Below the pieces are notes generated by a model. That model made no database searches, was not told the origin of the DNA, and saw nothing but the letters and a program-made list of their open reading frames with translations. A DNA stretch of 64,000 bases from Roseospira goensis (GTDB lineage: Bacteria; Pseudomonadota; Alphaproteobacteria; Rhodospirillales; Rhodospirillaceae), in the NCBI RefSeq assembly GCF_014197795.1, contig NZ_JACIGI010000003.1, positions 167,136-231,135 of the forward strand, in the 5' to 3' direction. The translations under genes were made by a program, and so were the position numbers. Positions 1 to 64,000 of this stretch are shown here, one piece after another (position 1 is the first letter of the stretch; each line of letters starts with the position of its first letter).

Positions 1-1592
1 TCCTGGATCGGATGGGTGGTCCCGAACACGACCGCGATCTCCTGGCCGAACGGCGGCACCACGCGCATCACCGGGCCACCGCCCCCAGGCGTGCGGCCGC
101 CGAAGGTGAAGCGGTCGCCCGCGGGCACGAAGCGCACCGGGGCATGGCGGCTCGGGGTCAGATGGATGACGCGACCCTCGCCGTCGAAGTAGTCCAGGTG
201 GATCCAGGCATCGAACGCCGGCGCCTCGACCTGAAGCTGAAGTAGGTCGCCGGCCCGGAAGCGCGCGATCCCCGCCTGGGCCGCCCGCCCCACCGCCAGC
301 GGATCGTCCGCCTGGTCGCGCGACTGCGGCAGGGCGAGCCCGTCCAGCGCCCGCAGCACCCCGCATTGCGGCGGCGGCAGCACCAGCAGGTTGGTCCGGA
401 TCGGCAGGGCGCCGCCGACGGCGGCCTCCAGGCGGCGCCGGACCTGTTCCCGCAGCGCCGCGGCCGGCACGTGACCGCGCACCTCGATCCCCCCGCTCTC
501 GGGCACCAGCGCGGCCTGGAGCCGACTGCAAGGCACGCCGGCGAGGGTCTCACCCAGGCGGTCGCGCACCGACCCGCCCCCCGCCCGGGCGGCGGCGGCC
601 GGGCTGGGCGCCGTGAAGGTCTGGATCGCGGCGATGGACTGCGGGTCCAGGGCACCGGCGTCCCCACCGCTCCAGGCCAGCGCCGCCGTCGCGGTGTGCG
701 CCAGGCTGGCCGGGTTCGCGGCCGAGGCCCGCGCCGCCAGCGCGCCCGCCGGCCGCGACGGAACCGCGAGTCCGCTCGGGCGCGGCCGGGGCGCCGGCAC
801 CCCGGCGGGCGGGCGCACCGGCGCCGCCGTCGCCTGCGCGGCGAGGTCGGCCGGCAGCGGGGCGGCATCGGCCACCGCATCCGCGCCGCTGACGACGGGA
901 CCGCCCGGTGCGGTGGCGGAGACGACCACCGCCGCGCCGTCCGCCGGGGGGGCGGCGGTCGATGTCGCCAGCACCGGCGCGGCCTCCGCGGCCCGGTCTG
1001 TCGCCGAAGCAGCGACCACGGCCACGCCCCCCGGACGGCGGACGGGCACCGGGTCCGCCAGCGGCGATCCGGCGGCCAGGGCTGCGCCGTCGGGCGGGCG
1101 GCGCGCGACAACCGACGGCGCGGCCGGCGGATCGGCCGCCGGGAGCGGGTCCGCCCGTGGGGCCGCGGCAGAGATCCGACCAGGGGGCGGCGCCGGGGCC
1201 AGGGCCGGTGCCGGAGACGGCGTCACCGCCGCCGCCCGGTCCGCCGGCGCGGTGGCGACCACAGGCGGCGTCGCGACCGGCTGCGGCGCCACGGCAGAGG
1301 CGGCGGGCGTGGCCGCCGTCACGGTCTCGGCCCGCTGCACGGGAACGGCGCCCTGCCCGACCGTCCGCCCCGCCGCCGCCTCGGCCGCCGCCGCGCCCGC
1401 CGGCTCGGCCTGCGCCGCGGTGTCGCGGCGAACGCTTTCGGTCGACAGCCGCAACCGCGCCTCGACCGGCCGGGTCTCGACCGTCGGGTCCGGCGCCAGC
1501 GCAGCCGCGACGATCCCCAGTACGGCGGCGTGCACGGCCAGCGACAGCGCGCCGGCCCCGAGCCACGCCATGGGGCGGGGCACGCGGGTCAT
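1..1592 (-). CDS. TonB-like energy-transducer with DUF4384-like C-terminal region (3' end outside window)
   Basis: An open frame reads from ATG 1592 to the left edge without a stop (about 530 residues seen). The start overlaps the upstream exbD stop as ATGA. Residues 9-33 form one hydrophobic N-terminal anchor carrying S17-x3-H21, the Ser/His pair that TonB proteins use to contact ExbB/ExbD. Residues 35-335 are Ala/Pro/Val-rich low complexity, like a periplasm-spanning TonB linker. From about 342 a folded BON-like region follows with Cys354, then from about 440 a stretch resembling DUF4384 (GDLLQLQVEAP, a bulky aromatic core, RFVPAGD). No TonB C-terminal domain is seen in the visible part. 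Last gene of an ExbB-ExbD-ExbD operon, so it probably takes proton-motive energy from that motor. Partner and cargo are unknown. Confidence 0.75.
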   Translation of the reverse strand, partial: MTRVPRPMAWLGAGALSLAVHAAVLGIVAAALAPDPTVETRPVEARLRLSTESVRRDTAAQAEPAGAAAAEAAAGRTVGQGAVPVQRAETVTAATPAASAVAPQPVATPPVVATAPADRAAAVTPSPAPALAPAPPPGRISAAAPRADPLPAADPPAAPSVVARRPPDGAALAAGSPLADPVPVRRPGGVAVVAASATDRAAEAAPVLATSTAAPPADGAAVVVSATAPGGPVVSGADAVADAAPLPADLAAQATAAPVRPPAGVPAPRPRPSGLAVPSRPAGALAARASAANPASLAHTATAALAWSGGDAGALDPQSIAAIQTFTAPSPAAAARAGGGSVRDRLGETLAGVPCSRLQAALVPESGGIEVRGHVPAAALREQVRRRLEAAVGGALPIRTNLLVLPPPQCGVLRALDGLALPQSRDQADDPLAVGRAAQAGIARFRAGDLLQLQVEAPAFDAWIHLDYFDGEGRVIHLTPSRHAPVRFVPAGDRFTFGGRTPGGGGPVMRVVPPFGQEIAVVFGTTHPIQ

Positions 1593-1996
1593 GCGGCGTT
1601 CGGCGTCACGACCAGCACCACGGTCGTCATGCCGATCCCCTCCAGGGCCGTGACCAACGGCAGCAGCACGCGCAGCGCCACCGCCGCATGGGCGTTGATG
1701 CGCACCAGCGGTGGCCCGTCGGCCGCGTCGGCGCGCGGACGCAGCGCCGCCAGCAGGGCGGCCCGCGACACCGGCCGGCCGTCGAGCGCCAACGCCCCGG
1801 TCTCGGACACGCTCACGGTCACCCCGCCGGCCGGCAGGTCGGTGCCGACGGTCGCCAGCGGCGGCGTCACCTCGAACGGCGCCGTCGCGTCAAGCCGGCC
1901 CACCAGCATGAAGAACACGAGCAGGAAGAAAACCACGTCGATCAGGGCGACGATGGTCTCCGGCGCGCGGCGGCGGGGGGATCGGCGCAGGCGCAT
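1589..1996 (-). CDS. ExbD/TolR family proton-channel subunit (second copy)
   Basis: 135 residues. One N-terminal membrane helix at about 13-33 holds the family's essential acidic residue (ALIDVVFFLLVFFML, Asp20), followed by a small periplasmic alpha/beta domain, the ExbD/TolR plan at normal length. Start ATG 1996 overlaps the stop of the preceding exbD by one base (TGATG), and its own stop overlaps the TonB-like start (ATGA), so the four genes are translationally coupled. With ExbB it should form an inner-membrane proton-driven motor. It differs clearly from the other ExbD in the same operon, so the two are not a recent duplication; a heteromeric ExbD pair is possible. Confidence 0.9.
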   Translation of the reverse strand: MRLRRSPRRRAPETIVALIDVVFFLLVFFMLVGRLDATAPFEVTPPLATVGTDLPAGGVTVSVSETGALALDGRPVSRAALLAALRPRADAADGPPLVRINAHAAVALRVLLPLVTALEGIGMTTVVLVVTPNAA

Positions 1997-2412
1997 CACC
2001 GGTCCTCCAGGCGCACCACGCGGACGTCGGCGATTCCCGCGCGGGTCGCCCGTTCCAGCAGCGAAACCAGCGCCTGGGCATCGGCATCGCCCGCCGGCAG
2101 CACCAGCACGCGGGTCTCCGGGTGCGCCGCCACCCGTGCCGTCAGCGCCGCGGTCAGCGCCGCCGGTCCCAGCGCCTCGCCGCGCCACACCACGCCCCCG
2201 TCGGCCGCCAGCCGCAGCAGCAGGGGGCGGGCCTCGGGCGCGGCCGCCGGTCCCGGTGCCCCCGGCGCCGTTCCACGCTCGACCATCGGGATCATATCCA
2301 GGTTCAGGTAGCGCGACGTCACCATGAAGAACACGAGCAGGATCAGCAGCACGTCCACCAGCGGCGTCAGGGTGATGACGGCCCCGGTGGGCCGCGATCG
2401 CCGCAGCCGCAT
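1996..2412 (-). CDS. exbD: ExbD/TolR family proton-channel subunit (first copy)
   Basis: 138 residues. The membrane helix (about 14-33) has the motif TPLVDVLLILLVFFMVTSRY with Asp20 in the proton path, followed by a periplasmic domain containing a short Ala/Pro-rich stretch. Starts 5 nt after the exbB stop and runs into the second exbD by one base. Member of the ExbB-ExbD-ExbD-TonB-like operon; works in the inner membrane to couple proton flow to the TonB-like protein. Assignment to ExbD rather than TolR rests on the neighbouring TonB-like gene, not on residues that separate the two. Confidence 0.9.
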   Translation of the reverse strand: MRLRRSRPTGAVITLTPLVDVLLILLVFFMVTSRYLNLDMIPMVERGTAPGAPGPAAAPEARPLLLRLAADGGVVWRGEALGPAALTAALTARVAAHPETRVLVLPAGDADAQALVSLLERATRAGIADVRVVRLEDR

Positions 2413-2417
2413 GCCCC

Positions 2418-3056
2418 CTACCCCGCCGGATGCACCGGCACCGCCGCCAGGATGCGGCCGGCGTCGTGCTCGATGGCATGGCCGACACGATCCACACGCG
2501 CCGCCATCAGGTTGGCGGCGATGGCCGCCGGGATGGCCACCGACAGTCCCGCGGCGGTGGTCAGCAGCGCCTGCCAGATGCCGCCGGCCAGCACGGCGGC
2601 ATTGGCCGATCCGCCGGCCAGTTCGAGTTCCTGGAACGACTGGATCATGCCGAGAACGGTGCCCAGCAGGCCGAGCAGCGGGCTGACCATGGCGATGACC
2701 TCCAGCATGCGCAGGTTGCGGCCCAGCCGGTCCAGTTCGGCGTTGCCCAGGCGCTCCACCTCGGCGGTCAGGGCGACGCGATCCAGACCGGCCGCACGGC
2801 CGCGCATGGCCGCCAGCACCACGCGGTCCATGGGCGTGCGCCCCTCGGACAGGGCGCGCTCCGCCGTCTCGCGCTCGCCGCGGCCCCAGGAGACGATGGC
2901 GGCCTCGCGCGCCCGGCGCCCGCCCAACACCCCGGCCAACTGAACCGCCTTGAGGATGACCAGCGCGAGCGCGTACACCGACAGCCCGCCCAGGATCACG
3001 ACGATCGGGCCGCCGGCCTCCACCCCCTCGCGCAACAGGTCGACCACAGCGGTCAT
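2418..3056 (-). CDS. exbB: ExbB/TolQ/MotA family proton-channel protein
   Basis: 212 residues with three predicted membrane helices: about 18-42, a pair around 120-142 (MVSPLLGLLGTVLGMIQSF) and 158-185 (ALLTTAAGLSVAIPAAIAA). The LLGLLGTVxGMI and TTAAGLxVAIPA motifs are typical of the MotA/TolQ/ExbB domain. It supplies the pentameric part of the proton channel energising the TonB-like partner. Lies 21 nt after the secreted protein gene and 5 nt before exbD, so one transcript is likely. Length is short for ExbB (usually 220-250) but matches TolQ/ExbB proteins of two-ExbD operons. Confidence 0.92.
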   Translation of the reverse strand: MTAVVDLLREGVEAGGPIVVILGGLSVYALALVILKAVQLAGVLGGRRAREAAIVSWGRGERETAERALSEGRTPMDRVVLAAMRGRAAGLDRVALTAEVERLGNAELDRLGRNLRMLEVIAMVSPLLGLLGTVLGMIQSFQELELAGGSANAAVLAGGIWQALLTTAAGLSVAIPAAIAANLMAARVDRVGHAIEHDAGRILAAVPVHPAG

Positions 3057-3077
3057 GGCGCCCGTCCCTCCCCGCCG

Positions 3078-3545
3078 CTACAGCACGAAGGGCACGTCGG
3101 CGCGCGACGACAGGTCCAGGATGGCGAAGCAGTCCGCGACGCCGCCGCCCTCGGCCTCGCAGGTGGCGATGTCGTGCAGGATCACCTCGCCGATATCGGC
3201 GCAGGGCATGTCCGGGATATCGAACAGCTTCAGGGTGGTACGGCGCGACGGCAAGGGCGCGGCGTCGATGGTCAGCAGCCGGTCGATGACGCCGTCGCGG
3301 TCGAGGACGGCCAGCGACATCTCGAACCCGGCCAGGGTGACGTCGGTGTCGTTGCGGAACAGGAAGAAGCTGCGGCAGCCGGCCTCGACGCCCTCCAGCT
3401 TGTTCAGCTCGGCCAGCAGGCGCCCGGTGTCCGCGCCGTCGCCGCCCGCGTCGCCCGCCTCCTGCGCCGCCCCCGGCGTGCCCCCGATCATCGCTGCCAG
3501 CGCCAGCAGCAGCGCCGCCGTTCCCGTCCGGACCGCCGTTCGCAT
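3078..3545 (-). CDS. secreted Cys-containing protein of unknown function, exbBD-linked
   Basis: 155 residues from ATG 3545, chosen over an in-frame start 66 nt upstream because GGGAGGA lies 8 nt before it and the N-terminus then reads as a signal peptide (MRTAVRTGTAALLLALAA...GAAQ, cleavage about residue 28). The mature part contains four Cys (GCRSF, MPCAD, ATCEA, ADCFA), consistent with two disulfides in the periplasm. First gene of the exbB-exbD-exbD-tonB-like operon. I do not recognise a named domain; similar small secreted proteins occur next to ExbB/ExbD genes in alphaproteobacteria (general recollection). It may be a periplasmic accessory of the motor. Confidence 0.7.
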   Translation of the reverse strand: MRTAVRTGTAALLLALAAMIGGTPGAAQEAGDAGGDGADTGRLLAELNKLEGVEAGCRSFFLFRNDTDVTLAGFEMSLAVLDRDGVIDRLLTIDAAPLPSRRTTLKLFDIPDMPCADIGEVILHDIATCEAEGGGVADCFAILDLSSRADVPFVL

Positions 3546-3748
3546 GACCGTCGTCCTCCCCCGCCGCTCCTGGATACGCACCGCGCCGGTCTGCGCCAGC
3601 GCCCGGCCCAATGGTCCGGCCCAGTCATCCGGCCCAATCGTCCGTCACAGTGTAGCGAAGGCACCAAGCCGGCCGCAGGCGAAAATGATCCGACCGCGGA
3701 AAAACCGGGCCGATCCCACCCGTGACCGGGGCGAGACGGGACCCAGGC

Positions 3749-4828
3749 TCAGACGTTCAGGTCGGCGAAGGGGCCGCGGTTCAGGGGAGCGAGGATGCTC
3801 TTGTAGCGCGCGATATCGCCCGACGATTGCTTCAGGCTGTTCTCGACGGCCGTGAACTGGCGCCGGGTCTCGTTCTCGATCGCCGCGATCTCCTGCTCCT
3901 CGGTGCCGCGGAGGGTGGCGATCTCGCCGGTGACCTGCTCCTTCTCACGCGTCAGCCGGTCGACGATCGGGGTGATGCGACTGCCAATGTTGGCGAGATT
4001 GAGCGAGACCTCCTCCAGCGCCGACTCGGCCTCCGCCACCGCCGCACTGGCGGCGTCGAGGTCGGTGAAGCCGTCGTAGAACCATGCCGGCATCAGGCCG
4101 ATGCCGCCCTGTTCCAGCGTACCGGTGAAGCTGTCGGTGCCGTCCAGCGTGAACGAGATCGACTCGCCATTCACCGCCACGGCGCTGATGCGGTCGCTGT
4201 CGTGTCCGATCGTACCCTCCAGTTCCTCGCCGCCGGGGTCGGTGACCGCCTGCATGAGATTGACCGTGGGTTCGTTCTGGTAGGTCGTGCCGTCCGAGTC
4301 GCCGGTGCCGACGAGGTTGAACGAGGACCCCGCGTAGAGCCCCTGGAACTCCAGATCGACCCCGAAGTCCTCCACCTGGAGCGTTTTGACGGCCGGCGCC
4401 AGGGTCTCGGGATCCGGCCGGCCGAGCAGGTTGTAGGCGTCGGCATAGCGGTCCGCGACCTTGTTGATCTCGGTCAGCGTCCCATTGAACTGCGCGGCGT
4501 AGAAGTCCTTGTGGTCCGGGTTGCGCTCGGCGCTCGACAGGATCACGCGCAGGTCCAACAGGAGCTGGCGGATCTCCTTGACCTGGGTCTCGCCGTTCTC
4601 CACCGCCACCTGGATATCCTCGGCGTCGCTGAGGCGCCCGGCCACCGATCCCAGGCGGGCGTTGAGCGGATCGAGGTCCGATTGGTAGGCGAGCTGAACC
4701 GCATCCGTCTTCTTGCGCATGTCGGTATACATGCGCTCGGCGATGCGAGTCGTCGACAGGCTGGAGGTGGAGGTGGGGAGCAGCGAGCCGCCTCCGAGCA
4801 GCGAGCCGCCTGCAAGCGCGGTGACCAT
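3749..4828 (-). CDS. flagellin-like coil/beta/coil protein, function unknown
   Basis: 359 residues from ATG 4828; an upstream TTG at 4843 would add five residues. The first 20 residues are Gly/Ser/Leu/Thr-rich and there is no signal peptide. Residues about 28-135 are helical and heptad-like (YTDMRKKTDAVQLAYQSDLD), residues about 150-255 are beta-rich with many Gly/Asp/Thr, and residues 265-350 are a second long coil. This alpha-beta-alpha order with few Cys is the layout of flagellin and hook-associated proteins, but the conserved flagellin termini are absent, and the real flagellin gene lies 50 kb away. It may be a secreted filament- or hook-associated protein; this is inference from shape only. 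Transcribed alone. Confidence 0.7.
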   Translation of the reverse strand: MVTALAGGSLLGGGSLLPTSTSSLSTTRIAERMYTDMRKKTDAVQLAYQSDLDPLNARLGSVAGRLSDAEDIQVAVENGETQVKEIRQLLLDLRVILSSAERNPDHKDFYAAQFNGTLTEINKVADRYADAYNLLGRPDPETLAPAVKTLQVEDFGVDLEFQGLYAGSSFNLVGTGDSDGTTYQNEPTVNLMQAVTDPGGEELEGTIGHDSDRISAVAVNGESISFTLDGTDSFTGTLEQGGIGLMPAWFYDGFTDLDAASAAVAEAESALEEVSLNLANIGSRITPIVDRLTREKEQVTGEIATLRGTEEQEIAAIENETRRQFTAVENSLKQSSGDIARYKSILAPLNRGPFADLNV

Positions 4829-4960
4829 GGGTCTTCTTCCCAATCCCTCGGCGTCAGGATCCGGCCCCGCCCCGGTCCTGGGACGGTAGATCGGACTGGC
4901 CAGATTGTACCATGGCCGCGGCGCGCTGGGGACTCGATTCGGGACGCCGCGCCGGCCGGC

Positions 4961-5899
4961 TCAGGCGGCCTCGGCGGCCGGCGCGATGGCGCCCGCGATG
5001 AAGTCCGGCCACAGCCCGCTTTCCGCCAGCCGGCGCGCCGTGTCCTGGCCGTGCAGCAGGCCGCTTTCGACCAGCAGGCACCGCAGCCCCGCCCCGCGGG
5101 CGCCCAGGATATCGGTGTGCGGGCTGTCGCCGACCATCAGGACCCGGTCCGGGGCCACCCCGGGCAGGCGGGCCTTGAGCAGGGCGTAAAGATCCGGGAA
5201 GGGCTTGCCGAGGAAGTGGACGGACACGCCGTGATCGCGCGCGGCCGCCAGACCGAGGGCGCCCGGCTCCAGGGTCAGGGCGCCGTCGTAGGGACAGGTC
5301 ACGTCCGGGTTGGGGATGATGAGGGGACGCGGCCGGCGCGCCATCAGCGCCCGGAACAACGCCAGGTCCGCTGGGTTCCAGTGGAAACAGTCCACCAACA
5401 CGAAGCCGTCGAGGCCGTCCCAGTCCTCGGGGCGGCTGTCGGCCAGGGCCTCCACCACCGTCAGGGCGGGAAAGCGGGCGACCAGCTCGCGCGGGTGGAT
5501 GGCGATCACGCCCCAGCCGGCGCCCCCGCCCACGGCCACCAGGGCCTGCGGCAGCAGGTCGCGGCCGGAGACCACCTCGTCGGGCCGGATGTCGAGGCCG
5601 CGGCGGTGCAGGCCGGTCGCCACCCCCGCCGGTTCGTGGGTGACGTCGTTGGTCAGGACGAACAGGGGCAGCCCGCGCCGTCGCACGTCGGCGATCGCCG
5701 CCGCGGCCCCCGGCAGCGTGTGCCCGCCGGTGTGCAGCACCCCGTAGGCATCCAGCACCACCGCCGCGATGTCGGTGCCGTCGAGCACGGCGGCGAGGCC
5801 GGAGACCCGGCGGGGCCGCACCGGCGGCGGCGGCGCCGGCAACCAGGCCCCGGCGCGAAGGTAGGTCTCCCAGGCGGCGTCGAAGCCTTGGGTGAGCAT
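4961..5899 (-). CDS. HAD superfamily class IIA hydrolase (NagD-like, TIGR01459 type)
   Basis: 312 residues. HAD motifs are in order: nucleophile loop VLDAYGVLHTG (Asp50), VLTND near 81-85 (motif II Thr), LGKPFPDLY (motif III Lys) and VLMVGDSPHTDILGA (motif IV acidic residues). The cap between motifs II and III marks class IIA. The usual second Asp of DxD is Tyr52, as in the subfamily with D-x-W/Y-G-V, so classical phosphatase chemistry may be weak. Substrate cannot be told. Single gene, divergent from the MFS gene at 6089 across a 189-bp gap that should hold both promoters. Confidence 0.88.
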   Translation of the reverse strand: MLTQGFDAAWETYLRAGAWLPAPPPPVRPRRVSGLAAVLDGTDIAAVVLDAYGVLHTGGHTLPGAAAAIADVRRRGLPLFVLTNDVTHEPAGVATGLHRRGLDIRPDEVVSGRDLLPQALVAVGGGAGWGVIAIHPRELVARFPALTVVEALADSRPEDWDGLDGFVLVDCFHWNPADLALFRALMARRPRPLIIPNPDVTCPYDGALTLEPGALGLAAARDHGVSVHFLGKPFPDLYALLKARLPGVAPDRVLMVGDSPHTDILGARGAGLRCLLVESGLLHGQDTARRLAESGLWPDFIAGAIAPAAEAA

Positions 5900-6088
5900 G
5901 GCGCGGTCCGTTCGGTCGAGGATGGGTTCAGGGTGACGGGTCCAGGGCGTTGCCGCGGGGCACGCGGCGCCCTGGATAGCCGGCCGCCGGCGGACTGTCC
6001 AGCCGGCGCGGCGGCGGGGCCGTGGACGGTCGGCCCGACCGCCTGCTAGACAGAGCGAACCTCCGACTCACCAACCCGGACGCCCGCC

Positions 6089-7318
6089 GTGCCCACCGCC
6101 CCCGTCGCGCCCGCCCCCGCCGGGCTGGCGCGCAGCCTGCCCGTCATCGTCGGCGCCACCACCCTGGTGCAGGCCCTGGTCACCCTTGCCACCCTGTGCG
6201 TCGCGACGCTGGGGCCGGCCATCACCGGGGCGCTCGGCGTGCCGCCGGAGATGGTCGGCTACCAGATGAGCCTGGTCTACATCGCGGGCGCGGTCTCGGC
6301 GGTGCTGGCCGGGGGAACCGTGACCCGCCACGGCGCCGGGCGCAGCAGCCAGCTCGCGCTGGCGCTCGGCGGGGCGGGCTGCGCCCTGGGGGCCGCGGTC
6401 GGCACCCTGTGGGCGCTGGTCCCGGCCTCGCTGCTGATCGGCTGGGGCTACGGTATGACCAACCCGGCGTCGTCGCACGTGCTGTTCCGCTTCGCCCCGG
6501 CCACCCGCCGCAACCTGATCTTCTCGCTCAAGCAGACCGGCGTCCCGCTGGGCGGCGTCCTCGCCGGCCTGATGCTGCCGGCGCTCAGCGTGGCCTTCGG
6601 CTGGCGCGCCGGCCTCGCGGTGATCGCGGCGCTGGCCCTCGGCGCGGCGGCGGCGCTCCAGGCGCTGCGGCCGGCCTGGGACGACGACCGCCGGCCGGAT
6701 GCACGGCGCCGGGGCCGTGCCTTCGGCGGGCTGGGCCTGGTGTGGGCGCATCCGCCGCTGCGGGCGCTGGCCCTGATGACATTCTGCTTCGCCGCCGTGC
6801 AGCTCTCCCTCACCACCTTCCTGGTCACGCTGCTGGTCGAGGGGCTGGGCCGCTCCCTGGTGCTGGCCGGCATTGTGGCGTCGCTGGTGCAGGTCGCCGG
6901 CGCGCTCGGCCGCGTGTTCTGGGGCTGGCTGGCCGACCGGCTCGGCGGCGGTCTGCTGACGCTGGCCCTGATCGGTGGGCTGTCGCTGGGCTGCGCCGCG
7001 ATCACCGGCCTGATGACGCCGACCTGGCCGACCTGGACGGTCACGGTGGTGCTGGCGCTGTTCGGCCTGTCGGCCATCGGCTGGAACGGCGTGTTCCTGG
7101 CCGAGGTGGCGCGGCTGTGTCCGCCCGGCCAGGTCGGCGCGGCCACCGGCGGGGCGCTGTTCTTCACCTTCGGCGGCGTCGGCGTCGGGCCGGCGCTGTT
7201 CTCCGCCCTGGTCCCGCTGCTGGGCGGCTACGCCGTCACCTTCCCGGCCATCGGTCTGTTCGCGCTGACCGGCACGGTCCTGATCTGGCGGGCGCGCCGG
7301 CTCGCGGGCGGCCCGTGA
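6089..7318 (+). CDS. MFS transporter, 12 transmembrane segments
   Basis: 409 residues, GTG start at 6089. Hydrophobic helices run through the whole length with the MFS duplicated six-helix plan and a cytoplasmic loop near the middle (DDDRRPDARRRGRAF). The loop after the second helix is GGTVTRHGAGRSSQL, and the second-half repeat has WGWLADRLGGG, both in the position of the conserved MFS motif A. Substrate is not predictable; the overall look is of the CynX/NIMT-like or sugar-phosphate-like groups. Its stop overlaps the GTG start of a TSUP permease gene (GTGA), so the two transporters are co-translated, possibly for import and export of one anion. Confidence 0.85.
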   Translation: MPTAPVAPAPAGLARSLPVIVGATTLVQALVTLATLCVATLGPAITGALGVPPEMVGYQMSLVYIAGAVSAVLAGGTVTRHGAGRSSQLALALGGAGCALGAAVGTLWALVPASLLIGWGYGMTNPASSHVLFRFAPATRRNLIFSLKQTGVPLGGVLAGLMLPALSVAFGWRAGLAVIAALALGAAAALQALRPAWDDDRRPDARRRGRAFGGLGLVWAHPPLRALALMTFCFAAVQLSLTTFLVTLLVEGLGRSLVLAGIVASLVQVAGALGRVFWGWLADRLGGGLLTLALIGGLSLGCAAITGLMTPTWPTWTVTVVLALFGLSAIGWNGVFLAEVARLCPPGQVGAATGGALFFTFGGVGVGPALFSALVPLLGGYAVTFPAIGLFALTGTVLIWRARRLAGGP

Positions 7319-8097
7319 CCGGCTGGGACCTGGCCCTGGACCTGGCCCTGCCGGACTACACCGCGCCGCAATGGGCGGTGATGACGGTCGCCTTCCTGCT
7401 CGCGGGTCTCATCAAGGGCGCCATTGGGTTCGGCGTGCCGATCGTCGTGATCTCCATACTGACCCTGGTGCTGCCGGTCAAGGACGCCATCGCCCTGTCG
7501 GTCCTGCCGGCGTTCGCCGGCAACCTGGCGATGATGCGCGAGGGCGGCCGGGTGCTGGAGATCCTGGGCCGGTTCTGGCCCCTGCTGCTGACCAAGGTGG
7601 CGGGCATCGCCCTCGGCGCCGCCATCCTGGCCAGCGTGCCCACGGACGCGCTCCTGCTGCTGCTGGGCGGGGTGATCGTGACCGCCTCGCTGCTGGGCGA
7701 ACGCCTGCCCCGCCTGCGGTTGCGGCCACGCCAGGAAAAGGTTGCTGGCGCCGTGCTGGGCGCGCTCACCGGACTGCTGGCCGGGACCACCACCATCTTC
7801 GGTCCGCCCATCATCCTCTACATGACCGCATTGCGTCTGGACCGGGCCACCTACGTGGCGGCCATCGGGACTCTGTGGTCCCTGACCAACGTGCTGACGC
7901 TGGTGGCCTTCGGTGCCGCCGCGGTGCTCACCCTACCGCTGGCGCTGGCCTCCCTGGCCATGGCGCCGGTGCTGCTGGCCGGCTACCCGCTCGGCCGGCG
8001 CATCCGCGAGGCCGTGGACGACCGCCTGTTCCGACGCCTTGTCATGGCCGGGCTGCTGGTCTCGGGCGGCCGCCTGATCCTGATGGCGCTGCTCTGA
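7315..8097 (+). CDS. TSUP family permease (TauE/SafE, sulfite exporter-like)
   Basis: 260 residues from GTG 7315, which overlaps the MFS stop by four bases. Eight or so helices; the first repeat starts LLAGLIKGAIGFGVPIVVI and the second has LLAGTTTIFGPPIILYM, the two internal TauE/SafE repeats with their GxxxGxGGG/P-type signatures. Members move sulfite, sulfonates, sulfoacetate or other small anions across the inner membrane. Co-transcribed with the MFS transporter, which suggests a shared substrate; nothing in the sequence identifies it. Confidence 0.88.
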   Translation: MTGWDLALDLALPDYTAPQWAVMTVAFLLAGLIKGAIGFGVPIVVISILTLVLPVKDAIALSVLPAFAGNLAMMREGGRVLEILGRFWPLLLTKVAGIALGAAILASVPTDALLLLLGGVIVTASLLGERLPRLRLRPRQEKVAGAVLGALTGLLAGTTTIFGPPIILYMTALRLDRATYVAAIGTLWSLTNVLTLVAFGAAAVLTLPLALASLAMAPVLLAGYPLGRRIREAVDDRLFRRLVMAGLLVSGGRLILMALL

Positions 8098-8113
8098 TCG
8101 GCGCCCGGCCCGG

Positions 8114-10603
8114 TCAGAGCGTGGCCGTCAGGTCCATCGGCTCGACGCCCCAGATGTCGCGTGCATAGGTGTGGATGGAGCGGTCCGACGAGAACGTCCC
8201 CATGCGGGCCACGTTCAGGATGGCCTTGCGGGCCCAGGCATCCGGATCCTGGAACAGCTCGTCCACCCGGTTCTGGGCCTCCACGTAGGCCGCGAAGTCG
8301 GCCAGCACCATGTACTGGTCGCCGCGTTCAAACAGGGTTTCCCCGATCGCGTGGTAACGGTTGACCTGCTGCGGGTTGAAGAACCCGGAGGTGATCATGT
8401 CGACCACCCGCTTCAGATCCGGATTGCCCTCGATCACCCTCCAGGGATTATAGCCGCGGCGCTTGGTCTCCATCACCTGCTCGGTGGTCAGGCCGAAGAT
8501 GAAGATGTTGTCGTCGCCGACCTCTTCCTTGATCTCGATGTTGGCGCCGTCGAGGGTCCCGATGGTCAGCGCCCCATTGAGCGCGAACTTCATGTTGCCG
8601 GTGCCCGACGCCTCGGTGCCGGCGGTGGAGATCTGCTCGGACAGGTTGGCGCCCGGGATCGTGATCTCGGCACTTGAGACATTGTAGTTGGGCAGGAACA
8701 CGACCTTGAGCAGGTCGCTCACGCTGCGGTCGTTGTTGATGGTCAGGGCGACGTCATTGATCAGGCGGATGATCTGCTTGGCCAGATAGTATCCGGGCGC
8801 CGCCTTGCCGCCGATGATGACCGTGCGCGGCACCGGGGCCGTCACCCGGCCCTCGCGCAGCAGCACGTAGCGGTGGACCACGTGCAGAACGTTGAGGAGC
8901 TGGCGCTTGTACTCGTGGATCCGCTTGACCTGCACGTCGAACATGCTCGCCGGATCGACAACGAGTCCGGTCTGGCCGGCGATGTGCGCGCCCAGGCGTT
9001 CCTTGTTCGCCAGCTTGATGGCGTTGAAACGCTCCCGGAAGGCGGCGTCCTCGGCCATCGGCTCCAGGTCGCGCAGCGCCATCAGGTCGGTCTTCCAGGC
9101 CTCCCCGATCGCCTGGGAGATCAGGGCCCCCAGCTCCGGGTTGCACTGGAGCAGCCAACGCCGCTGGGTCACCCCGTTGGTGACGTTGACGAACTTGCCC
9201 GGATACATCTCGTCGAACTCGGGAAACACCTTCTCGCGCAGCAACCGCGTGTGCAGCGCGGCCACGCCGTTGACCCTCTTGCTGCCGACGATCGCCAGGT
9301 GGGCCATGCGGATGCGCTGGGTTTCCTCGTCCACCAGCGACATGCGCCGCAGCACGTCCATCTCGCCGGGGAAGCGGAACCGCACCTGCTGCAAGTGGTC
9401 GTGGTTGATCAGGTAGATGATCTCCAGGTGACGCGGCAGCACGTGCTCCAGCATGCCGATGGGCCAGGTCTCCAGCGCCTCCGGCAGCAGGGTGTGGTTG
9501 GTGTAGCAGAAGGTCTCGCGGGTCACGTGCCAGGCCTTGTCCCAGTCCAGCCCGTGCACGTCCACCAGCAGGCGCATCATCTCCGGCACCGCCAGGGCCG
9601 GGTGGGTGTCGTTGAGCTGGATGGCGATCTTCTTGTGCAGGGTCGACATGTCGCTGTGGACGCGCAGATACCGCGCGATGATGTCCTGCAGCGACGCCGA
9701 GACGAAAAAGTACTCCTGCTTGAGGCGCAGTTCCTGGCCCAGGACGGTGCTGTCCATGGGGTAGAGCACCTTGGACAGCGTCTCCGAGGTGGTCTTGTCC
9801 TTCACCGCTTCGATGTAGTTGCCCTCGTTGAAAAAGCGCAGGTCGAAATCGTTGGTCGCCCGCGCCGTCCACAGGCGCAGGTTGGAGATGATCGGGCTGT
9901 CGTAGCCGGTGATCTTCAGGTCGGAGGCCACCGCGTTGATATCCTGGGTGTCCACCCATTCGCAGCGCTCGCGGCCCTGCTCGTCCCGGAAGCAGACGAT
10001 GCGGCCGTGGAAGCGCACCGGATAGGCCACGCTATGGCGCACGAACTCCCACGGATTGCCCCGGCGCAGCCAGTTGTCCGGGTGCTCCACCTGCTGGCCG
10101 TCCTCGATGGTCTGCGAGAACATGCCGAACTCGTAGCGGATCCCGTAGCCGTGACCCGGATATTGATGGGTCGCCATGGAGTCCAGGAAGCACGCCGCCA
10201 GCCGGCCCAGGCCGCCGTTGCCGAGCGCCGGGTCCGGCTCCTCCTCGGCCACCGTGTCGAGATCCTGGCCGAGCGACTCGAGCGCCTCGCGCACCGTGTC
10301 GGTCAGGCCGAAGTCGACCAGGTGCTTCATCAGGCGGCGGCCGGTCAGGAACTCCATCGACAGGTAGTAGATGCGCCGCGTGTCCTGGCCGTACTGGGCG
10401 CGACTGGTGCCCATGCCGCGCTCCGACAGGATGCCCTTGATCATGTGCGCCAGCGCCATGAACCACTGCCGCGTGCCGGCCGAGCGCGGGTCGTGTCCCA
10501 CCACGCGCACCATGTACGAAATGAGGCCGCGCCGGATGCTGTCCGCATCGTGCATATTGACGCGGAACTCGCCCTCAAGGGCTTCCTTCACCAACTGATC
10601 CAT
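8114..10603 (-). CDS. glgP: glycogen/maltodextrin phosphorylase
   Basis: 829 residues from ATG 10603 (preceded by GAAGG); upstream in-frame codons are low-complexity and not family-like. Releases glucose 1-phosphate from alpha-1,4-glucan ends using pyridoxal phosphate. Family landmarks: YYLSMEFLTGR near the N-terminus, ALGNGGLGRLAACFLDSMAT, QLNDTHPALAVPEMMRLL, VKRIHEYKRQLLN, and the cofactor lysine in EASGTGNMKFALNGAL. Length is that of GT35 phosphorylases. Lies 161 bp upstream of nothing else on its strand except glgA, which precedes it, so glgA-glgP may be one transcript; glgC diverges from glgA. Together they form a glycogen store/mobilise unit. No glgB or glgX is in view. Confidence 0.97.
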   Translation of the reverse strand: MDQLVKEALEGEFRVNMHDADSIRRGLISYMVRVVGHDPRSAGTRQWFMALAHMIKGILSERGMGTSRAQYGQDTRRIYYLSMEFLTGRRLMKHLVDFGLTDTVREALESLGQDLDTVAEEEPDPALGNGGLGRLAACFLDSMATHQYPGHGYGIRYEFGMFSQTIEDGQQVEHPDNWLRRGNPWEFVRHSVAYPVRFHGRIVCFRDEQGRERCEWVDTQDINAVASDLKITGYDSPIISNLRLWTARATNDFDLRFFNEGNYIEAVKDKTTSETLSKVLYPMDSTVLGQELRLKQEYFFVSASLQDIIARYLRVHSDMSTLHKKIAIQLNDTHPALAVPEMMRLLVDVHGLDWDKAWHVTRETFCYTNHTLLPEALETWPIGMLEHVLPRHLEIIYLINHDHLQQVRFRFPGEMDVLRRMSLVDEETQRIRMAHLAIVGSKRVNGVAALHTRLLREKVFPEFDEMYPGKFVNVTNGVTQRRWLLQCNPELGALISQAIGEAWKTDLMALRDLEPMAEDAAFRERFNAIKLANKERLGAHIAGQTGLVVDPASMFDVQVKRIHEYKRQLLNVLHVVHRYVLLREGRVTAPVPRTVIIGGKAAPGYYLAKQIIRLINDVALTINNDRSVSDLLKVVFLPNYNVSSAEITIPGANLSEQISTAGTEASGTGNMKFALNGALTIGTLDGANIEIKEEVGDDNIFIFGLTTEQVMETKRRGYNPWRVIEGNPDLKRVVDMITSGFFNPQQVNRYHAIGETLFERGDQYMVLADFAAYVEAQNRVDELFQDPDAWARKAILNVARMGTFSSDRSIHTYARDIWGVEPMDLTATL

Positions 10604-10682
10604 GGTCGCCCGCCTTCGTGTTCGTGGCTTGTGGTTCGTGGTCCGCGTCGTGGGCGCGGGCCGGACCCGTGCCCGCAGCACC

Positions 10683-10734
10683 GGTCACCCGTCTTGGTCG
10701 CCCGTCTCGGTCACCCGTCTTGGTCACCCGTCTC
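10683..10734. repeat. 13-nt tandem repeat, four units
   Basis: Four contiguous 13-nt units of the form GGTCRCCCGTCTY occupy the glgA-glgP intergenic gap (10683, 10696, 10709, 10722). Only two positions vary. No coding role is seen. Confidence 0.9.
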
Positions 10735-10764
10735 GCCCCTCGTCGGCGCGCCGCCGCCTGGCCG

Positions 10765-12207
10765 TCAGTCGGCGTGCAGCACTTCGCCGTACAAACCCAG
10801 GTACTCGCGCGCCACCCGGTCCCAGCTATGGTCCAGCGCCATGCCGGCGCGCATCGCCGTTTGCCAGGCTTCGCCCTGGCGGTACAGCGCGATCGTTCTG
10901 CGCACCGCGCCGATCAGACTGCTCGGGTCCGGGTGATCGAACACGATGCCGGTCCCGGCGGAGGCCTCGTCGACGTCGATCACCGTATCCGCCAGACCGC
11001 CGGTGCGCCGCACCACCGGAACCGTCCCATACCGCATGGCATATAGCTGCGTGAGGCCGCAGGGCTCGAACCGTGACGGCACCAGCAGCGCGTCCGCGCC
11101 GGCCTGGATGCGATGCGACAGCCCCTCGTCGTAGCCGATTCGCGCCGCCACGCTGTCCGGCATCGCCCCCGCCGCCCCGCGCACATGCCATTCCAGCCCC
11201 GGATCGCCCGATCCCAGAATGACGATCTGGCCCCCACTGTCCACGATCGTGGAGATCACCGCCAGAGCAAGATCAATGCCCTTCTGTTCCACGAACCGAC
11301 TGACCACCCCGAACAGCGGCGCATCCGGCCGTTGGGCCAGACCCATTTCGCGCTGGAGCGCCGCCTTGCAGGCCGCCTTACCGCTCAGGTCGTCGTGATG
11401 GAACGGCGCCGCGATATGGGGGTCCGCCGCCGGATCCCAGTCCGCCTGATCGACTCCGTTGAGGATGCCCTGAAGGCGCGACGCCCGACTGGACAGGAGA
11501 CCGTGCAACCCTTCGCCCCCCATCAGGGTTTGGATTTCGCGCGCATAGGTGGGACTGACGGTGGTCAGGAACTGGCTGTAGTACAGACCCGCTTTGAGAT
11601 AGGAAACGTGGCCGTAGAATTCGAGACCCTCGACCGAGAACATCCAGTCGGGCAGGCCGATCATGGGCAGAATCTCGCGGCCGAAGATGCCCTGATAGTG
11701 CAGGTTGTGGACGGTGAACACCGTGGCCGGGCGCTTCACACCCCAGAGCCACAGATAGGCCGCCGTGAGGCCCGCCTGCCAGTCGCTGGCGTGCACGACG
11801 TCCGGCGCCCAGTCGGGCAACGCCCCCTGCGCGGCCACCATGGCCCCGATGCGACCCAGGAGGGCAAAGCGCAGGAAGTTGTCCGGCCAGTCGTGGCCGT
11901 ACTCGTCGAGGTATGGCCCGCCCGGCCGCTCGAACAGGGCCGGGCAGTCGACGAGCAGAAGCTCGCGCTCACCGTCCGGCTCGCGCGCCGGCACCAGACG
12001 GGCGCGGATGTTGGGCAGGACCTCGCCCAGGCTGCGGGCCGGGCCGGTGACTTCGACGCGGTCGAGCAGGCCGCCATAGGCCGGCATCAGGATGCGCGCA
12101 TCGACGCCAAGGCGGCCGAGAGCCACGGGCAACGCCCCGGTGACGTCGGCAAGGCCGCCGGTCTTGATGAGCGGATAGGCTTCCGAGGCCACGAACAGAA
12201 CGCGCAT
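10765..12207 (-). CDS. glgA: glycogen synthase (ADP-glucose)
   Basis: 480 residues, the normal GlgA length. Transfers glucose from ADP-glucose to growing glycogen. The ADP-glucose site KTGGLADV is at residues 15-22; TVHNLHYQG, RLQGILNGVD and VSRFVEQKGIDL mark the GT5 family, and the second Rossmann domain ends with PSRFEPCGLTQLYAMRYGT containing the catalytic Glu of the EX7E motif. Begins at ATG 12207 in a 317-bp gap shared with divergent glgC, and is followed on the same strand by glgP. Confidence 0.97.
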   Translation of the reverse strand: MRVLFVASEAYPLIKTGGLADVTGALPVALGRLGVDARILMPAYGGLLDRVEVTGPARSLGEVLPNIRARLVPAREPDGERELLLVDCPALFERPGGPYLDEYGHDWPDNFLRFALLGRIGAMVAAQGALPDWAPDVVHASDWQAGLTAAYLWLWGVKRPATVFTVHNLHYQGIFGREILPMIGLPDWMFSVEGLEFYGHVSYLKAGLYYSQFLTTVSPTYAREIQTLMGGEGLHGLLSSRASRLQGILNGVDQADWDPAADPHIAAPFHHDDLSGKAACKAALQREMGLAQRPDAPLFGVVSRFVEQKGIDLALAVISTIVDSGGQIVILGSGDPGLEWHVRGAAGAMPDSVAARIGYDEGLSHRIQAGADALLVPSRFEPCGLTQLYAMRYGTVPVVRRTGGLADTVIDVDEASAGTGIVFDHPDPSSLIGAVRRTIALYRQGEAWQTAMRAGMALDHSWDRVAREYLGLYGEVLHAD

Positions 12208-12362
12208 CGAGGGGTTCCCGCAAAGTGTGAGTCGGTGCGCGGGACCTTACCCGTCCGACGACGGGAAGCAAAGCCTTGGCTGCGGGCGCGACCCTCGCCG
12301 CCGACACAGCACCGCGGCTGTGTCGCGCCGCCCCCGCACGGCATCCGGCCCGTCATATTCCG

Positions 12363-12392
12363 TTGATTGATCGACCATCATGCTCATGTAAT
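12363..12392 (+). promoter_or_regulatory. candidate sigma-70 promoter of glgC
   Basis: TTGATT, an 18-nt spacer and TGTAAT lie in the only A/T-rich patch of the gap, about 135 nt before the glgC start. Motif match only. Confidence 0.35.
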
Positions 12393-12435
12393 TGTCCGAC
12401 CCGAATCGGCGCCGGCTCCCGCCGCCCCGCCGCGC

Positions 12436-12500
12436 CGCCCAGCCCCACCGCCCAGCCCTACCGCCCAGCCCTACCGCCCAGCCCTACCGCCAAGCCCCGC
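12436..12500. repeat. 13-nt tandem repeat, five units
   Basis: Units of CGCCCAGCCYYAC start at 12436, 12449, 12462, 12475 and 12488; units two to four are identical and the last is degenerate. It lies between the candidate promoter and the ribosome site of glgC. Confidence 0.9.
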
Positions 12501-12524
12501 CGTCATCGCCAAGGAGCGCACGCA

Positions 12525-13850
12525 ATGGACGACAAGACCCCCGGGCCGACCTCCCGCTACGGCCATGCCGTGGCCGACGAACTGGCCTTTGCCGCCGACG
12601 TCAATCGCGCGATGCGCGGCACCCTGGCACTGGTTCTGGCGGGCGGACGGGGCAGCCGGCTGCGCGATCTGACGGACAAGGAGAGCAAGCCGGCGGTGCC
12701 GTTCGGCGGCAAGTACCGCATCGTCGACTTTCCCCTGTCCAACTGCATCAACTCCGGGCTTCGGCGGATCTGTGTCCTGACCCAGTACAAGGCGCATACC
12801 CTCATCCACCACATCCAGCGCGGTTGGGGGTTCCTGCGCTCGGAGGTGGGGGAGTTCGTCGAGCTGTGGCCGGCCCAGCAGCAGACCGCCGCCGGCTCCT
12901 GGTACCAGGGCACCGCCGATGCCGTATTCCAGAACATCGAGCGCATCCAGGCCCACGGGGCGGAGCACATCCTGGTGCTGGCCGGCGACCACGTCTACCG
13001 CCAGGACTACTCCAAGCTGATGGCCTCCCACCTAAGGTCGCAAGCCGACGTCTCGGTGGCCTGTATCGAGGTCCCGCGCCTGGACGCCACCGCCTTCGGC
13101 GTGGTCGACGTGGATGATCACGACACCATCACCGGCTTCCTGGAAAAGCCCGCCGATCCGCCCTGCATCCCGGGCCAGCCCGACCGGGCCTTCGCCAGCA
13201 TGGGCATCTACCTGTTCCGGGCCGACTTCCTGCTGAAGGTGCTGGAGGAGGACGCGCGCGACCCCGCCTCCGCGCGCGACTTCGGCAAGAACATCCTGCC
13301 CAGCCTGCTGGGCAAGGCCCGCATGGTGGCGCACCGGTTCGAGGAGAGCTGCGTCTACCCGCCGCACTCGCGCGACGTGCCATACTGGCGCGACGTCGGC
13401 ACCCTCGATGCCTATTGGGCCTCGAACCTGGACCTGGTGGCGGTCACCCCCGACCTCGATCTGTACGATCCGGCGTGGCCGATCTGGACCTGTCAGGTGC
13501 AGCGCCCCGGCGCCAAGTTCGTGTTCGACGAACCGGACCGCCGCGGCATGGCCGTGGACTCGGTGCTGGCGGCGGGCTGCATTGTCTCCGGCGGCGCCGT
13601 CAGCCATTCCCTGCTGTTCCACGACGTGCGCGTGAACTCGTACTCCCGGGTCAAGGACAGCGTGCTGCTGCCCGAGGTCGACATCGGCCGCCACGCCCGC
13701 CTGACCAAATGCATCGTGGCGGCCCGCACCCAGATTCCGAGCGGCCTGGTGGTGGGCGAGGATCCCGAGGAGGATGCCAAGCGCTTCCTGGTCACGGAGG
13801 GCGGCGTGACTCTCATCACCCAGGACATGCTGGACAGGCTGGACCTGTAG
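12525..13850 (+). CDS. glgC: glucose-1-phosphate adenylyltransferase
   Basis: 441 residues from ATG 12525, with AAGGAG 8 nt upstream. Makes ADP-glucose, the committed step of glycogen synthesis. The nucleotidyltransferase core has LVLAGGRGSRLRDLTDKESK (about 35-54), then KPAVPFGGKYRIVDFPLSN with the activator/substrate Lys, and GTADAVFQN. A C-terminal left-handed beta-helix part follows (SRVKDSVLLPEVDIGRHARL). The N-terminal 15 residues before the core are slightly longer than in E. coli. Divergent from glgA; followed by a pair of hairpins. Confidence 0.97.
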   Translation: MDDKTPGPTSRYGHAVADELAFAADVNRAMRGTLALVLAGGRGSRLRDLTDKESKPAVPFGGKYRIVDFPLSNCINSGLRRICVLTQYKAHTLIHHIQRGWGFLRSEVGEFVELWPAQQQTAAGSWYQGTADAVFQNIERIQAHGAEHILVLAGDHVYRQDYSKLMASHLRSQADVSVACIEVPRLDATAFGVVDVDDHDTITGFLEKPADPPCIPGQPDRAFASMGIYLFRADFLLKVLEEDARDPASARDFGKNILPSLLGKARMVAHRFEESCVYPPHSRDVPYWRDVGTLDAYWASNLDLVAVTPDLDLYDPAWPIWTCQVQRPGAKFVFDEPDRRGMAVDSVLAAGCIVSGGAVSHSLLFHDVRVNSYSRVKDSVLLPEVDIGRHARLTKCIVAARTQIPSGLVVGEDPEEDAKRFLVTEGGVTLITQDMLDRLDL

Positions 13851-13870
13851 GCCCGCGCCGGCCGCGCAGG

Positions 13871-13933
13871 CGCCCACGCCGGAGCGTGGGCGCGAGACGG
13901 GGGTTTTCTCGGTCCCACGCTCCCGCGTGGGCG
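13871..13933. repeat. paired GC-rich hairpins between convergent glgC and threonine aldolase genes
   Basis: Two hairpins (13871-13892, CGCCCACGC/GCGTGGGCG; and 13914-13931, CCCACGC/GCGTGGG) are also near-complementary to each other, flanking CGAGACGGGGGTTTTCTCG. The layout is REP/BIME-like and may end transcription from both sides, although T-runs are short. Confidence 0.7.
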
Positions 13934-13959
13934 CCGGATGAAGGCAGATCGGGACGGCC

Positions 13960-15009
13960 TCACGCCCCGGCCGGTGCCACCGCCAGGTCGCGCGCCCGGG
14001 CCACCACGGCGTCGACGTCCTCGGGCCGGCTCTGGAAGCTGGTCACGAACCGCACCATGTCGGCGTGTTCGGACGGCCAGTCGCCGAACAGCACCCCGGC
14101 CGCGCGCAGCCCCTCGGCCAGCCCCGGCGGCAGCACCGGGAACACCATATTGGCCTCGACCGGATCGGGCACCGTCACCCCCGGCACGGCCGCCAGCCCC
14201 GCCCCCAGGCGGCGGGCCATGGCGTTGGCATGGGCGCCATGGCGCAGCCACAGGTCATCGTCCAGCCAGGCCAGGAGCTGGGCCGAGACGAAGCGCATCT
14301 TGGACAGCAGGTGGCCGGCGCGCTTGCGCCGTTCCGCGATGTCGGTCGCCAACTCGGGCCGGAAGACCACCACCGCCTCGGCCGCCCAGGCCCCGCTCTT
14401 GGTCGCGCCCAGGCACAGCACGTCGACGCCGGCGCGCCAGGTCAGATCCGCCGGCGCGCAGCCCAGCGCGGCGACCGCGTTGGCGAAGCGCGCCCCGTCC
14501 ATGTGCAGCGCCAGGCCATGGCGGCGGCAGACGTCGGCCACGGCCGCGACCTGTTCGACCGTGTAGACGGTGCCGCACTCGGTCGCCTGCGTGACGCTGA
14601 CCGCCGCCGGGCGGACGCGATGCACCTTGCGGTAGCCGGTGCGGCGGATCGCCGCATCCACCGCAGCCGGGTCCAACCGTCCGGCGCCCCCGGGCACGGC
14701 GACCAGCTTGGCCCCGCCGGTGAACATCTCCGGCGCCCCGCACTCGTCGGTGTTGATGTGGCTGTCCTCGTGGCAGATCACGGCGCCGAACGGCGGCACG
14801 AGTTGCGCCAGGGCCAGCGCGTTGGCCGCGGTGCCGGTGACGACCGGAAACACGGCCACCTCGGTCTCGAACACCGCCGCGAGGCGGGCGGTCAGCCGGT
14901 CGGTCCAGGGGTCGGCGCCATAGGGCGCGGCCGTGCCGGCCGCGGCCGCCGCCAGGGCCGCGGTGATTGCGGGGGCGGCGCCGGTCACGTTGTCGCTGCG
15001 GAAATCCAT
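13960..15009 (-). CDS. ltaE: low-specificity L-threonine aldolase (PLP enzyme)
   Basis: 349 residues from ATG 15009, where the family normally begins (MDFRSDNV). A GTG at 15027 that overlaps the upstream stop would add six residues. Cleaves threonine/allo-threonine to glycine and acetaldehyde. Landmarks: FRSDNVTGA, HEDSHINTDECGAPE, HMDGARFANA with the Asp that holds the pyridine nitrogen, and LGATKSGAW, whose Lys forms the PLP aldimine. The family's usual 'GTxKN' is GATKS here, common in alphaproteobacterial members. Follows the PmbA/TldE gene with no gap, so co-transcribed. Confidence 0.9.
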   Translation of the reverse strand: MDFRSDNVTGAAPAITAALAAAAAGTAAPYGADPWTDRLTARLAAVFETEVAVFPVVTGTAANALALAQLVPPFGAVICHEDSHINTDECGAPEMFTGGAKLVAVPGGAGRLDPAAVDAAIRRTGYRKVHRVRPAAVSVTQATECGTVYTVEQVAAVADVCRRHGLALHMDGARFANAVAALGCAPADLTWRAGVDVLCLGATKSGAWAAEAVVVFRPELATDIAERRKRAGHLLSKMRFVSAQLLAWLDDDLWLRHGAHANAMARRLGAGLAAVPGVTVPDPVEANMVFPVLPPGLAEGLRAAGVLFGDWPSEHADMVRFVTSFQSRPEDVDAVVARARDLAVAPAGA

Positions 15010-15023
15010 GACCCGCCCGCCCG

Positions 15024-16367
15024 TCACTGGCCCGCGACGGTCATGCCGTCGACGCGCACCGTCGGGCTGTCGGTGCCGTAGCGCAGCACCAGGTCATCGG
15101 CCGGCGTCAGGGCGGCGAACATCTGCGGCAGGGTGCCGGCGATGGTGCATTCGCTGACCGGGTGGGTGATCTCGCCGTTCTCGATCCAGAAGCCGGCGGC
15201 GCCGCGCGAATAGTCGCCGGTGATCATGTTGACGCCCTGCCCCACCAGCTCGGTGACGTAGACCCCCTCCTTGATGTCCGCGATCAGGTCAGCCGGACTG
15301 GCATGACCGGGCTCCAGGTACACGTTCGAGGCCCCCGGGTGCGGCGCCGACCCGGGACTGCGGCTGGCGTGTCCGGTGCTGTCCAGGCCCAGTTGGCGGG
15401 CGGCGCGCAGGTCGAGCAGCCAGGTCGTCAGGCGACCGTCGTCGACGAGGGCGCGGCGCAGCGTCGGCAGCCCCTCGGCGTCGCAGGGCCGCGACTTCAG
15501 GCCGCGGTGGCGGTGCGGATCCTCAATGATCGACAGGCCCGCCGGAAACAGGCGCTCTCCCATGCGATCCTTCAGGAAGCTGGTGCCGCGGGCGATGGCC
15601 GAGCCATTGATGGCGCCGAGCAGATGCCCGACCAGGGAGCGGGCCACGCGCGGGTCGAACACCACCGGCACCTTCACCGTGCGCGGCCGGCGCGCCCCCA
15701 GCCGGCGCACCGCACGCTCGCCCGCGCTGCGTCCGACCTCGGCCGGATCGCGCAGGTCCTCGCGGAACACGGCGGCGGTGTAGTCGTAGTCCCGCTCCAT
15801 GCCGTCTCCGCCCGCGCCGGCGATGACGCTGGCCGCCAGCGAGCAGCCGGTGCGGGCATAGGAGCGGGCGAAGCCGTTGCTGGCCGCCAGCGCCACGGTG
15901 GTCAGGCTCCAGCCGGCCTCGGCGCCCTCGGAGTTGGTCACTCCGGGCACCGCGCGGGCGGCGTCCTCGGCGGCGCGCACCATCTCGGTGAGTGTTTCCG
16001 CCGACGGCTCGACCGGATCGCGGCTCTCGATGTCCGGCAGATCGCGGGCGAGCTGGTCCGGGTCCGCCAGACCGCAGTACGGGTCCTCCGGCACGGTGCG
16101 GGCCAGGGCCACGGCCCGGTCGACCAGATCCTGCAAGGCCTGCGGCGAGCGGTCGGCACTGGAGACGATGCCCTGGCGCCGGCCCACGAACACGCGCAGG
16201 CCGATGTCCCCCCCCTCGGCCCGCTCCAGGCGTTCCAAAGCGCCCAGGCGCCAGGCCACGGACACCGAGACCCCGTCCACCAACACGGCATCGGCGGCGT
16301 CGGCCCCGGCGGTGCGGGCGCGGGCGATCAGGTCTTCGAGCAGGGCAAGGGTGTCGGCCTCGGACAT
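15024..16367 (-). CDS. pmbA: PmbA/TldE-family metalloprotease-related protein
   Basis: 447 residues, normal for the TldD/PmbA (TldE) family. The N-terminal domain (about 1-200) has the alternating pattern GVSVSVAWRLGALERLERAEG, and the C-terminal beta-barrel has FLKDRMGERLFPAGLSIIEDPH, NVYLEPG and NMITGDYSRGAAGFWIENGE, as in PmbA. The HExxxH zinc site of TldD is not present, which fits the non-catalytic TldE partner. TldD/TldE cut small modified peptides and process antitoxins and microcins. No tldD is in the window. Upstream of the threonine aldolase gene and 103 bp downstream of ubiD. Confidence 0.9.
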   Translation of the reverse strand: MSEADTLALLEDLIARARTAGADAADAVLVDGVSVSVAWRLGALERLERAEGGDIGLRVFVGRRQGIVSSADRSPQALQDLVDRAVALARTVPEDPYCGLADPDQLARDLPDIESRDPVEPSAETLTEMVRAAEDAARAVPGVTNSEGAEAGWSLTTVALAASNGFARSYARTGCSLAASVIAGAGGDGMERDYDYTAAVFREDLRDPAEVGRSAGERAVRRLGARRPRTVKVPVVFDPRVARSLVGHLLGAINGSAIARGTSFLKDRMGERLFPAGLSIIEDPHRHRGLKSRPCDAEGLPTLRRALVDDGRLTTWLLDLRAARQLGLDSTGHASRSPGSAPHPGASNVYLEPGHASPADLIADIKEGVYVTELVGQGVNMITGDYSRGAAGFWIENGEITHPVSECTIAGTLPQMFAALTPADDLVLRYGTDSPTVRVDGMTVAGQ

Positions 16368-16437
16368 GCGGCAGGTCTCCGGTTGGGCTGGGCGGGGCGG
16401 GAACGAACGGGCGGATGACGGGCGGGGTGGAACGACG

Positions 16438-16467
16438 GGACAGGACAGGACAGGACGGGACGGGACA
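16438..16467. repeat. 5-nt tandem repeat, six units
   Basis: Six consecutive GGACR pentamers between the ubiD stop and the pmbA start. Confidence 0.85.
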
Positions 16468-16470
16468 GCG

Positions 16471-17994
16471 CTAGCGCCAGATCGGCGCGCCGGAGCCGGG
16501 CAGGCCCAGGCTGTCCCATTTCGCGGTCACGCGGTCGATGATGGCATCGGTCATGCGGATCTTCTGGCCCCAGTCGCGATGGGTCTCGGGCGGCCACTTG
16601 TTGGTCGCATCCAGACCGATCTTGCCGCCCAGGCCGCTCTCGGGGCTGGCGAAATCCAGATAGTCGATGGGCGTGCCCTCCACCACGGTGATGTCGCGGG
16701 CCGGGTCCATGCGGGTCGAGATGGCCCACATGACGTCTTTCCAGTCGCGGGCGTCAACGTCGTCGTCCACCACGATCACGAACTTGGTGTACATGAACTG
16801 GCGCAGGAAGGACCACACCCCCATCATGACCCGCTTGGCATGGCCGGGGTACGCCTTGCGCATGCTGACCACGGCGATGCGGTAGGAGCACCCTTCCGGC
16901 GGCAGCCAGAAATCCACGATCTCCGGGAACTGCTGGACCAGGAGGGGAATGAACACCTCGTTCAGGGCCTCGCCCAGGACGCTGGGCTCGTCCGGCGGCC
17001 GGCCGGTGAAGGTGGACAGGTAGATGGGCTTGCGGCGCATGGTGATGGCCGAGATCCGGAACACCGGGAACGGCTCGACCGCGTTGTAGTAGCCGGTATG
17101 GTCGCCGTAGGGCCCCTCGTCGCCGAACTCGTCCAGCATGACGTGGCCCTCCAGCACGATCTCCGCCGTGGCCGGCACCTTCAAGGGGACCGTCTTGCAG
17201 TCCACCAGATCCACCTTGCGGCCGCGCAGCAGGCCGGCGAACTGGTACTCCGACAGCGTGTCCGGCACCGGCGTGACGGCGGCCAGGATGGTGCCCGGAT
17301 CCGCCCCGAGCACCGCCGCGGCCGGCAGTGGCGCGCGCTTCTCGGCGGCCCAGCGGCGGTAGTGCTGGGCACCGCCGCGGTGCTTCAGCCAACGCATCAG
17401 GGTGGTATCGCGCCCGGTCACCTGCATGCGGTAGATGCCCAGGTTGAAGGCATCCTCACGCCGGCCGCCCTTCTGCGTCGCCTGCGGTCCCTGGGTCACC
17501 ACCAGCGGCCAGGTGATGAGCGGCGCCGGCTCGCCCGGCCAGCAGCTCTGCACCGGCAGCCGGCCCAGGTCGATGTCGGCGCCCGTGAGCACCACCTCCT
17601 GGCACGGCGCCTTGGAGACGGCGCGCGGCTTCATCGCCATCACCGTCTTCAACAGCGGCATCATCTCCAGCGCCTCGCGCCAGCCGCCGGGCGGCTCCGG
17701 CTGCTTGAGGAACGCCAGGGTCTCGCCCACCTCGCGCAACTGCGCCGGCGTGCGGTCCATGCCCCAGGCCACGCGCTCGACGGTGCCGAACAGGTTGACC
17801 AGCACCGGCATGTCGAAGCGCCGGCCGTCGTCGCCCACCACGGTTTCGAACAGCACCGCCGGTCCGCCCTCCGCCAGCAACCGGGTCTGGATCTCCGTCA
17901 TCTCCAGAACCGGGGACACGGGCGCCTCAACACGGAATAGGCGACCGTCCCGGGACAGACGATCCATGAAATCGCGCAGGGACTCAAAGGGCAT
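16471..17994 (-). CDS. ubiD: UbiD-family decarboxylase (prenylated-FMN dependent)
   Basis: 507 residues from ATG 17994, with GGAG 8 nt before it; upstream codons are not conserved-looking. Matches UbiD, which decarboxylates polyprenyl-hydroxybenzoate in ubiquinone synthesis using prenylated FMN. Features include [20 protein letters not shown] (prFMN/metal region), [20 protein letters not shown] holding the acidic catalytic residue, and [13 protein letters not shown] at the C-terminus. UbiX is not in the window. Upstream it diverges from the HD-GYP gene; downstream pmbA follows after 103 bp. An aromatic-acid decarboxylase of the same family is possible but the length and C-terminal motif favour UbiD. 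Confidence 0.93.
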
Positions 17995-18145
17995 GCACAC
18001 TACTCCAGTCTGACGGAGATCGAACACGGCGGGACAAGCCACCCTGAACCGGGCGTTTTCCTTACCACTGGATCGGTCGCGCTGCTATCCTGTCTCCTGA
18101 CACATGCGCCGGGGGCCGGGTGGTGTGTTCGGCAGCGGGGACGGT

Positions 18146-19969
18146 ATGAGGAGCACCGAACGGGTATCCACGCAGGCGATGGCGCCCGAGGCGACCGCCC
18201 CGGACGCGACGTCCGACGGCGGCCGCGCAGACAGCCGGGCGGACATCAGCGAAGACCACCTGCGGCGGCTGATTCGGACCGGCATCGCGCTGTCGGCGGA
18301 GCGGGACCACGCCACGCTGGTGGAACGCATCCTGCTGGAGGCCAAGGCGATCGCCCGCGCCGACGGCGGCACGCTCTATCTGCGCGACCCCGACCGCAAC
18401 ACGCTTAGTTTCGACATCATCCGCAACGACAGCCTGCGGGTGGCGATGGGCGGCACCACCGGACGGCCGATCGCCTTCCCGGTGCTGCATATGCGCGACC
18501 CCGACAGCGGCGCCCCCAACTACGGCAACGTCTGCACCGCCGCCGCGCTGACCGGGCGCACGATCAACACCGCCGACGCCTACGAGCCCGGCGAGTTCGA
18601 TTTCTCGGGTCCGCGGAAGTTCGACGCCAGCACCGGCTACCGCTCCAAGTCCTTCCTGACCATCCCGCTCAAGAACCACGACGACGAGGTGATGGGCGTC
18701 CTGCAACTCATCAACGCGCAGGACGAGCAGGGCCGTGTCATCCCCTTCTCGCCCCAGATCCAGAGCCTGGTGGAAGCGCTGGCCGCGCAGGCCGCCGTGG
18801 CGCTGGACAACCAGCACCTGATCGGTTCGCAGCGCGCCCTGCTGGATGCCCTGGTCCAGGTTCTGGCCGGCGCCATCGACGCCAAGTCCCCGTACACCGG
18901 CGGCCATTGCGAGCGCGTGCCGACCATCGTCAAGCTGCTGGCCGAGGCGGCCTGCACGACCGACAGCGGTCCCTACGCCGATTTCGGCCTGACCGAGGCC
19001 GAGTGGTACGAACTGCACGTGGCGGCCTACCTGCACGACTGCGGCAAGGTCACCACGCCCGAATACGTGATGGACAAGGCCACCAAGCTGGAGATCATCC
19101 ACAATCGCATTCACGAGATCCGCACCCGCTTCGAAGTCCTGCGCCGCGACGCCGAGGTCGCCTACTGGCGCGCCCGCGCAGAGGGCACCGATCCGGCCGC
19201 CGCCGAGGCCGCGTTCGCCGCCACCGTCCGGGAGCTGGACGACGACTACGCCTTCATCGCGCAATGCAACATCGGCGGCGAGTTCATGTCGGCCGAAGAC
19301 ATGGCCCGGGTCCGACGCATCGGCGAGCGCACCTGGGTGCGGCACTTCGACCGCACGATGGGGCTGTCCTGGCAGGAACGGGAGCGCGCCGCCGCCAGCC
19401 CGCCGCCGCCGGCCCCGGCGGTCGAACCGCTGCTGTCGGACCGCCCCGACCATCGGGTGGACGGCTACGACTTCGGCGAGGTCTACAATCTGTGCATCAG
19501 CCGCGGCACCATCTCCCCCGAGGAACGGGACAAGATCAACGACCATATCGTGGTCACCCAGCGCATGCTGGCGCAGATGCCGTTCCCGCGCCACCTCGCC
19601 CGCGTGCCGGAGATCGCCGGCAATCATCACGAGAAGATGGACGGGACCGGCTATCCGAACGGCCTGACCGGCGACCAGATGTCGCCGCTGGCCCGCATGA
19701 TGGCGATCGCCGACGTGTTCGAGGCCCTGACCGCGGCCGACCGCCCCTACAAGCGGCCCAAGACACTGAGCGAAAGCGTGCGCATCCTGGCGTTCATGGC
19801 GCGCGACAACCACGTCGATCGGGCGCTGTTCGAACTGTTCCTGACGTCGAGCGTCTACCTGGCCTACGCCGAGACGTTCCTGCGACCCGACCAGATGGAC
19901 GCGGTGGACATCCCGGCCATGCTGGCCCTGGCCCGCGGCGACGGGCCGAACCGGCCGGGGTCCGGGTAA
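18146..19969 (+). CDS. GAF / HD-GYP domain protein (cyclic-di-GMP phosphodiesterase-like)
   Basis: 607 residues from ATG 18146 (GGGGA upstream); an ATG at 18104 is an alternative. The GAF domain covers about 50-205 (ending LINAQDEQG...AAVALDNQH). The HD-GYP part has GGHCERV, the metal site YLHDCGK and, about 190 residues later, NHHEKMDGTGYPNGL, a full HD-GYP signature. The HD and GYP halves are normally 50-70 residues apart; here a mostly helical segment with a Pro/Ala linker is inserted. No membrane helix, so cytoplasmic. Likely hydrolyses c-di-GMP in response to a GAF ligand. Stands alone, converging on bfr. Confidence 0.9.
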   Translation: MRSTERVSTQAMAPEATAPDATSDGGRADSRADISEDHLRRLIRTGIALSAERDHATLVERILLEAKAIARADGGTLYLRDPDRNTLSFDIIRNDSLRVAMGGTTGRPIAFPVLHMRDPDSGAPNYGNVCTAAALTGRTINTADAYEPGEFDFSGPRKFDASTGYRSKSFLTIPLKNHDDEVMGVLQLINAQDEQGRVIPFSPQIQSLVEALAAQAAVALDNQHLIGSQRALLDALVQVLAGAIDAKSPYTGGHCERVPTIVKLLAEAACTTDSGPYADFGLTEAEWYELHVAAYLHDCGKVTTPEYVMDKATKLEIIHNRIHEIRTRFEVLRRDAEVAYWRARAEGTDPAAAEAAFAATVRELDDDYAFIAQCNIGGEFMSAEDMARVRRIGERTWVRHFDRTMGLSWQERERAAASPPPPAPAVEPLLSDRPDHRVDGYDFGEVYNLCISRGTISPEERDKINDHIVVTQRMLAQMPFPRHLARVPEIAGNHHEKMDGTGYPNGLTGDQMSPLARMMAIADVFEALTAADRPYKRPKTLSESVRILAFMARDNHVDRALFELFLTSSVYLAYAETFLRPDQMDAVDIPAMLALARGDGPNRPGSG

Positions 19970-19996
19970 CGGACCCTGCACCGCGATCCGGCCCCC

Positions 19997-20029
19997 GTGG
20001 CATCCCGGGATGGCATCCCGGGATGCCAC
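19997..20029. terminator. 33-bp perfect palindrome between convergent HD-GYP and bfr genes
   Basis: GTGGCATCCCGGGAT, a 3-nt loop and its exact reverse complement. Further partial copies of GGGATGGCA follow to about 20047. Very stable hairpin in either strand; no T-run, so a bidirectional transcript-end/blocker is inferred, not shown. Confidence 0.6.
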
Positions 20030-20059
20030 GGGATGGCACCTCGGGATCGCACCGCCGGA

Positions 20060-20551
20060 TCAATCCTCGCTGTCGCCCTCGCCGCCGAACATCTGCTGCT
20101 GGAGATAGCCGCTGGCACCGACCTGCGCGATCAGGTGCATCTGGCTTTCGAGCCAGTCGATGTGCTCTTCGGTGTCGGACAGGATGTGCCGCAGCAGGTC
20201 ACGACTGACGAAGTCCTGCACCGCCTCGCAGTGGGCCACCCCCTCGACCAGGGTGGCGCGGGCGTCATATTCGAGCGTGAGATCGCTCTCCAGGCACTCC
20301 GGCACGGTCTCGCCGATGCGCAGAGTCTTCAGATCCTGAAGGTTGGGCAGTCCTTCGAGAAGCAGAATGCGCTCGATCACCATGTCGGCGTGCTGCATCT
20401 CCTCGATGGACTCGTGATAGACGGTGTCGGCCAGCCGCAGGAATCCCCAGTTCTTCATCATGCGGGCATGAAGGAAGTACTGGTTCACGGCGGTCAGTTC
20501 GTTGGTCAGGACGCTGTTGAGCCGATCAATGACGGACTTGTCGCCCTTCAT
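20060..20551 (-). CDS. bfr: bacterioferritin
   Basis: 163 residues from ATG 20551 with a GGAGAAGGGG leader. Stores iron in a 24-subunit haem-containing cage. Ferroxidase and haem residues are in the standard places: Glu18, Tyr25, Glu51, Met52 (haem ligand) and His54, with Glu94 and the second EExxH region ([10 protein letters not shown]) near the C-terminus. Lies 112 bp downstream of bfd on the same strand; together they store iron and release it again. Upstream region of the pair carries a palindrome described separately. Confidence 0.97.
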
Positions 20552-20663
20552 CCCCTTCTCCCCCACATGGTCATGATCCGGATACGGCGGAGCGCCCGCG
20601 GCCCTCGTCGGCCCGGGCGCCCCTTGCGTGACCCATGCCATGTGGGGCCGGTCGTCCCGCGTG

Positions 20664-20939
20664 TTAAGGGGACGACGTGACCTCCGAGGGGCCAGCTTCG
20701 AGCCGGTGATCCGGCCCGCCGACCTCGCCGACCCCGCCGGCATGGCCGGGCAGCGGACAGGCAACCGGTGGCCCCGCCCCCTTCTCCGCCCGGATCAGGG
20801 CCGCGATGCGCGGCACGCAGCGGGCGCATTGGGGGCTCTCGCCACAGCTCTGGAACACCTTGGCGACATGGCGCGCGCCGCCCTGGATGGCCGTGCGCAC
20901 GTGTCGTTCGTTCAGGCCCCTGCAATTGCAGATGTACAT
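20664..20939 (-). CDS. bfd: bacterioferritin-associated ferredoxin
   Basis: 91 residues from ATG 20939. The four [2Fe-2S] ligands are Cys4, Cys6, Cys38 and Cys41, the same numbering as E. coli Bfd (MYICNC...[10 protein letters not shown]). Bfd gives electrons to bacterioferritin so that stored Fe(III) is released. It has an extra C-terminal tail of about 25 residues rich in Gly/Pro. Followed by bfr. Transcription probably starts just upstream, around a CCCCATAGTATGGGG dyad. Confidence 0.95.
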
Positions 20940-20976
20940 GGTCGGCGCCGTTCCGTCGGTCCCGTCGTCAGTGTTG

Positions 20977-21035
20977 CCCCATAGTATGGGGCGTGCGCCC
21001 TCTTTCTGCAAATGCAAGTCAGTATTAATTCCATG
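20977..21035 (-). promoter_or_regulatory. candidate bfd promoter/operator
   Basis: On the minus strand TTGCAG and TACTAT lie 19 nt apart. The TACTAT hexamer is the centre of a perfect 7-bp dyad, CCCCATA-G-TATGGGG (20977-20991). Just upstream an A/T-rich block (TGCAAATGCAAGTCA, 21007-21021) looks like a partial Fur-type box. Motif reading only. Confidence 0.35.
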
Positions 21036-21052
21036 TTATCGAGTCCACGTCA

Positions 21053-21703
21053 TCACCGGCGGCGCACCAGCATGAGGCCATCGCGGATCGGCAGCAGGCA
21101 CGAATCCACCCGCGCGTCGTCGCGGATCTTCAGCGTCAGGTCGCGCAAGGCCACCGTGTTGGCGGTCGTGTTCGCGGGGTCGGCCACCGTCCCCTTCCAC
21201 AGCATGTTGTCGAGCGCGATCAGGCCGCCGGATCGGACGAGCTGGAGGGCCTGCTCGTAATAGCCGTCGTAGCCCTCCTTGTCGGCGTCGATGAAGGCCA
21301 TGTCGAAGGTGCCGGCCTGACCCTCGGCGATCAGCATCTCGACCCCATCGGCGGCGGGGCCCACGTGCAGGTGGATACGGTCGTTCATCCCCGCCCGGCC
21401 CCAATGCCGGCGGGCGATCTCGGCGAAGTCGGGGGAGTCGTCGAAGGCCCGCACCTCGCCGCCGGGCGGCAGCGCGTAGGCCACGGCGAGCGCGCTGTAG
21501 CCGGTGAAGGTGCCGATATCGAGCGCCCGTCGCGCCCCCACCAGCCGTGCCAGAAAGCCGAGCAATGCCGCCTGCTCCGGGCTGCTGGCCCAGTGCGCGG
21601 TCTCCATCGCCTCGGTCTCGGCCCGCAGCGCGGCGAGGGGCGCCGGCTCGTCGATCCCGACCCGGCGAACATAGTCGGTCACGGCATCGGACAGGTCCAT
21701 CAT
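21053..21703 (-). CDS. class I SAM-dependent O-methyltransferase (CCoAMT/COMT type)
   Basis: 216 residues from ATG 21703, which overlaps the upstream stop (ATGA). Clear methyltransferase family 3: ALDIGTFTGYSALAVAYALP (SAM glycine loop), VRAFDDSPDF (ribose acidic site), FDMAFIDADKEGYDGYYE (metal-binding Asp) and LIALDNMLWKG. Family members methylate catechol-like hydroxyls with a divalent metal. Last gene of a ytoQ-methyltransferase-methyltransferase unit with overlapping starts and stops. Acceptor unknown. Confidence 0.9.
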   Translation of the reverse strand: MMDLSDAVTDYVRRVGIDEPAPLAALRAETEAMETAHWASSPEQAALLGFLARLVGARRALDIGTFTGYSALAVAYALPPGGEVRAFDDSPDFAEIARRHWGRAGMNDRIHLHVGPAADGVEMLIAEGQAGTFDMAFIDADKEGYDGYYEQALQLVRSGGLIALDNMLWKGTVADPANTTANTVALRDLTLKIRDDARVDSCLLPIRDGLMLVRRR

Positions 21704-22419
21704 CGGGCGTCTCCCTGGTTCGGGGGCGAAGGGGGCCGGACGCGGTAGACCGCGGTCTCGCGGACCAGGCGATCCTCCAGCTCCAGCGTGGTGGCAACGG
21801 CATAACGCGCCAGGAGTTCCAGCCCGTCCCGCGGCACATGCGCCCGCCCGGGGTCGGCCAACAGCACCACCGCGCCCGCGGCCGCCTGCGCGCGCAGGAA
21901 GCGCGCGGCGCGGTCGGCCATCGGCTGTTCGTAGCACACGTCGCCGGCCAGGATCACGGCCCAGCGACCGGGCGCGGCGCCACCGGCGGGCGCATCGGCG
22001 GCCGGAAGCAGGTCGACCACCGACGCCACCACCCGATCCGCCACCCCGTTGAGCGTGGCGTTGAGGGTCAGCGCCTCGGCCGCCATCGGATCGGTATCGG
22101 CACCGGTCACGGCGTCCGCCCCGGCCCGCGCCGCGGCGATACCGGCGATGCCGCAGCCGGAGGCCAGGTCCAGGACCGAACGGCCGCGCACCAGTTCCGG
22201 GTCGTCGAGCACATGACGCGCCAGCGCCTGCCCCCCCGGCCAGGCGAAGGCCCAGAACGGCGGCGCGACGCCGCGCTCACGCAACAGCGCCTCGCTGGCC
22301 TGCCACAGCGGCGTGATCTCGGTCGCCAGGTGCAGGCGCAGGTCCGGCACGTGCGGTGGCGCGGCGACGGTGGTCCAGGTCCGGATGAAACGGCGCCGCG
22401 CCGCCGCGTCCAGGGTCAC
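21700..22419 (-). CDS. class I SAM-dependent methyltransferase (PrmA/METTL20-like)
   Basis: 239 residues from GTG 22419, which overlaps the YtoQ stop (GTGA). SAM motif I is VLDLASGCGIAGIAAARAGA, followed by VTGADTDPMAAEA and the post-II acidic motif VILAGDVCYEQPMA. The N-terminal PFWAFAWPGGQALARH segment is typical of the nicotinamide N-methyltransferase/ETFB-lysine methyltransferase (METTL20) group, so a protein-lysine substrate is likely. Translationally coupled to both neighbours. Confidence 0.85.
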   Translation of the reverse strand: MTLDAAARRRFIRTWTTVAAPPHVPDLRLHLATEITPLWQASEALLRERGVAPPFWAFAWPGGQALARHVLDDPELVRGRSVLDLASGCGIAGIAAARAGADAVTGADTDPMAAEALTLNATLNGVADRVVASVVDLLPAADAPAGGAAPGRWAVILAGDVCYEQPMADRAARFLRAQAAAGAVVLLADPGRAHVPRDGLELLARYAVATTLELEDRLVRETAVYRVRPPSPPNQGDAR

Positions 22420-22886
22420 CGCCCGGGCAGCCGGCCGGTCTGCACGTAGGCCAGCACCTGTGCCACCTGGGCCGGCGTCTCGCACACCGCCAGGGCGGCA
22501 GCGTCGACCTCCTTGAGGGCATGGGTCAGCTCGGGCGGATGCATGACGATCACCGGCGTCCCGAGCGCCGCCGCGTAGCCGGCATCGAAGGCGGCGTTCC
22601 ATTGCCGGTACTTGTCGCCGAAGCGGACCACCACGATATCGGCCTGTTCGATCAGCACCGTGGTGCGGATGGCGTTGATCTTGGCGCCCTTGTGGTCGCG
22701 CCAGAACGGGAGGTCCTCCTCACCCAGCAACACGACGCCGCAGTCATCCGAAGCGCCGTGGTCGGTGACCGGGCCGGAAAAGTCGATGCGCAGGCCGGCG
22801 GTCTCGCACGCCGCCATCACCTGGTCGCGCCAGTCGGTGTGGATCTCGCCCGACAGGTAGACGGACAGGTCGCTGGGTCCGAGCAT
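22416..22886 (-). CDS. ytoQ: YtoQ family protein
   Basis: 156 residues from ATG 22886, GGGAGGGGGG upstream. Matches the YtoQ family: SVYLSGEIHTDWR at the N-terminus, LIEQADIVVVRFGDKYRQWNAAFDAGYAAALG and VIVMHPPELTHALKEVD; the fold resembles nucleoside 2-deoxyribosyltransferases. Function is not established. First gene of a three-gene unit with overlapping methyltransferase genes. The 137-bp dispersed element ends only 14 nt upstream of the start codon, so the ribosome site abuts the element. Confidence 0.88.
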   Translation of the reverse strand: MLGPSDLSVYLSGEIHTDWRDQVMAACETAGLRIDFSGPVTDHGASDDCGVVLLGEEDLPFWRDHKGAKINAIRTTVLIEQADIVVVRFGDKYRQWNAAFDAGYAAALGTPVIVMHPPELTHALKEVDAAALAVCETPAQVAQVLAYVQTGRLPGR

Positions 22887-22900
22887 GGCACCCCCCTCCC

Positions 22901-23037
22901 TAGCGCCGATAGCTCGAAATCGGAACCACCGGGGTGGGGCCGATTTCGAGCGTGAATCGGCGCGATCTGTTGGTTTCAGAGCGGAACGCCCGAATTCGAA
23001 ATCACCATGCGATTCCGTATTCGGGCGTTCCGCTCTA
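22901..23037 (+). repeat. 137-bp bipartite palindromic dispersed element, copy 1
   Basis: Begins TAGCGCC and ends CGCTCTA. First hairpin: CTCGAAATCGG/CCGATTTCGAG with inner CCACC-GG-GGTGG (22913-22951). Second hairpin: AGAGCGGAACGCCCGAAT (22978-22995) pairs exactly with 23019-23036. Differs from copy 2 at 4 and from copy 3 at 11 positions. Sits between lysK and ytoQ. Confidence 0.95.
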
Positions 23038-23149
23038 TGGTTGGCCGGATCACGGTGCCCGCGAGCATGCCGGAACACCGCCCGTCCGGCAACCGCGTCA
23101 GGTCAGCCGCCGGTCGGCGGACACCGCGCCGGCGCCGCGCCGCACAGGA

Positions 23150-24784
23150 TCAGATGGCCAGGTCGTCGCCGGCGATCGCGCGGTCCAGCAGGGCCAGGGT
23201 CTCGTCGCGGCCGTACAGGGCGATGAACGAGCCCATGCGCGGCCCCTGATCCTGCCCCAGCAGGATCTGGTACAGCGCCTTGAACCAGCTCTTGAGGTCG
23301 CCCAGGGTGTCGGCGTGCGCCTTGCCCACCTCGTAGACCAGGGTCTGGAGATCCTCCGCCCCCGCCTCCGGCGGCGCCTCGGCCAGGGCCGCGCGCAGAT
23401 CCTCCAGCGCGCGCGCCTCGGCCGCCGTGGCGGTCCGGTAACGCTTCGCCGGCCGCACGAAATCCCGGTAGTAGGCGATGGCGTGCCCGACCAGACCGTC
23501 CAGGATCGGCGCCGTCTCCGGCGTCGCGCCCGGCGCATAGCGGCTGATGTAGTGCCACAGCACCGCCGGATCCTCGGAATGGCATACGTTGGCCAGGTTC
23601 AGCAGAATGCCGAACGAGAGGTGGGCCTCCTCACGCGGCGGCCGGCCGTTGTGAATGTGCCAGACCGGGTTGTTGAGGCGGTCGCGCGACGCCTGACCCT
23701 CGAACTTCTCCAGGTGGGCGAGGTAGTCGTCCACGTTGCGCGGAATGACGTCGAAGTACAGCTTCTTGGCCGCCCGCGGCTTCTGGTACATGAACAGGGC
23801 GAGGCTTTCGGCGTTGGCGTACTTCAACCAGTCCTCGACCGCGAGGCCGTTCCCCTTCGACTTCGAGATCTTCTGGCCCTTGTCGTCCAGGAACAGCTCG
23901 TACGTCAGGTTGACCGGCGGCTCGCTGCCGAGAATGCGGCAGATCCGGCTCGACAGGCGCACGCTGTCGATCAGATCCTTGCCCGACATCTCGTAATCGA
24001 CGCCCAGCGCGTGCCAGCGCGTGCCCCAGTCGGCCTTCCATTGCAGCTTGCAGCGCCCGCCGGTCACCGGGGTCTCGACGGCGCGCCCATCCTCGTCCCG
24101 ATAGACGATCGTGCCGGCGTCGGGGTCGGTCTCCAGCACGGGAACCTGGAGGACACGGCCCGTGTTCGGGCACACCGGCAGGAACGGCGCATAGGTGGCG
24201 CGGCGCTCCTCGCCCAGGGTGGGCAGAACCACATCCCGGATGGCATCGTAGTGACGCAGCACGGCCCGCAGGGCCGCGTCGAACCGGCCCGAGGTGTAGC
24301 ACTCGGTCGCCGACTGGAACTCGTACTCGAACCCGAAGGAGTCCAGGAACGCCCGCAGGCGGGCGTTGTTGTGGTGCCCGAAGCTCTCGTGAGTCCCGAA
24401 GGGGTCGGGGATGCGCGTCAGCGGCTTGCCCAGGTGGGCGGCCACCAGCTCCTTGTTGGGGATGTTGTCCGGGACCTTGCGCAGCCCGTCCATGTCGTCC
24501 GAGAACGCGAACAGCCGGGTCGGGATGTCCGGCGCCAGAAGCTGGAAGGCGCGCCGCACCATGGTGGTGCGCACCACCTCGCCGAAGGTGCCGATGTGCG
24601 GCAGCCCCGACGGCCCGTAGCCGGTCTCGAACAGCACGTAGCCCTTGGCGGGCGCCTGCCCTTTCAGGCGTTCGTCCAGGATGCGCCGGGCCTCCTGGAA
24701 GGGCCAGGCGTTGCTCTCGCGGGCGGCGGCACGCAGGGCCTCGTCCGCGGCGGGCACGGGATCGGACAGCGACGACTCGGGCAT
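23150..24784 (-). CDS. lysK: lysyl-tRNA synthetase, class I
   Basis: 544 residues from ATG 24784 (AGGAAA 9 nt upstream). Charges tRNA-Lys. It is the class I (archaeal/spirochaetal/alphaproteobacterial) form: a HIGH-like [12 protein letters not shown] motif near residue 55 and KMSKS-like KISKSKGNG near 300, with a C-terminal helical anticodon-binding region. Not the class II LysS of most bacteria. Monocistronic by spacing; downstream of carD, from which a terminator separates it. Confidence 0.96.
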
Positions 24785-24856
24785 TGCGACGGTTTCCTGA
24801 ACAAGGGCAGGCGGACGGGGGGCGCTGGGGCGGACGGCAGCCTGCGACCCCCCGAC

Positions 24857-24894
24857 CCCAAAAGACAAGCCGCGCCGTCGGCGGACGGCGCGGC
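24857..24894 (-). terminator. rho-independent terminator downstream of carD
   Basis: Minus-strand stem GCCGCGCCGTC/GACGGCGCGGC (24869-24879 with 24884-24894), 4-nt loop, followed by TTGTCTTTT. Located 38 nt after the carD stop. Confidence 0.85.
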
Positions 24895-24931
24895 GACGCG
24901 CGGCGGACCGGACCCGGGCGGCAGGCCGGGG

Positions 24932-25429
24932 TCAGGCCGCCGAGAGCAGTTTCTCCACCTTCTGGGTGGCGGCGTCGGCGTCGATGGACTCGATGGCCGC
25001 CAACTCGCCCACCAGACGCTCCAGCGCCTGCTCGTAGATCTGACGCTCGGAGTAGGACTGCTCCGGCTGCGTGGCGCCCCGGAACAGATCGCGGACCACC
25101 TCGGCGATGGAGACCGGGTCGCCGGAGTTGATCTTCTGTTCGTATTCCTGCGCGCGCCGGCTCCACATCGTGCGCTTCACACGCGCCCGCCCCTTCAGGG
25201 TGCTGAGCGCGGTCTGCATCTCCTGCTTGGTGGAGAGCTTGCGCAGGCCGGAGGTGGCCGCCTTGGCGACCGGCACACGGAGGGTCATCCGTTCGCGCTC
25301 AAATGAAATCACATACAATTCCAGGTCCATGCCGCCGATCGCCTGGGTCTCGACCGCTTCGATCAAGCCCACGCCATGGGTCGGGTACACAACATGATCT
25401 CCAACAGAAAACGGCGCCTTTTTGCTCAT
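24932..25429 (-). CDS. carD: CarD/CdnL-family transcription regulator
   Basis: 165 residues from ATG 25429, following TGAGACC. The N-terminal RNA-polymerase-interaction (Tudor-like) domain is clear: FSVGDHVVYPTHGVGLIEAVE, YVISFERERMTLRVPV. The C-terminal helical part includes WSRRAQEYEQKINSGD and RDLFRG, the DNA-binding region with its conserved Trp. CarD stabilises open promoter complexes, notably at rRNA genes. Preceded by a 592-bp gap with no convincing gene; followed by a clear terminator. FdxA, with which carD is often neighbour in alphaproteobacteria, is the next gene upstream. Confidence 0.95.
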   Translation of the reverse strand: MSKKAPFSVGDHVVYPTHGVGLIEAVETQAIGGMDLELYVISFERERMTLRVPVAKAATSGLRKLSTKQEMQTALSTLKGRARVKRTMWSRRAQEYEQKINSGDPVSIAEVVRDLFRGATQPEQSYSERQIYEQALERLVGELAAIESIDADAATQKVEKLLSAA

Positions 25430-26021
25430 GGTCTCACTCTTCAAAAAACGAACGGGTCCGGTGCCCCTCGGCACGCACTCGACCGGGACTCAAAGCCAAG
25501 CCTCAAGACCGGGGCCCGCGCCCCCGCGCCCCTGTCCCCGCGCCCCTGTCCCCGCGCCCCTGTCCCCGCACCCCTGTGAACCCCCGGTCGGGGACACGGC
25601 CCTGACACGGCACCCCATGGCCTCCGCACACACACCCAGAGACCGTCCGACCCTTGGTTCTGCGGATGAAACGTACGACACTCCCGCCACGCGGCCGAGT
25701 CGCCCCCTCGGCCGCCCCTCGGGGGCGGCGCCCCGATCCTGTGCCTCGCACCCGGCCGGCCCGGAAAACCGGGCACACGGCCGGTGCCTGCGCCTTGTCG
25801 AGGATGCGCCCGTGGCCACGCGATCATGCGGTTCCGACGATCGTTCTCCATACCACAAATCTTCAACAAATCACAGGTCCGGCTTCACCGGCCACCGCGC
25901 CGGCCGCGGCCCCGGGTCCACGCACCGCCAGGGCTGGCATGCAAACGCCGCCCCGGCCGGGCGGCCGGAGCGGCGTGTCGCGGGAGCCGTTGCTGCGTCG
26001 CCGGACGGACGCCAAGCCCGA
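25430..26021. other. 592-bp gap between fdxA and carD
   Basis: No ORF here has family-like composition. A 14-nt tandem repeat lies at 25522-25577. An A/T-richer patch around 25835-25875 contains an extended -10 candidate on the minus strand (TGGTATGGA, core 25847-25852), which would give carD a leader of about 400 nt. Nothing else recognised. Confidence 0.4.
25522..25577. repeat. 14-nt tandem repeat, four units
   Basis: CCCCGCGCCCCTGT starts at 25522, 25536, 25550 and 25564; the last unit has one change. About 90 nt upstream of the carD start. Confidence 0.9.
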
Positions 26022-26360
26022 TCAGGTGGTCCCGGTGCCCGGCTTATCGCTCATGAAATCCTTCTTGCCCGGCTTGTCCTTCCAGTCGTCGGCATCCGGC
26101 AGCGGATCGCCTTTGCGGGTGATGTTGGGCCACTGCTCCGAGAACTCGCGGTTGATCTCGATCCACGCCGCGGCGCGATCGTCGGAGTCCGGCACGATGG
26201 CCTCGGCCGGACACTCCGGCTCGCAGACGCCGCAGTCGATGCACTCGTCCGGATTGATGACGAGGAAATTCTCGCCTTCGTAGAAGCAGTCCACGGGACA
26301 CACTTCGACACAATCCTGGTATTTGCACTTAATGCAGTTCTCAGTGACGACATAGGTCAT
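26022..26360 (-). CDS. fdxA: 7Fe-8S ferredoxin (FdxA type)
   Basis: 112 residues. Nine Cys in the order typical of seven-iron ferredoxins: Cys9, 12, 17, 21, 25 and then Cys40, 43, 46, 50 ([11 protein letters not shown]). One half makes a [3Fe-4S] and the other a [4Fe-4S] cluster. The C-terminal 55 residues ([19 protein letters not shown]) are the usual Azotobacter FdI/FdxA extension. An essential low-potential carrier in many alphaproteobacteria; partner not identifiable here. Starts 120 bp downstream of the TerB-like gene. Confidence 0.96.
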
Positions 26361-26480
26361 GGATTATCAACTCCACTCACGCACCGCGGCCCCGCTTCTC
26401 CGGCCACCGGACCGCCCGCTACACTGCCGGGCCACACGCGGCGGCCTGGGATTCGCCCCGACGGCACACGACCCGCGCGA

Positions 26481-26939
26481 TCAGGACAGGCCACGACGCT
26501 CCATGACACGTTTGCGCGCGGCCCCGCTGTCCTTGTCGTCCACATAAAGTAGGCCGCTCAGGCGTCGCATCAAGTTTGACTCGTAGTCGTGAACCACGCC
26601 GTCTGCGTACACGACATCCCAGAGCATTTCGAGCAACTCGACCCGCTGGTCGTAGGTGAAGGCATCCTTGAGGATGCGCGAGGGACCGTAGAGTTCGATC
26701 CGGTCCGGCTGCGCCGCCGCCGCATCGCGCATCAGCAGCTCGGCGTCGGACGGCGACAGCGCAAACCGCGTCTCCAGCAGCTCGCGGATGCGGTGGCGTT
26801 CGGCCTCGTCGACCGCACCGTCCATCAGGGCAGCCTCGGTCAACAGCAGGGCCGCGGCGAACTGGATCTCGTCGCGGGGATGCGCGCCCTCGGTGATCGC
26901 GCCGTCACCGAACAGGATCTTGCGGAGTGAGTCCAACAT
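26481..26939 (-). CDS. TerB-like (tellurite-resistance/DjlA N-terminal) protein
   Basis: 152 residues, all-helical and acidic. Central region has the two-fold TerB pattern: FAAALLLTEAALMDGAVDEAERHRI and LLEMLWDVVYADGVVHDYE, with Asp and Glu at the metal-binding positions. Cytoplasmic, no signal. Function outside the family is unknown; TerB-fold proteins link membrane stress and metal sensing. Single gene, divergent from the DUF938 gene (143-bp gap) and upstream of fdxA. Confidence 0.85.
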   Translation of the reverse strand: MLDSLRKILFGDGAITEGAHPRDEIQFAAALLLTEAALMDGAVDEAERHRIRELLETRFALSPSDAELLMRDAAAAQPDRIELYGPSRILKDAFTYDQRVELLEMLWDVVYADGVVHDYESNLMRRLSGLLYVDDKDSGAARKRVMERRGLS

Positions 26940-27082
26940 GTGTCGTGGGATCGCCCGTCTCTGGGGTTGTCATGGGCTGAACGGGGCGACACTTAACCAT
27001 CCATGGCCGGCCCCCGCAAGCCCGTTCGTGCACCCGCGAAGGCCCGCCAGCGCCCCACGCCCTCAACAACAGGCCCGCGCCG

Positions 27083-27790
27083 ATGGCATCTCCCACCCCC
27101 AGGCCGCCTCAGAGCGTGCATCAGACCGACGATCCCGCCGCCGCAGCCCCGGTGGTCGCGCCGGGCGGCCCGGGCGACCGACTGCACGCCCCGGCCACGG
27201 CGCGCAACCGCGACGCCATTCGGGCGGTGTTGACCCGCGTCCTGCCAGCGGAGGGCACCCTGCTGGAAGTCGCCTGCGGCTCGGGCGAGCACGCCGCCCA
27301 CCTGGCGCCCGCCCTGCCCGGCTGGCGCTGGCGCCCGACCGAGGCCGATCCCGTCAGCGCGCGCGGCGCCGCCACCCTGCTGGCCGACACCGGCCCGGAC
27401 ACCGTCGAGCCGGTGCGCCTGTTCGACGTCCGCACCCGACCGTGGCCGGACCCGATCACGCGCGGCGTGACCGCCATCCTGGCCATCAATCTGATCCACA
27501 TCGCGCCGTGGGCGGTCGCGGAGGCGCTGCTGGCCGGGGCCGGCCACACTCTGCCGCCGGGCGGCCTGCTCTATCTTTATGGGGCCTTCATGGTCGACGG
27601 CCGCCACACCGCGCCGAGCAATGACGCGTTCGACCGCAGCCTGCGGGCGCAGGAGTCGTCATGGGGCGTGCGCGACCTGACCGACGTCGTGGCGGCGGCC
27701 CGGCGCCACGGCCTCACGCTGAGCGAGACGGTGTCAATGCCGGCGAACAATCTGTCCGTGGTGTTCACCCGCACCGACGGGAGCGCCTAG
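27083..27790 (+). CDS. DUF938 methyltransferase-like protein
   Basis: 235 residues. DUF938 family: RLHAPATARNRDAIRAVL, then LLEVACGSGEHAAHLAPALPG in place of a SAM loop, NLIHIAPWAVAEALLAGA and a C-terminal FMVDGRHTAPSNDAFDRSLR. The first 30 residues are Pro/Ala-rich and probably disordered. The enzymatic role is unknown. Its stop codon, TAG 27788-27790, is the first trinucleotide of the 137-bp element, so the insertion (or an exact junction) fixes the C-terminus. Confidence 0.85.
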   Translation: MASPTPRPPQSVHQTDDPAAAAPVVAPGGPGDRLHAPATARNRDAIRAVLTRVLPAEGTLLEVACGSGEHAAHLAPALPGWRWRPTEADPVSARGAATLLADTGPDTVEPVRLFDVRTRPWPDPITRGVTAILAINLIHIAPWAVAEALLAGAGHTLPPGGLLYLYGAFMVDGRHTAPSNDAFDRSLRAQESSWGVRDLTDVVAAARRHGLTLSETVSMPANNLSVVFTRTDGSA

Positions 27791-27924
27791 AGCGGAACGC
27801 CCGAATACGGACTCGCATGGTGATTTCGAATTCAGGCGTTCCGCTCTGAAACCAACAGATCGCGCCGAGTCACGCTCGAAATCGGCCCCACCCCGGTGGT
27901 TCCGATTTCGAGCGATCGGCGCTA
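27788..27924 (-). repeat. 137-bp bipartite palindromic dispersed element, copy 2 (inverted)
   Basis: Reverse complement of copy 1 with four differences. Its two terminal TAG trinucleotides are the stop codons of the genes on either side: 27788-27790 on the plus strand for DUF938, and 27924-27922 on the minus strand for the S4 protein. It fills the whole convergent gap, whose two hairpins may also end transcription. Confidence 0.95.
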
Positions 27925-28311
27925 ACCCTCGTCACCGCTCCGGCCGCGCAGCCGGTCCATCGCGCGCCGATCGCGCTTGGTCGGCCGGCCGCTGCCCGCG
28001 GCGCGCAGCAGGGTCGGGGCCATCACCGGATCGTGCAGCCGCTCCGGCGGCGCCGTCTCCTCGTACAGCGCCTGCGCCTCCGGCGCGGGGCCACGCCGCG
28101 TGCCCAGGGCCACCACGCGCACCCGCCGCCGGTACGGCCCCAGGATCAGCTCCAGGTCGTCGCCCGGGCGCACGGCGACGCTGGCCTTGGCGACCGGGGT
28201 TCCGTTCAGCCGGACGTGACCGCCGGTACACAGCGCCTGGGCCAGCCCCCGCGTCTTGCGGAAGCGGGCATGCCACAGCCACTTGTCGAGCCGCAGGGTC
28301 TCGTCCGCCAT
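27922..28311 (-). CDS. S4-domain RNA-binding protein (Hsp15-like)
   Basis: 129 residues from ATG 28311, which shares a base with the helicase stop (TGATG); a GTG one codon earlier is possible. The S4 domain occupies about 8-70: LRLDKWLWHARFRKTRGLAQ, GGHVRLNGTPVAKAS, VRPGDDLEL. The C-terminus is basic (RPTKRDRRAMDRLRGR). Hsp15-like proteins rescue stalled 50S subunits carrying peptidyl-tRNA. Coupled to the helicase, a pairing common in alphaproteobacteria. The stop is the terminal TAG of the repeat element. Confidence 0.9.
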   Translation of the reverse strand: MADETLRLDKWLWHARFRKTRGLAQALCTGGHVRLNGTPVAKASVAVRPGDDLELILGPYRRRVRVVALGTRRGPAPEAQALYEETAPPERLHDPVMAPTLLRAAGSGRPTKRDRRAMDRLRGRSGDEG

Positions 28312-30878
28312 CACGCCCGGGCCTTTTCCGCCAGCACCGCGAACGGCGAGTCCGCCGCCCGCGCCTGCCCGGCCGCCACCCGGCGCCGGCGCTCCGCCGC
28401 CGTCTCCGGCCGGCCCTTGGGACGGGCCTTGCGCCCGCCGCGGTCGGCGCGCAGGCGCACCGCCCCGGCGTCATCCCGCCAGGTGCGGAAGCCGAGAGCG
28501 CGGCACAGGCCCTCCGCCTCCTCCACCGAGACCCCCAGCATCGGCGGCAGCGCCGCGGGCAGCGCGGCCGCCTCCGCACCGCGGCCGGCCTCGCGCACCG
28601 CCTGACGCAGGCCGGCAGCGAAGCGTTCCAACATGTCCGCGCGCACCACGCGGCCCGCCAGCAGGCGATAGCCCAGAACCCGATAGTATACCTCGGCCAC
28701 CGCCGGATCCGCCGGCGCGGCCGCCGCCTCGACCCGAAACGACACCCGCCCAGCGGGCGCCGCCGGCGGCGGCAGCGCCCCCACGCTGGCCGCCCACAGC
28801 AGCGCCCGCAGCCGCTGCGACGACGGCTTCAGCAGGGGCGGCATGAACACGCTCTCGACCCCGAGCCGGATGTGTAGGCGCGCCAGCGCCTTGCGGTCGG
28901 CCCGGGTCAGCGTCCCGAGTTGGTCCGCCACCGCGGCGCGCGGCACCGTGCCCAGCGCCTCGGTGACCTGGTAGGCGATGCCCCGCGCGGCCCCCGACAG
29001 GGCCTCGGCCCGGTGCGTCGCCAGCAGCGGCGCCAGTTCGCGCCTCACCAGCCGCTCCAGCCAGGCCGCCAGGCGGCCCCGCACCCGCTGCGCCCGCTCG
29101 CCCGCCAGCAGGTCGTTGGCCGGCAGCTCGACGGCCGGCCGCAACGGTGCCGGCCCGCGTCCGAGCCGGGCGACGGCCACGCCCTGCCAGTGGATGGCGC
29201 CGTCGTCGGCCAGCGCGAAGGCGGCGTCGTCGGCGGTCTCCAGAGCGACGATGCGGCGCCCGATCTCGCCGTGCAGGGCCTTCAGCGCCGCGTTCAGCAC
29301 CGCGCGGTCGCCACGCCCACCGCCCCCTCGCTCGGGCGTGAACGTGAACCCCTCCAGGCGACCGACGAACTGGTCCTCGACCCGCACCCCGCCGGTCCGG
29401 TCCACCACCGCGGTCAGCGCCTCGCGATCGTGCAGTTTGCGCATCAGCACGGCGGTGCGGCGGTCGACGAAGCGCTGCGTCAGGCGCTCGTGCATGGCGT
29501 CCGACAGGCGGTCCTCGATCGCCCGGGTGCGCGCCCGCCAGTGCTCGGCATCCGACAGCCAGTCGTTCTGATGCGCCACGTAGGTCCAGACACGGATGCT
29601 GGCGATGCGGTCGGTGAGGGTGTGGATGTCGCCGTCCACGCTGTCCAGGCGCTTGACGTGCCCGGCGATCCAGTCCGGCGGCAGGCGGCCGGCGCGGCTG
29701 GTCAGGTGGCGGTAGATCTGCCCTTGCAGACGGATGTGGGACTGCTCGTGGATCTTGCGGAAATCGGGCACCCGGCAGACGTCCCACAGCAGCGCCACGG
29801 CCTCACGCCCGCGCGCCAGGGCGCGGATGTCGTCCTCGCGCGTCAACGCCTCCAGCGCCGTCTGGTCGGGCGCGTCACGGGTGCGGCGCAAGACGTCGAG
29901 GCCGGCCGGAGCGTTCAGGCTGTTGTGAAGCGCGGCGACGGAGGAGAAGTCGAGCGCGCCGTTGCGCCACTGGATCGTGCGCACGGTCTGGAACTGGTGG
30001 CCTTCGACCCGGTCCACCAACTCGGTCGGCAGCGGCCCGACGTCGGCGGTGGTGCCGAAGGTGCCGTCGGTCATGTAGCGCCCGGCGCGGCCGGCGATCT
30101 GCGCCACCTCGCTGCTGCGCAAGGCGCGCTGGCGGGTGCCGTCGAACTTCTCCATCGCGGCGAAGGCCACATGGTCCACGTCCATGTTCAGGCCCATGCC
30201 GATGGCGTCGGTGGCGACCAGATAGTCCACCTCGCCGCCCTGATACAGCGCCACCTGGGCGTTGCGGGTGCGCGGGCTCAGCGCCCCCATCACCACCGCC
30301 GCGCCGCCCCGCTGGCGGCGCACCAGTTCGGCGATGGCGTACACGTCGCCGGCCGAGAACGCCACGATGGCGCTGCGCCGCGGCAGCCGCGTCAGCTTGC
30401 GCGGTCCGGTATAGGTCAGGCGCGAGAAGCGCGGCCGGGTCTCGAACAGGCAGTCCGGCAGCAACCGGCGCAACAGCGGCTCCATGGTCGCCGCGCCCAG
30501 GAACAGGGTCTCCTCGCGCCCACGGGCGTGCAGCAGGCGGTCGGTGAAGACATGACCGCGCTCCGGATCGGCGCAGAGCTGAATCTCGTCGATGGCGAGG
30601 AAGTCGACCGGCCGGCCGACCGGCATGCTTTCGACCGTGCAGATGAAGTAGCTCGCACCGGGCGGCAGGATCTTTTCCTCGCCCGTGATGAGCGCCACCT
30701 TGGCGGCGCCCTTGGCGCGCGCCACCCGCTCGTAGTTCTCCCGCGCCAACAGCCGCAGCGGGAATCCCATCATTCCAGACGGGTAGCCGAGCATGCGCTC
30801 GACCGCCAGATAGGTCTTGCCGGTGTTGGTCGGGCCGAGCACGGCCCAGACCCGCGAGCGATCGGTCAGGGCGGTCAT
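28311..30878 (-). CDS. SUV3-like superfamily II RNA helicase
   Basis: 855 residues from ATG 30878. Walker A GPTNTGKT is at 15-22, followed by GMMGFPLRLLARENYER (motif Ia), the DEAD-like AIDEIQL box, GAATMEP (SAT-like motif III), LVATDAIGMGLNMD (motif V) and QIAGRAGR (motif VI). This set matches mitochondrial SUV3 and its alphaproteobacterial relatives, which unwind RNA for degradation. The long C-terminal half has no clear motif. Overlaps the S4 gene; downstream of a short HPF gene (134 bp). Confidence 0.93.
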   Translation of the reverse strand: MTALTDRSRVWAVLGPTNTGKTYLAVERMLGYPSGMMGFPLRLLARENYERVARAKGAAKVALITGEEKILPPGASYFICTVESMPVGRPVDFLAIDEIQLCADPERGHVFTDRLLHARGREETLFLGAATMEPLLRRLLPDCLFETRPRFSRLTYTGPRKLTRLPRRSAIVAFSAGDVYAIAELVRRQRGGAAVVMGALSPRTRNAQVALYQGGEVDYLVATDAIGMGLNMDVDHVAFAAMEKFDGTRQRALRSSEVAQIAGRAGRYMTDGTFGTTADVGPLPTELVDRVEGHQFQTVRTIQWRNGALDFSSVAALHNSLNAPAGLDVLRRTRDAPDQTALEALTREDDIRALARGREAVALLWDVCRVPDFRKIHEQSHIRLQGQIYRHLTSRAGRLPPDWIAGHVKRLDSVDGDIHTLTDRIASIRVWTYVAHQNDWLSDAEHWRARTRAIEDRLSDAMHERLTQRFVDRRTAVLMRKLHDREALTAVVDRTGGVRVEDQFVGRLEGFTFTPERGGGGRGDRAVLNAALKALHGEIGRRIVALETADDAAFALADDGAIHWQGVAVARLGRGPAPLRPAVELPANDLLAGERAQRVRGRLAAWLERLVRRELAPLLATHRAEALSGAARGIAYQVTEALGTVPRAAVADQLGTLTRADRKALARLHIRLGVESVFMPPLLKPSSQRLRALLWAASVGALPPPAAPAGRVSFRVEAAAAPADPAVAEVYYRVLGYRLLAGRVVRADMLERFAAGLRQAVREAGRGAEAAALPAALPPMLGVSVEEAEGLCRALGFRTWRDDAGAVRLRADRGGRKARPKGRPETAAERRRRVAAGQARAADSPFAVLAEKARA

Positions 30879-30903
30879 AACGCTCCCGAGGATGGGACGG
30901 CCG

Positions 30904-30924
30904 CCCAGGCTTGGCAAGCCTGGG
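30904..30924. repeat. perfect 10-bp-arm hairpin upstream of the helicase gene
   Basis: CCCAGGCTTG, one central G, and CAAGCCTGGG, then a degenerate third arm (CTTGGCAAG). Between hpf and the helicase, both minus strand; could end the hpf transcript but lacks a T-run. Confidence 0.7.
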
Positions 30925-31012
30925 CTTGGCAAGACAGGGCTTGGAGAGGCCGCGCGGTGGGCCGACCCGGCGCCGGTCGACGACCGTCCCCCTCGAGACG
31001 CGTGGTCGGCCG

Positions 31013-31354
31013 TCAGCCGACCTTGCTGCGCTCGGCGTAATCCTTCACGCGTCGCTCCATGCTCGAGAAGCTGTCGCGCAGTGCCACGCCAATGTCTTCA
31101 TGCGCCTTCGGGTCCTTGGGGCTCCGCCGCACCACCAGCTCGTCGCCGGGCACCTTGCAGGTGATGGTGATGTGATACGGCTCACCCTTTCGGTGGAGCG
31201 GCGAATCGTTCTTGTGATGCACCTCGATCACCACCCGGCAGCTGGTGATGCGATCGCAGAACTGCTCCAGCTTGTCGACCTTCTCCCGCACGCGCGTCTC
31301 GACGGCGTCGGAGTGGTCCAGGCCGTGGAATGCGATCTGCAGAGGAATTGGCAT
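31013..31354 (-). CDS. short hibernation-promoting factor / RaiA family protein
   Basis: 113 residues from ATG 31354 (GGGAG 7 nt upstream). RaiA/HPF fold: IAFHGLDHSDAVETRVREKVDKLEQF, then VVIEVHHKND and YHITITCKVPGDELVVRR. The family binds the 30S A/P-site channel and blocks translation in dormant cells. It lacks the C-terminal dimerisation domain of the long HPF usual in alphaproteobacteria, so it may be a second, short paralogue. Divergent from htpG. Confidence 0.88.
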   Translation of the reverse strand: MPIPLQIAFHGLDHSDAVETRVREKVDKLEQFCDRITSCRVVIEVHHKNDSPLHRKGEPYHITITCKVPGDELVVRRSPKDPKAHEDIGVALRDSFSSMERRVKDYAERSKVG

Positions 31355-31709
31355 CGAAATCTCCCACTCACCGTTTCGGCGTGTCTCGCCGGAGGGGACG
31401 GTCTGCGTCCGCCCTCCGGAGACGCCGCCCGCGCGCGTTTCCACGCCCGGCGTGTTCGGCGTCCGGATCCGATGATGACCGATTTTGGACAGTCAGCATA
31501 CCCGTGTTCCGCCCGCGAACCGTGCGCCAGCGACACCGCCCGGGGGATCACCCCCATCGGACCCGACGACGGGGTTGCGTGGCCGGCGCCCCCGGCACAT
31601 ATGAACGCGCCGAAGCGGCGCTGGCCCGGCGGGGACGGGTTGGGCCGCGACCGGGGGGCGCTCGCCTTCGGTCATCGACGGAACACCGAGAGACAGGGGT
31701 CACCCCTCC
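31355..31709. other. divergent region between hpf and htpG
   Basis: 355 bp without a convincing gene. Should hold both promoters. I looked for a heat-shock (RpoH) promoter before htpG and saw no good -35/-10 pair. Confidence 0.5.
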
Positions 31710-33614
31710 ATGACGATCGAGAAGACGGAAGAACGGCTGTCCTTCCAGGCCGAAGTGACCAAGCTGCTGGATATCGTCGTCCACTCGCTCTATTCGGATC
31801 GCCAGATCTTCCTGCGCGAGTTGATCTCCAACGCCTCCGACGCCTGCGACAAGCTGCGCTACGAAGCCCTGACCAACCCCGGCCTGCGTGAGGACGCCGG
31901 GGCGTTCCGCATCACGCTTCGTGTCGATGCCGAGGCCCGCACCATCGAGGTTGCGGACAACGGCATCGGCATGAACCGCGACGAGTTGATCGACAACCTC
32001 GGCACCATCGCGCGCTCGGGCACCGAGGCGTTCATGCAGCAGCTCGCCGCCAGCGACCGCAAGGGCGACGCCAGCCTGATCGGGCAGTTCGGCGTCGGCT
32101 TTTACTCGTCGTTCATGGTGGCCGAGCGGGTGGAGGTGTTCAGCCGCCGCGCCGGCGAGCCCCAGGGCTGGCACTGGGCCAGCGACGGCGGCGGCGCCTT
32201 CACGATTGGCGAGGCCGAGGTCGCCCAGCCGGGCACGCGCATCGTCCTGCACCTGCGTGAGGACGCCAAGGAGTTCCTGGAGACCTGGCGCCTGACGTCC
32301 ACCGTCAAGACCTATTCCGACCACATCGCCATTCCGGTCGTCCTGCTCGGCACCGACGACGAGGGTCAGCCCACGGAGGAGACCCTGAATGCGGCCTCGG
32401 CGCTGTGGACGCGGCCGCGGTCGGAGATCACCGACGAGCAGTACAAGGAGTTCTACCACCACGTCGCGCACGCCTTCGACGACCCCTGGCATACCCTGCA
32501 CTTCAAGGCCGAAGGCGCGATCGAGTACACCGGCCTGCTGTTCATCCCGTCGCAGAAGCCGTTCGATCTGTTCCAGCCGGAGCGCAAGACCCACGTCAAG
32601 CTGTACGTCAACCGGGTCTTCATCACGGACGACGCCCCCGACGTCCTGCCCTCCTACCTGCGCTTCGTACGCGGCATCGTGGATTCCAGCGATCTGCCGC
32701 TGAACGTCAGCCGCGAGATGCTTCAGCACAACCCGGTGCTGCGCAAGATCCAGGGCGGCCTGGTCAAGCGGCTGCTGGGCGACCTGAAAAAGCGTGCCGA
32801 GGCCGCCGACGATTACGCCACCTTCTGGGAGGCCTTCGGCCCGGTGCTCAAGGAGGGCATCTACGAGGACTTCGAGCGGCGCAGCGATCTGCTGGAACTG
32901 GCCCGCTTCCGCTCCTCGACCACCGAGGGCTGGGTCTCGCTGGCCGACTACGCGGCCCGCATGAAGACGGGGCAGGAGGCCATCTACTATATCACCGGCG
33001 ACGACCCCGAGGTGCTGAAGCGCTCGCCGCAGCTCGAAGGCTTCCGCGCCAAGGGGGTGGAGGTGCTGCTGCTGACCGATCCGGTGGACGAATTCTGGAT
33101 CAACGCGGTGCCCAGCTACCAGGACACGCCGCTGAAGTCCGCCGCCGCCGGCGCCACCGGCCTGGAGGCGGTCACCGATGCCGAGGCCGAGACGGAGGCG
33201 GCCCCCAAGGACGAGACCGCGCCGGCCGATCAGATCGAGGCCCTGACCACGGCCCTCAAGGCCGCCCTGGGCGATGCGGTCAAGGAGGTGCGCCCCTCCT
33301 CGCGTCTCAAGGAAAGCGCCGTCTGCCTGGTCTCCGAGGAAGGCGACATGAGCCTGCATCTGGAACGCATGCTCAAGCAGGCCGGCCAGGACATGGGCCG
33401 CAAGAGCACCCGGATCATGGAGGTCAACCCGTCGCATCCGCTCATCAAGGGCATGGCCGCGCGCGCGGCGGCCGGCGGCGGCGACACGGCCGAGCACATG
33501 GCCGACCTGGCGCAACTCCTGCTGGATCAGGCGCTGATCGTCGAGGGCGAGGCGCCGAGCGACCCGGTCGCGTTCGCGCGCCGTCTCAGCGCCGTGATGG
33601 CCGGGACGGTGTAA
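31710..33614 (+). CDS. htpG: Hsp90-family molecular chaperone
   Basis: 634 residues, standard HtpG length. ATP-dependent chaperone for stress-damaged and specific client proteins, cytoplasmic. GHKL ATPase signatures: FLRELISNASDACDKLRY (Asn and Asp for Mg-ATP), DNGIGMNRDELIDNLGTIARSG, IGQFGVGFYSSFMVA. Middle-domain markers EYTGLLFIPS, LYVNRVFI and LNVSREMLQ are also present. A short acidic linker (about 490-520, EAETEAAPKDETAP) precedes the dimerisation domain. Transcribed alone. Confidence 0.97.
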   Translation: MTIEKTEERLSFQAEVTKLLDIVVHSLYSDRQIFLRELISNASDACDKLRYEALTNPGLREDAGAFRITLRVDAEARTIEVADNGIGMNRDELIDNLGTIARSGTEAFMQQLAASDRKGDASLIGQFGVGFYSSFMVAERVEVFSRRAGEPQGWHWASDGGGAFTIGEAEVAQPGTRIVLHLREDAKEFLETWRLTSTVKTYSDHIAIPVVLLGTDDEGQPTEETLNAASALWTRPRSEITDEQYKEFYHHVAHAFDDPWHTLHFKAEGAIEYTGLLFIPSQKPFDLFQPERKTHVKLYVNRVFITDDAPDVLPSYLRFVRGIVDSSDLPLNVSREMLQHNPVLRKIQGGLVKRLLGDLKKRAEAADDYATFWEAFGPVLKEGIYEDFERRSDLLELARFRSSTTEGWVSLADYAARMKTGQEAIYYITGDDPEVLKRSPQLEGFRAKGVEVLLLTDPVDEFWINAVPSYQDTPLKSAAAGATGLEAVTDAEAETEAAPKDETAPADQIEALTTALKAALGDAVKEVRPSSRLKESAVCLVSEEGDMSLHLERMLKQAGQDMGRKSTRIMEVNPSHPLIKGMAARAAAGGGDTAEHMADLAQLLLDQALIVEGEAPSDPVAFARRLSAVMAGTV

Positions 33615-33800
33615 CCGCCCACCCCACCCGTCCAGCGACCGACGCCAAGAGCCGGGCGCGCGGCCTCCACGGGGCGCGCGTCCGGTCCGGACCCCACGGG
33701 TCCAAGTCCTCCGGACCCGACGGGTCCAAGTCCAAGGCCCGCCCTGGCTCCCCCTCACACGGTGGGCGGATCCAGGGCGCTCGTTTCAGGGGACGTTGCC

Positions 33801-33848
33801 GGTCACCGGGTCACCGGGTCACCGGGTCGCCAGGTCGTCAGGTCGAGG
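33801..33848. repeat. 8-nt tandem repeat, six units
   Basis: GGTCACCG three times, then GGTCGCCA, GGTCGTCA and GGTCGAGG (units at 33801, 33809, 33817, 33825, 33833, 33841). Extends into the last codons of the small gene at 33838. Confidence 0.85.
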
Positions 33849-34239
33849 GGTCGTCGCCCGCTCGGTCGGCCGCACCGGCCCTGCCATCGGACTCAGGGCC
33901 GGCCTCTTGGCCGAGCAATCGCTCGGCATCATGCAGCAGCGATTGCAGCGAGGCCATGGCGACCCCGTCGCGCCGCATCATGGTGTGGACGATCGGCTCG
34001 TTCAGCACGTCCACCAGCGCCGGCTCGGCATTGCCGGCGAAGGTCTCCACGTCATGACGGGCCGTCCCGCGGGCCGGCACGGCCGCATTGGCCGCCGTCG
34101 GCCCGTCGCCCGCGGAGCGGGTGACGCCCACGGCCTTGGGCGCGACCGTCGCACCCTGGACCGCCGGGTTCTGGTGGCTCGGGCGGTGCGCAACCGTCCG
34201 CTGCATGGCACCCGTCTTCATGGCTCCCGCCTTTGTCAT
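33838..34239 (-). CDS. small protein of unknown function
   Basis: 133 residues, ATG 34239 preceded by AGGGAAG. N-terminus MTKAGAMKTGAMQRTV is basic, the middle (about 25-75) Ala/Gly-rich, and residues 76-115 form one amphipathic helical block (DVLNEPIVHTMMRRDGVAMA, LLHDAERLLGQ). No signal peptide or membrane segment. I do not recognise the family. Support for expression: a candidate promoter at 34373-34402. The C-terminal codons lie in an 8-nt tandem repeat, so the end may vary between strains. Confidence 0.55.
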   Translation of the reverse strand: MTKAGAMKTGAMQRTVAHRPSHQNPAVQGATVAPKAVGVTRSAGDGPTAANAAVPARGTARHDVETFAGNAEPALVDVLNEPIVHTMMRRDGVAMASLQSLLHDAERLLGQEAGPESDGRAGAADRAGDDPST

Positions 34240-34806
34240 GAACGTGTCTTCCCTGTCGTCCGTCAGGTTCGGTTCTTCATCCCTTGGAAGGACTCCCTTG
34301 GAAGGAGTGAACCATCTTTCGAACGAACGTGTTTTCTGCTCGTCTTCGCCAGGTTCGGCGTACGCAGTGTGGGTAGTATGCCTGACTGTCGAAAAAGTGC
34401 AAGAATAAGCGGACGAAAGTCCCGGTTAGGATGAGGCCCACGGAGCCTTGCCTCCATGGCGCGCCGCCGCCGCACCAGCATGGGTGACGCATTCCCGGCG
34501 GGACCCGCGCCATGAATCCGACCGTTCCGGTTCGTCTTCGACCGCCGGCGCGCTGGTCAAGACCCCGGTCGCACCGATCCGCGTCAGCATCACGGACCGC
34601 CCGGATGGTGCCGAAGATGCACAGGATCGCGTCACCTGGTTCGAGGCCATGGACCACACCGCGTGCGCATCGCGCGCATTCGAGTCCCTGCACATCCACC
34701 CTGAGCGTTTTGCGGTTGCCCCAGCGCGCTGGCGGGGCTTATGGGAGGAGCCAGCCGGTGCGCCGGCCCCGATCGCCCTCCCCTCCTGTCGCAAGGCCCC
34801 CCGCTC
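34240..34806. other. 567-bp gap between the small gene and the EamA gene
   Basis: Contains a 14-nt direct duplication (CCTTGGAAGGA twice at about 34280-34310) and the promoter at 34373-34402. The rest, 34430-34806, shows no convincing gene on either strand. Confidence 0.45.
34373..34402 (-). promoter_or_regulatory. candidate sigma-70 promoter for the small gene
   Basis: Minus strand TTGCAC, 18-nt spacer, TACTAC, in a locally A/T-rich patch (CTTATTC just upstream). About 133 nt before ATG 34239. Confidence 0.45.
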
Positions 34807-35763
34807 ATGTCCGCCCGCGCCCCGTCCCCTGCGACCACCGGTCTGCCCGCCACGCACGGTGGCGACAACCCGCTCTCCGGCATCGTCATGATGCTGCTGG
34901 CCGTGGCGCTGTTCTCGGTCATGGACACGCTGGCCAAGCTGCTGACAACCGACTTCCCGGCCGCCCAGATCCTGCTGTTCCGGGGCGGCGTGGCGCTGCT
35001 CATCCTGGCGCCGCTGGCCTGGCGGCTGGGCGGCGGGCTCGATCTGGTGCATCAGGCCCGACGGGCGCCCGGCAAGCTGCTGCTGGCCGGCCTGCTGGGG
35101 TTCGGGGCGCTGGCCAGCTTCCTGATGGCGTGGCGCGAGCTGCCGCTGGTGGAGCTGGGCGCGATCCTGTTCGCCGCGCCCTTGATCGTGACCGCGCTGT
35201 CGGTGCCGCTGCTGAAGGAGGCGGTCGGCATTCACCGCTGGAGCGCGGTGGTGGTCGGATTCGCCGGCGTACTGATCGTGCTCCAGCCGGGCGGCGCCGT
35301 GTTCGTGCCGGCGGCGCTTTGGGCCATCGTGGGCACGCTGTTCTATGCGCTGTGGCTGATCAGCCTGCGCACGGCCGGCAAGGCGGTCTCGTCCGTGCTG
35401 GTGGCGGTCACCAACGCCCTCATCATGACGGTGCTGGCGCTTCCGTTCGCGCTCTGGCAGTGGACGCCGCCCAGCCCGGAGCAGGCCGCCGGACTGGTGG
35501 GCATTGGCCTCGTCGGCGGTCTGGCCCAGCTCTGCCTGGTGCGCGCCTTCAGCCTGGCGCCGGCCGCCCTGGTGGCCCCGTTCGACTACAGCTACACGGT
35601 CTATGCCGCGGCGCTGGGGTACGCGGTGTTCGGCGACATTCCGGCGTCGTCGACCTGGCTTGGGCTGGTGCTGCTGACGGCCGCCGGGTTGTACATCATC
35701 CATCGCGAGCGCCTGAACGCCCGCCGCAGCCGGTCACGGGCGCCCGTGACCGGCGGAGAATAG
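34807..35763 (+). CDS. EamA/DMT-family transporter
   Basis: 318 residues from ATG 34807. Ten predicted membrane helices in two EamA repeats: GIVMMLLAVALFSVMDTLAK with ILLFRGGVALL, and LWAIVGTLFYALWLISLRTA with SYTVYAAALGYAVFGDIP. The family exports amino acids, nucleosides and other metabolites across the inner membrane. Substrate unknown. Converges on acnA across 42 bp holding a possible terminator. Confidence 0.9.
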   Translation: MSARAPSPATTGLPATHGGDNPLSGIVMMLLAVALFSVMDTLAKLLTTDFPAAQILLFRGGVALLILAPLAWRLGGGLDLVHQARRAPGKLLLAGLLGFGALASFLMAWRELPLVELGAILFAAPLIVTALSVPLLKEAVGIHRWSAVVVGFAGVLIVLQPGGAVFVPAALWAIVGTLFYALWLISLRTAGKAVSSVLVAVTNALIMTVLALPFALWQWTPPSPEQAAGLVGIGLVGGLAQLCLVRAFSLAPAALVAPFDYSYTVYAAALGYAVFGDIPASSTWLGLVLLTAAGLYIIHRERLNARRSRSRAPVTGGE

Positions 35764-35767
35764 GCGC

Positions 35768-35795
35768 GGGCGGCGGCCCAACCGCCGCCCCCTTT
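35768..35795 (+). terminator. possible terminator after the EamA gene
   Basis: GGGCGGCGG-CCCAA-CCGCCGCCC followed by CCTTTC. Stable stem but poor T-run. Confidence 0.45.
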
Positions 35796-35805
35796 CGCCG
35801 CGCCG

Positions 35806-38484
<2,679 letters not shown>

Positions 38485-38937
38485 GGGCGTCCTCCATCCA
38501 TGACTGTGGTGGTTGCGGGTCCGGGCGCGGCGGCCGAAAGGGCGCGCTTCGGACACGGCGGCCGGGCTGCGGGACCGGACTCGGGGCCTCGGCGCCGTGC
38601 GACGACCGGGTCTTCGATGACGGATGGTCGCTTACCGCATTCCCCCGCCCCTGTCCAGTCGAGGGGGGCTCCGGCGCGCCCTCATATGGTGCCCCTCTGT
38701 CCGAACACCGCTTTTGCGCTAGTTTCCGTAGCGCCTTCAAATACTTTACGCTGTGCCAGACATGGGCCCGTGTCTCTGGAAATGCAAAGGATTGAGGCGC
38801 TTGACCGCAGCGTCGGAAGCGGGGTAACAACGGCCAAAAGCCGGGGGAAGAACAATACCCCGACAAAGCGGTCTCGACCTCAACAAGCGGCCCGGGCAAC
38901 GGGCACGAGACCCAGGGCCAGGGAGGAAACAGCAGGC
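38485..38937. other. divergent control region between acnA and the ABC/CoA-ligase operon
   Basis: 453 bp, no convincing gene. The A/T-richer stretch 38712-38760 is where both promoters are most likely; I could not fix -10/-35 elements. Imperfect hairpins lie at about 38755-38780 and 38842-38865. GGGAGGAAAC before ATG 38938 is a strong ribosome site. Confidence 0.45.
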
Positions 38938-39750
38938 ATGTCCGAAGAGACGGCCATTCTTGAGGTGCGCGGTGTGTCCCTCCAGTTCGGAGGCGTGCGC
39001 GCCTTGTCCGACGTCACCTTCTCGGTGGCGCGCGGTGACCTGTTCGCCATCATCGGCCCCAACGGCGCCGGCAAGACGTCCATGATGAACTGCATCTCGG
39101 GTCGCTACACGCCGACCTCGGGACGCGTCGTGTTCAAGGGGCGCGACGTCACGGGCCTGAAGCCGAACCAGCGCGCTGAGCTGGGCATCGGGCGGACCTT
39201 CCAGAACTTGGCGCTGTTCGGGCACATGAGCGTGCTCGACAACATCATGGTCGGGCGCCATCACCTGGTGAAGAACAACTTCCTTAATGGCGCGCTGTAC
39301 TGGCTGGGCGGTGCCCAGAAGGAAGAACTCGACCACCGCCGCGCGGTCGAGGACATCATCGACTTTCTGGAGATCACGCACATCCGCAAGGCGATGGCGG
39401 GCACGCTCTCCTACGGTCTGCGCAAGCGTGTCGAGCTGGCGCGCGCCATTGCGCTCAGGCCCGACCTGATCCTCCTGGATGAGCCCATGGCGGGCATGAA
39501 CCTGGAGGAAAAGGAGGATATGGCCCGCTTCATCATCGACCTCAACGAGGAGTGGGGCATCACCGTCATCATGATCGAGCACGACATGGGGGTCGTCATG
39601 GACATCTCCCACCGCGTCGCCGTGCTCGATTTCGGGCAGAAGATCGCCGAGGGCCTGCCCGCCGAGATCATGAGCAACCCGCGCGTCAAGACCGCCTACC
39701 TGGGCGAGGACGATGACACGCCGGCGGGCACCGACGAGGAGGTGGCCTGA
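38938..39750 (+). CDS. livG: branched-chain-type ABC transporter ATP-binding protein (LivG)
   Basis: 270 residues from ATG 38938. Walker A GPNGAGKT (about 36-43), signature LSYGLRKRVELARA, Walker B LILLDEP and switch His in IEHDMG. The insert LVKNNFLNGALYW between Walker A and the signature and the C-terminal RVAVLDFGQKIAEGLPAEI are typical of LivG. First gene of an operon that continues with a CoA ligase, LivH, LivM, a binding protein, LivF and a second CoA ligase. Pairs with LivF to power uptake. Confidence 0.95.
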   Translation: MSEETAILEVRGVSLQFGGVRALSDVTFSVARGDLFAIIGPNGAGKTSMMNCISGRYTPTSGRVVFKGRDVTGLKPNQRAELGIGRTFQNLALFGHMSVLDNIMVGRHHLVKNNFLNGALYWLGGAQKEELDHRRAVEDIIDFLEITHIRKAMAGTLSYGLRKRVELARAIALRPDLILLDEPMAGMNLEEKEDMARFIIDLNEEWGITVIMIEHDMGVVMDISHRVAVLDFGQKIAEGLPAEIMSNPRVKTAYLGEDDDTPAGTDEEVA

Positions 39751-41711
39751 TGGCGCGCAAACGCAACCAGAAGACGACACCGGACTACGCCGACATCGGT
39801 CGCTTCGATACGTTTCCGAAGCTGCTGGCCTACAACGCGCGCACCTACCCGACGGAGGTGGTGATGCGCGAGAAGGACTTCGGCATCTGGAACGCGTTCA
39901 CCTTCGCCGACTATCAGCGCAAGGTCCGACAATACGCTCTCGGCCTGCGCGCGCTCGGGATCCAGCGCGGCGACTGCGTCGGCCTGCTGGGCGCCAACCG
40001 GCCGGAATGGGTCTGGGGCGAGGTGGCGGCGCATGCCATCGGGGCCACGTCGCTGGGCATCTACAAGGATGTTCTGGGCGAGGAGGCCGCCTACCTGATC
40101 CAGTATGCCGAGATCACGGCCATCATCTGCGAGGATGAAGAGCAGGTCGACAAGCTGCTGGAACTGGGCGACGACATCGCCTCGGTGCGGGTCATTGTCT
40201 ACTGCGACCCGCGCGGCATGCGGAAGTATGACGATCCGCGCCTGATCTCCGAGGAGGACCTGTGCGCTCGGGGCGACGCGCTCGACCAGGCCGAGCCTGG
40301 CCTGTACGAGGCGGAGGTGGAGAAGGGACAGGGTGACGACGTGACCATTCTGTGCACCACGTCGGGCACCACCAGCAAGCCCAAGCTGGCCATGCTCCAG
40401 TCGGCGCCCTTCCTGCGCCACTGCCTGGACTACCTGCACGCCGACCCCAAGTGTCCGGGCGACGACTACGTCTCGGTGCTGCCCCTGCCCTGGATCATGG
40501 AGCAGGTCTACGTGGTCGGGCAGCAGCTCATCGCCCGCAACGTCGTCAACTTCGTCGAGGACGAGGAGACCACGATGGCCGATCTGCGCGAGATCGGCCC
40601 CACCTTCGTCCTGCTGGCGCCGCGCGTGTGGGAGAGCATCGCCGCCGAAATCCGGGCGCGCATGATGGACAGCACTCCGTTCAAGCGCTTCATGTACGAC
40701 CTGGGCACGAAGATCGGCCTCAAGGCGCTGGAGCAGAAGCGGCGTTCCTGGTTCGCCGACGCCATCCTGTTCCGCGCCCTGCGCGACCGCTACGGCTTCT
40801 CGTTCCTGACCTCGGCCGCCACCGGCGGGGCGGCCATGGGACCGGAGACCTTCAAGTTCTTCCATGCCATGGGTGTCCCGCTGAAGCAGATCTACGGCCA
40901 GACCGAGCTGTCCGGCGCCTACACCATCCACCGCAGCGACGATATCGACCCGGAGACGGTGGGGATCGCCTTCGATCAGGCCGAAGTGCGCATCGACAGG
41001 CCCGACGAGCAGGGCGTGGGCGAGATCGTGGGCCGCAGCCAGGGCATGTTCCTCGGCTACTACCGCAACGAAGACGCCACCAACGCCGACAAGCGCGACG
41101 GCTGGATGTACACCGGCGATGCCGGCTACATCGACAAGCGGACCGGCCACCTGGTGGTGATCGACCGGGTCAAGGACCTGGCGAACACATCCACGGGGGT
41201 CCGGTTCTCACCGCAGTACATCGAGAACAAGCTGAAGTTCTCGCCCTTTATCGCGGAGGCGGTGATCCTGGGGCGCGACCTCCCCTATCTGGCGGCCATG
41301 ATCTGCATCCGCTGGTCCATCGTCTCCAAGTGGGCCGAGCAGAAGAACATCGCGTTCACCAACTACACCAACCTGTCGGCCCGCCCGGAGGTCTACGCGC
41401 TGCTGCGCGACGAGGTGGAGCGCGTGAACGAGACGCTGCCGGAAGCCCAGCGCATCCGCAAGTTCCTGCTGCTGTACAAGGAACTGGATCCGGACGACGG
41501 CGAGCTGACGCGGACCCGCAAGGTGCGCCGCGGCGTCATCGCGGAGCGGTATGCGCGCGAGATCGAGGCCATCTACGCGGACCGCGACGCCATCGACGTC
41601 GATACGACCATCACCTTCCAGGACGGCAGCACCGCGCGCATCCAGACCCAGTTGCGGGTGGAGACGCTGTTGCCGCCGGACGATCCGACGACCCGGCAGG
41701 CGGCGGAATAG
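39750..41711 (+). CDS. AMP-dependent acyl-CoA synthetase (long-chain type)
   Basis: 653 residues from ATG 39750, which overlaps the livG stop (TGATG). ANL-enzyme motifs: P-loop-like TTSGTTSKPK (about 205), YGQTE (about 385), YTGDAGYIDKRTGHLVVIDR (adenylate-binding), and a C-terminal domain with RTRKVRRG. This places it with long-chain/bacterial 'AMP-binding' ligases (FadD15-like). It activates a carboxylic acid to its CoA ester. Being stitched into the ABC operon suggests it activates the imported substrate on entry. Chain type cannot be read from sequence. Confidence 0.92.
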   Translation: MARKRNQKTTPDYADIGRFDTFPKLLAYNARTYPTEVVMREKDFGIWNAFTFADYQRKVRQYALGLRALGIQRGDCVGLLGANRPEWVWGEVAAHAIGATSLGIYKDVLGEEAAYLIQYAEITAIICEDEEQVDKLLELGDDIASVRVIVYCDPRGMRKYDDPRLISEEDLCARGDALDQAEPGLYEAEVEKGQGDDVTILCTTSGTTSKPKLAMLQSAPFLRHCLDYLHADPKCPGDDYVSVLPLPWIMEQVYVVGQQLIARNVVNFVEDEETTMADLREIGPTFVLLAPRVWESIAAEIRARMMDSTPFKRFMYDLGTKIGLKALEQKRRSWFADAILFRALRDRYGFSFLTSAATGGAAMGPETFKFFHAMGVPLKQIYGQTELSGAYTIHRSDDIDPETVGIAFDQAEVRIDRPDEQGVGEIVGRSQGMFLGYYRNEDATNADKRDGWMYTGDAGYIDKRTGHLVVIDRVKDLANTSTGVRFSPQYIENKLKFSPFIAEAVILGRDLPYLAAMICIRWSIVSKWAEQKNIAFTNYTNLSARPEVYALLRDEVERVNETLPEAQRIRKFLLLYKELDPDDGELTRTRKVRRGVIAERYAREIEAIYADRDAIDVDTTITFQDGSTARIQTQLRVETLLPPDDPTTRQAAE

Positions 41712-41843
41712 CGGTCGTGCGTCCGCGTCCCGGTCGGTGACCAGCCGAAGCCCGGATCGCGGCGCCGGACCCGCACCAACCAAGCACAACAGGACGGCAT
41801 CCGCCGCCGACGCGGCGACGCGGGCGCCCTGGGGAGGACCGGG

Positions 41844-42731
41844 ATGGACCTGTTCTTTCAACTCTTGATCAATGGGATCATCGTTGGCACGCTTTACGGC
41901 GTCGTCGCGATGTGCTTCGTGTTGATCTACAAGTCGACCCAGGTGGTCAACTTCGCGCAGGGTGAGTTCCTGCTGATCGGTGCGTGGATCTGCTGGTACA
42001 TTTTGGTGCAGTTCCAAATTCCGTTCGTGTTCGGCTTCCTCTTGACCCTGGCGTTCATGGCAGGGCTCGGCATCTTCATTCAGATGGTGGTGCTGCGGCC
42101 GATGATCGGCGAGCCGATCATTTCCGTGATCATGGTGACCATCGGTCTGTCCATCTTCACACGTGCCCTGGCCAACTGGTTGTTCGGGCAGAACGCGGTG
42201 GGCTTTCCGGAAGTCTTCTCTATGAAAGCGGTCAATATCGGCGGGCTGTATGTGCAGCCGGCTTACCTGATGAGCTTCGTGATCTCGCTCATCATCATGG
42301 CCGGTTTCTTCTATTTCTTCAAATACAGTCGCTACGGCCTCGCCATGCGCGCCACCGCCTTCAATCAACAGGTCGCGCAGTCGCTGGGCATCTCGGTCAA
42401 GCATGTGTTCGCCATGGCCTGGGCCATCTCGGCCATGGTCTCGGCCCTGGCCGGGGTGGTCGTGGGCATGGTCAACGGGGTGTCCTCGGCGCTGTCCTTC
42501 ATTGGCATCAAGGTGTTCCCGGCCGTCATCCTGGGCGGGCTGGACTCCATCGTCGGCGCGGTCGTGGGCGGTCTGATCGTGGGTGTGCTGGAGAACATGG
42601 CCGAGTACGTGGACGGCCAGTTCCTGCACTGGGGCAACATGCTGACCATCGCGCCGTTCTGGGTGCTCATTATCATCCTGGTGGTGAAGCCCTACGGCCT
42701 GTTCGGCACCAAGGACATCGAACGCGTCTAG
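41844..42731 (+). CDS. livH: branched-chain-type ABC transporter permease (LivH)
   Basis: 295 residues, about eight membrane helices. LivH markers: LINGIIVGTLYGVVAMCFVL at the N-terminus, NFAQGEFLLIGAW, RYGLAMRATAFNQQVAQSLG (the coupling helix) and FPAVILGGLDSIVGAVVGG. Forms the inner-membrane channel with LivM. 132 bp after the acyl-CoA synthetase gene. Confidence 0.95.
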   Translation: MDLFFQLLINGIIVGTLYGVVAMCFVLIYKSTQVVNFAQGEFLLIGAWICWYILVQFQIPFVFGFLLTLAFMAGLGIFIQMVVLRPMIGEPIISVIMVTIGLSIFTRALANWLFGQNAVGFPEVFSMKAVNIGGLYVQPAYLMSFVISLIIMAGFFYFFKYSRYGLAMRATAFNQQVAQSLGISVKHVFAMAWAISAMVSALAGVVVGMVNGVSSALSFIGIKVFPAVILGGLDSIVGAVVGGLIVGVLENMAEYVDGQFLHWGNMLTIAPFWVLIIILVVKPYGLFGTKDIERV

Positions 42732-42737
42732 GGCGGC

Positions 42738-42777
42738 GCGTGACCCGGGCGGATCGCGATCCGGGTCCGGGTCACGC
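42738..42777 (+). repeat. intercistronic hairpin between livH and livM
   Basis: GCGTGACCCG (42738-42747) pairs with CGGGTCACGC (42768-42777); the loop holds the palindrome GGATCGCGATCC. No T-run; likely an mRNA-stability hairpin. Confidence 0.7.
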
Positions 42778-42809
42778 ACGGGGCACGCGGACGGGGAGAG
42801 AGAGAAACC

Positions 42810-43943
42810 ATGGCCACAATGAGCCTGCGCCCCTGTGGCGATTTCCGCACCACCTATCGCCAGGACACGGCGATCTTCGACACCCGCAACAGCCGCTGGG
42901 CGATGATCCTGTTCCTCGCGGCGGTGTATGTGCTGGTCCTGATCCCGATCCTGGCGCCCGGCATCGAGGAAACGCCGGTGCTGGGCAGCCTGTTCTGGCC
43001 GTTCTACAACGCCCAGTATCTCAGCCTGGCGATCCAGGTCTGCTACTGGGGCATTGCCGCCCTCGGCCTGAACATCCTGGTCGGCTTCACCGGCCAGATC
43101 TCGCTCGGCCATGCCGCCTTCTTCGGCATCGGCGCGTTCGCGTCGGCCTACCTGAACAACACCTACGGCATCCCGGTCGTGGTCTCGATCCTGCTGGCGG
43201 GCATCGTCACCGCCATCGTGGGCCTGTTCTTCGGCAGCCCGGCGGCGCGCATCAAGGGCCTGTACCTGGCCATCGCCACCCTGGCCGCGCAGTTCATCAT
43301 CGAGGACCTGTTCATCCGCCTGGAGTGGTTCACCGGCGGCTCGTCGGGGTCCCTGGCGAACCCCATCGCGCTGTTCGGCGTGACCTTCGACACCGATCAG
43401 AAGTTCTTCCTGTTCGCCCTCACCCTGACCATCATTCTGTATGTCCTGGCCGCCAACCTGATGCGCACCCGCGACGGCCGCGCCTTCGTGGCGGTGCGCG
43501 ACCACTACCTCTCGGCCGAGGTGATGGGCATCAACCTGACCAAGTACCGCATCCTGTCGTTCGGCATTTCGGCGTTCTACGCCGGCATCGGCGGGGCGCT
43601 GTACGGGCACTATCTCGGCTTCGTGTCCGCCGAGGGCTTCACCATCCTGCTGTCGATCCAGTTCCTCGGCATCATCATCATCGGCGGCCTGGGATCCGTG
43701 ATGGGCGCCATGCTGGGCACCATCTTCATGGTGCTGCTGCCGGTGGTCATGGCCGGCGGCGTGGACGTCATCGCGGCGACCGAATGGGGCAACACCCCGA
43801 TGATCACCAACGGTCTGGCCTTCTTCAAGGAGATGGCGATCGGGGCTGCGATCATCCTGTTCCTGATCTTCGAACCGGACGGACTGGCGCATCGGTGGCG
43901 CCTGATCAAGGCTTACTGGAAGCTGTATCCGTTCTCATATTAG
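42810..43943 (+). CDS. livM: branched-chain-type ABC transporter permease (LivM)
   Basis: 377 residues with about ten helices. LivM markers: LNILVGFTGQISLGHAAFFGIGAF, KGLYLAIATLAAQFI, GRAFVAVRDHYLSAEVMGIN (coupling helix) and FLGIIIIGGLGSVMGAMLG. An N-terminal cytoplasmic tail of about 30 residues (DFRTTYRQDTAIF) precedes the first helix, longer than usual. Partner of LivH. Confidence 0.95.
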   Translation: MATMSLRPCGDFRTTYRQDTAIFDTRNSRWAMILFLAAVYVLVLIPILAPGIEETPVLGSLFWPFYNAQYLSLAIQVCYWGIAALGLNILVGFTGQISLGHAAFFGIGAFASAYLNNTYGIPVVVSILLAGIVTAIVGLFFGSPAARIKGLYLAIATLAAQFIIEDLFIRLEWFTGGSSGSLANPIALFGVTFDTDQKFFLFALTLTIILYVLAANLMRTRDGRAFVAVRDHYLSAEVMGINLTKYRILSFGISAFYAGIGGALYGHYLGFVSAEGFTILLSIQFLGIIIIGGLGSVMGAMLGTIFMVLLPVVMAGGVDVIAATEWGNTPMITNGLAFFKEMAIGAAIILFLIFEPDGLAHRWRLIKAYWKLYPFSY

Positions 43944-43976
43944 GGACGACCGGGCGCGGCGTCAGCGCGCCGTCCC
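43943..43976 (+). repeat. intercistronic hairpin between livM and the binding-protein gene
   Basis: Outer GGGACG/CGTCCC and inner GGCGCG/CGCGCC arms. No T-run. Lies between a permease and the highly needed binding protein, where such hairpins often protect the downstream message. Confidence 0.6.
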
Positions 43977-44039
43977 GACCCAAAGAAACAAGAACACACA
44001 AACCGCATCATGCGACCTGGAACTCGGAGGAAACCCATC

Positions 44040-45281
44040 ATGCGCAAGACGATTTCCCTGGCCTGCGCCACCAGCCTCGCCGCGCTCGCCGCCGCGGGCC
44101 CCGCCCAGGCCCAGGAGTCCGTGTTTGTCGGCCACCTCATGGACATCACGGGGGCGACCGGCTTCGTCGGCAAGTTCTACGGCCCGGCCGTGCGCGACGC
44201 CGTCACCTACATCAACGCCAACGGCGGCGTCGACGGCACCATGATCGACATGGACAGCGTGGACTACGCCTATGAGATCCCGCGTGCGATCCAGTTCTAC
44301 AAGAAGTGGACGCAGCAGGACATGGTCGCCATGCAAGGGTGGGGCACCGGCGACACCGAAGCCCTCATCAGCTTCGTCGCCAAGGACGAAATCCCGGTCT
44401 GGTCGGCGTCCTACTCCGGCCACCTGACCGACCCGACCGGCAAGAACCCGGACACCAAGAAGCCGGCACCCTACAACTTCTTCTACGGGCCGTCCTACTC
44501 CGACGGCTGCCGCGCCCTCGCGCAGTGGGCGATGGAGGACTGGGAGGCCAAGGGCGGCGAGGGCACACCCAAGTTCGTGCACACCGGCGACAACCACCCC
44601 TACCCCAATGCGCCCAAGGAGGCCTGCGCGGCCTACGCCGAGGAACTCGGCTTCGAGGTGCTGAACCCGGTGGTGGTCTCGCTCAAGCCGGGCGACTTCA
44701 AGGCGCAGTGCCTGACCATCAAGGAGAACGGGGCGAACTACGCCTACATCGGCAACCTCGGTCCGTCGGTGGTTTCGCTGTTCAAGTCCTGCGACACCGT
44801 CGGCACCGACGTGCAGTTCATGGCCAATATCTGGGGCGGCGACCACAAGACCATGGAAGCCATCGGCGACACCGACCGCAACCTGATCTTCGTCGCCGCC
44901 AATGCCTTCTGGGGCTCCGACGCGCCGGGCATGGAAACCGTGCGCGCCATCTCCGAGATGGCCGACCCCGACGTCGACTTCCGCACGCATCACTACATCC
45001 GCGGCATCTGCACCGCCTACTACATGAAGGAGGCGATGGCGTGGGCCAAGGCCAACGGCGGCATCACCGGCCCCAACATCAAGCAGGGCATGTACGCCCG
45101 TGAGGACTGGGTGCCCGAAGGCCTGGAGGGCGTGTGCATCCCGTCGACCTGGACGGCGGAAGACCACCGCGGCACGATGACCGTGAACGTCTATCGCGGC
45201 ACCAACGTCGAGGGCGACATCGGCATCGAGCGCGTCGCCCAGACCACCCTGCCCCGCCGTGACGACTGGCTGGGCTGGTAA
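44040..45281 (+). CDS. ABC transporter periplasmic binding protein (Leu/Ile/Val-binding family)
   Basis: 413 residues from ATG 44040 (CGGAGGAAAC before it). Signal peptide MRKTISLACATSLAALAAAG...AQA, cleavage about residue 24. Periplasmic-binding fold I: FVGHLMDITGATGFVGKFYG, DAVTYINANGGV, and SYSDGCRALAQWAMEDW in the hinge region. The ligand pocket lacks the YGPLFANVTL-like features of amino acid binders that I can recall, so the ligand is open; CoA ligases in the operon favour an aliphatic or aromatic acid. Confidence 0.92.
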   Translation: MRKTISLACATSLAALAAAGPAQAQESVFVGHLMDITGATGFVGKFYGPAVRDAVTYINANGGVDGTMIDMDSVDYAYEIPRAIQFYKKWTQQDMVAMQGWGTGDTEALISFVAKDEIPVWSASYSGHLTDPTGKNPDTKKPAPYNFFYGPSYSDGCRALAQWAMEDWEAKGGEGTPKFVHTGDNHPYPNAPKEACAAYAEELGFEVLNPVVVSLKPGDFKAQCLTIKENGANYAYIGNLGPSVVSLFKSCDTVGTDVQFMANIWGGDHKTMEAIGDTDRNLIFVAANAFWGSDAPGMETVRAISEMADPDVDFRTHHYIRGICTAYYMKEAMAWAKANGGITGPNIKQGMYAREDWVPEGLEGVCIPSTWTAEDHRGTMTVNVYRGTNVEGDIGIERVAQTTLPRRDDWLGW

Positions 45282-45293
45282 GGACCCCTGCCT

Positions 45294-45348
45294 GCGGGCG
45301 TCGCCCCCCGGTCCGGCCGCGCGCCGGCCCGGGGTGTGCGGCGCCCGC
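45294..45348 (+). repeat. long hairpin after the binding-protein gene
   Basis: Outer GCGGGCG/CGCCCGC and inner CCCCGG/CCGGGG arms, 12 nt after the stop. May stabilise the upstream binding-protein message or attenuate read-through into livF. Confidence 0.6.
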
Positions 45349-45400
45349 CGTCTTCCCCGCTCCCCCCTTCTTTCCTGTCACGTGCCAGAGGACCGGACCC

Positions 45401-46249
45401 ATGGCCCCTGCCGCCGCCGCGACCGCCGAAAGCCCGTCCGCCGCGCCCGCGCGCGAACCCATCCTGTCGGTGAACAACATCGAGGTCGTCTATGATGACG
45501 TCATCCTGGTGCTGCGCGGCGTCAGCCTGGATGTGCCCGAAGGCGAGGTCGTCACCCTGCTGGGGCCGAACGGCGCCGGCAAGACCACGACGCTCAAGGC
45601 CATCTCCGGCCTGCTGCGCACCGAAAACGGCGAGGTCACGCGCGGCGAGGTGCGGTTCATGGGCGAGAACATCGCCAACATGGCGCCGGAGCAGATCGTG
45701 CGGAAGGGCATCTTCCAGGTGATGGAGGGCCGCCGCATCGTCGAGGACATGACGGTCGTCGAAAACCTGCGCCTGGGGGCCTATACCCGCAAGGATGGTG
45801 CATCTGCGGTCAAGCGTGACCTGGAGATGGTGCTGGACTACTTCCCGCGCCTGCGCGAGCGCACCGGGCTGGCCGGCTACCTCTCGGGCGGGGAACAACA
45901 GATGCTGGCCATCGGCCGCGCTATGATGGCCCGGCCCAAGCTGATCCTGCTGGACGAGCCGTCGATGGGCCTGGCCCCGCTGCTGGTCAAGGAGGTGTTC
46001 AACATCATCCGCCAGCTCAACCGAGAGCTGAACATGACCACGCTCCTGGTGGAGCAGAACGCCAAGATGGCGCTTGGCGCCGCGTCCTATGGCTACATCA
46101 TGGAGTCGGGCAAGATCGTCATGGACGGCGCCCAGCAGGACCTCCTGGACAACGAGGACGTCAAGGAATTCTACCTCGGCGGCGGCGGCGAGCACCGCAA
46201 GTCGTTCAAGAACCTGAAGTCCTACAAGCGCCGCAAGCGCTGGCTGTAA
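45401..46249 (+). CDS. livF: branched-chain-type ABC transporter ATP-binding protein (LivF)
   Basis: 282 residues. N-terminal 20 residues are Ala/Pro-rich, then ILSVNNIEVVYDD, Walker A GPNGAGKT, LivF marker VMEGRRIVEDMTVVENL, signature LSGGEQQMLAIGRAM, Walker B LILLDEP and switch region LLVEQNA. The basic C-terminus (SYKRRKRWL) extends beyond the usual LivF. Second ATPase of the transporter. Confidence 0.95.
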   Translation: MAPAAAATAESPSAAPAREPILSVNNIEVVYDDVILVLRGVSLDVPEGEVVTLLGPNGAGKTTTLKAISGLLRTENGEVTRGEVRFMGENIANMAPEQIVRKGIFQVMEGRRIVEDMTVVENLRLGAYTRKDGASAVKRDLEMVLDYFPRLRERTGLAGYLSGGEQQMLAIGRAMMARPKLILLDEPSMGLAPLLVKEVFNIIRQLNRELNMTTLLVEQNAKMALGAASYGYIMESGKIVMDGAQQDLLDNEDVKEFYLGGGGEHRKSFKNLKSYKRRKRWL

Positions 46250-46360
46250 CCCGCGACGTGTCGTAGGGTGAGCGCGCGCGCCCCGCGCCCGCCGCCACGG
46301 CCGGCCTGCCGCCGCCAGAGACCCGCCGCTCCCCCCTTTCGGACTCAGGGACCGCGTTCC

Positions 46361-47608
46361 ATGGAGTATTACGACGATCTGGAGACCCGCCCCCAGGCCC
46401 AGCGCCTGGAGGAGCAGTATGCCGCCCTGCCCGGCCTGATCGCCCTCGCCAAGGGCACGGCGGCGCACTTCGGCCGCCTGCTGGCCGACGTCGACCCGGA
46501 CGCGATCACCGATCCGGCGGCGCTGGCCCGGCTGCCGGTCACCCGCAAGAGCGACCTGATCCAGCTTCAGAAGGATCACCCGCCGCTGGGCGATCTGGTC
46601 TCGGACTGGGGCGACATCGGCCGCATCCTGCAGTCCCCCGGTCCGATCAACGATCCGGAGGGGACGCGCACCGGCTACTGGCGCCTGGGCCGCGCCCTGT
46701 TCGCCGCCGGCTTCCGCCGCGGCGACATGGTGCAGAACTGCTTCTCCTACCACTTCACACCCGGCGGCTGGATCTTCGACGACGCCTGCCGTTCCCTGGG
46801 CTGCCCGGTGTTCCCGGCCGGGGTCGGCAACACCGAGCAACAGGTCCACGCCCTGGCCGGCCTGGACGTGGCCGGCTACGTGGGCACCCCGTCGTTCCTG
46901 CGCATCATCCTTGAAAAAGCCGCCGAGATGGGGGTTGCCCTGCCCCGCCTGCGCAAGGGGCTGGTCTCCGGCGAGGCGTTCCTGCCGCCGCAGCGTGCGG
47001 CCTTCCGCGACGCCGGCATCCATGTCTCGCAGTGCTACGCCACCGCCGACCTGGGCCTGATCGCCTACGAAAGCCCGGGACCCGACGGCACGGTCGAGGG
47101 CATGGTGGCAGACGAGGGCGTGATCGTCGAAATCGTGCGCCCCGGCACCGGCGATCCCGTCCCGCAGGGCGAGGTCGGCGAGGTGGTGGTCACCACCTTC
47201 ACGCCCGAGTACCCGCTGATCCGCTTCGCCACCGGCGACCTGTCGGCCGTTCTGCCGGGCGAGAGCCCGTGCGGGCGCACCAACATGCGCGTCAAGGGGT
47301 GGATGGGCCGCGCCGACCAGACCACCAAGGTCAAGGGCATGTTCGTCCACCCCGAACAGGTGGCCGAGGTCCTGAAGCGGTTCCCCGCGGTCAGCAAGGG
47401 CCGCCTGATCGTGCGCCACGACGACCACAGCACCGACGTCATGACCCTGCGCTGCGTCTGCGCCGACGCGCCGGACCAGGCCCTGGCCGAGAAGATCGGC
47501 GAGGCCGTGCAGGCGGTCACCAAGCTGCGCGGGGTGATCGAGTTCGTCGACGAGAACACCCTGCCCAACGACGGCAAGGTGATCGAGGACGCGCGCACGT
47601 TCGAGTAG
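46361..47608 (+). CDS. phenylacetate-CoA ligase-like AMP-dependent ligase
   Basis: 415 residues from ATG 46361. PaaK-like architecture: short N-terminus with RPQAQRLEEQYAAL, LPVTRKSDL (in place of LPFT..), SYHFTPGGWIFDDACRSLG, SGEAFLPPQR, YATADLGLIAYE and a C-terminal GRADQTTKVKGMFVHPEQVAEVL. Length (415) is typical of PaaK-type ligases, which activate aryl acids. It ends the ABC operon. Two different CoA ligases in one transport operon may indicate related acids, or one aryl and one aliphatic. Confidence 0.88.
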   Translation: MEYYDDLETRPQAQRLEEQYAALPGLIALAKGTAAHFGRLLADVDPDAITDPAALARLPVTRKSDLIQLQKDHPPLGDLVSDWGDIGRILQSPGPINDPEGTRTGYWRLGRALFAAGFRRGDMVQNCFSYHFTPGGWIFDDACRSLGCPVFPAGVGNTEQQVHALAGLDVAGYVGTPSFLRIILEKAAEMGVALPRLRKGLVSGEAFLPPQRAAFRDAGIHVSQCYATADLGLIAYESPGPDGTVEGMVADEGVIVEIVRPGTGDPVPQGEVGEVVVTTFTPEYPLIRFATGDLSAVLPGESPCGRTNMRVKGWMGRADQTTKVKGMFVHPEQVAEVLKRFPAVSKGRLIVRHDDHSTDVMTLRCVCADAPDQALAEKIGEAVQAVTKLRGVIEFVDENTLPNDGKVIEDARTFE

Positions 47609-47667
47609 GCGCGTTCGAGGAGGCCAGACGCCAAGAGCCGGCGCGGTCCAAACCGCCCGGGCCGGAG

Positions 47668-48585
47668 TCAGTGCACGGGCGCGGCCGGCTTTGTCCCCGC
47701 TGGTGGTGGCGTTGCGGCCTCGGGGTCCCCGGTCGGCATGTCGTAACCGAAGCGCTGCATGATATCGCGCGCCTCCTGATGACGCAGAAACGCGATAAAC
47801 GAGCGTGCGGCATCCGAGCGGGCACCGGCCGTCAGCAGCACGGCCTGGTGCGGCAACGGCGCATGGAGATCCGCGGGCACGGTCCAGCGCGACCCGCCGG
47901 TCTCCAGCGCCAGCGCCGACACGGGCAGGAGGCCGGCCTCGGCATCGCCCGCGCTCACCACGTCGTGGACCGTGCCGGCATCCTCCAGGGTGATGAGGGC
48001 GGGCCGCAGCCTCTCGTAGACTCCCCGCGCCTGCAACACCTGCACGGCGGCGGCGCCGTGCGGCGACGTGACCGGATTGCCGATGGCCAGCGATTCGAAC
48101 CCCTCGCGCCGCGTCAGCACCGTTCCGTCTGCATCCACCAGCTCCGGATCCGCCGACCACAGGGCCAGCCGCCCGAACGCGTAGGTGAACCGGCTGTCGG
48201 GCACCGTCAGGCCGGCCGCCTCGGCCTTTTCCGGTCGCAGGGCGTCGGCCGACAGGAACACCTGGAACCCCGACCCGCTGACGATCTGCGCATAAAGCCG
48301 GCCCGAGGCGCCGAAGGAGAGACTGGCCTTGTGCCCGGTGCGGGCCGCAAACCGGCGCGCGATCTCCTGCGCCGCCGGGGCGAAGCCGGCCGCGACGGCC
48401 ACCCGCACCTCGCCCGCCTGAGCGGATCCCGGGCCGGCCGCAACCAGCCCCGCCCATAGCCCCACGAGCAGGATGGCGGCGGCCAAGGCCCGCCCCTGGC
48501 GGGTTCGCCCCTCAGCCCGGAAGCTGCACCGCAATCGGGCGCGCCCCCGCCGGCCGGCATCCCATCTCATGGTCCATGTCGTCAT
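47668..48585 (-). CDS. ModA-like molybdate/anion-binding periplasmic protein
   Basis: 305 residues from ATG 48585, chosen because GGAGG lies 6 nt upstream. Unusual 34-residue basic lead before the signal helix (RALAAAILLVGLWAGLVAAG). ModA family: VRVAVAAGFAPAAQEIARRF, LSFGASGRLYAQIVSGSGFQVFLSADALRPEKAE, SPHGAAAVQVLQARGVYE. Binds tungstate/molybdate or sulfate-like anions. No modB or modC nearby. The C-terminus is Pro/Ala-rich (PEAATPPPAGTKPAAP). Its first 74 nt overlap the end of the preceding gene. Confidence 0.85.
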   Translation of the reverse strand: MTTWTMRWDAGRRGRARLRCSFRAEGRTRQGRALAAAILLVGLWAGLVAAGPGSAQAGEVRVAVAAGFAPAAQEIARRFAARTGHKASLSFGASGRLYAQIVSGSGFQVFLSADALRPEKAEAAGLTVPDSRFTYAFGRLALWSADPELVDADGTVLTRREGFESLAIGNPVTSPHGAAAVQVLQARGVYERLRPALITLEDAGTVHDVVSAGDAEAGLLPVSALALETGGSRWTVPADLHAPLPHQAVLLTAGARSDAARSFIAFLRHQEARDIMQRFGYDMPTGDPEAATPPPAGTKPAAPVH

Positions 48586-48940
48586 CAATGACCTCCGGTT
48601 TCAGGCGGTCGCGCAGGTAGGCGACGACGCCGTCGCGCTTGTCGGGCTTGATGAAGGCCCAGGTCATGAACAGGCCGCCACGACCCTCCAGGGCCGCGAT
48701 CTCCGGGTGGTCCTGCAACCGCGTCACCGCCGCCCCCAGATCGGCCGTCGCCCCGACGTAGACCCAGCCCGGGCGCACCCCCTTGTGGAACAGCACGAAC
48801 ACGCCGCCGAGCCCGGTCAGCTTGGGCCGGCCCGGACGCAGGGCCAGCAGCCGATAGAAGCGCATCGACGGATCGCGCTGCCAATACGGGTCCGGGGGCG
48901 GCTTGTCCTGGTCACCGAACAGGAACGACAGGAAGGACAT
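48512..48940 (-). CDS. GIY-YIG-like small protein, unknown function
   Basis: 142 residues from ATG 48940. Contains RPGWVYVGATADLGAAVTRLQDHPEI in which WVYVG and a spaced Arg/Leu pattern resemble a degenerate GIY-YIG nuclease core; catalytic Arg and Glu are not certain. The second half has MTWAFIKPDKRDGVVAYLRDRLKPE. N-terminus MSFLSFLFGDQDKPPPDPYW is distinctive. The 3' end overlaps the ModA-like gene by 74 nt in another frame, so both may be co-expressed. Family not firmly recognised. Confidence 0.65.
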   Translation of the reverse strand: MSFLSFLFGDQDKPPPDPYWQRDPSMRFYRLLALRPGRPKLTGLGGVFVLFHKGVRPGWVYVGATADLGAAVTRLQDHPEIAALEGRGGLFMTWAFIKPDKRDGVVAYLRDRLKPEVIDDDMDHEMGCRPAGARPIAVQLPG

Positions 48941-49086
48941 GGGGTCTCGCGCTCCATGCAGCCGCCGGGTCGCCGACCGGCGCCGGTCCGCCTGTCTTAC
49001 GGCACTTGCGGCACCCCGGTAAATGGCCGAGAACGGAGCGCGCGCCGCATCCCGTCCACAGCCCCGCGCCCCCCCGGGAGGGTCCC

Positions 49087-49635
49087 ATGATCACCGAGAC
49101 TCGCGCCGATCCTGCGCCCGACGCCCCGACCGCCGAGGCCGTCATCCGTCACCTGGGCCTGCAGCCGCACCCGGCCGAGGGCGGCTACTTTCGCGAGACC
49201 TACCGCGCGCCCGAGGCCGTTGCGGGGGCGGCATTGCCGACTCGATACGCCGGCATGGACCGTTGCGTTTCGACCGCGATCTACTATCTCCTGACCCCGG
49301 AGACGCTGTCGGCGATGCACCGCCTGGCCAGCGACGAGGTGTTCCACTTCTACGCCGGCGACCCGGTGCAGCAACTCCATCTGCACCCGGGCGGACGCGC
49401 AGAGACCGTGACCCTGGGCGCCGACGTGTTCGCCGGCCAGCGCCCCCTGGTGGTGGTCCCGCAAGGGGTCTGGCAGGGCGCCCGTCTGTGCCCCGGCGGA
49501 CGCTGGGCGCTGTTGGGCTGCACCGTCGCCCCGGGGTTCGAGTTCGCCGACTATGAGCACGGGGACCGTGCCGGGCTGGTGGCCGGATGGCCCGATGCGG
49601 CGGACCTGATCGCGGCGCTGACGACGACACCCTGA
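49087..49635 (+). CDS. cupin-family protein (DUF985)
   Basis: 182 residues from ATG 49087. Matches DUF985: HPAEGGYFRETYR, STAIYYLLTPETLSAMHRLASDEVFHFYAGDP, QLHLHPGGRAETVTLGADVF and a C-terminal VAPGFEFADYEHGDR. His residues in MHRL, FHFY and HLHP could bind a metal in the barrel. Enzymatic role not established. 59 bp upstream of the radical SAM gene, possibly co-transcribed. Confidence 0.88.
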   Translation: MITETRADPAPDAPTAEAVIRHLGLQPHPAEGGYFRETYRAPEAVAGAALPTRYAGMDRCVSTAIYYLLTPETLSAMHRLASDEVFHFYAGDPVQQLHLHPGGRAETVTLGADVFAGQRPLVVVPQGVWQGARLCPGGRWALLGCTVAPGFEFADYEHGDRAGLVAGWPDAADLIAALTTTP

Positions 49636-49649
49636 GCCCGGCTGGACGG

Positions 49650-49680
49650 CCGGACCGCCGGACCGCCGGACCGCCGGACG
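49650..49680. repeat. 8-nt tandem repeat, four units
   Basis: CCGGACCG repeated from 49650, the last unit truncated to seven bases. Between the cupin and radical SAM genes. Confidence 0.85.
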
Positions 49681-49694
49681 CCTGGAGAATGCCG

Positions 49695-50591
49695 ATGACG
49701 ATCGCCTACGACATGCCGCTGTACCGGCCCCCCTCCGAGGGCCGCAATCTCATCATCCAGGCGACGCTCGGGTGCAGCTTCAACCGGTGCGCCTTCTGCT
49801 CGATGTACCGCAGCAAGACGTTCCAGGTGCGCCCGCTGGCGGCGGTGTTCCGCGACATCGACGCCGCCGCCCGCGCCTGGCCCGCGGCCGACCGCGTGTT
49901 TCTGGCCGACGGCGATGCCCTGGTGCTGCCCAGCGACCACCTTCACGCCATCCTCGACCACCTGCGCGCCCGCCTGCCCGCCCTGACCCGGGTCTCGGCG
50001 TATGCCACGCCCGCCAACCTGCTGAAGAAGACGCCGGAGGAGCTGGCCGGCCTGAAGGCGGCCCGGTTGTCCCTGGTCTACCTCGGCGTCGAGTCCGGCT
50101 CGGCCGACGTGCTGCGCCGCATCACCAAGGGTGCCTCCCCGGCCGGGCATGCCAAGGCGATCGAGAAGGCGCGCGCCGCCGGCCTCAAGGTCTCCGCCAC
50201 GGTGATCCTCGGCCTCGCCGGCGCCGAGGGCTGGGAGGACCACATCACCGCGACCGCCGCCCTCATCAATCAGGCGCCGCCGACCTATCTGTCGACCCTC
50301 CAGCTCTATCTCGACGACGAGCGGTTCGGGCCGTTCGTCACCCAGATGACGCGGGACGGCCGCGGCTTCACGTTCCAGGACGACGCCGCCATCCTGGCCG
50401 AGCAGCACCTGTTCCTGGAGCGCCTGGATCCGCCGGCGCCGGTCATCTTCCGCTCCAATCACGCCTCCAACGCCCTGGCGCTGGCCGGCACGCTGCCGAA
50501 GGACCGGGACCGCCTGCTGCGCGAGGTGGCCACGGCCCAGGCCGTCCTCAGCGGTCCCGGCTGGCGCCCCGCTGCCCTGCGGGCGCTGTAG
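49695..50591 (+). CDS. radical SAM protein of unknown role
   Basis: 298 residues from ATG 49695, GGAG 7 nt upstream (an ATG at 49689 is alternative). Cluster-binding motif is GCSFNRCAFCSMY at about 26-38, spaced Cys27-x4-Cys32-x2-Cys35 rather than the common x3/x2 and as in GCSWNRCTFC-type Elp3/MiaB-like proteins. GVESGSADVLRRITKG and VILGLAG complete the TIM-barrel core. Substrate not evident. Follows the cupin gene. Confidence 0.88.
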   Translation: MTIAYDMPLYRPPSEGRNLIIQATLGCSFNRCAFCSMYRSKTFQVRPLAAVFRDIDAAARAWPAADRVFLADGDALVLPSDHLHAILDHLRARLPALTRVSAYATPANLLKKTPEELAGLKAARLSLVYLGVESGSADVLRRITKGASPAGHAKAIEKARAAGLKVSATVILGLAGAEGWEDHITATAALINQAPPTYLSTLQLYLDDERFGPFVTQMTRDGRGFTFQDDAAILAEQHLFLERLDPPAPVIFRSNHASNALALAGTLPKDRDRLLREVATAQAVLSGPGWRPAALRAL

Positions 50592-50599
50592 CCCGACGC

Positions 50600-50631
50600 C
50601 ACAGGGTCACAGGATCACAGGATCACAGGAT
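50600..50631. repeat. 8-nt tandem repeat, four units
   Basis: CACAGGGT then CACAGGAT three times (50600, 50608, 50616, 50624). It covers the stop region of the arsC-like gene. Confidence 0.85.
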
Positions 50632-50964
50632 CTCCAGCACGGCCTCGGGCGGCCGGCCCAGGCGCGCCCGGTCGCCGGCCACCACGATGGGTCGTTCGAT
50701 CACGATCGGATGCGCGACCATGCCGGCGATCAGCGCGTCGTCGTCGAGCGCCGGGTCGTCGAGCCCGACCGCCCGCGACTCCTTCGTCCGCATCAGGTCG
50801 CGGGGCGTCATGCCGAGTCTGTGCAGGAGCACGCGCAGGGTCGCCGCGTCCGGCGGTGTCTTGAGGTATTCGATCACGGTCGGCGCCACGCCGTGCTCCC
50901 GCAGCAGGGACAAGGTTGCACGCGACTTGCCGCATCTGGGATTGTGATAAATTGCAACGGTCAT
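50623..50964 (-). CDS. arsC: ArsC-family arsenate reductase-like protein
   Basis: 113 residues from ATG 50964 (GGGAGGG upstream). Glutaredoxin-type ArsC: YHNPRCGKSR with catalytic Cys11, TPRDLMRTKE, and the Arg-rich RPIVVAGDRARLGRP that holds the arsenate. May reduce arsenate using glutathione/glutaredoxin, or be a Spx/YfgD-like protein. Divergent from the MscS gene; stop codon lies in an 8-nt tandem repeat. Confidence 0.88.
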   Translation of the reverse strand: MTVAIYHNPRCGKSRATLSLLREHGVAPTVIEYLKTPPDAATLRVLLHRLGMTPRDLMRTKESRAVGLDDPALDDDALIAGMVAHPIVIERPIVVAGDRARLGRPPEAVLEIL

Positions 50965-51052
50965 CCATCCCTCCCTCGCCACGCCCCGCCCCCCGCGGGA
51001 AACGGGCGCCGGCCTGTTCCGAACCCCGGCGATCACCACCAGGAGAGTTCCC

Positions 51053-53944
51053 TTGACCATGCCGCGTCGCCGGCTTCGGCGCCACCACCCCGGGGCCGCG
51101 CTGGCCCTGGTCCTTCTCCTCCTCGCCGGCGTCGCGACCAGCCTCGCGGCGGGGACGGCCAGCGCGCAACTGACACAGGAACAGCAGCGCGCCCTCGGCA
51201 CGGTCATCGAAACCCGAACGGCGGAGATCGAGCGTGCCGCCGCGGCACGGCTGCGCGCCGCGACGGCGCCCGAGACCGCGACCGAGACGGCCGAAACCGC
51301 CGCCGGCACGCCCGCGCCGACCGGCGACACCGCCGCCGCGCCGACCGGGACCGACGCCCCCGCCCGTGTGGATCCGGGGGGGGAGCCGGGGGGGGATCCG
51401 GTGATCGCCGACCTGACCCAGGTTCTGCGCAACCCGGAGGCGCGCCGCGCGTTGATCGCCGCGCTGGAAGCCACCGGCGGGACCACTCCGCAGGCCCCGG
51501 AACAAGGCTCGGCACGCGCCGACGCGGGCGGGGCCGGCACCGCCCGCGACGCCACGCCGCCGCCGGGACCCGGGGTGGGACCGGGGACCGGCCTAACCCG
51601 GCTTGCCGCCGGGGCCGTGTCCGCGCTGTCGCGGTCATCCCCCGCCGCATCGGGATCGGGAGAAACCGCGCCGTCGGCGTCGAGCGAGACCGCACCGGAC
51701 GGTGGCACCACGCCGGCCGCAGCGCCCGACGCGGCGGCCGGGGCCGAGGCGGCATCCGCTCCGGCCGAGGCGGCGTCGGACGCGCCCGCGGCCGAGCCCG
51801 TGCTCCCCATCCCCGCGCCCGACATCTCGGTTCTGACCGGATTGGTCCAGGAGTTCTACCAGGACGCCGTCTGGGCCAGCGGCATCACGACACAGGTCCC
51901 GCAGCTTCTCGACTGGCTCGCGATCCAGTTCGACGACGACATGCGCGGCGTGTGGCTGAACCTGGCCGTGCAGATCGGCCTGGTGGTGCTGGCCGGCCTG
52001 GCCGCGGCCGCGCTGGCCCGGCTCGCGGTCGGCGGGCCGGCGCGCCGCCTCCAGGAGAAGGCCGAGGACACGGCGGCCAGCCGCCGCCTGGTCCTTCTGC
52101 TCACCCGGCTGGTGCTGCGGCTGCTGCCGATCGCGCTGTTCGCCGCGGCGGCCCAGGCGACGATGCCGCTGATCGACGCCGAGTTGCGCACCGAACTGGT
52201 CGCCGCCGTCATCGTCACCAGTCTGGTCAGCCTGCGGGCCGCGACCGTGGTCCTGCACGCCCTGCTGGCCCCACGGCGCCCGGCCCTACGGCTGGTGCCG
52301 GTCTCGGACGAGACCGCGCGGCTGCTTTACCGGGGGTTCTGGCGCGCCGCGCTGGTGCTCATGCTGGGCTACATGACGGTCGAGGTGGCGCGCCTGCTCG
52401 GCATGCCCCCGGGCGGACGCGACCTGTTGACGCACGTGATCGGCCTGATCGTGCTGATCGTGACCGTTCATACCCTGATCGCGCTGCGCGGGGTGGGCAA
52501 GCGCGCCATCCGCCGCATCACCCTGGGCAGCAGTGCCTCGGCGGCCTGGGTCAACGGTCTGCTGCGCGGGCTGGCCGACATCTGGCACCTGCTGGCGGCG
52601 GCCTACGCCATCGGCATCTTCTTCGCCTGGGTGATCGACGCCGAGCGCTGGTTCGCCCTGGCCGGCTGGGCCACGGTGAAGACCCTGGTGGTCTTCTTCC
52701 TCAGCCTGCTGGTGTTCGGCTGGATCCAGCGCGTGCGCGATGCCGGCATGATGCGCCTGCACGCCGCCACCAGCCTGGACCGCGCCGCCCGCCAGCGGGT
52801 GCGGCACTACCTGGGCCTGGCGACCACCGCCGCCCGTGTGCTGCTGCTGGCCGGGGCGCTGGCGCTGATCCTGACCGCCTGGCACCTGGACGTGGTGGCC
52901 TGGCTGAGCAGCGGCGTGGCGCAGCGCATCCTGAGCATCGGCTTCAACGTGGCCCTCGTCCTGGCCGTCTCGGTCGCCCTGTGGGAAGGGGTGAACCATC
53001 TGATCCAGCGCTATCTCAGTTCCACCGACCGGGACGGCGCCCCGGTCGAGCGCGGCCAGCGCGAACGCACCCTGCTGCCGCTGCTGCGCAACGTGCTGTC
53101 GGTGTTCCTGGTGGTGGTGGTGTCCCTGATCCTGCTGTCCGAGTTGGGGCTGGACATCGCCCCGCTGCTGGCCGGTGCCGGTGTCGTCGGCCTGGCCATC
53201 GGCTTCGGCTCCCAGAAGCTGGTGCAGGACGTCATCAGCGGCGTCTTCAACCTGCTGGAGGACACGATCGCGGTTGGCGACGTGGTCCAGGTCGGCGGCC
53301 ACGCCGGGGTCGTCGAGGCCATGTCGATCCGCTCCCTGCGGCTGCGCGACCTCTCGGGCAACCTGCACACCATCCCGTTCAGCGGGGTGGACACGGTCAC
53401 CAACATGACCAAGGACTTCTCGTATTACCTGTTCGAGGTCGGCGTGGCCTACCGTGAGAACACCGACCATGTGACGGCGGTGCTCCAGGAGATCGGCGAC
53501 GAGTTGCGCCAGGATGCCGAGTACGGCCCGTCCATTCTGGAGCCGCTGGAAGTGCTGGGGGTCGACGGGTTCCGCGACTCGGCGGTCATCATCAAGGCCC
53601 GCATCATGACCAAGCCGATCATGCAGTGGTGGGTCGGGCGCGAGTTCAACCGCCGCATGAAGCACCGCTTCGATGCCCTGGGCATCGAAATCCCGTTCCC
53701 GCACATGACGCTCTACTTCGGCGTCGACAAGGAGGGCAACGCCCCGCCCGGCCACCTGCATGTCGACCGGCTCGCCGCCATGGGCCAGCGCGCCGCGGCC
53801 GGCGGGGCCCCCGCCTCCGCCCCAGGATCGGGCGGTTCGTCCCAGGCGGCGCCATTGCCGAGCGGCGACACGCCCGCGCCGGCCTGGCTTCCCGATCCGT
53901 CCTCCGATGGCGGCACCGATGGCGGCACCGACGGGGGGCGATAG
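51053..53944 (+). CDS. large MscS-family mechanosensitive channel
   Basis: 963 residues from TTG 51053, 7 nt after AGGAG; the next ATG (51059) is too close-spaced to be preferred. Signal peptide MTMPRRRLRRHHPGAAL...AS. Residues 40-260 are Ala/Thr/Pro-rich low complexity in the periplasm. From about 300, eight or more helices lead to the pore and the MscS domain (LAGAGVVGLAIGFGSQKLVQD, PFSGVDTVTNMTKDFSYY, GIEIPFPHMTLYFG). It releases solutes on hypo-osmotic shock. C-terminus carries GGTDGGTDGG. Precedes the flagellin gene by 171 bp. Confidence 0.9.
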   Translation: MTMPRRRLRRHHPGAALALVLLLLAGVATSLAAGTASAQLTQEQQRALGTVIETRTAEIERAAAARLRAATAPETATETAETAAGTPAPTGDTAAAPTGTDAPARVDPGGEPGGDPVIADLTQVLRNPEARRALIAALEATGGTTPQAPEQGSARADAGGAGTARDATPPPGPGVGPGTGLTRLAAGAVSALSRSSPAASGSGETAPSASSETAPDGGTTPAAAPDAAAGAEAASAPAEAASDAPAAEPVLPIPAPDISVLTGLVQEFYQDAVWASGITTQVPQLLDWLAIQFDDDMRGVWLNLAVQIGLVVLAGLAAAALARLAVGGPARRLQEKAEDTAASRRLVLLLTRLVLRLLPIALFAAAAQATMPLIDAELRTELVAAVIVTSLVSLRAATVVLHALLAPRRPALRLVPVSDETARLLYRGFWRAALVLMLGYMTVEVARLLGMPPGGRDLLTHVIGLIVLIVTVHTLIALRGVGKRAIRRITLGSSASAAWVNGLLRGLADIWHLLAAAYAIGIFFAWVIDAERWFALAGWATVKTLVVFFLSLLVFGWIQRVRDAGMMRLHAATSLDRAARQRVRHYLGLATTAARVLLLAGALALILTAWHLDVVAWLSSGVAQRILSIGFNVALVLAVSVALWEGVNHLIQRYLSSTDRDGAPVERGQRERTLLPLLRNVLSVFLVVVVSLILLSELGLDIAPLLAGAGVVGLAIGFGSQKLVQDVISGVFNLLEDTIAVGDVVQVGGHAGVVEAMSIRSLRLRDLSGNLHTIPFSGVDTVTNMTKDFSYYLFEVGVAYRENTDHVTAVLQEIGDELRQDAEYGPSILEPLEVLGVDGFRDSAVIIKARIMTKPIMQWWVGREFNRRMKHRFDALGIEIPFPHMTLYFGVDKEGNAPPGHLHVDRLAAMGQRAAAGGAPASAPGSGGSSQAAPLPSGDTPAPAWLPDPSSDGGTDGGTDGGR

Positions 53945-53958
53945 CACGGCGGCGCGCG

Positions 53959-53989
53959 CTGGCCCCCATCATCGGACATGATGCCAGCT
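53959..53989 (+). terminator. hairpin after the MscS gene
   Basis: Inner CATCAT-CGGAC-ATGATG with outer CTGG/CCAG. T-run absent, so only a likely transcript end. Confidence 0.4.
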
Positions 53990-54037
53990 TGCGCCCGCCG
54001 GACGTCCATGATAGTGAATAAGGGAGGTAGGAGAGGG

Positions 54038-54058
54038 CTGTCACGCGATCGATGACAG
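54038..54058 (+). promoter_or_regulatory. stem in the flagellin leader
   Basis: CTGTCA and TGACAG flank CGCGATCGA, about 58 nt before the flagellin ATG. A 5'-leader structure of this sort could be a target of flagellin post-transcriptional control. No sigma-28 or sigma-54 promoter found. Confidence 0.35.
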
Positions 54059-54115
54059 ACGACCCTGCCCCGTCCAGAAGAGGGCGTGTGACGACCCTAG
54101 AATAGGAGTTCCATC

Positions 54116-54940
54116 ATGGCAGACATTACCCTCTCGTCGGCGACCCGCTCGAACCTGCTGTCGCTGCAGCGCACCACCGACCTCATCGACCGCACCCAGG
54201 GCCGGTTGTCGACCGGTAAGAAGGTCAATAGCGCCATCGACGACGCGCTGTCGTTCTTCAAGGCGCGTAACCTGAGCGACCGCGCCAGCGACCTGTCGAC
54301 GATCAAGAACAACATCACCGAGGGCATCAACGTCGTCCAGACGGCCGTGAAGTCGCTGGAATCGATGGAAGATGTCATCAAGCAGATGAAGGCGCTGGCC
54401 TCGACGGCGAAGTCCGAGGACAGCTCGACGGTGCGTAAGACCCTCGCCAGCCAGTTCAACGACCTGGCCAGCCAGCTCAACCACATCGTGAATGACGCCG
54501 AGTACAATGGCGTGAACCTGCTCAACACCTCCGGCGAGACCTTCGAGCTGGTGTTCAGCGAGCAGACCACGACCCGGCGCCTGGATGTGGACAGCACCAA
54601 GCTGTTGGCCGCGCAGTTGGGTGGCGGCATCGACACCGCCGCCAACGACTGGGCGTCGGCGGCCAACCCCGACACCTCGCTGACCAACATCGACAGCGCT
54701 CTGACCAAGGTTCGCGAAGAGGCGCAGCGCTTCGGTACCAACGCGGCCTTGATGGAAATCCGCAAGGACTTCACCGAGGAGATGATCAACACCCTGGAGG
54801 GTGGCGCGTCGCAGCTCGTCAACGCCGACGTCAACGCCGAGTCGGCCAACATGCTGGCGCTGCAGACCCGCCAGCAGCTGGGGACCATCTCCCTGTCGAT
54901 CGCGCAGCAGTCCGAGCAGTCGGTCCTGCGTCTGTTCTAA
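54116..54940 (+). CDS. fliC: flagellin
   Basis: 274 residues, a short flagellin with little beyond the D0/D1 core. N-terminal SATRSNLLSLQRTTDLIDRT and RLSTGKKVNSAIDDALSFFKA, C-terminal NADVNAESANMLALQTRQQL and SLSIAQQSEQSVLRLF are the conserved coiled ends. GGAG precedes the ATG by about 7 nt. A perfect terminator follows. The next genes are a glycosyltransferase and a methyltransferase, so the filament may be modified. Only flagellar gene recognised with certainty in the window. Confidence 0.97.
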   Translation: MADITLSSATRSNLLSLQRTTDLIDRTQGRLSTGKKVNSAIDDALSFFKARNLSDRASDLSTIKNNITEGINVVQTAVKSLESMEDVIKQMKALASTAKSEDSSTVRKTLASQFNDLASQLNHIVNDAEYNGVNLLNTSGETFELVFSEQTTTRRLDVDSTKLLAAQLGGGIDTAANDWASAANPDTSLTNIDSALTKVREEAQRFGTNAALMEIRKDFTEEMINTLEGGASQLVNADVNAESANMLALQTRQQLGTISLSIAQQSEQSVLRLF

Positions 54941-55001
54941 GGCGTGTCGGCCGCTTCCACCCGACGTTTGGGTGGGGGGCGGTTCAGGACCCATCCGGAT
55001 C

Positions 55002-55035
55002 GGGGCCGCAGACCGTGTCTGCGGCCCCTTTTCTT
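55002..55035 (+). terminator. rho-independent terminator of the flagellin gene
   Basis: Perfect 12-bp stem GGGGCCGCAGAC/GTCTGCGGCCCC, 3-nt loop, then TTTTCTT. Begins 61 nt after the stop. Confidence 0.95.
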
Positions 55036-55255
55036 GGCGCTGCTTTTGAGGGGGACTGCGTGAGGCTGTGTCCCGCGGCGAGGCCCGGGCGAGACAGACC
55101 GCCCGGACAGACGCCGCCGCCGGCCGCCCCGCCGCCCGGGAGTCGGACTCCGGCTCCGGCCCGTCATCCCCGCCCACACGGCGGCTCGGCCTTCATTCTG
55201 TCTTAAAGCAATCGGCTTTAGGGTGCGAAAAGCGCCGGGTGGCGCGTGCGGACCT

Positions 55256-55392
55256 TAGCGCCGGTCGCTCGAAATCGGAACCACCGGGGTAGAGCCGATT
55301 TCAAGCGTGACTCGGTGCGATCTCTTGGTTTCAGAGCGGAACGCCCGAATTCGAAATCACTATGCGATTCCCTATTCGGGCGTTCCGTTCTA
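55256..55392 (+). repeat. 137-bp bipartite palindromic dispersed element, copy 3
   Basis: Same orientation as copy 1, 11 differences, no length change. Ends TTCTA 15 nt before the start codon of the glycosyltransferase gene, with its GGAGG ribosome site between. Confidence 0.95.
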
Positions 55393-55407
55393 GGCGGAGG
55401 CGAGTGT

Positions 55408-57609
55408 ATGCCGGAGCGTGACTTCGAAGACCAGAAGAGCGCGACATCCCTCGACAGCGTGGTGAGCCTGCCCGAGGGCGGCGGCTTCCTGCAGAAGCTC
55501 GCGAGCAGTGCCCCGGTCGGGTCGGCCCTGTTCCTGGCCGAGCAACTGGACGCCCTGCACCAGATCGGCGCCCACCTGGCGGTCGTTCCCAAAGCGGAGA
55601 CGTTCACCCGCCGCTTCCCGCACTACGAGTTCGGCTGGATCGCGCTGTGCGTCGCGCTGCGGCAGCTGAAGCGACTCGATGCCGCGCTGGAGACCACCGG
55701 CCTGTTCATCGCCTGGCACCCGACCGCCCCGGCGGCCTACCAGGCGCGCGCCCGGGTGCTGGTGGACCTGGGACGCGCCGACGAGGTGGCCCGGCAGTAC
55801 CAGCGACGCGCCTCTCTTCAGCCCGACGACGTCACCACGCTCGCGGTCTATGGCGACCTGCTGCGAGCCTCCAACCGGCTGGACGAGGCCGCGGCGGTGT
55901 ACGCGCGCGCCCTCGCGCTCGACCCGCTGCACAACGACTGCCTGTTGGGTCGCGCCGATGTCCTGGGGAAGACCGGCGACCTGAGCGGCATGCTCGCGCT
56001 GTACCGGCGCGCCCTCGCCGCCAACCCGGCCAACGCGCATGTGTTCCGCTGGCTGGCCCGCAGCGTCAACGACCTGGGCAAGACGGCTCAGGCGGAATTC
56101 CTGTGTCAACGCTCGATCCATCTGCGCCCCGACTGGGCCGAGCCGCTGGTGGATCTCGGCGACTACCGACGCAAGGGCCGGCCCGACCGGGGGGCCGAGC
56201 TGTACCGCAAGGCCCTGGTGCTGGACCCGGCATCCCACCGGGCGCTCCTCAACCTGTCCAGCACACACATGGAGCTGGGAGAGACGGAGACGGCCCTGCG
56301 GGTCCTCAGCCGCGTCGAACGGCTGAAGCCGCACTCCTCGGTGCCGCAGAGCAACAAGCTGTTCTACATGCACTACCTGGCGGAGGCGACGCAGGCCGAG
56401 ATCCGGGCCGTGATCGACGCCTGGGCGCGGACCTTCGCCGACCGAACGGAGGCGCCGCCGCCCACGGTGCGCGACCCCAGGCCCGACCGGCCGCTGCGGA
56501 TCGGCATGATCTCGTCCGGCTTCGGGCGCCATCCGGCCCTGAAGCTGTCGCTGCCCGCGTTCGAGGCCATGGACAGGGACACCTATCGCCTGATCGCTTA
56601 CAGCGGCCGGCGGCGCGAGGACGACCTGACCAAGCGCCTCGCCGCCTGCGCCGAGATCAAGGTTGTCGAGCACCTGTACGACGCGGCGCTATCGGCCCTG
56701 ATCCGCGACGACGAGATCGACATCCTGATCGACATGGCCGGGCATGCCAGCGGCTGCCGGCTGGCCATCTTCCCGCAGCGCCTGGCGCCGGTGCAGGTCA
56801 AGTGGGTGGGTGGCCAGTTCAACACCACCGGCGTGCCGGGCATGGACTGGTTCATCGCCGACGCGGTCGAGGTCCCGCCGGGTCACGAGGTCTGGTACAC
56901 GGAGCGCGTCTACCGCATGCCCGACGGCTACGTGGTGTTCGAGCCGCCCGCGACGGCGCCCCCGATCTGGCCGTTGCCGGCCCGGATCAAGGATCACGTC
57001 ACCTTCGGGTCGTTCAACAACCCGATCAAGGTCAACGCGCGGACCATCGACCTGTGGACCCGGGTGCTGAACGGCGTGCCGGACAGCCGCCTGATCCTGA
57101 AGGGCGACAAGTTCGCGGTCCCGGCGGCGCAACGCCACCTGCTGGCCCTGTTCGCGCGCGGCGGCATCGGCGCGGAGCGCATCATTTTCCGCGGCCACAC
57201 ACCGCACACCGAGCACCTGCAGACCTATAACGAGGTCGACATCAGCCTGGACCCCTGGCCGTACTCCGGCGGCCTGACCACGTGCGAGAGCCTGTGGATG
57301 GGGGTCCCGGTGGTCTCCTGGCCCGGCCCCACGTTCGCCGGGCGGCACGCCGCGTCGCATCTCAACAACGTGGGCCTGACCGAGTGGATCGCGGCCGACG
57401 CCGACGCCTACGTGGACATCGCCGTGTCCTGGGCGCACCGGCTGGACGATCTCGCGGCCCTGCGCGCCTCGCTGCGGGAGACGGTGTCTGCCTCCACCCT
57501 GTGCGACGGCCCCCGTTTCGCCCGCCACCTGGAGACCGCGCTGCGGCATATGTGGCACGACGCGCTGACGCGCAGCCGGGTCGCGCAGCCCTGTGAAATC
57601 GGGTCCTGA
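55408..57609 (+). CDS. TPR protein with O-GlcNAc-transferase-type (GT41/SPINDLY) domain
   Basis: 733 residues from ATG 55408 (GGAGG 8 nt before). About 75-330 is a row of TPR repeats (ALALDPLHNDCLLGRADVLG, LVLDPASHRALLNLSSTHME). From about 365 the GT41 domain: IGMISSGFGRHPALKLSLP, DILIDMAGHASGCRLAIF, APVQVKWVG, VTFGSFNNPIKV and YSGGLTTCESLWMGVPVV. It should transfer a sugar from a UDP-sugar to a protein Ser/Thr in the cytoplasm. Lies directly downstream of flagellin and upstream of a methyltransferase, so flagellin is a plausible target, but this is inference. Confidence 0.9.
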   Translation: MPERDFEDQKSATSLDSVVSLPEGGGFLQKLASSAPVGSALFLAEQLDALHQIGAHLAVVPKAETFTRRFPHYEFGWIALCVALRQLKRLDAALETTGLFIAWHPTAPAAYQARARVLVDLGRADEVARQYQRRASLQPDDVTTLAVYGDLLRASNRLDEAAAVYARALALDPLHNDCLLGRADVLGKTGDLSGMLALYRRALAANPANAHVFRWLARSVNDLGKTAQAEFLCQRSIHLRPDWAEPLVDLGDYRRKGRPDRGAELYRKALVLDPASHRALLNLSSTHMELGETETALRVLSRVERLKPHSSVPQSNKLFYMHYLAEATQAEIRAVIDAWARTFADRTEAPPPTVRDPRPDRPLRIGMISSGFGRHPALKLSLPAFEAMDRDTYRLIAYSGRRREDDLTKRLAACAEIKVVEHLYDAALSALIRDDEIDILIDMAGHASGCRLAIFPQRLAPVQVKWVGGQFNTTGVPGMDWFIADAVEVPPGHEVWYTERVYRMPDGYVVFEPPATAPPIWPLPARIKDHVTFGSFNNPIKVNARTIDLWTRVLNGVPDSRLILKGDKFAVPAAQRHLLALFARGGIGAERIIFRGHTPHTEHLQTYNEVDISLDPWPYSGGLTTCESLWMGVPVVSWPGPTFAGRHAASHLNNVGLTEWIAADADAYVDIAVSWAHRLDDLAALRASLRETVSASTLCDGPRFARHLETALRHMWHDALTRSRVAQPCEIGS

Positions 57610-57659
57610 GGGCGACACCCGCGCCCTCGGGACACAACCCCAGACTGGAGGACGGGGCC

Positions 57660-58568
57660 ATGGTAACAGAACCAGCCCCCGTGGCGGTCCCCGAGACGGC
57701 CCCAGAGACGGCCCCAGAGACGGCTCTGAAAACGGCTCTGGAGACGGCTCTGGAGACGGCCCCAGAGACGGGCGCGCGGAGCGACGCGGCCGAGGACGCG
57801 CGCATTCGCCGCACCGTGGCGACCCTGCGCGTCGAGGACGTCTTGCTGCTCGCGCGCAAGATCGACCGCCGCCACGCCCTGTGGCCGAAATCGCTGAACC
57901 TGTGGCGCGAGGAGCCCTGGTCGGACGACCTGCGCCGCATCGTGGACGTGAGCGGCTACACCTTCAGCGTCTTCTCCATGACGCCCGCCACGATCGCCGC
58001 GGTGACCCGCATCGCAGGGATCATTGGGGCGCGGTCGGTGCTGGAGCTGGGCGCCGGAGTCTCGACCCTGGCCCTGGCGCAGGACCTGACGGACCGGTGC
58101 GGGTCGGACTGGTCCCTGGTGTCCATCGACGAGGATGCGGACTACGCCGATCTCATCGCCGGCATGTGCGCGACCCTCTCGGTTCCGTCCCGGTACTCGG
58201 TCCTGGGGGCGCGCACGGCCCCGGCCGAGGCGTTCGACATCAGCACCCGATGCTACGACCGCCGGGACGTGCTGCCCTTCGCCGGCGCCTATGCGCCCTA
58301 CGACATGCTGGTCATCGACGGCCCCAAGGCCGGCGCCGAGCCCGGCCACCCGTTCGCGCGCCTGCCGACGGTGCCGGTGTTCCGCCCGTTCCTGCGCGAC
58401 GATGCCGTGATCGTGCTCGATGACGTGTTCCGGGATACCGAGTTGACGGCCATCGTGCACTGGATCCGTAACGGCCATGTCCGGCCGCTGGGGATCAGCC
58501 CGGTCGGCAAGGGCCTGTTCGTCGGGCGCCTGCGCACCCCACCCGCCACCGTGCCCGACGACTCCTGA
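57660..58568 (+). CDS. class I SAM-methyltransferase-like protein with (ETAP)n N-terminus
   Basis: 302 residues. The N-terminus (about 11-36) is an ETAP/ETAL repeat encoded by a 12-nt minisatellite (57693-57764). The core has SVLELGAGVSTLALAQDL, SIDEDADYADLIAG and DMLVIDGPKAGAEPG, a Rossmann methyltransferase fold with acidic binding residues. No firm family. Begins 50 bp after the glycosyltransferase gene and is probably co-transcribed; may methylate a sugar or a protein. Confidence 0.75.
   Translation: MVTEPAPVAVPETAPETAPETALKTALETALETAPETGARSDAAEDARIRRTVATLRVEDVLLLARKIDRRHALWPKSLNLWREEPWSDDLRRIVDVSGYTFSVFSMTPATIAAVTRIAGIIGARSVLELGAGVSTLALAQDLTDRCGSDWSLVSIDEDADYADLIAGMCATLSVPSRYSVLGARTAPAEAFDISTRCYDRRDVLPFAGAYAPYDMLVIDGPKAGAEPGHPFARLPTVPVFRPFLRDDAVIVLDDVFRDTELTAIVHWIRNGHVRPLGISPVGKGLFVGRLRTPPATVPDDS
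57693..57764 (+). repeat. 12-nt coding tandem repeat, six units
   Basis: GAGACGGCCCCA and variants at 57693, 57705, 57717, 57729, 57741 and 57753, encoding ETAP/ETAL/KTAL. In-frame, so copy number would vary without frameshift. Confidence 0.9.
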
Positions 58569-58650
58569 GGGCTGCGGCCCGCCCGGCTTGCATCGGCGCA
58601 CGCCCGGTGCGACAGTGTCGTCGGATCCCGTCACCTCAAGGGTTGCGACC

Positions 58651-59889
58651 ATGACCCCCGTGCAGGCCCGCACGGCGCTGGGCTTTTCCTGCGTCGGCCA
58701 TTCGATCAGTCACGTCTTTGAGCCCATCTTCTACGTCGTGGCCCTGGTGCTGCCGGCGCAGTTCGGCATCTCCTACGAGGCGTCGCTGGCGCTGATCCTG
58801 GGCGGCAAGCTTCTGTTCGGGATCGCGGCGCCCCTCGCCGGCTGGCTCGGCGACCGCTGGAGTGCGACCGGCATGATGGCGCTGTACTTCCTGGGCATCG
58901 GGACCAGCGCAATCTGGGCCGGGCTCGCGGGCAGTCCGCTGGAAATGGCGGTGGCGCTGGGCTTTCTGGGCCTGTTCGGCTCCATCTACCACCCGGTGGG
59001 CATCGCCTGGCTGGTGCGCACCGCGGTCAACCGGGGCAAGGCGCTGGGCATCAACGGCGCCTTCGGCGGGTTTGGCCCGGCCGTGGGCGGCGTCATGGCC
59101 GGGGTGCTGATCGACGCCTTCGGCTGGCGGTCGGCCTTCCTGATCCCCGGTGCCCTCACCATCGTCATCGGCCTGGGGTTCGTGTGGATGGTGGCGCGCG
59201 GCGTCATCATCGAGACCAAGGTGGATGCCCGCACCGACCCGCCGGCGGACAAGCGAGACACGGCGCGGGTCTACGTCATCATCGCGCTAACCATGCTGGT
59301 GGGCGGCATCATCTACCAGGCCACCCAGGCCAGCATGCCGAAGGTGTTCGAGGAACGCCTGGGCGGCCTGCTGGGCGATGGCGCCAGCGGGGTCGGGCTG
59401 GCGGTCATGATCGTCTACGGCATCGCCGGACTGTTCCAGATCCTGACCGGACACCTGGCCGACCGCCTTCCGCTCAAGACCGTCTATATCGCCATGTACG
59501 TCGCCCAGGTGCCCGTCCTGGCGCTGGCGGCGTCGGCCACCGGGCTGCCGCTGCTGCTGGTCATGCTGATGATGGTGTCGTTCAACATCGGCGCCCTACC
59601 GGCGGAGAACAGCCTGCTGGCGCGCTACACACCGCCAAGCTGGCGCTCCACCGCCTACGGCCTCAAGTTCGTGCTGGCGTTTGGCATCAGCGGCCTCGCG
59701 GTGCCCCTGGTGGCCTGGGTGCGGGCCGCCACCGGCGACTTCACGGTGCTGTTCCTCCTGCTCGCCGCACTGGCGGCGCTGGTGATCGTAGCCGGCATCC
59801 GGCTGCCGCGCGAGCGCCCCGAAACCGCCGCACCCCCCGCCCCGTCGCCTGCCCCGTCGCCTACCGCGTCGCCCGCGCCGGCGGAATAG
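58651..59889 (+). CDS. MFS transporter
   Basis: 412 residues from ATG 58651, 12 helices. First-half loop GGKLLFGIAAPLAGWLGDRWS and second-half loop GIAGLFQILTGHLADRLP carry the MFS motif A. GHSISHVFEPIFYVV is the start of the fosmidomycin-resistance-like group (Fsr). The C-terminus has a Pro/Ala tail (PAPSPAPSPTASPAP). Substrate unknown. 97 bp before msrA. Confidence 0.88.
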   Translation: MTPVQARTALGFSCVGHSISHVFEPIFYVVALVLPAQFGISYEASLALILGGKLLFGIAAPLAGWLGDRWSATGMMALYFLGIGTSAIWAGLAGSPLEMAVALGFLGLFGSIYHPVGIAWLVRTAVNRGKALGINGAFGGFGPAVGGVMAGVLIDAFGWRSAFLIPGALTIVIGLGFVWMVARGVIIETKVDARTDPPADKRDTARVYVIIALTMLVGGIIYQATQASMPKVFEERLGGLLGDGASGVGLAVMIVYGIAGLFQILTGHLADRLPLKTVYIAMYVAQVPVLALAASATGLPLLLVMLMMVSFNIGALPAENSLLARYTPPSWRSTAYGLKFVLAFGISGLAVPLVAWVRAATGDFTVLFLLLAALAALVIVAGIRLPRERPETAAPPAPSPAPSPTASPAPAE

Positions 59890-59985
59890 CCGGCGCCACC
59901 AGTGCACCCGCCTTGTTCGCGGCGTCGCGCCGGCCCATATGCGCGGGACAGGGATCACATGCGCAGAGACGGGAGCACGCTGTCC

Positions 59986-60474
59986 ATGGCCACCCGCTTC
60001 GCCACCTTCGGCGCCGGCTGCTTCTGGGGGGTCGAGTTGGCCTTCCGCAACGTCGATGGGGTTGTCGCCACCACGGTTGGCTACGCCGGCGGCCATGTCG
60101 CCCAGCCGACCTACCACATGGTCTGCTCGGACACGACCGGTCACGCCGAGGTTGTGCGGGTGGAGTATGACCCGGCCGCGGTGAGCTATGCGCGCTTGCT
60201 CGACGTGTTCTGGCAGGCCCACGATCCCACCCAGGTCAACCGACAGGGTCCCGATGTGGGCAGCCAGTACCGCAGTGTGATCTTCGTCCACGACGCCGAG
60301 CAGCGCGCCGCCGCCGAGGCCAGCAAGGCCGACCAGGACGCCTCCGGCCGCCACCGTCGGCGCATCGCCACCCAGATCGAACCGGCCGGCGACTTCTGGC
60401 CCGCCGAGGACTATCACCAGCAGTACCTGGAAAAGCGCGGCTATCAGGCCTGCGGGGCCTCGCTGCGGGCCTGA
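59986..60474 (+). CDS. msrA: peptide methionine sulfoxide reductase MsrA
   Basis: 162 residues from ATG 59986; 59959 is an alternative start. Reduces Met-S-sulfoxide in proteins. Catalytic GCFWG (Cys12), [17 protein letters not shown] and YHQQYLEKR are all present; a resolving Cys is in GYQACGAS. Normal length. Converges on the XRE gene (10 bp apart). Confidence 0.96.
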
Positions 60475-60484
60475 CCGGCGGCGC

Positions 60485-60895
60485 CTATCGCCTGACCAGA
60501 GCCGCCAGCAGACTGGCGAAATCGCGGCGCACCGACTCGGGCGCGGCGTAGTACGCCGACAGCAGCGCCCGGCTTTCCGGATGGCACAGGGGATCGGCCT
60601 CGGCGCATCGCCGCCCGGCCGGCGCGGGCGCCGCAAGGGGATCGCGTCCGCCGTAGAAGTCGCCCACCGTGACGCCGAGCACGCGCGCCGCCACGGCCAG
60701 ATGCGCCACCGGAATGATGGTGATCGCCTCCTCCAGCTTGCGAAGCTGGGCCGGCGTCAGCCCCATGCGGGCGGCCATCACCTCACGCGAGACCCCCGCC
60801 GCCTCCCGCAAGGCCCGCAACCGCTGTCCGACGCTGCGTTCAAGCGCGGCGTCGCGCCGACCCCGCACCCCTCGACCCATTCCCTCCGTGTCCAC
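60485..60895 (-). CDS. XRE-family transcriptional regulator
   Basis: 136 residues from GTG 60895, GGAGG 5 nt upstream (ATG 60880 is inside its ribosome site and less likely). Helix-turn-helix at about 24-78: RLRALREAAGVSREVMAARMGLTPAQLRKLEEA, ending HLAVAARVLGVTVGDFY. C-terminal half has two Cys and PESRALLSAYYAAPESVRRDFASLL. Targets unknown; candidate operator at 61019-61038. Confidence 0.85.
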   Translation of the reverse strand: MDTEGMGRGVRGRRDAALERSVGQRLRALREAAGVSREVMAARMGLTPAQLRKLEEAITIIPVAHLAVAARVLGVTVGDFYGGRDPLAAPAPAGRRCAEADPLCHPESRALLSAYYAAPESVRRDFASLLAALVRR

Positions 60896-61018
60896 CGGCG
60901 CCTCCCCAACTCTTGCGCCGCCGCGTGACGGCGTCACCACACGGTGCGCGCGCACCCTGCCGTATCATCACGCCTCGCCTGTGTTGAGAACAAGCGAAAA
61001 GCGCTCCGGATGCACTAT

Positions 61019-61038
61019 GTTCTATTAGGTTGCAGAAC
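61019..61038. promoter_or_regulatory. candidate operator of the XRE gene
   Basis: GTTCT-N10-AGAAC dyad in an A/T-rich patch 124-143 nt before GTG 60895, beside TTGTTCTCAAC at about 60983-60993, which repeats the half-site. Confidence 0.3.
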
Positions 61039-61103
61039 GCGACCGGGCGCGCGCCGGCGCGCTCCCCCGCGCCCGACGCCCCGTACATTCCGCGCGGAGT
61101 CAC

Positions 61104-61142
61104 GCGATCAATCCGAACCACGGCGTGGGTCCGATTGATCGC
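61104..61142. repeat. inverted repeat upstream of the XRE gene
   Basis: GCGATCAATC (61104-61113) and its complement (61133-61142) enclose a 19-nt loop whose CCAC/GTGG ends also pair. Confidence 0.75.
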
Positions 61143-61169
61143 GATCCGCGCCAAGCCTGACCGGCCACG

Positions 61170-61210
61170 AAAAAACCCCACCCGGCCCGGGTGCCGGGCG
61201 CGGGTGGGGC
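61170..61210 (-). terminator. rho-independent terminator of crtB
   Basis: Minus-strand CCCCACCC/GGGTGGGG stem (61202-61209 with 61176-61183) with inner GCCCGG/CCGGGC, then TTTTTT (61175-61170). 34 nt after the crtB stop. Confidence 0.95.
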
Positions 61211-61243
61211 GTCACGCGAACGGGCCCAAGACGGAAGCCGTTT

Positions 61244-62299
61244 TCAGGCGCGGCGGCGCTGCTCCAGGTGCGAGACCAGTTCGAACGCCCAGATGAGACG
61301 ACCGCTGTAGGTCTCTTCCTCGGGCGCGCCCGCACGCTCGCCGACCCAGATGTTGCGCCTGATCGCGGCCGCCTCGACCAGGAAATGCGTCTCGGGGACG
61401 GCCGGCGCCGGGTCGATCCGCCGGTACCACATCGCGTCCCGCGTGGCCTCGCCGAGCAGCGCCAGCTTGCGCGCCTTCGGGACGTAGGCCCGGCGCGACA
61501 TCGAGTCGAAGTCGGCCTGGGCGATTTCCCCGCCGATGGCGGCGTAGATCAGCCGGGCGGCGTGGATCGCCGGCCGGCACCCGGACGGCAGGCCGGCAAT
61601 GCCCGACGCGGCACGGTCGTACAGCCGCTGGGCTTCGTCCAGCACCCGCGCCACCACATCGGCCAGGGCCGGCGAATAGCGCGGCCGTGCCAGCCAGGCG
61701 TCGGGGTCGAGTCCGGCATCCCACATCCATTGCCGCGGCAGGTACAGCCGGCCGCGGCGGGCATCCTCGCCGACGTCGCGACAGATGTTGGTGAGCTGCA
61801 TCGCCACGCCGAGATCGCAGGCCCGCGCCAGCACGTGGGGATGGCGAGCCCCCATCAACACGCTCATCATGGCGCCGACGGCCGCGGCGACTCGGGCGCT
61901 GTAGGCGCGCACGTCGGAGATGGTCTCGTAGACCCGGGCCTCCGCATCCCAGACGAAGCCCTCCAGCAGGGCCTCGGGCAGCGCGCGCGGCATGCGATAG
62001 CGCCGCACCGTGTCGGCGAACGCACGGTCGACGGGGCTGTCCATCGGATCACCGGCGTACACCCGGTCGAGCCGGTAGCGCAGGTGGGCCACCGCCTCCA
62101 GGCAGGCGTCGCACTCGTCCACCGCGTCGTCGGACAGGCGGCAGAACGCGTACAGGGCATAGGCCGGGTCGCGGTAGGCCCGCGGCAGCAGCAGGGATGC
62201 GGTGTAGAAGCTGTGGGAGCCCGTGCGGATCATGGACCGGCATTCGGTCCGGTCCTGGGGCGAGGCGAGATCGCGGGTTCTAGACCAGGGCCTTGGCAT
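61244..62299 (-). CDS. crtB: phytoene synthase
   Basis: 351 residues from ATG 62299, overlapping crtI by 20 nt (a later in-frame Met at residue 23 is possible). Condenses two geranylgeranyl diphosphates to phytoene. The first acid-rich motif DDAVDE is at 57-62 and the second, NICRDVGEDARRGRLYLP, at about 165-182. All of the squalene/phytoene synthase landmarks are present. Translationally coupled to crtI, so the pair makes the first coloured carotenoids, probably for light harvesting/photoprotection. Confidence 0.96.
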   Translation of the reverse strand: MPRPWSRTRDLASPQDRTECRSMIRTGSHSFYTASLLLPRAYRDPAYALYAFCRLSDDAVDECDACLEAVAHLRYRLDRVYAGDPMDSPVDRAFADTVRRYRMPRALPEALLEGFVWDAEARVYETISDVRAYSARVAAAVGAMMSVLMGARHPHVLARACDLGVAMQLTNICRDVGEDARRGRLYLPRQWMWDAGLDPDAWLARPRYSPALADVVARVLDEAQRLYDRAASGIAGLPSGCRPAIHAARLIYAAIGGEIAQADFDSMSRRAYVPKARKLALLGEATRDAMWYRRIDPAPAVPETHFLVEAAAIRRNIWVGERAGAPEEETYSGRLIWAFELVSHLEQRRRA

Positions 62300-63827
62300 C
62301 GGGAACCACCTCTTCCAGCACCCGGGCTGAGGACAGCACCCCGGGCATGCCGGCGCCGGGATGGGTGCCCGCGCCCACGAGATAGAGCCTTTTCACGTCC
62401 TCGCTCTTGTTGTGCGGTCTGAACCAGGCGCTCTGGAAGAGCGTCGGTTCCAGCCCGAAGGCTGCCCCCTTGACCGACAGAAGATGATCGCGGAAGTGCG
62501 TGGGTGTGACGAGACGAGAGCTGACCACGTGCTGCTCCAGCCCCGGCAGCACGGTCTTCTCCAGGACCGCGGCCACCTTCTTCCGATAGGATTCGGCGAT
62601 GGTCTCCCAGTCGTCGCCGCTGTCCAGGTGTGGCACCGGCGACAGGACGTAGAAGGCATCGCAGCCGTCGGGCGCCAGCGACGGATCGGTCGCCGTCGGG
62701 CGGTGCAGGTACAGGCTGAAGTCGTCGGCCAGCTTGTGCCGATCGAAGATGTCCTTCAGCAGGCCCTGATAGCGCGGGCCCAGCAGGATGGTATGGTGCG
62801 GCACATCCTCGTAGCGCCGGTTGGTCCCGAAGTACCAGACGAACAGGCTCATCGAATAGCGGGCCTTGTCCAGCTTCCGGTCGGTCCAGCGCTTGCGGTG
62901 TTCCGGGGCGATCAGTCTCTTGTAGGTGAAGGCCGAGTCGGCATTCGACACCACGATGTCGGCGTCGATGACCTCGCCGCCGCGCAGCCGCACCCCCACG
63001 GCCGCCCCGTCCTTGACCAGGATCTGCTCGACCTCGGCCTTGTAGCGGACGGTGTTGCCCTGGCCCTCGATCAGGCCGGCCATCCCCTCGGCCAGCTTGC
63101 CGGTCCCGCCCATGGCGAAGTGCACGCCCCACTTGCGCTCCAGGTAGGCCACCAAGCTGTAGATCGAGGTCGCGCGCAGCGGATTGCCACCCAGGAACAG
63201 CGGATGGAAGCCCATGCCAATGCGCAGGCGCTCGTCCCGGAAGTGCTTGGACACATGCGCGTGCACCGACCGGTCGGCCCGCAGCCGGATCAGGTTCGGC
63301 AGCAGCTTCGCCATGTCCCACAGGGTGTTGAACGGCACATGCGCCAGCTTCATGAAGCCGGTGTGGAAGATGTCCCTGCTCTCTTCCAGGTACCGCTCGT
63401 AGCCGCCGACGTCGCCCGGCGACAGGCGCCGGATCTGGGCCTGCATGTCCTCGGCGTCGTCGCTGCACGTCAGCCATTCGCCGTCCGGGAAGCGGATCTT
63501 GTAGAACGGCGACAACGCCCGCAGTTCCACGTCATCGGCCATCCGCTTGCCGCACAGCTCCCACAACTCCTCGAAGAGATAGGGCGCGGTGACGATGGTC
63601 GGACCGGCATCGAAGGTGAAGCCGTCCTGGCGGAACACGTAGGCGCGCCCGCCGGGCGCATCCAGCCGGTCGACCACGGTGACGCGGTAGCCCCGCGCCC
63701 CGAGCCGGATCGCCGCCGCGAGACCCCCGAATCCGGCCCCGATAACGACGGCATGCGGCGCGTGAGCGCCCGGGTCTCCGCCGCCGGCGCCATCGGCGCG
63801 CCGGAGCGGACTGGGAGAAGGTGACAT
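62280..63827 (-). CDS. crtI: phytoene desaturase
   Basis: 515 residues from ATG 63827. FAD-dependent desaturase of phytoene to neurosporene/lycopene. Rossmann motif VVIGAGFGGLAAAIRLGARG at 27-46, GGRAYVFRQDGFTFDAGPTI and the C-terminal bacterial-type phytoene dehydrogenase signature YLVGAGTHPGAGMPGVLSSA. Number of desaturation steps cannot be told. First gene of crtI-crtB; promoter about 30-60 bp upstream. Confidence 0.97.
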   Translation of the reverse strand: MSPSPSPLRRADGAGGGDPGAHAPHAVVIGAGFGGLAAAIRLGARGYRVTVVDRLDAPGGRAYVFRQDGFTFDAGPTIVTAPYLFEELWELCGKRMADDVELRALSPFYKIRFPDGEWLTCSDDAEDMQAQIRRLSPGDVGGYERYLEESRDIFHTGFMKLAHVPFNTLWDMAKLLPNLIRLRADRSVHAHVSKHFRDERLRIGMGFHPLFLGGNPLRATSIYSLVAYLERKWGVHFAMGGTGKLAEGMAGLIEGQGNTVRYKAEVEQILVKDGAAVGVRLRGGEVIDADIVVSNADSAFTYKRLIAPEHRKRWTDRKLDKARYSMSLFVWYFGTNRRYEDVPHHTILLGPRYQGLLKDIFDRHKLADDFSLYLHRPTATDPSLAPDGCDAFYVLSPVPHLDSGDDWETIAESYRKKVAAVLEKTVLPGLEQHVVSSRLVTPTHFRDHLLSVKGAAFGLEPTLFQSAWFRPHNKSEDVKRLYLVGAGTHPGAGMPGVLSSARVLEEVVPDAKALV

Positions 63828-63845
63828 TGTGGAACGCCTCGGAAC

Positions 63846-63890
63846 TGTCAGCCGGGGTTGACTATAGCAGTGTCAATCGCGCTTGATCAA
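63846..63890 (-). promoter_or_regulatory. crtI promoter with overlapping TGTC dyads
   Basis: Minus strand TTGATC (63890-63885), 18 nt, TATAGT (63866-63861). On the plus strand TGTCAGCCGGGGTTGACT (63846-63863) overlaps the -10, and TGTC-N10-GATC (63871-63888) overlaps the -35; these are imperfect versions of the TGT-N12-ACA PpsR/CrtJ site. TTGAC-N9-GTCAA (63858-63876) is an alternative dyad. Confidence 0.5.
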
Positions 63891-63914
63891 CCGTCTGCCC
63901 GCACCTGTATGGGT

Positions 63915-64000
63915 TCAGGCTGCCTGAGACTCTGGAGAAGGCTCCTTGAGAGCGTTTTGAAGGTACGCGAGCGGGGTCAGGCCGTTCAAGGCGCGATGGG
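63915..64000 (-). mobile_element. 3' end of IS3-type transposase (rest outside window)
   Basis: The last 28 codons read HRALNGLTPLAYLQ and end KEPSPESQAA. The HRALNGLTPLxYL pattern is the C-terminal end of rve-type transposases of IS3-like elements. The element end probably lies at about 63896, TGCCCGC, a few bases outside the crtI -35. Confidence 0.8.

Follow-up and report, generated by a model that had tools for sequence, protein, structure and literature searches.

The 137-bp palindromic element that recurs in the window (the whole 64,000-nucleotide stretch of the Roseospira goensis genome that we analysed) is one subfamily of a mosaic superfamily of 137–140-bp elements with a common layout, in which two hairpin modules of about 63 bp are inverted around a spacer of about 12 bp and TA usually stands at both ends. 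These are probably non-autonomous mobile elements, that is, fold-back miniature transposons with hairpin ends, which a transposase acting in trans inserts into YTAR with duplication of the TA and which make up a mosaic superfamily. The elements are present in high copy number and with chimeric modules, duplicate 2 bp upon insertion, prefer YTAR, are absent between divergent genes, provide stop codons and have conserved GANTC sites.

A sequence-only reading of the window had proposed three 137-bp copies, one of them inverted, and the sequence confirmed all three at the coordinates given in Table 1. The proposed range of 4 to 11 differences without a gap was also borne out, as copy 1 aligned ungapped to copy 2 with 4 differences in 137 positions (97.08% identity) and to copy 3 with 11 in 137 (91.97%). 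Both hairpins ascribed to each copy were present in the sequence and in the fold; the 18-bp arms of the right hairpin, described as perfect, are so in copy 1 only, and have one mismatch each in copies 2 and 3. The fold of copy 1 (−85.3 kcal/mol, z = −9.9) was equalled in stability by none of 200 shuffled sequences, and in the consensus structure 10 of the 40 pairs are kept through changes on both sides. A 21-base pattern from the left end, with ≤3 mismatches allowed, was found 3 times, whereas shuffled sequences gave a mean of 0.00. The whole window gave no Rfam family at the gathering score, and five element loci gave three matches far under it, one of them to the Brucella sRNA CI408. With start codons assigned by eye, copies 1 and 3 each lie just upstream of a gene start: 14 bp separate copy 1 from the ATG of a ytoQ-like gene (about 22416–22886, minus strand), and 15 bp separate copy 3 from that of a TPR/glycosyltransferase-41 gene (55408–57609, plus strand). 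Tandem 12-bp repeats were noticed at 57670–57771 of the window.

Table 1. Coordinates of the elements, their parts and the adjoining stop codons in the window.
Feature	Position	Strand	Evidence
Copy 1, A′B′ element	22901..23037	+	Sequence, fold, genome-wide alignment of 21 copies
Parts of copy 1: TA; module A′ (left hairpin), 22903–22963; linker, 22964–22977; module B′ (right hairpin), 22978–23036; TA			
GAATC, first CcrM-type GANTC of copy 1; its N is a hypervariable column	22954..22958	+	21-copy alignment
GATTC, second GANTC of copy 1, with the second hypervariable column at its N	23011..23015	+	21-copy alignment
Copy 2, A′B′ element, inverted, between two convergent genes	27788..27924	−	
Right-end TAG of copy 2, which is the stop of the DUF938 (methyltransferase-like) gene 27083–27790	27788..27790	+	
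Left-end TAG of copy 2, which is the stop of the S4-domain gene 27922–28314	27922..27924	−	
Copy 3, A′B′ element	55256..55392	+	
GACTC, first GANTC of copy 3	55309..55313	+	
GATTC, second GANTC of copy 3	55366..55370	+	
Single hairpin module of D type from this superfamily, decayed	61090..61155	+	By eye; hairpin scan 61103–61143; D-type modules at other loci

The element is by no means confined to the window. When the 137-bp sequence was used as a query against its own genome (G000, a 4.18-Mb draft in 81 contigs), at least 40 distinct loci were found among the best 40 of 103 candidates that were scored; copies do exist outside the window, as the sequence-only reading required. Essentially full-length copies, spanning at least 134 of the 137 query positions, made up 21 of these loci and were 84–99% identical in pairwise comparisons (mean 94%). 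Most of the remaining 19 loci match the query in part only, and several run into a different spacer and second hairpin. Among 60 relatives, with up to the best 14 candidates per genome scored, the same query found 0, 1, 1, 0, 0 and 2 loci at E ≤ 0.001 in the congeners G001 to G006, respectively, and none at this threshold in the other 54 genomes. A search for plasmid relatives with two element queries gave no match at E ≤ 0.01. Of the orthologous empty sites that the earlier reading had hoped to compare, congener loci could be aligned at 8 element sites and none of them has the element, but sequence divergence blocks a base-exact reading of the empty site, and in related contigs at copies 1 and 2 the spacers are too rearranged for comparison. 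The copies are nearly species-specific, and in the explanation we prefer the superfamily would expand separately in different species.

The partial matches lead to the mosaic nature of the superfamily. Locus L056, which carries an A-B type element of 140 bp, matches the 137-bp query over its whole length at 71%; used as a query itself, it found at least about 40 strong loci among the best 40 of 107 candidates scored, a few of them common to the first query. Modules recur in the pairings A-B, A-C and A′-B′, chimeras of the types A′-B and A′-C are also present, and loci L329, L330 and L331 are half-module hybrids. At L070 (1501–1640), module A occupies its usual place but has the opposite orientation to that in the other aligned copies, as though recombination or cruciform resolution had flipped the hairpin. 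When the left module was compared with the reverse complement of the right one, five elements gave identities of 59–69% and a Rhizobium element gave 57%, each exceeding the best of 100 shuffles by only 1–10 points (2 for A′B′ and 1 for the Rhizobium element). Because of this resemblance, the element is best read, from its sequence, as a putative inverted pair of fold-back modules.

Furthermore, we built a covariance model from 27 elements and applied it with strict filters to 61 genomes, 13 of which gave matches: at least 53 in the own genome, at least 53 in G025, 50 in G055, 40 in G050, 25 in G003, 16 in G004, 14 in G006, 10 in G039, and 2 to 6 in each of five further genomes; the counts outside the own genome often include a single element on both strands. 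The congener G005 gave no match to the model. Most of the matches among those listed are 133–143 bp long and a few are shorter; the common layout and the TA ends were also seen on reading 20 copies from G025 and 20 from G055. At L006, an A′B′ copy abuts the terminal TA of a bipartite palindromic element that by eye is apparently unrelated (TAGTGCAC...GTGCACTA), which suggests that there are further families of the same layout.

The ends of the copies and the sites that they occupy show how the elements insert. The TA borders claimed from the three copies were found at both ends of most copies (own genome, 33 of the 47 scored among 51 examined; G025, 15 of 20; G055, 14 of 20). The outcome that would have spoken against that reading, copies with variable ends and no TA borders, did not occur, although a minority of copies has a non-TA end. 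In five of the six copies with a non-TA dinucleotide at both ends, the two sides carry the same one (TC, AT, AT, TC, TC), the sole exception being L011 with TG/TC; in several other copies, just one of the two ends deviates from TA. The agreement between the two sides indicates that the dinucleotide is derived from the target. Moreover, the elements at L003, L005, L014 and L068 are inserted in module C of another element. Taking out each one together with one TA rejoins flanks that align, with no gap at the junction, to paralogues free of an insertion; these mostly have TA or TT (AA on the other strand) at this point, and some more diverged paralogues lack 3 bases there. The other matches in the paralogue search were short GC-rich chance matches, and all four nested insertions are in one kind of repeat. 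This site in module C looks like a hot spot, comparable to that of IS711 in Bru-RS.

The target itself was defined from 63 insertions that are bordered by TA on both sides and have sufficient flanking sequence (35 in G000, 15 in G025 and 13 in G055; copies with non-TA ends were dropped). YTAR was present at 44 of these 63 sites, compared to 185 of 3513 TAs in the background, a 400-kb stretch sampled from the own genome and used for all three genomes (p = 2e-41). Insertion of the element duplicates 2 bp, mostly TA within YTAR. At L010 (1501–1637), a G002 sequence aligns across the junction with about 66% identity, and this copy may interrupt a gene.

Genes around the elements were called with a simple GC3-based ORF caller, which is crude and misses some genes, for instance the one that stops at L009, the one whose stop is at the left end of L008 and the S4-domain gene adjoining copy 2. 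The element is repeated and intergenic: 39 of 51 elements could be classified as sitting between genes, 22 between co-directional genes, 17 between convergent and none between divergent ones, and of the other 12, 11 were left unclassified by the caller and one (L001) was placed inside an ORF through a caller artefact. Among 248 background gene pairs, 158 were co-directional, 48 convergent and 42 divergent, so that the elements are depleted between divergent genes (p = 0.002) and enriched between convergent ones (p = 0.002). Element ends also serve as stop codons. The YTAR sites of the background sample (n = 185) comprise 46 inside called ORFs and 25 that form stop codons; 17 element ends coincide with called gene stops, a higher share than the 25 of the 139 sampled YTAR sites outside ORFs (p = 0.0002 with one stop counted per element for 39 elements; the comparison is rough, as the sampled sites include element ends). 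By a second criterion, 24 of 70 TAG ends are gene stops. At L009, for example, the TAG of the element ends a gene that in five congeners ends at the same position with TGA (three), TAG (one) or TAA (one).

The two GANTC sites, one in each hairpin, are a further conserved feature, site 1 being kept in 20 and site 2 in all of the 21 full-length copies (genome background 1.4–1.5 per kb). At the same time, the two most variable of the 137 columns in these copies are precisely the N positions of the two sites, element positions 56 and 113 (22956 and 23013 of the window in copy 1). Site 1 has A in 9 copies and C in 12, counted over the alignment, and site 2 has T in 9 and G in 12, while the other columns have at most 3 minority bases each (mean 0.49); all four combinations occur (7, 5, 4 and 4 copies), and one copy is without site 1. 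In the intact centre GANTC sites of modules B, B′ and C, N is T or G in 68 of 70. Just as in the own genome, GANTC sites are present in the 20 copies read in each of G025 and G055, but there N is not hypervariable, and a two-state N as a general trait of the class was thereby ruled out. Context counts for N in the A arm (201 matches) and the B 5′ arm (116) were dropped as contaminated by background sites, and the count for D modules (8) was set aside as small. Drift does not explain a near-even two-state N in otherwise conserved copies; it could come from reassortment of two old variants or from recurrent two-state mutation. CcrM is expected in the own genome from its clade, going by what is reported in PMC3973325. 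We rate it as quite improbable that mobility or copying is coupled to CcrM methylation, such that GANTC in both hairpins would be read in its fully methylated or hemimethylated state and some process at the hairpin, e.g., template-switch repair of an N mismatch, would repeatedly switch N from one of its two states to the other. If this were true, N would be a record of replication-coupled events. The anomaly of N at methylation-type sites can be tested with methylome data.

According to the mechanism that we propose, two related modules of about 63 bp facing each other across a short spacer would make each transposon end a whole hairpin. A transposase supplied in trans, presumably a DDE enzyme (IS711/IS427-like or IS630-like), would recognize the module ends (mostly TA-GNGC) and put the 137–140-bp unit into the TA of YTAR, the TA being duplicated. 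Because the first base inside the end is mostly G, an in-frame insertion would give a TAG stop; insertions would persist where they fall at the 3′ end of a gene or between convergent genes, and the hairpins may serve as terminators or protectors of mRNA 3′ ends. Recombination between copies would swap modules and thereby produce the mosaic superfamily.

As to the transposase, the assignment of the borders to Tc1/mariner (IS630) in the sequence-only reading held in part: the 2-bp TA duplication fits it, but the family was not established, the ends being whole hairpins, whereas a mariner MITE has simple terminal repeats. A classical MITE of this type, made from and moved by an IS630 transposase, would be a special case of the explanation we prefer, and we consider it possible, though rather doubtful. 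Apart from the TA duplication, the rare TC and AT duplications resemble the non-TA products of ISY100, an IS630-family element described as using almost only TA targets, with another dinucleotide, AA/TT, duplicated in 2 of 39 products (PMC2170065); a CTAG preference of IS630 is indicated by the title of a reference cited there (PMC2170065). DDE_3 matches over the family cut-off were found in 6 of the 10 element-bearing genomes tested, namely in all five congeners with covariance matches (G001–G004 and G006) and in G050, and G005 has neither a covariance match nor a DDE_3 match over the cut-off, its single one being below it. Against this type of MITE, besides the hairpin ends, DDE_3 gave no match at E ≤ 0.001 in G000, G025, G055 and G039, all of which carry elements, and a screen of five of the nine congener DDE_3 loci (L234–L237 and L240), which used a 7-base seed to look for terminal repeats, listed no pair that corresponds to the element ends. 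Searches for an IS5-type helper (PF13340 in the genus, DDE_Tnp_1 (PF01609) in G000 and G025) gave no end match either: PF01609 had four matches in the own genome and none in G025, and PF13340 had two loci in the own genome, at one of which a single end, TA-GGGCCCGTTGAC, could be read by eye. This end and those of an insertion sequence in G002 (TA-GAGCCTGAC) have only 5 bases after the TA in common with the element end TA-GAGCCGATTG, and both are leads only. No autonomous element with the same ends was found within the first 170 bases at 13 of 55 arm-pattern sites, these 13 being truncated or hybrid elements, carrying another hairpin sequence or having no partner arm; four further sites look like chance matches. 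The helper transposase may have been lost in the own genome, or may belong to another class than those searched.

Two other explanations concern the palindromes and the location of the copies. The two inverted palindromes, together with one Y1_Tnp match in the own genome, recall a REPIN-like element copied by a Y1 tyrosine transposase (RAYT), which we nevertheless hold to be very unlikely. In the own genome, the only one searched for it, the Y1_Tnp gene adjoins GTAGGTTGGGGTGAGCG-type palindromes and not these elements, and the GTAG tag is missing, as G precedes TAG in 0 of the 35 own TA-bordered copies; membership in the REPIN/RAYT class was rejected on these grounds. Single-strand REP insertion is not known to give a target duplication, and the agreeing non-TA dinucleotides at the element ends indicate a true one. 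The modules, at about 63 bp, are also longer than the 20–40 bp given for REPs in PMC3733652. The RAYT-type gene and its GTAGGTTGGGGTGAGCG...CCCCAACCTAC palindromes (L167, 1276–1358 and 1354–1923) form a separate repeat system, and yet another hairpin repeat family, with the core CCCACGC-GGGAGCGTGGG, was noticed at 13869–13935 of the window and at L217, L221, L222, L223, L225, L228 and L233, occurring singly and in clusters in a 10% sample of the genome. Alternatively, the element might be mainly a regulatory one selected by the host at gene ends, such as a CcrM methylation site or a bidirectional terminator, with its spread being incidental. The retention of GANTC in 20 and 21 of 21 copies and the lack of any of the 39 classified copies between divergent genes speak for such a role, and CIR repeats have been proposed to relate to CcrM regulation (PMC2229807). 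We judge it unlikely all the same, as the copies are alike, nearly species-specific and absent at the compared congener loci, and purifying selection acting on an element that seeks YTAR would leave the same pattern of location, 46 of 185 sampled YTAR sites being in ORFs and 25 of 185 at stops.

The element is best read as a new family of the known CIR/RIME kind, by its architecture and with no claim to sequence membership, for which we provide new evidence on movement. A literature search, made without most subscription papers, found nothing on these Rhodospirillales elements or on the insertion mechanism of CIR and RIME, which is weak evidence of novelty. The CcrM-associated intergenic repeats of Caulobacter (CIR; Chen and Shapiro 2003) are described as two long inverted repeats with a linker, about 110 bp in length, with a conserved GANTC (PMC2229807), and in the Delihas review their mobility mechanism is said to need more information (PMC2229807). 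Likened by description, our elements share with CIR the two long inverted repeats and linker, the alphaproteobacterial host, the intergenic position and the conserved GANTC at the stem-loop, but are longer (137–140 bp compared to about 110 bp) and are here shown to have a 2-bp duplication and a YTAR target.

The sequence-only reading likened the element in size to ERIC, a 127-bp repeat, and to rhizobial RIME repeats; the resemblance to RIME holds at the level of layout. RIME are reportedly Rhizobium-specific intergenic mosaic elements (Osteras et al. 1995). A RIME-type motif matched 380 plasmid records, and five of the Rhizobium repeats, which we take to be the published RIME, were read. Just as our elements, they consist of a hairpin, an AT-rich spacer and a second hairpin and have a CTA end; GANTC (GATTC in the second hairpin) is present in 4 of 5, and 4 of 5 lie between convergent genes, three of the five being the same fba locus in different strains. 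They differ in being about 116 bp long and in having another sequence. RUP of Streptococcus pneumoniae is likewise a short non-autonomous TA-inserting repeat, of 107 bp, AT-rich and present in about 110 copies, and has a proposed helper, IS630-Spn1 (PMC2229807, PMC3049150), in contrast to our elements, for which no helper was found among the transposase families searched.

In its target site, the element matches IS711 of Brucella, which is presumably an IS5-family element. It duplicates the TA of YTAR and is reported to prefer the palindromic Bru-RS repeats (PMC2266754), which are 103–105 bp long (PMC2267715). The TA of YTAR is duplicated here as well, and four of our elements are inside another palindromic module; the likeness to Bru-RS is by description, and IS711 differs in being an autonomous insertion sequence of 842 bp. 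The superfamily is also an example of a small element that provides the 3′ ends of many genes with stop codons and hairpins. Alphaproteobacteria frequently contain RIME, CIR and Bru-RS repeats, and for repeats of this kind the superfamily supplies an insertion rule, a 2-bp duplication at YTAR, which, together with the nested insertions, the nearly species-specific expansions and the chimeric modules, allows the helper to be sought in a short list of transposases.
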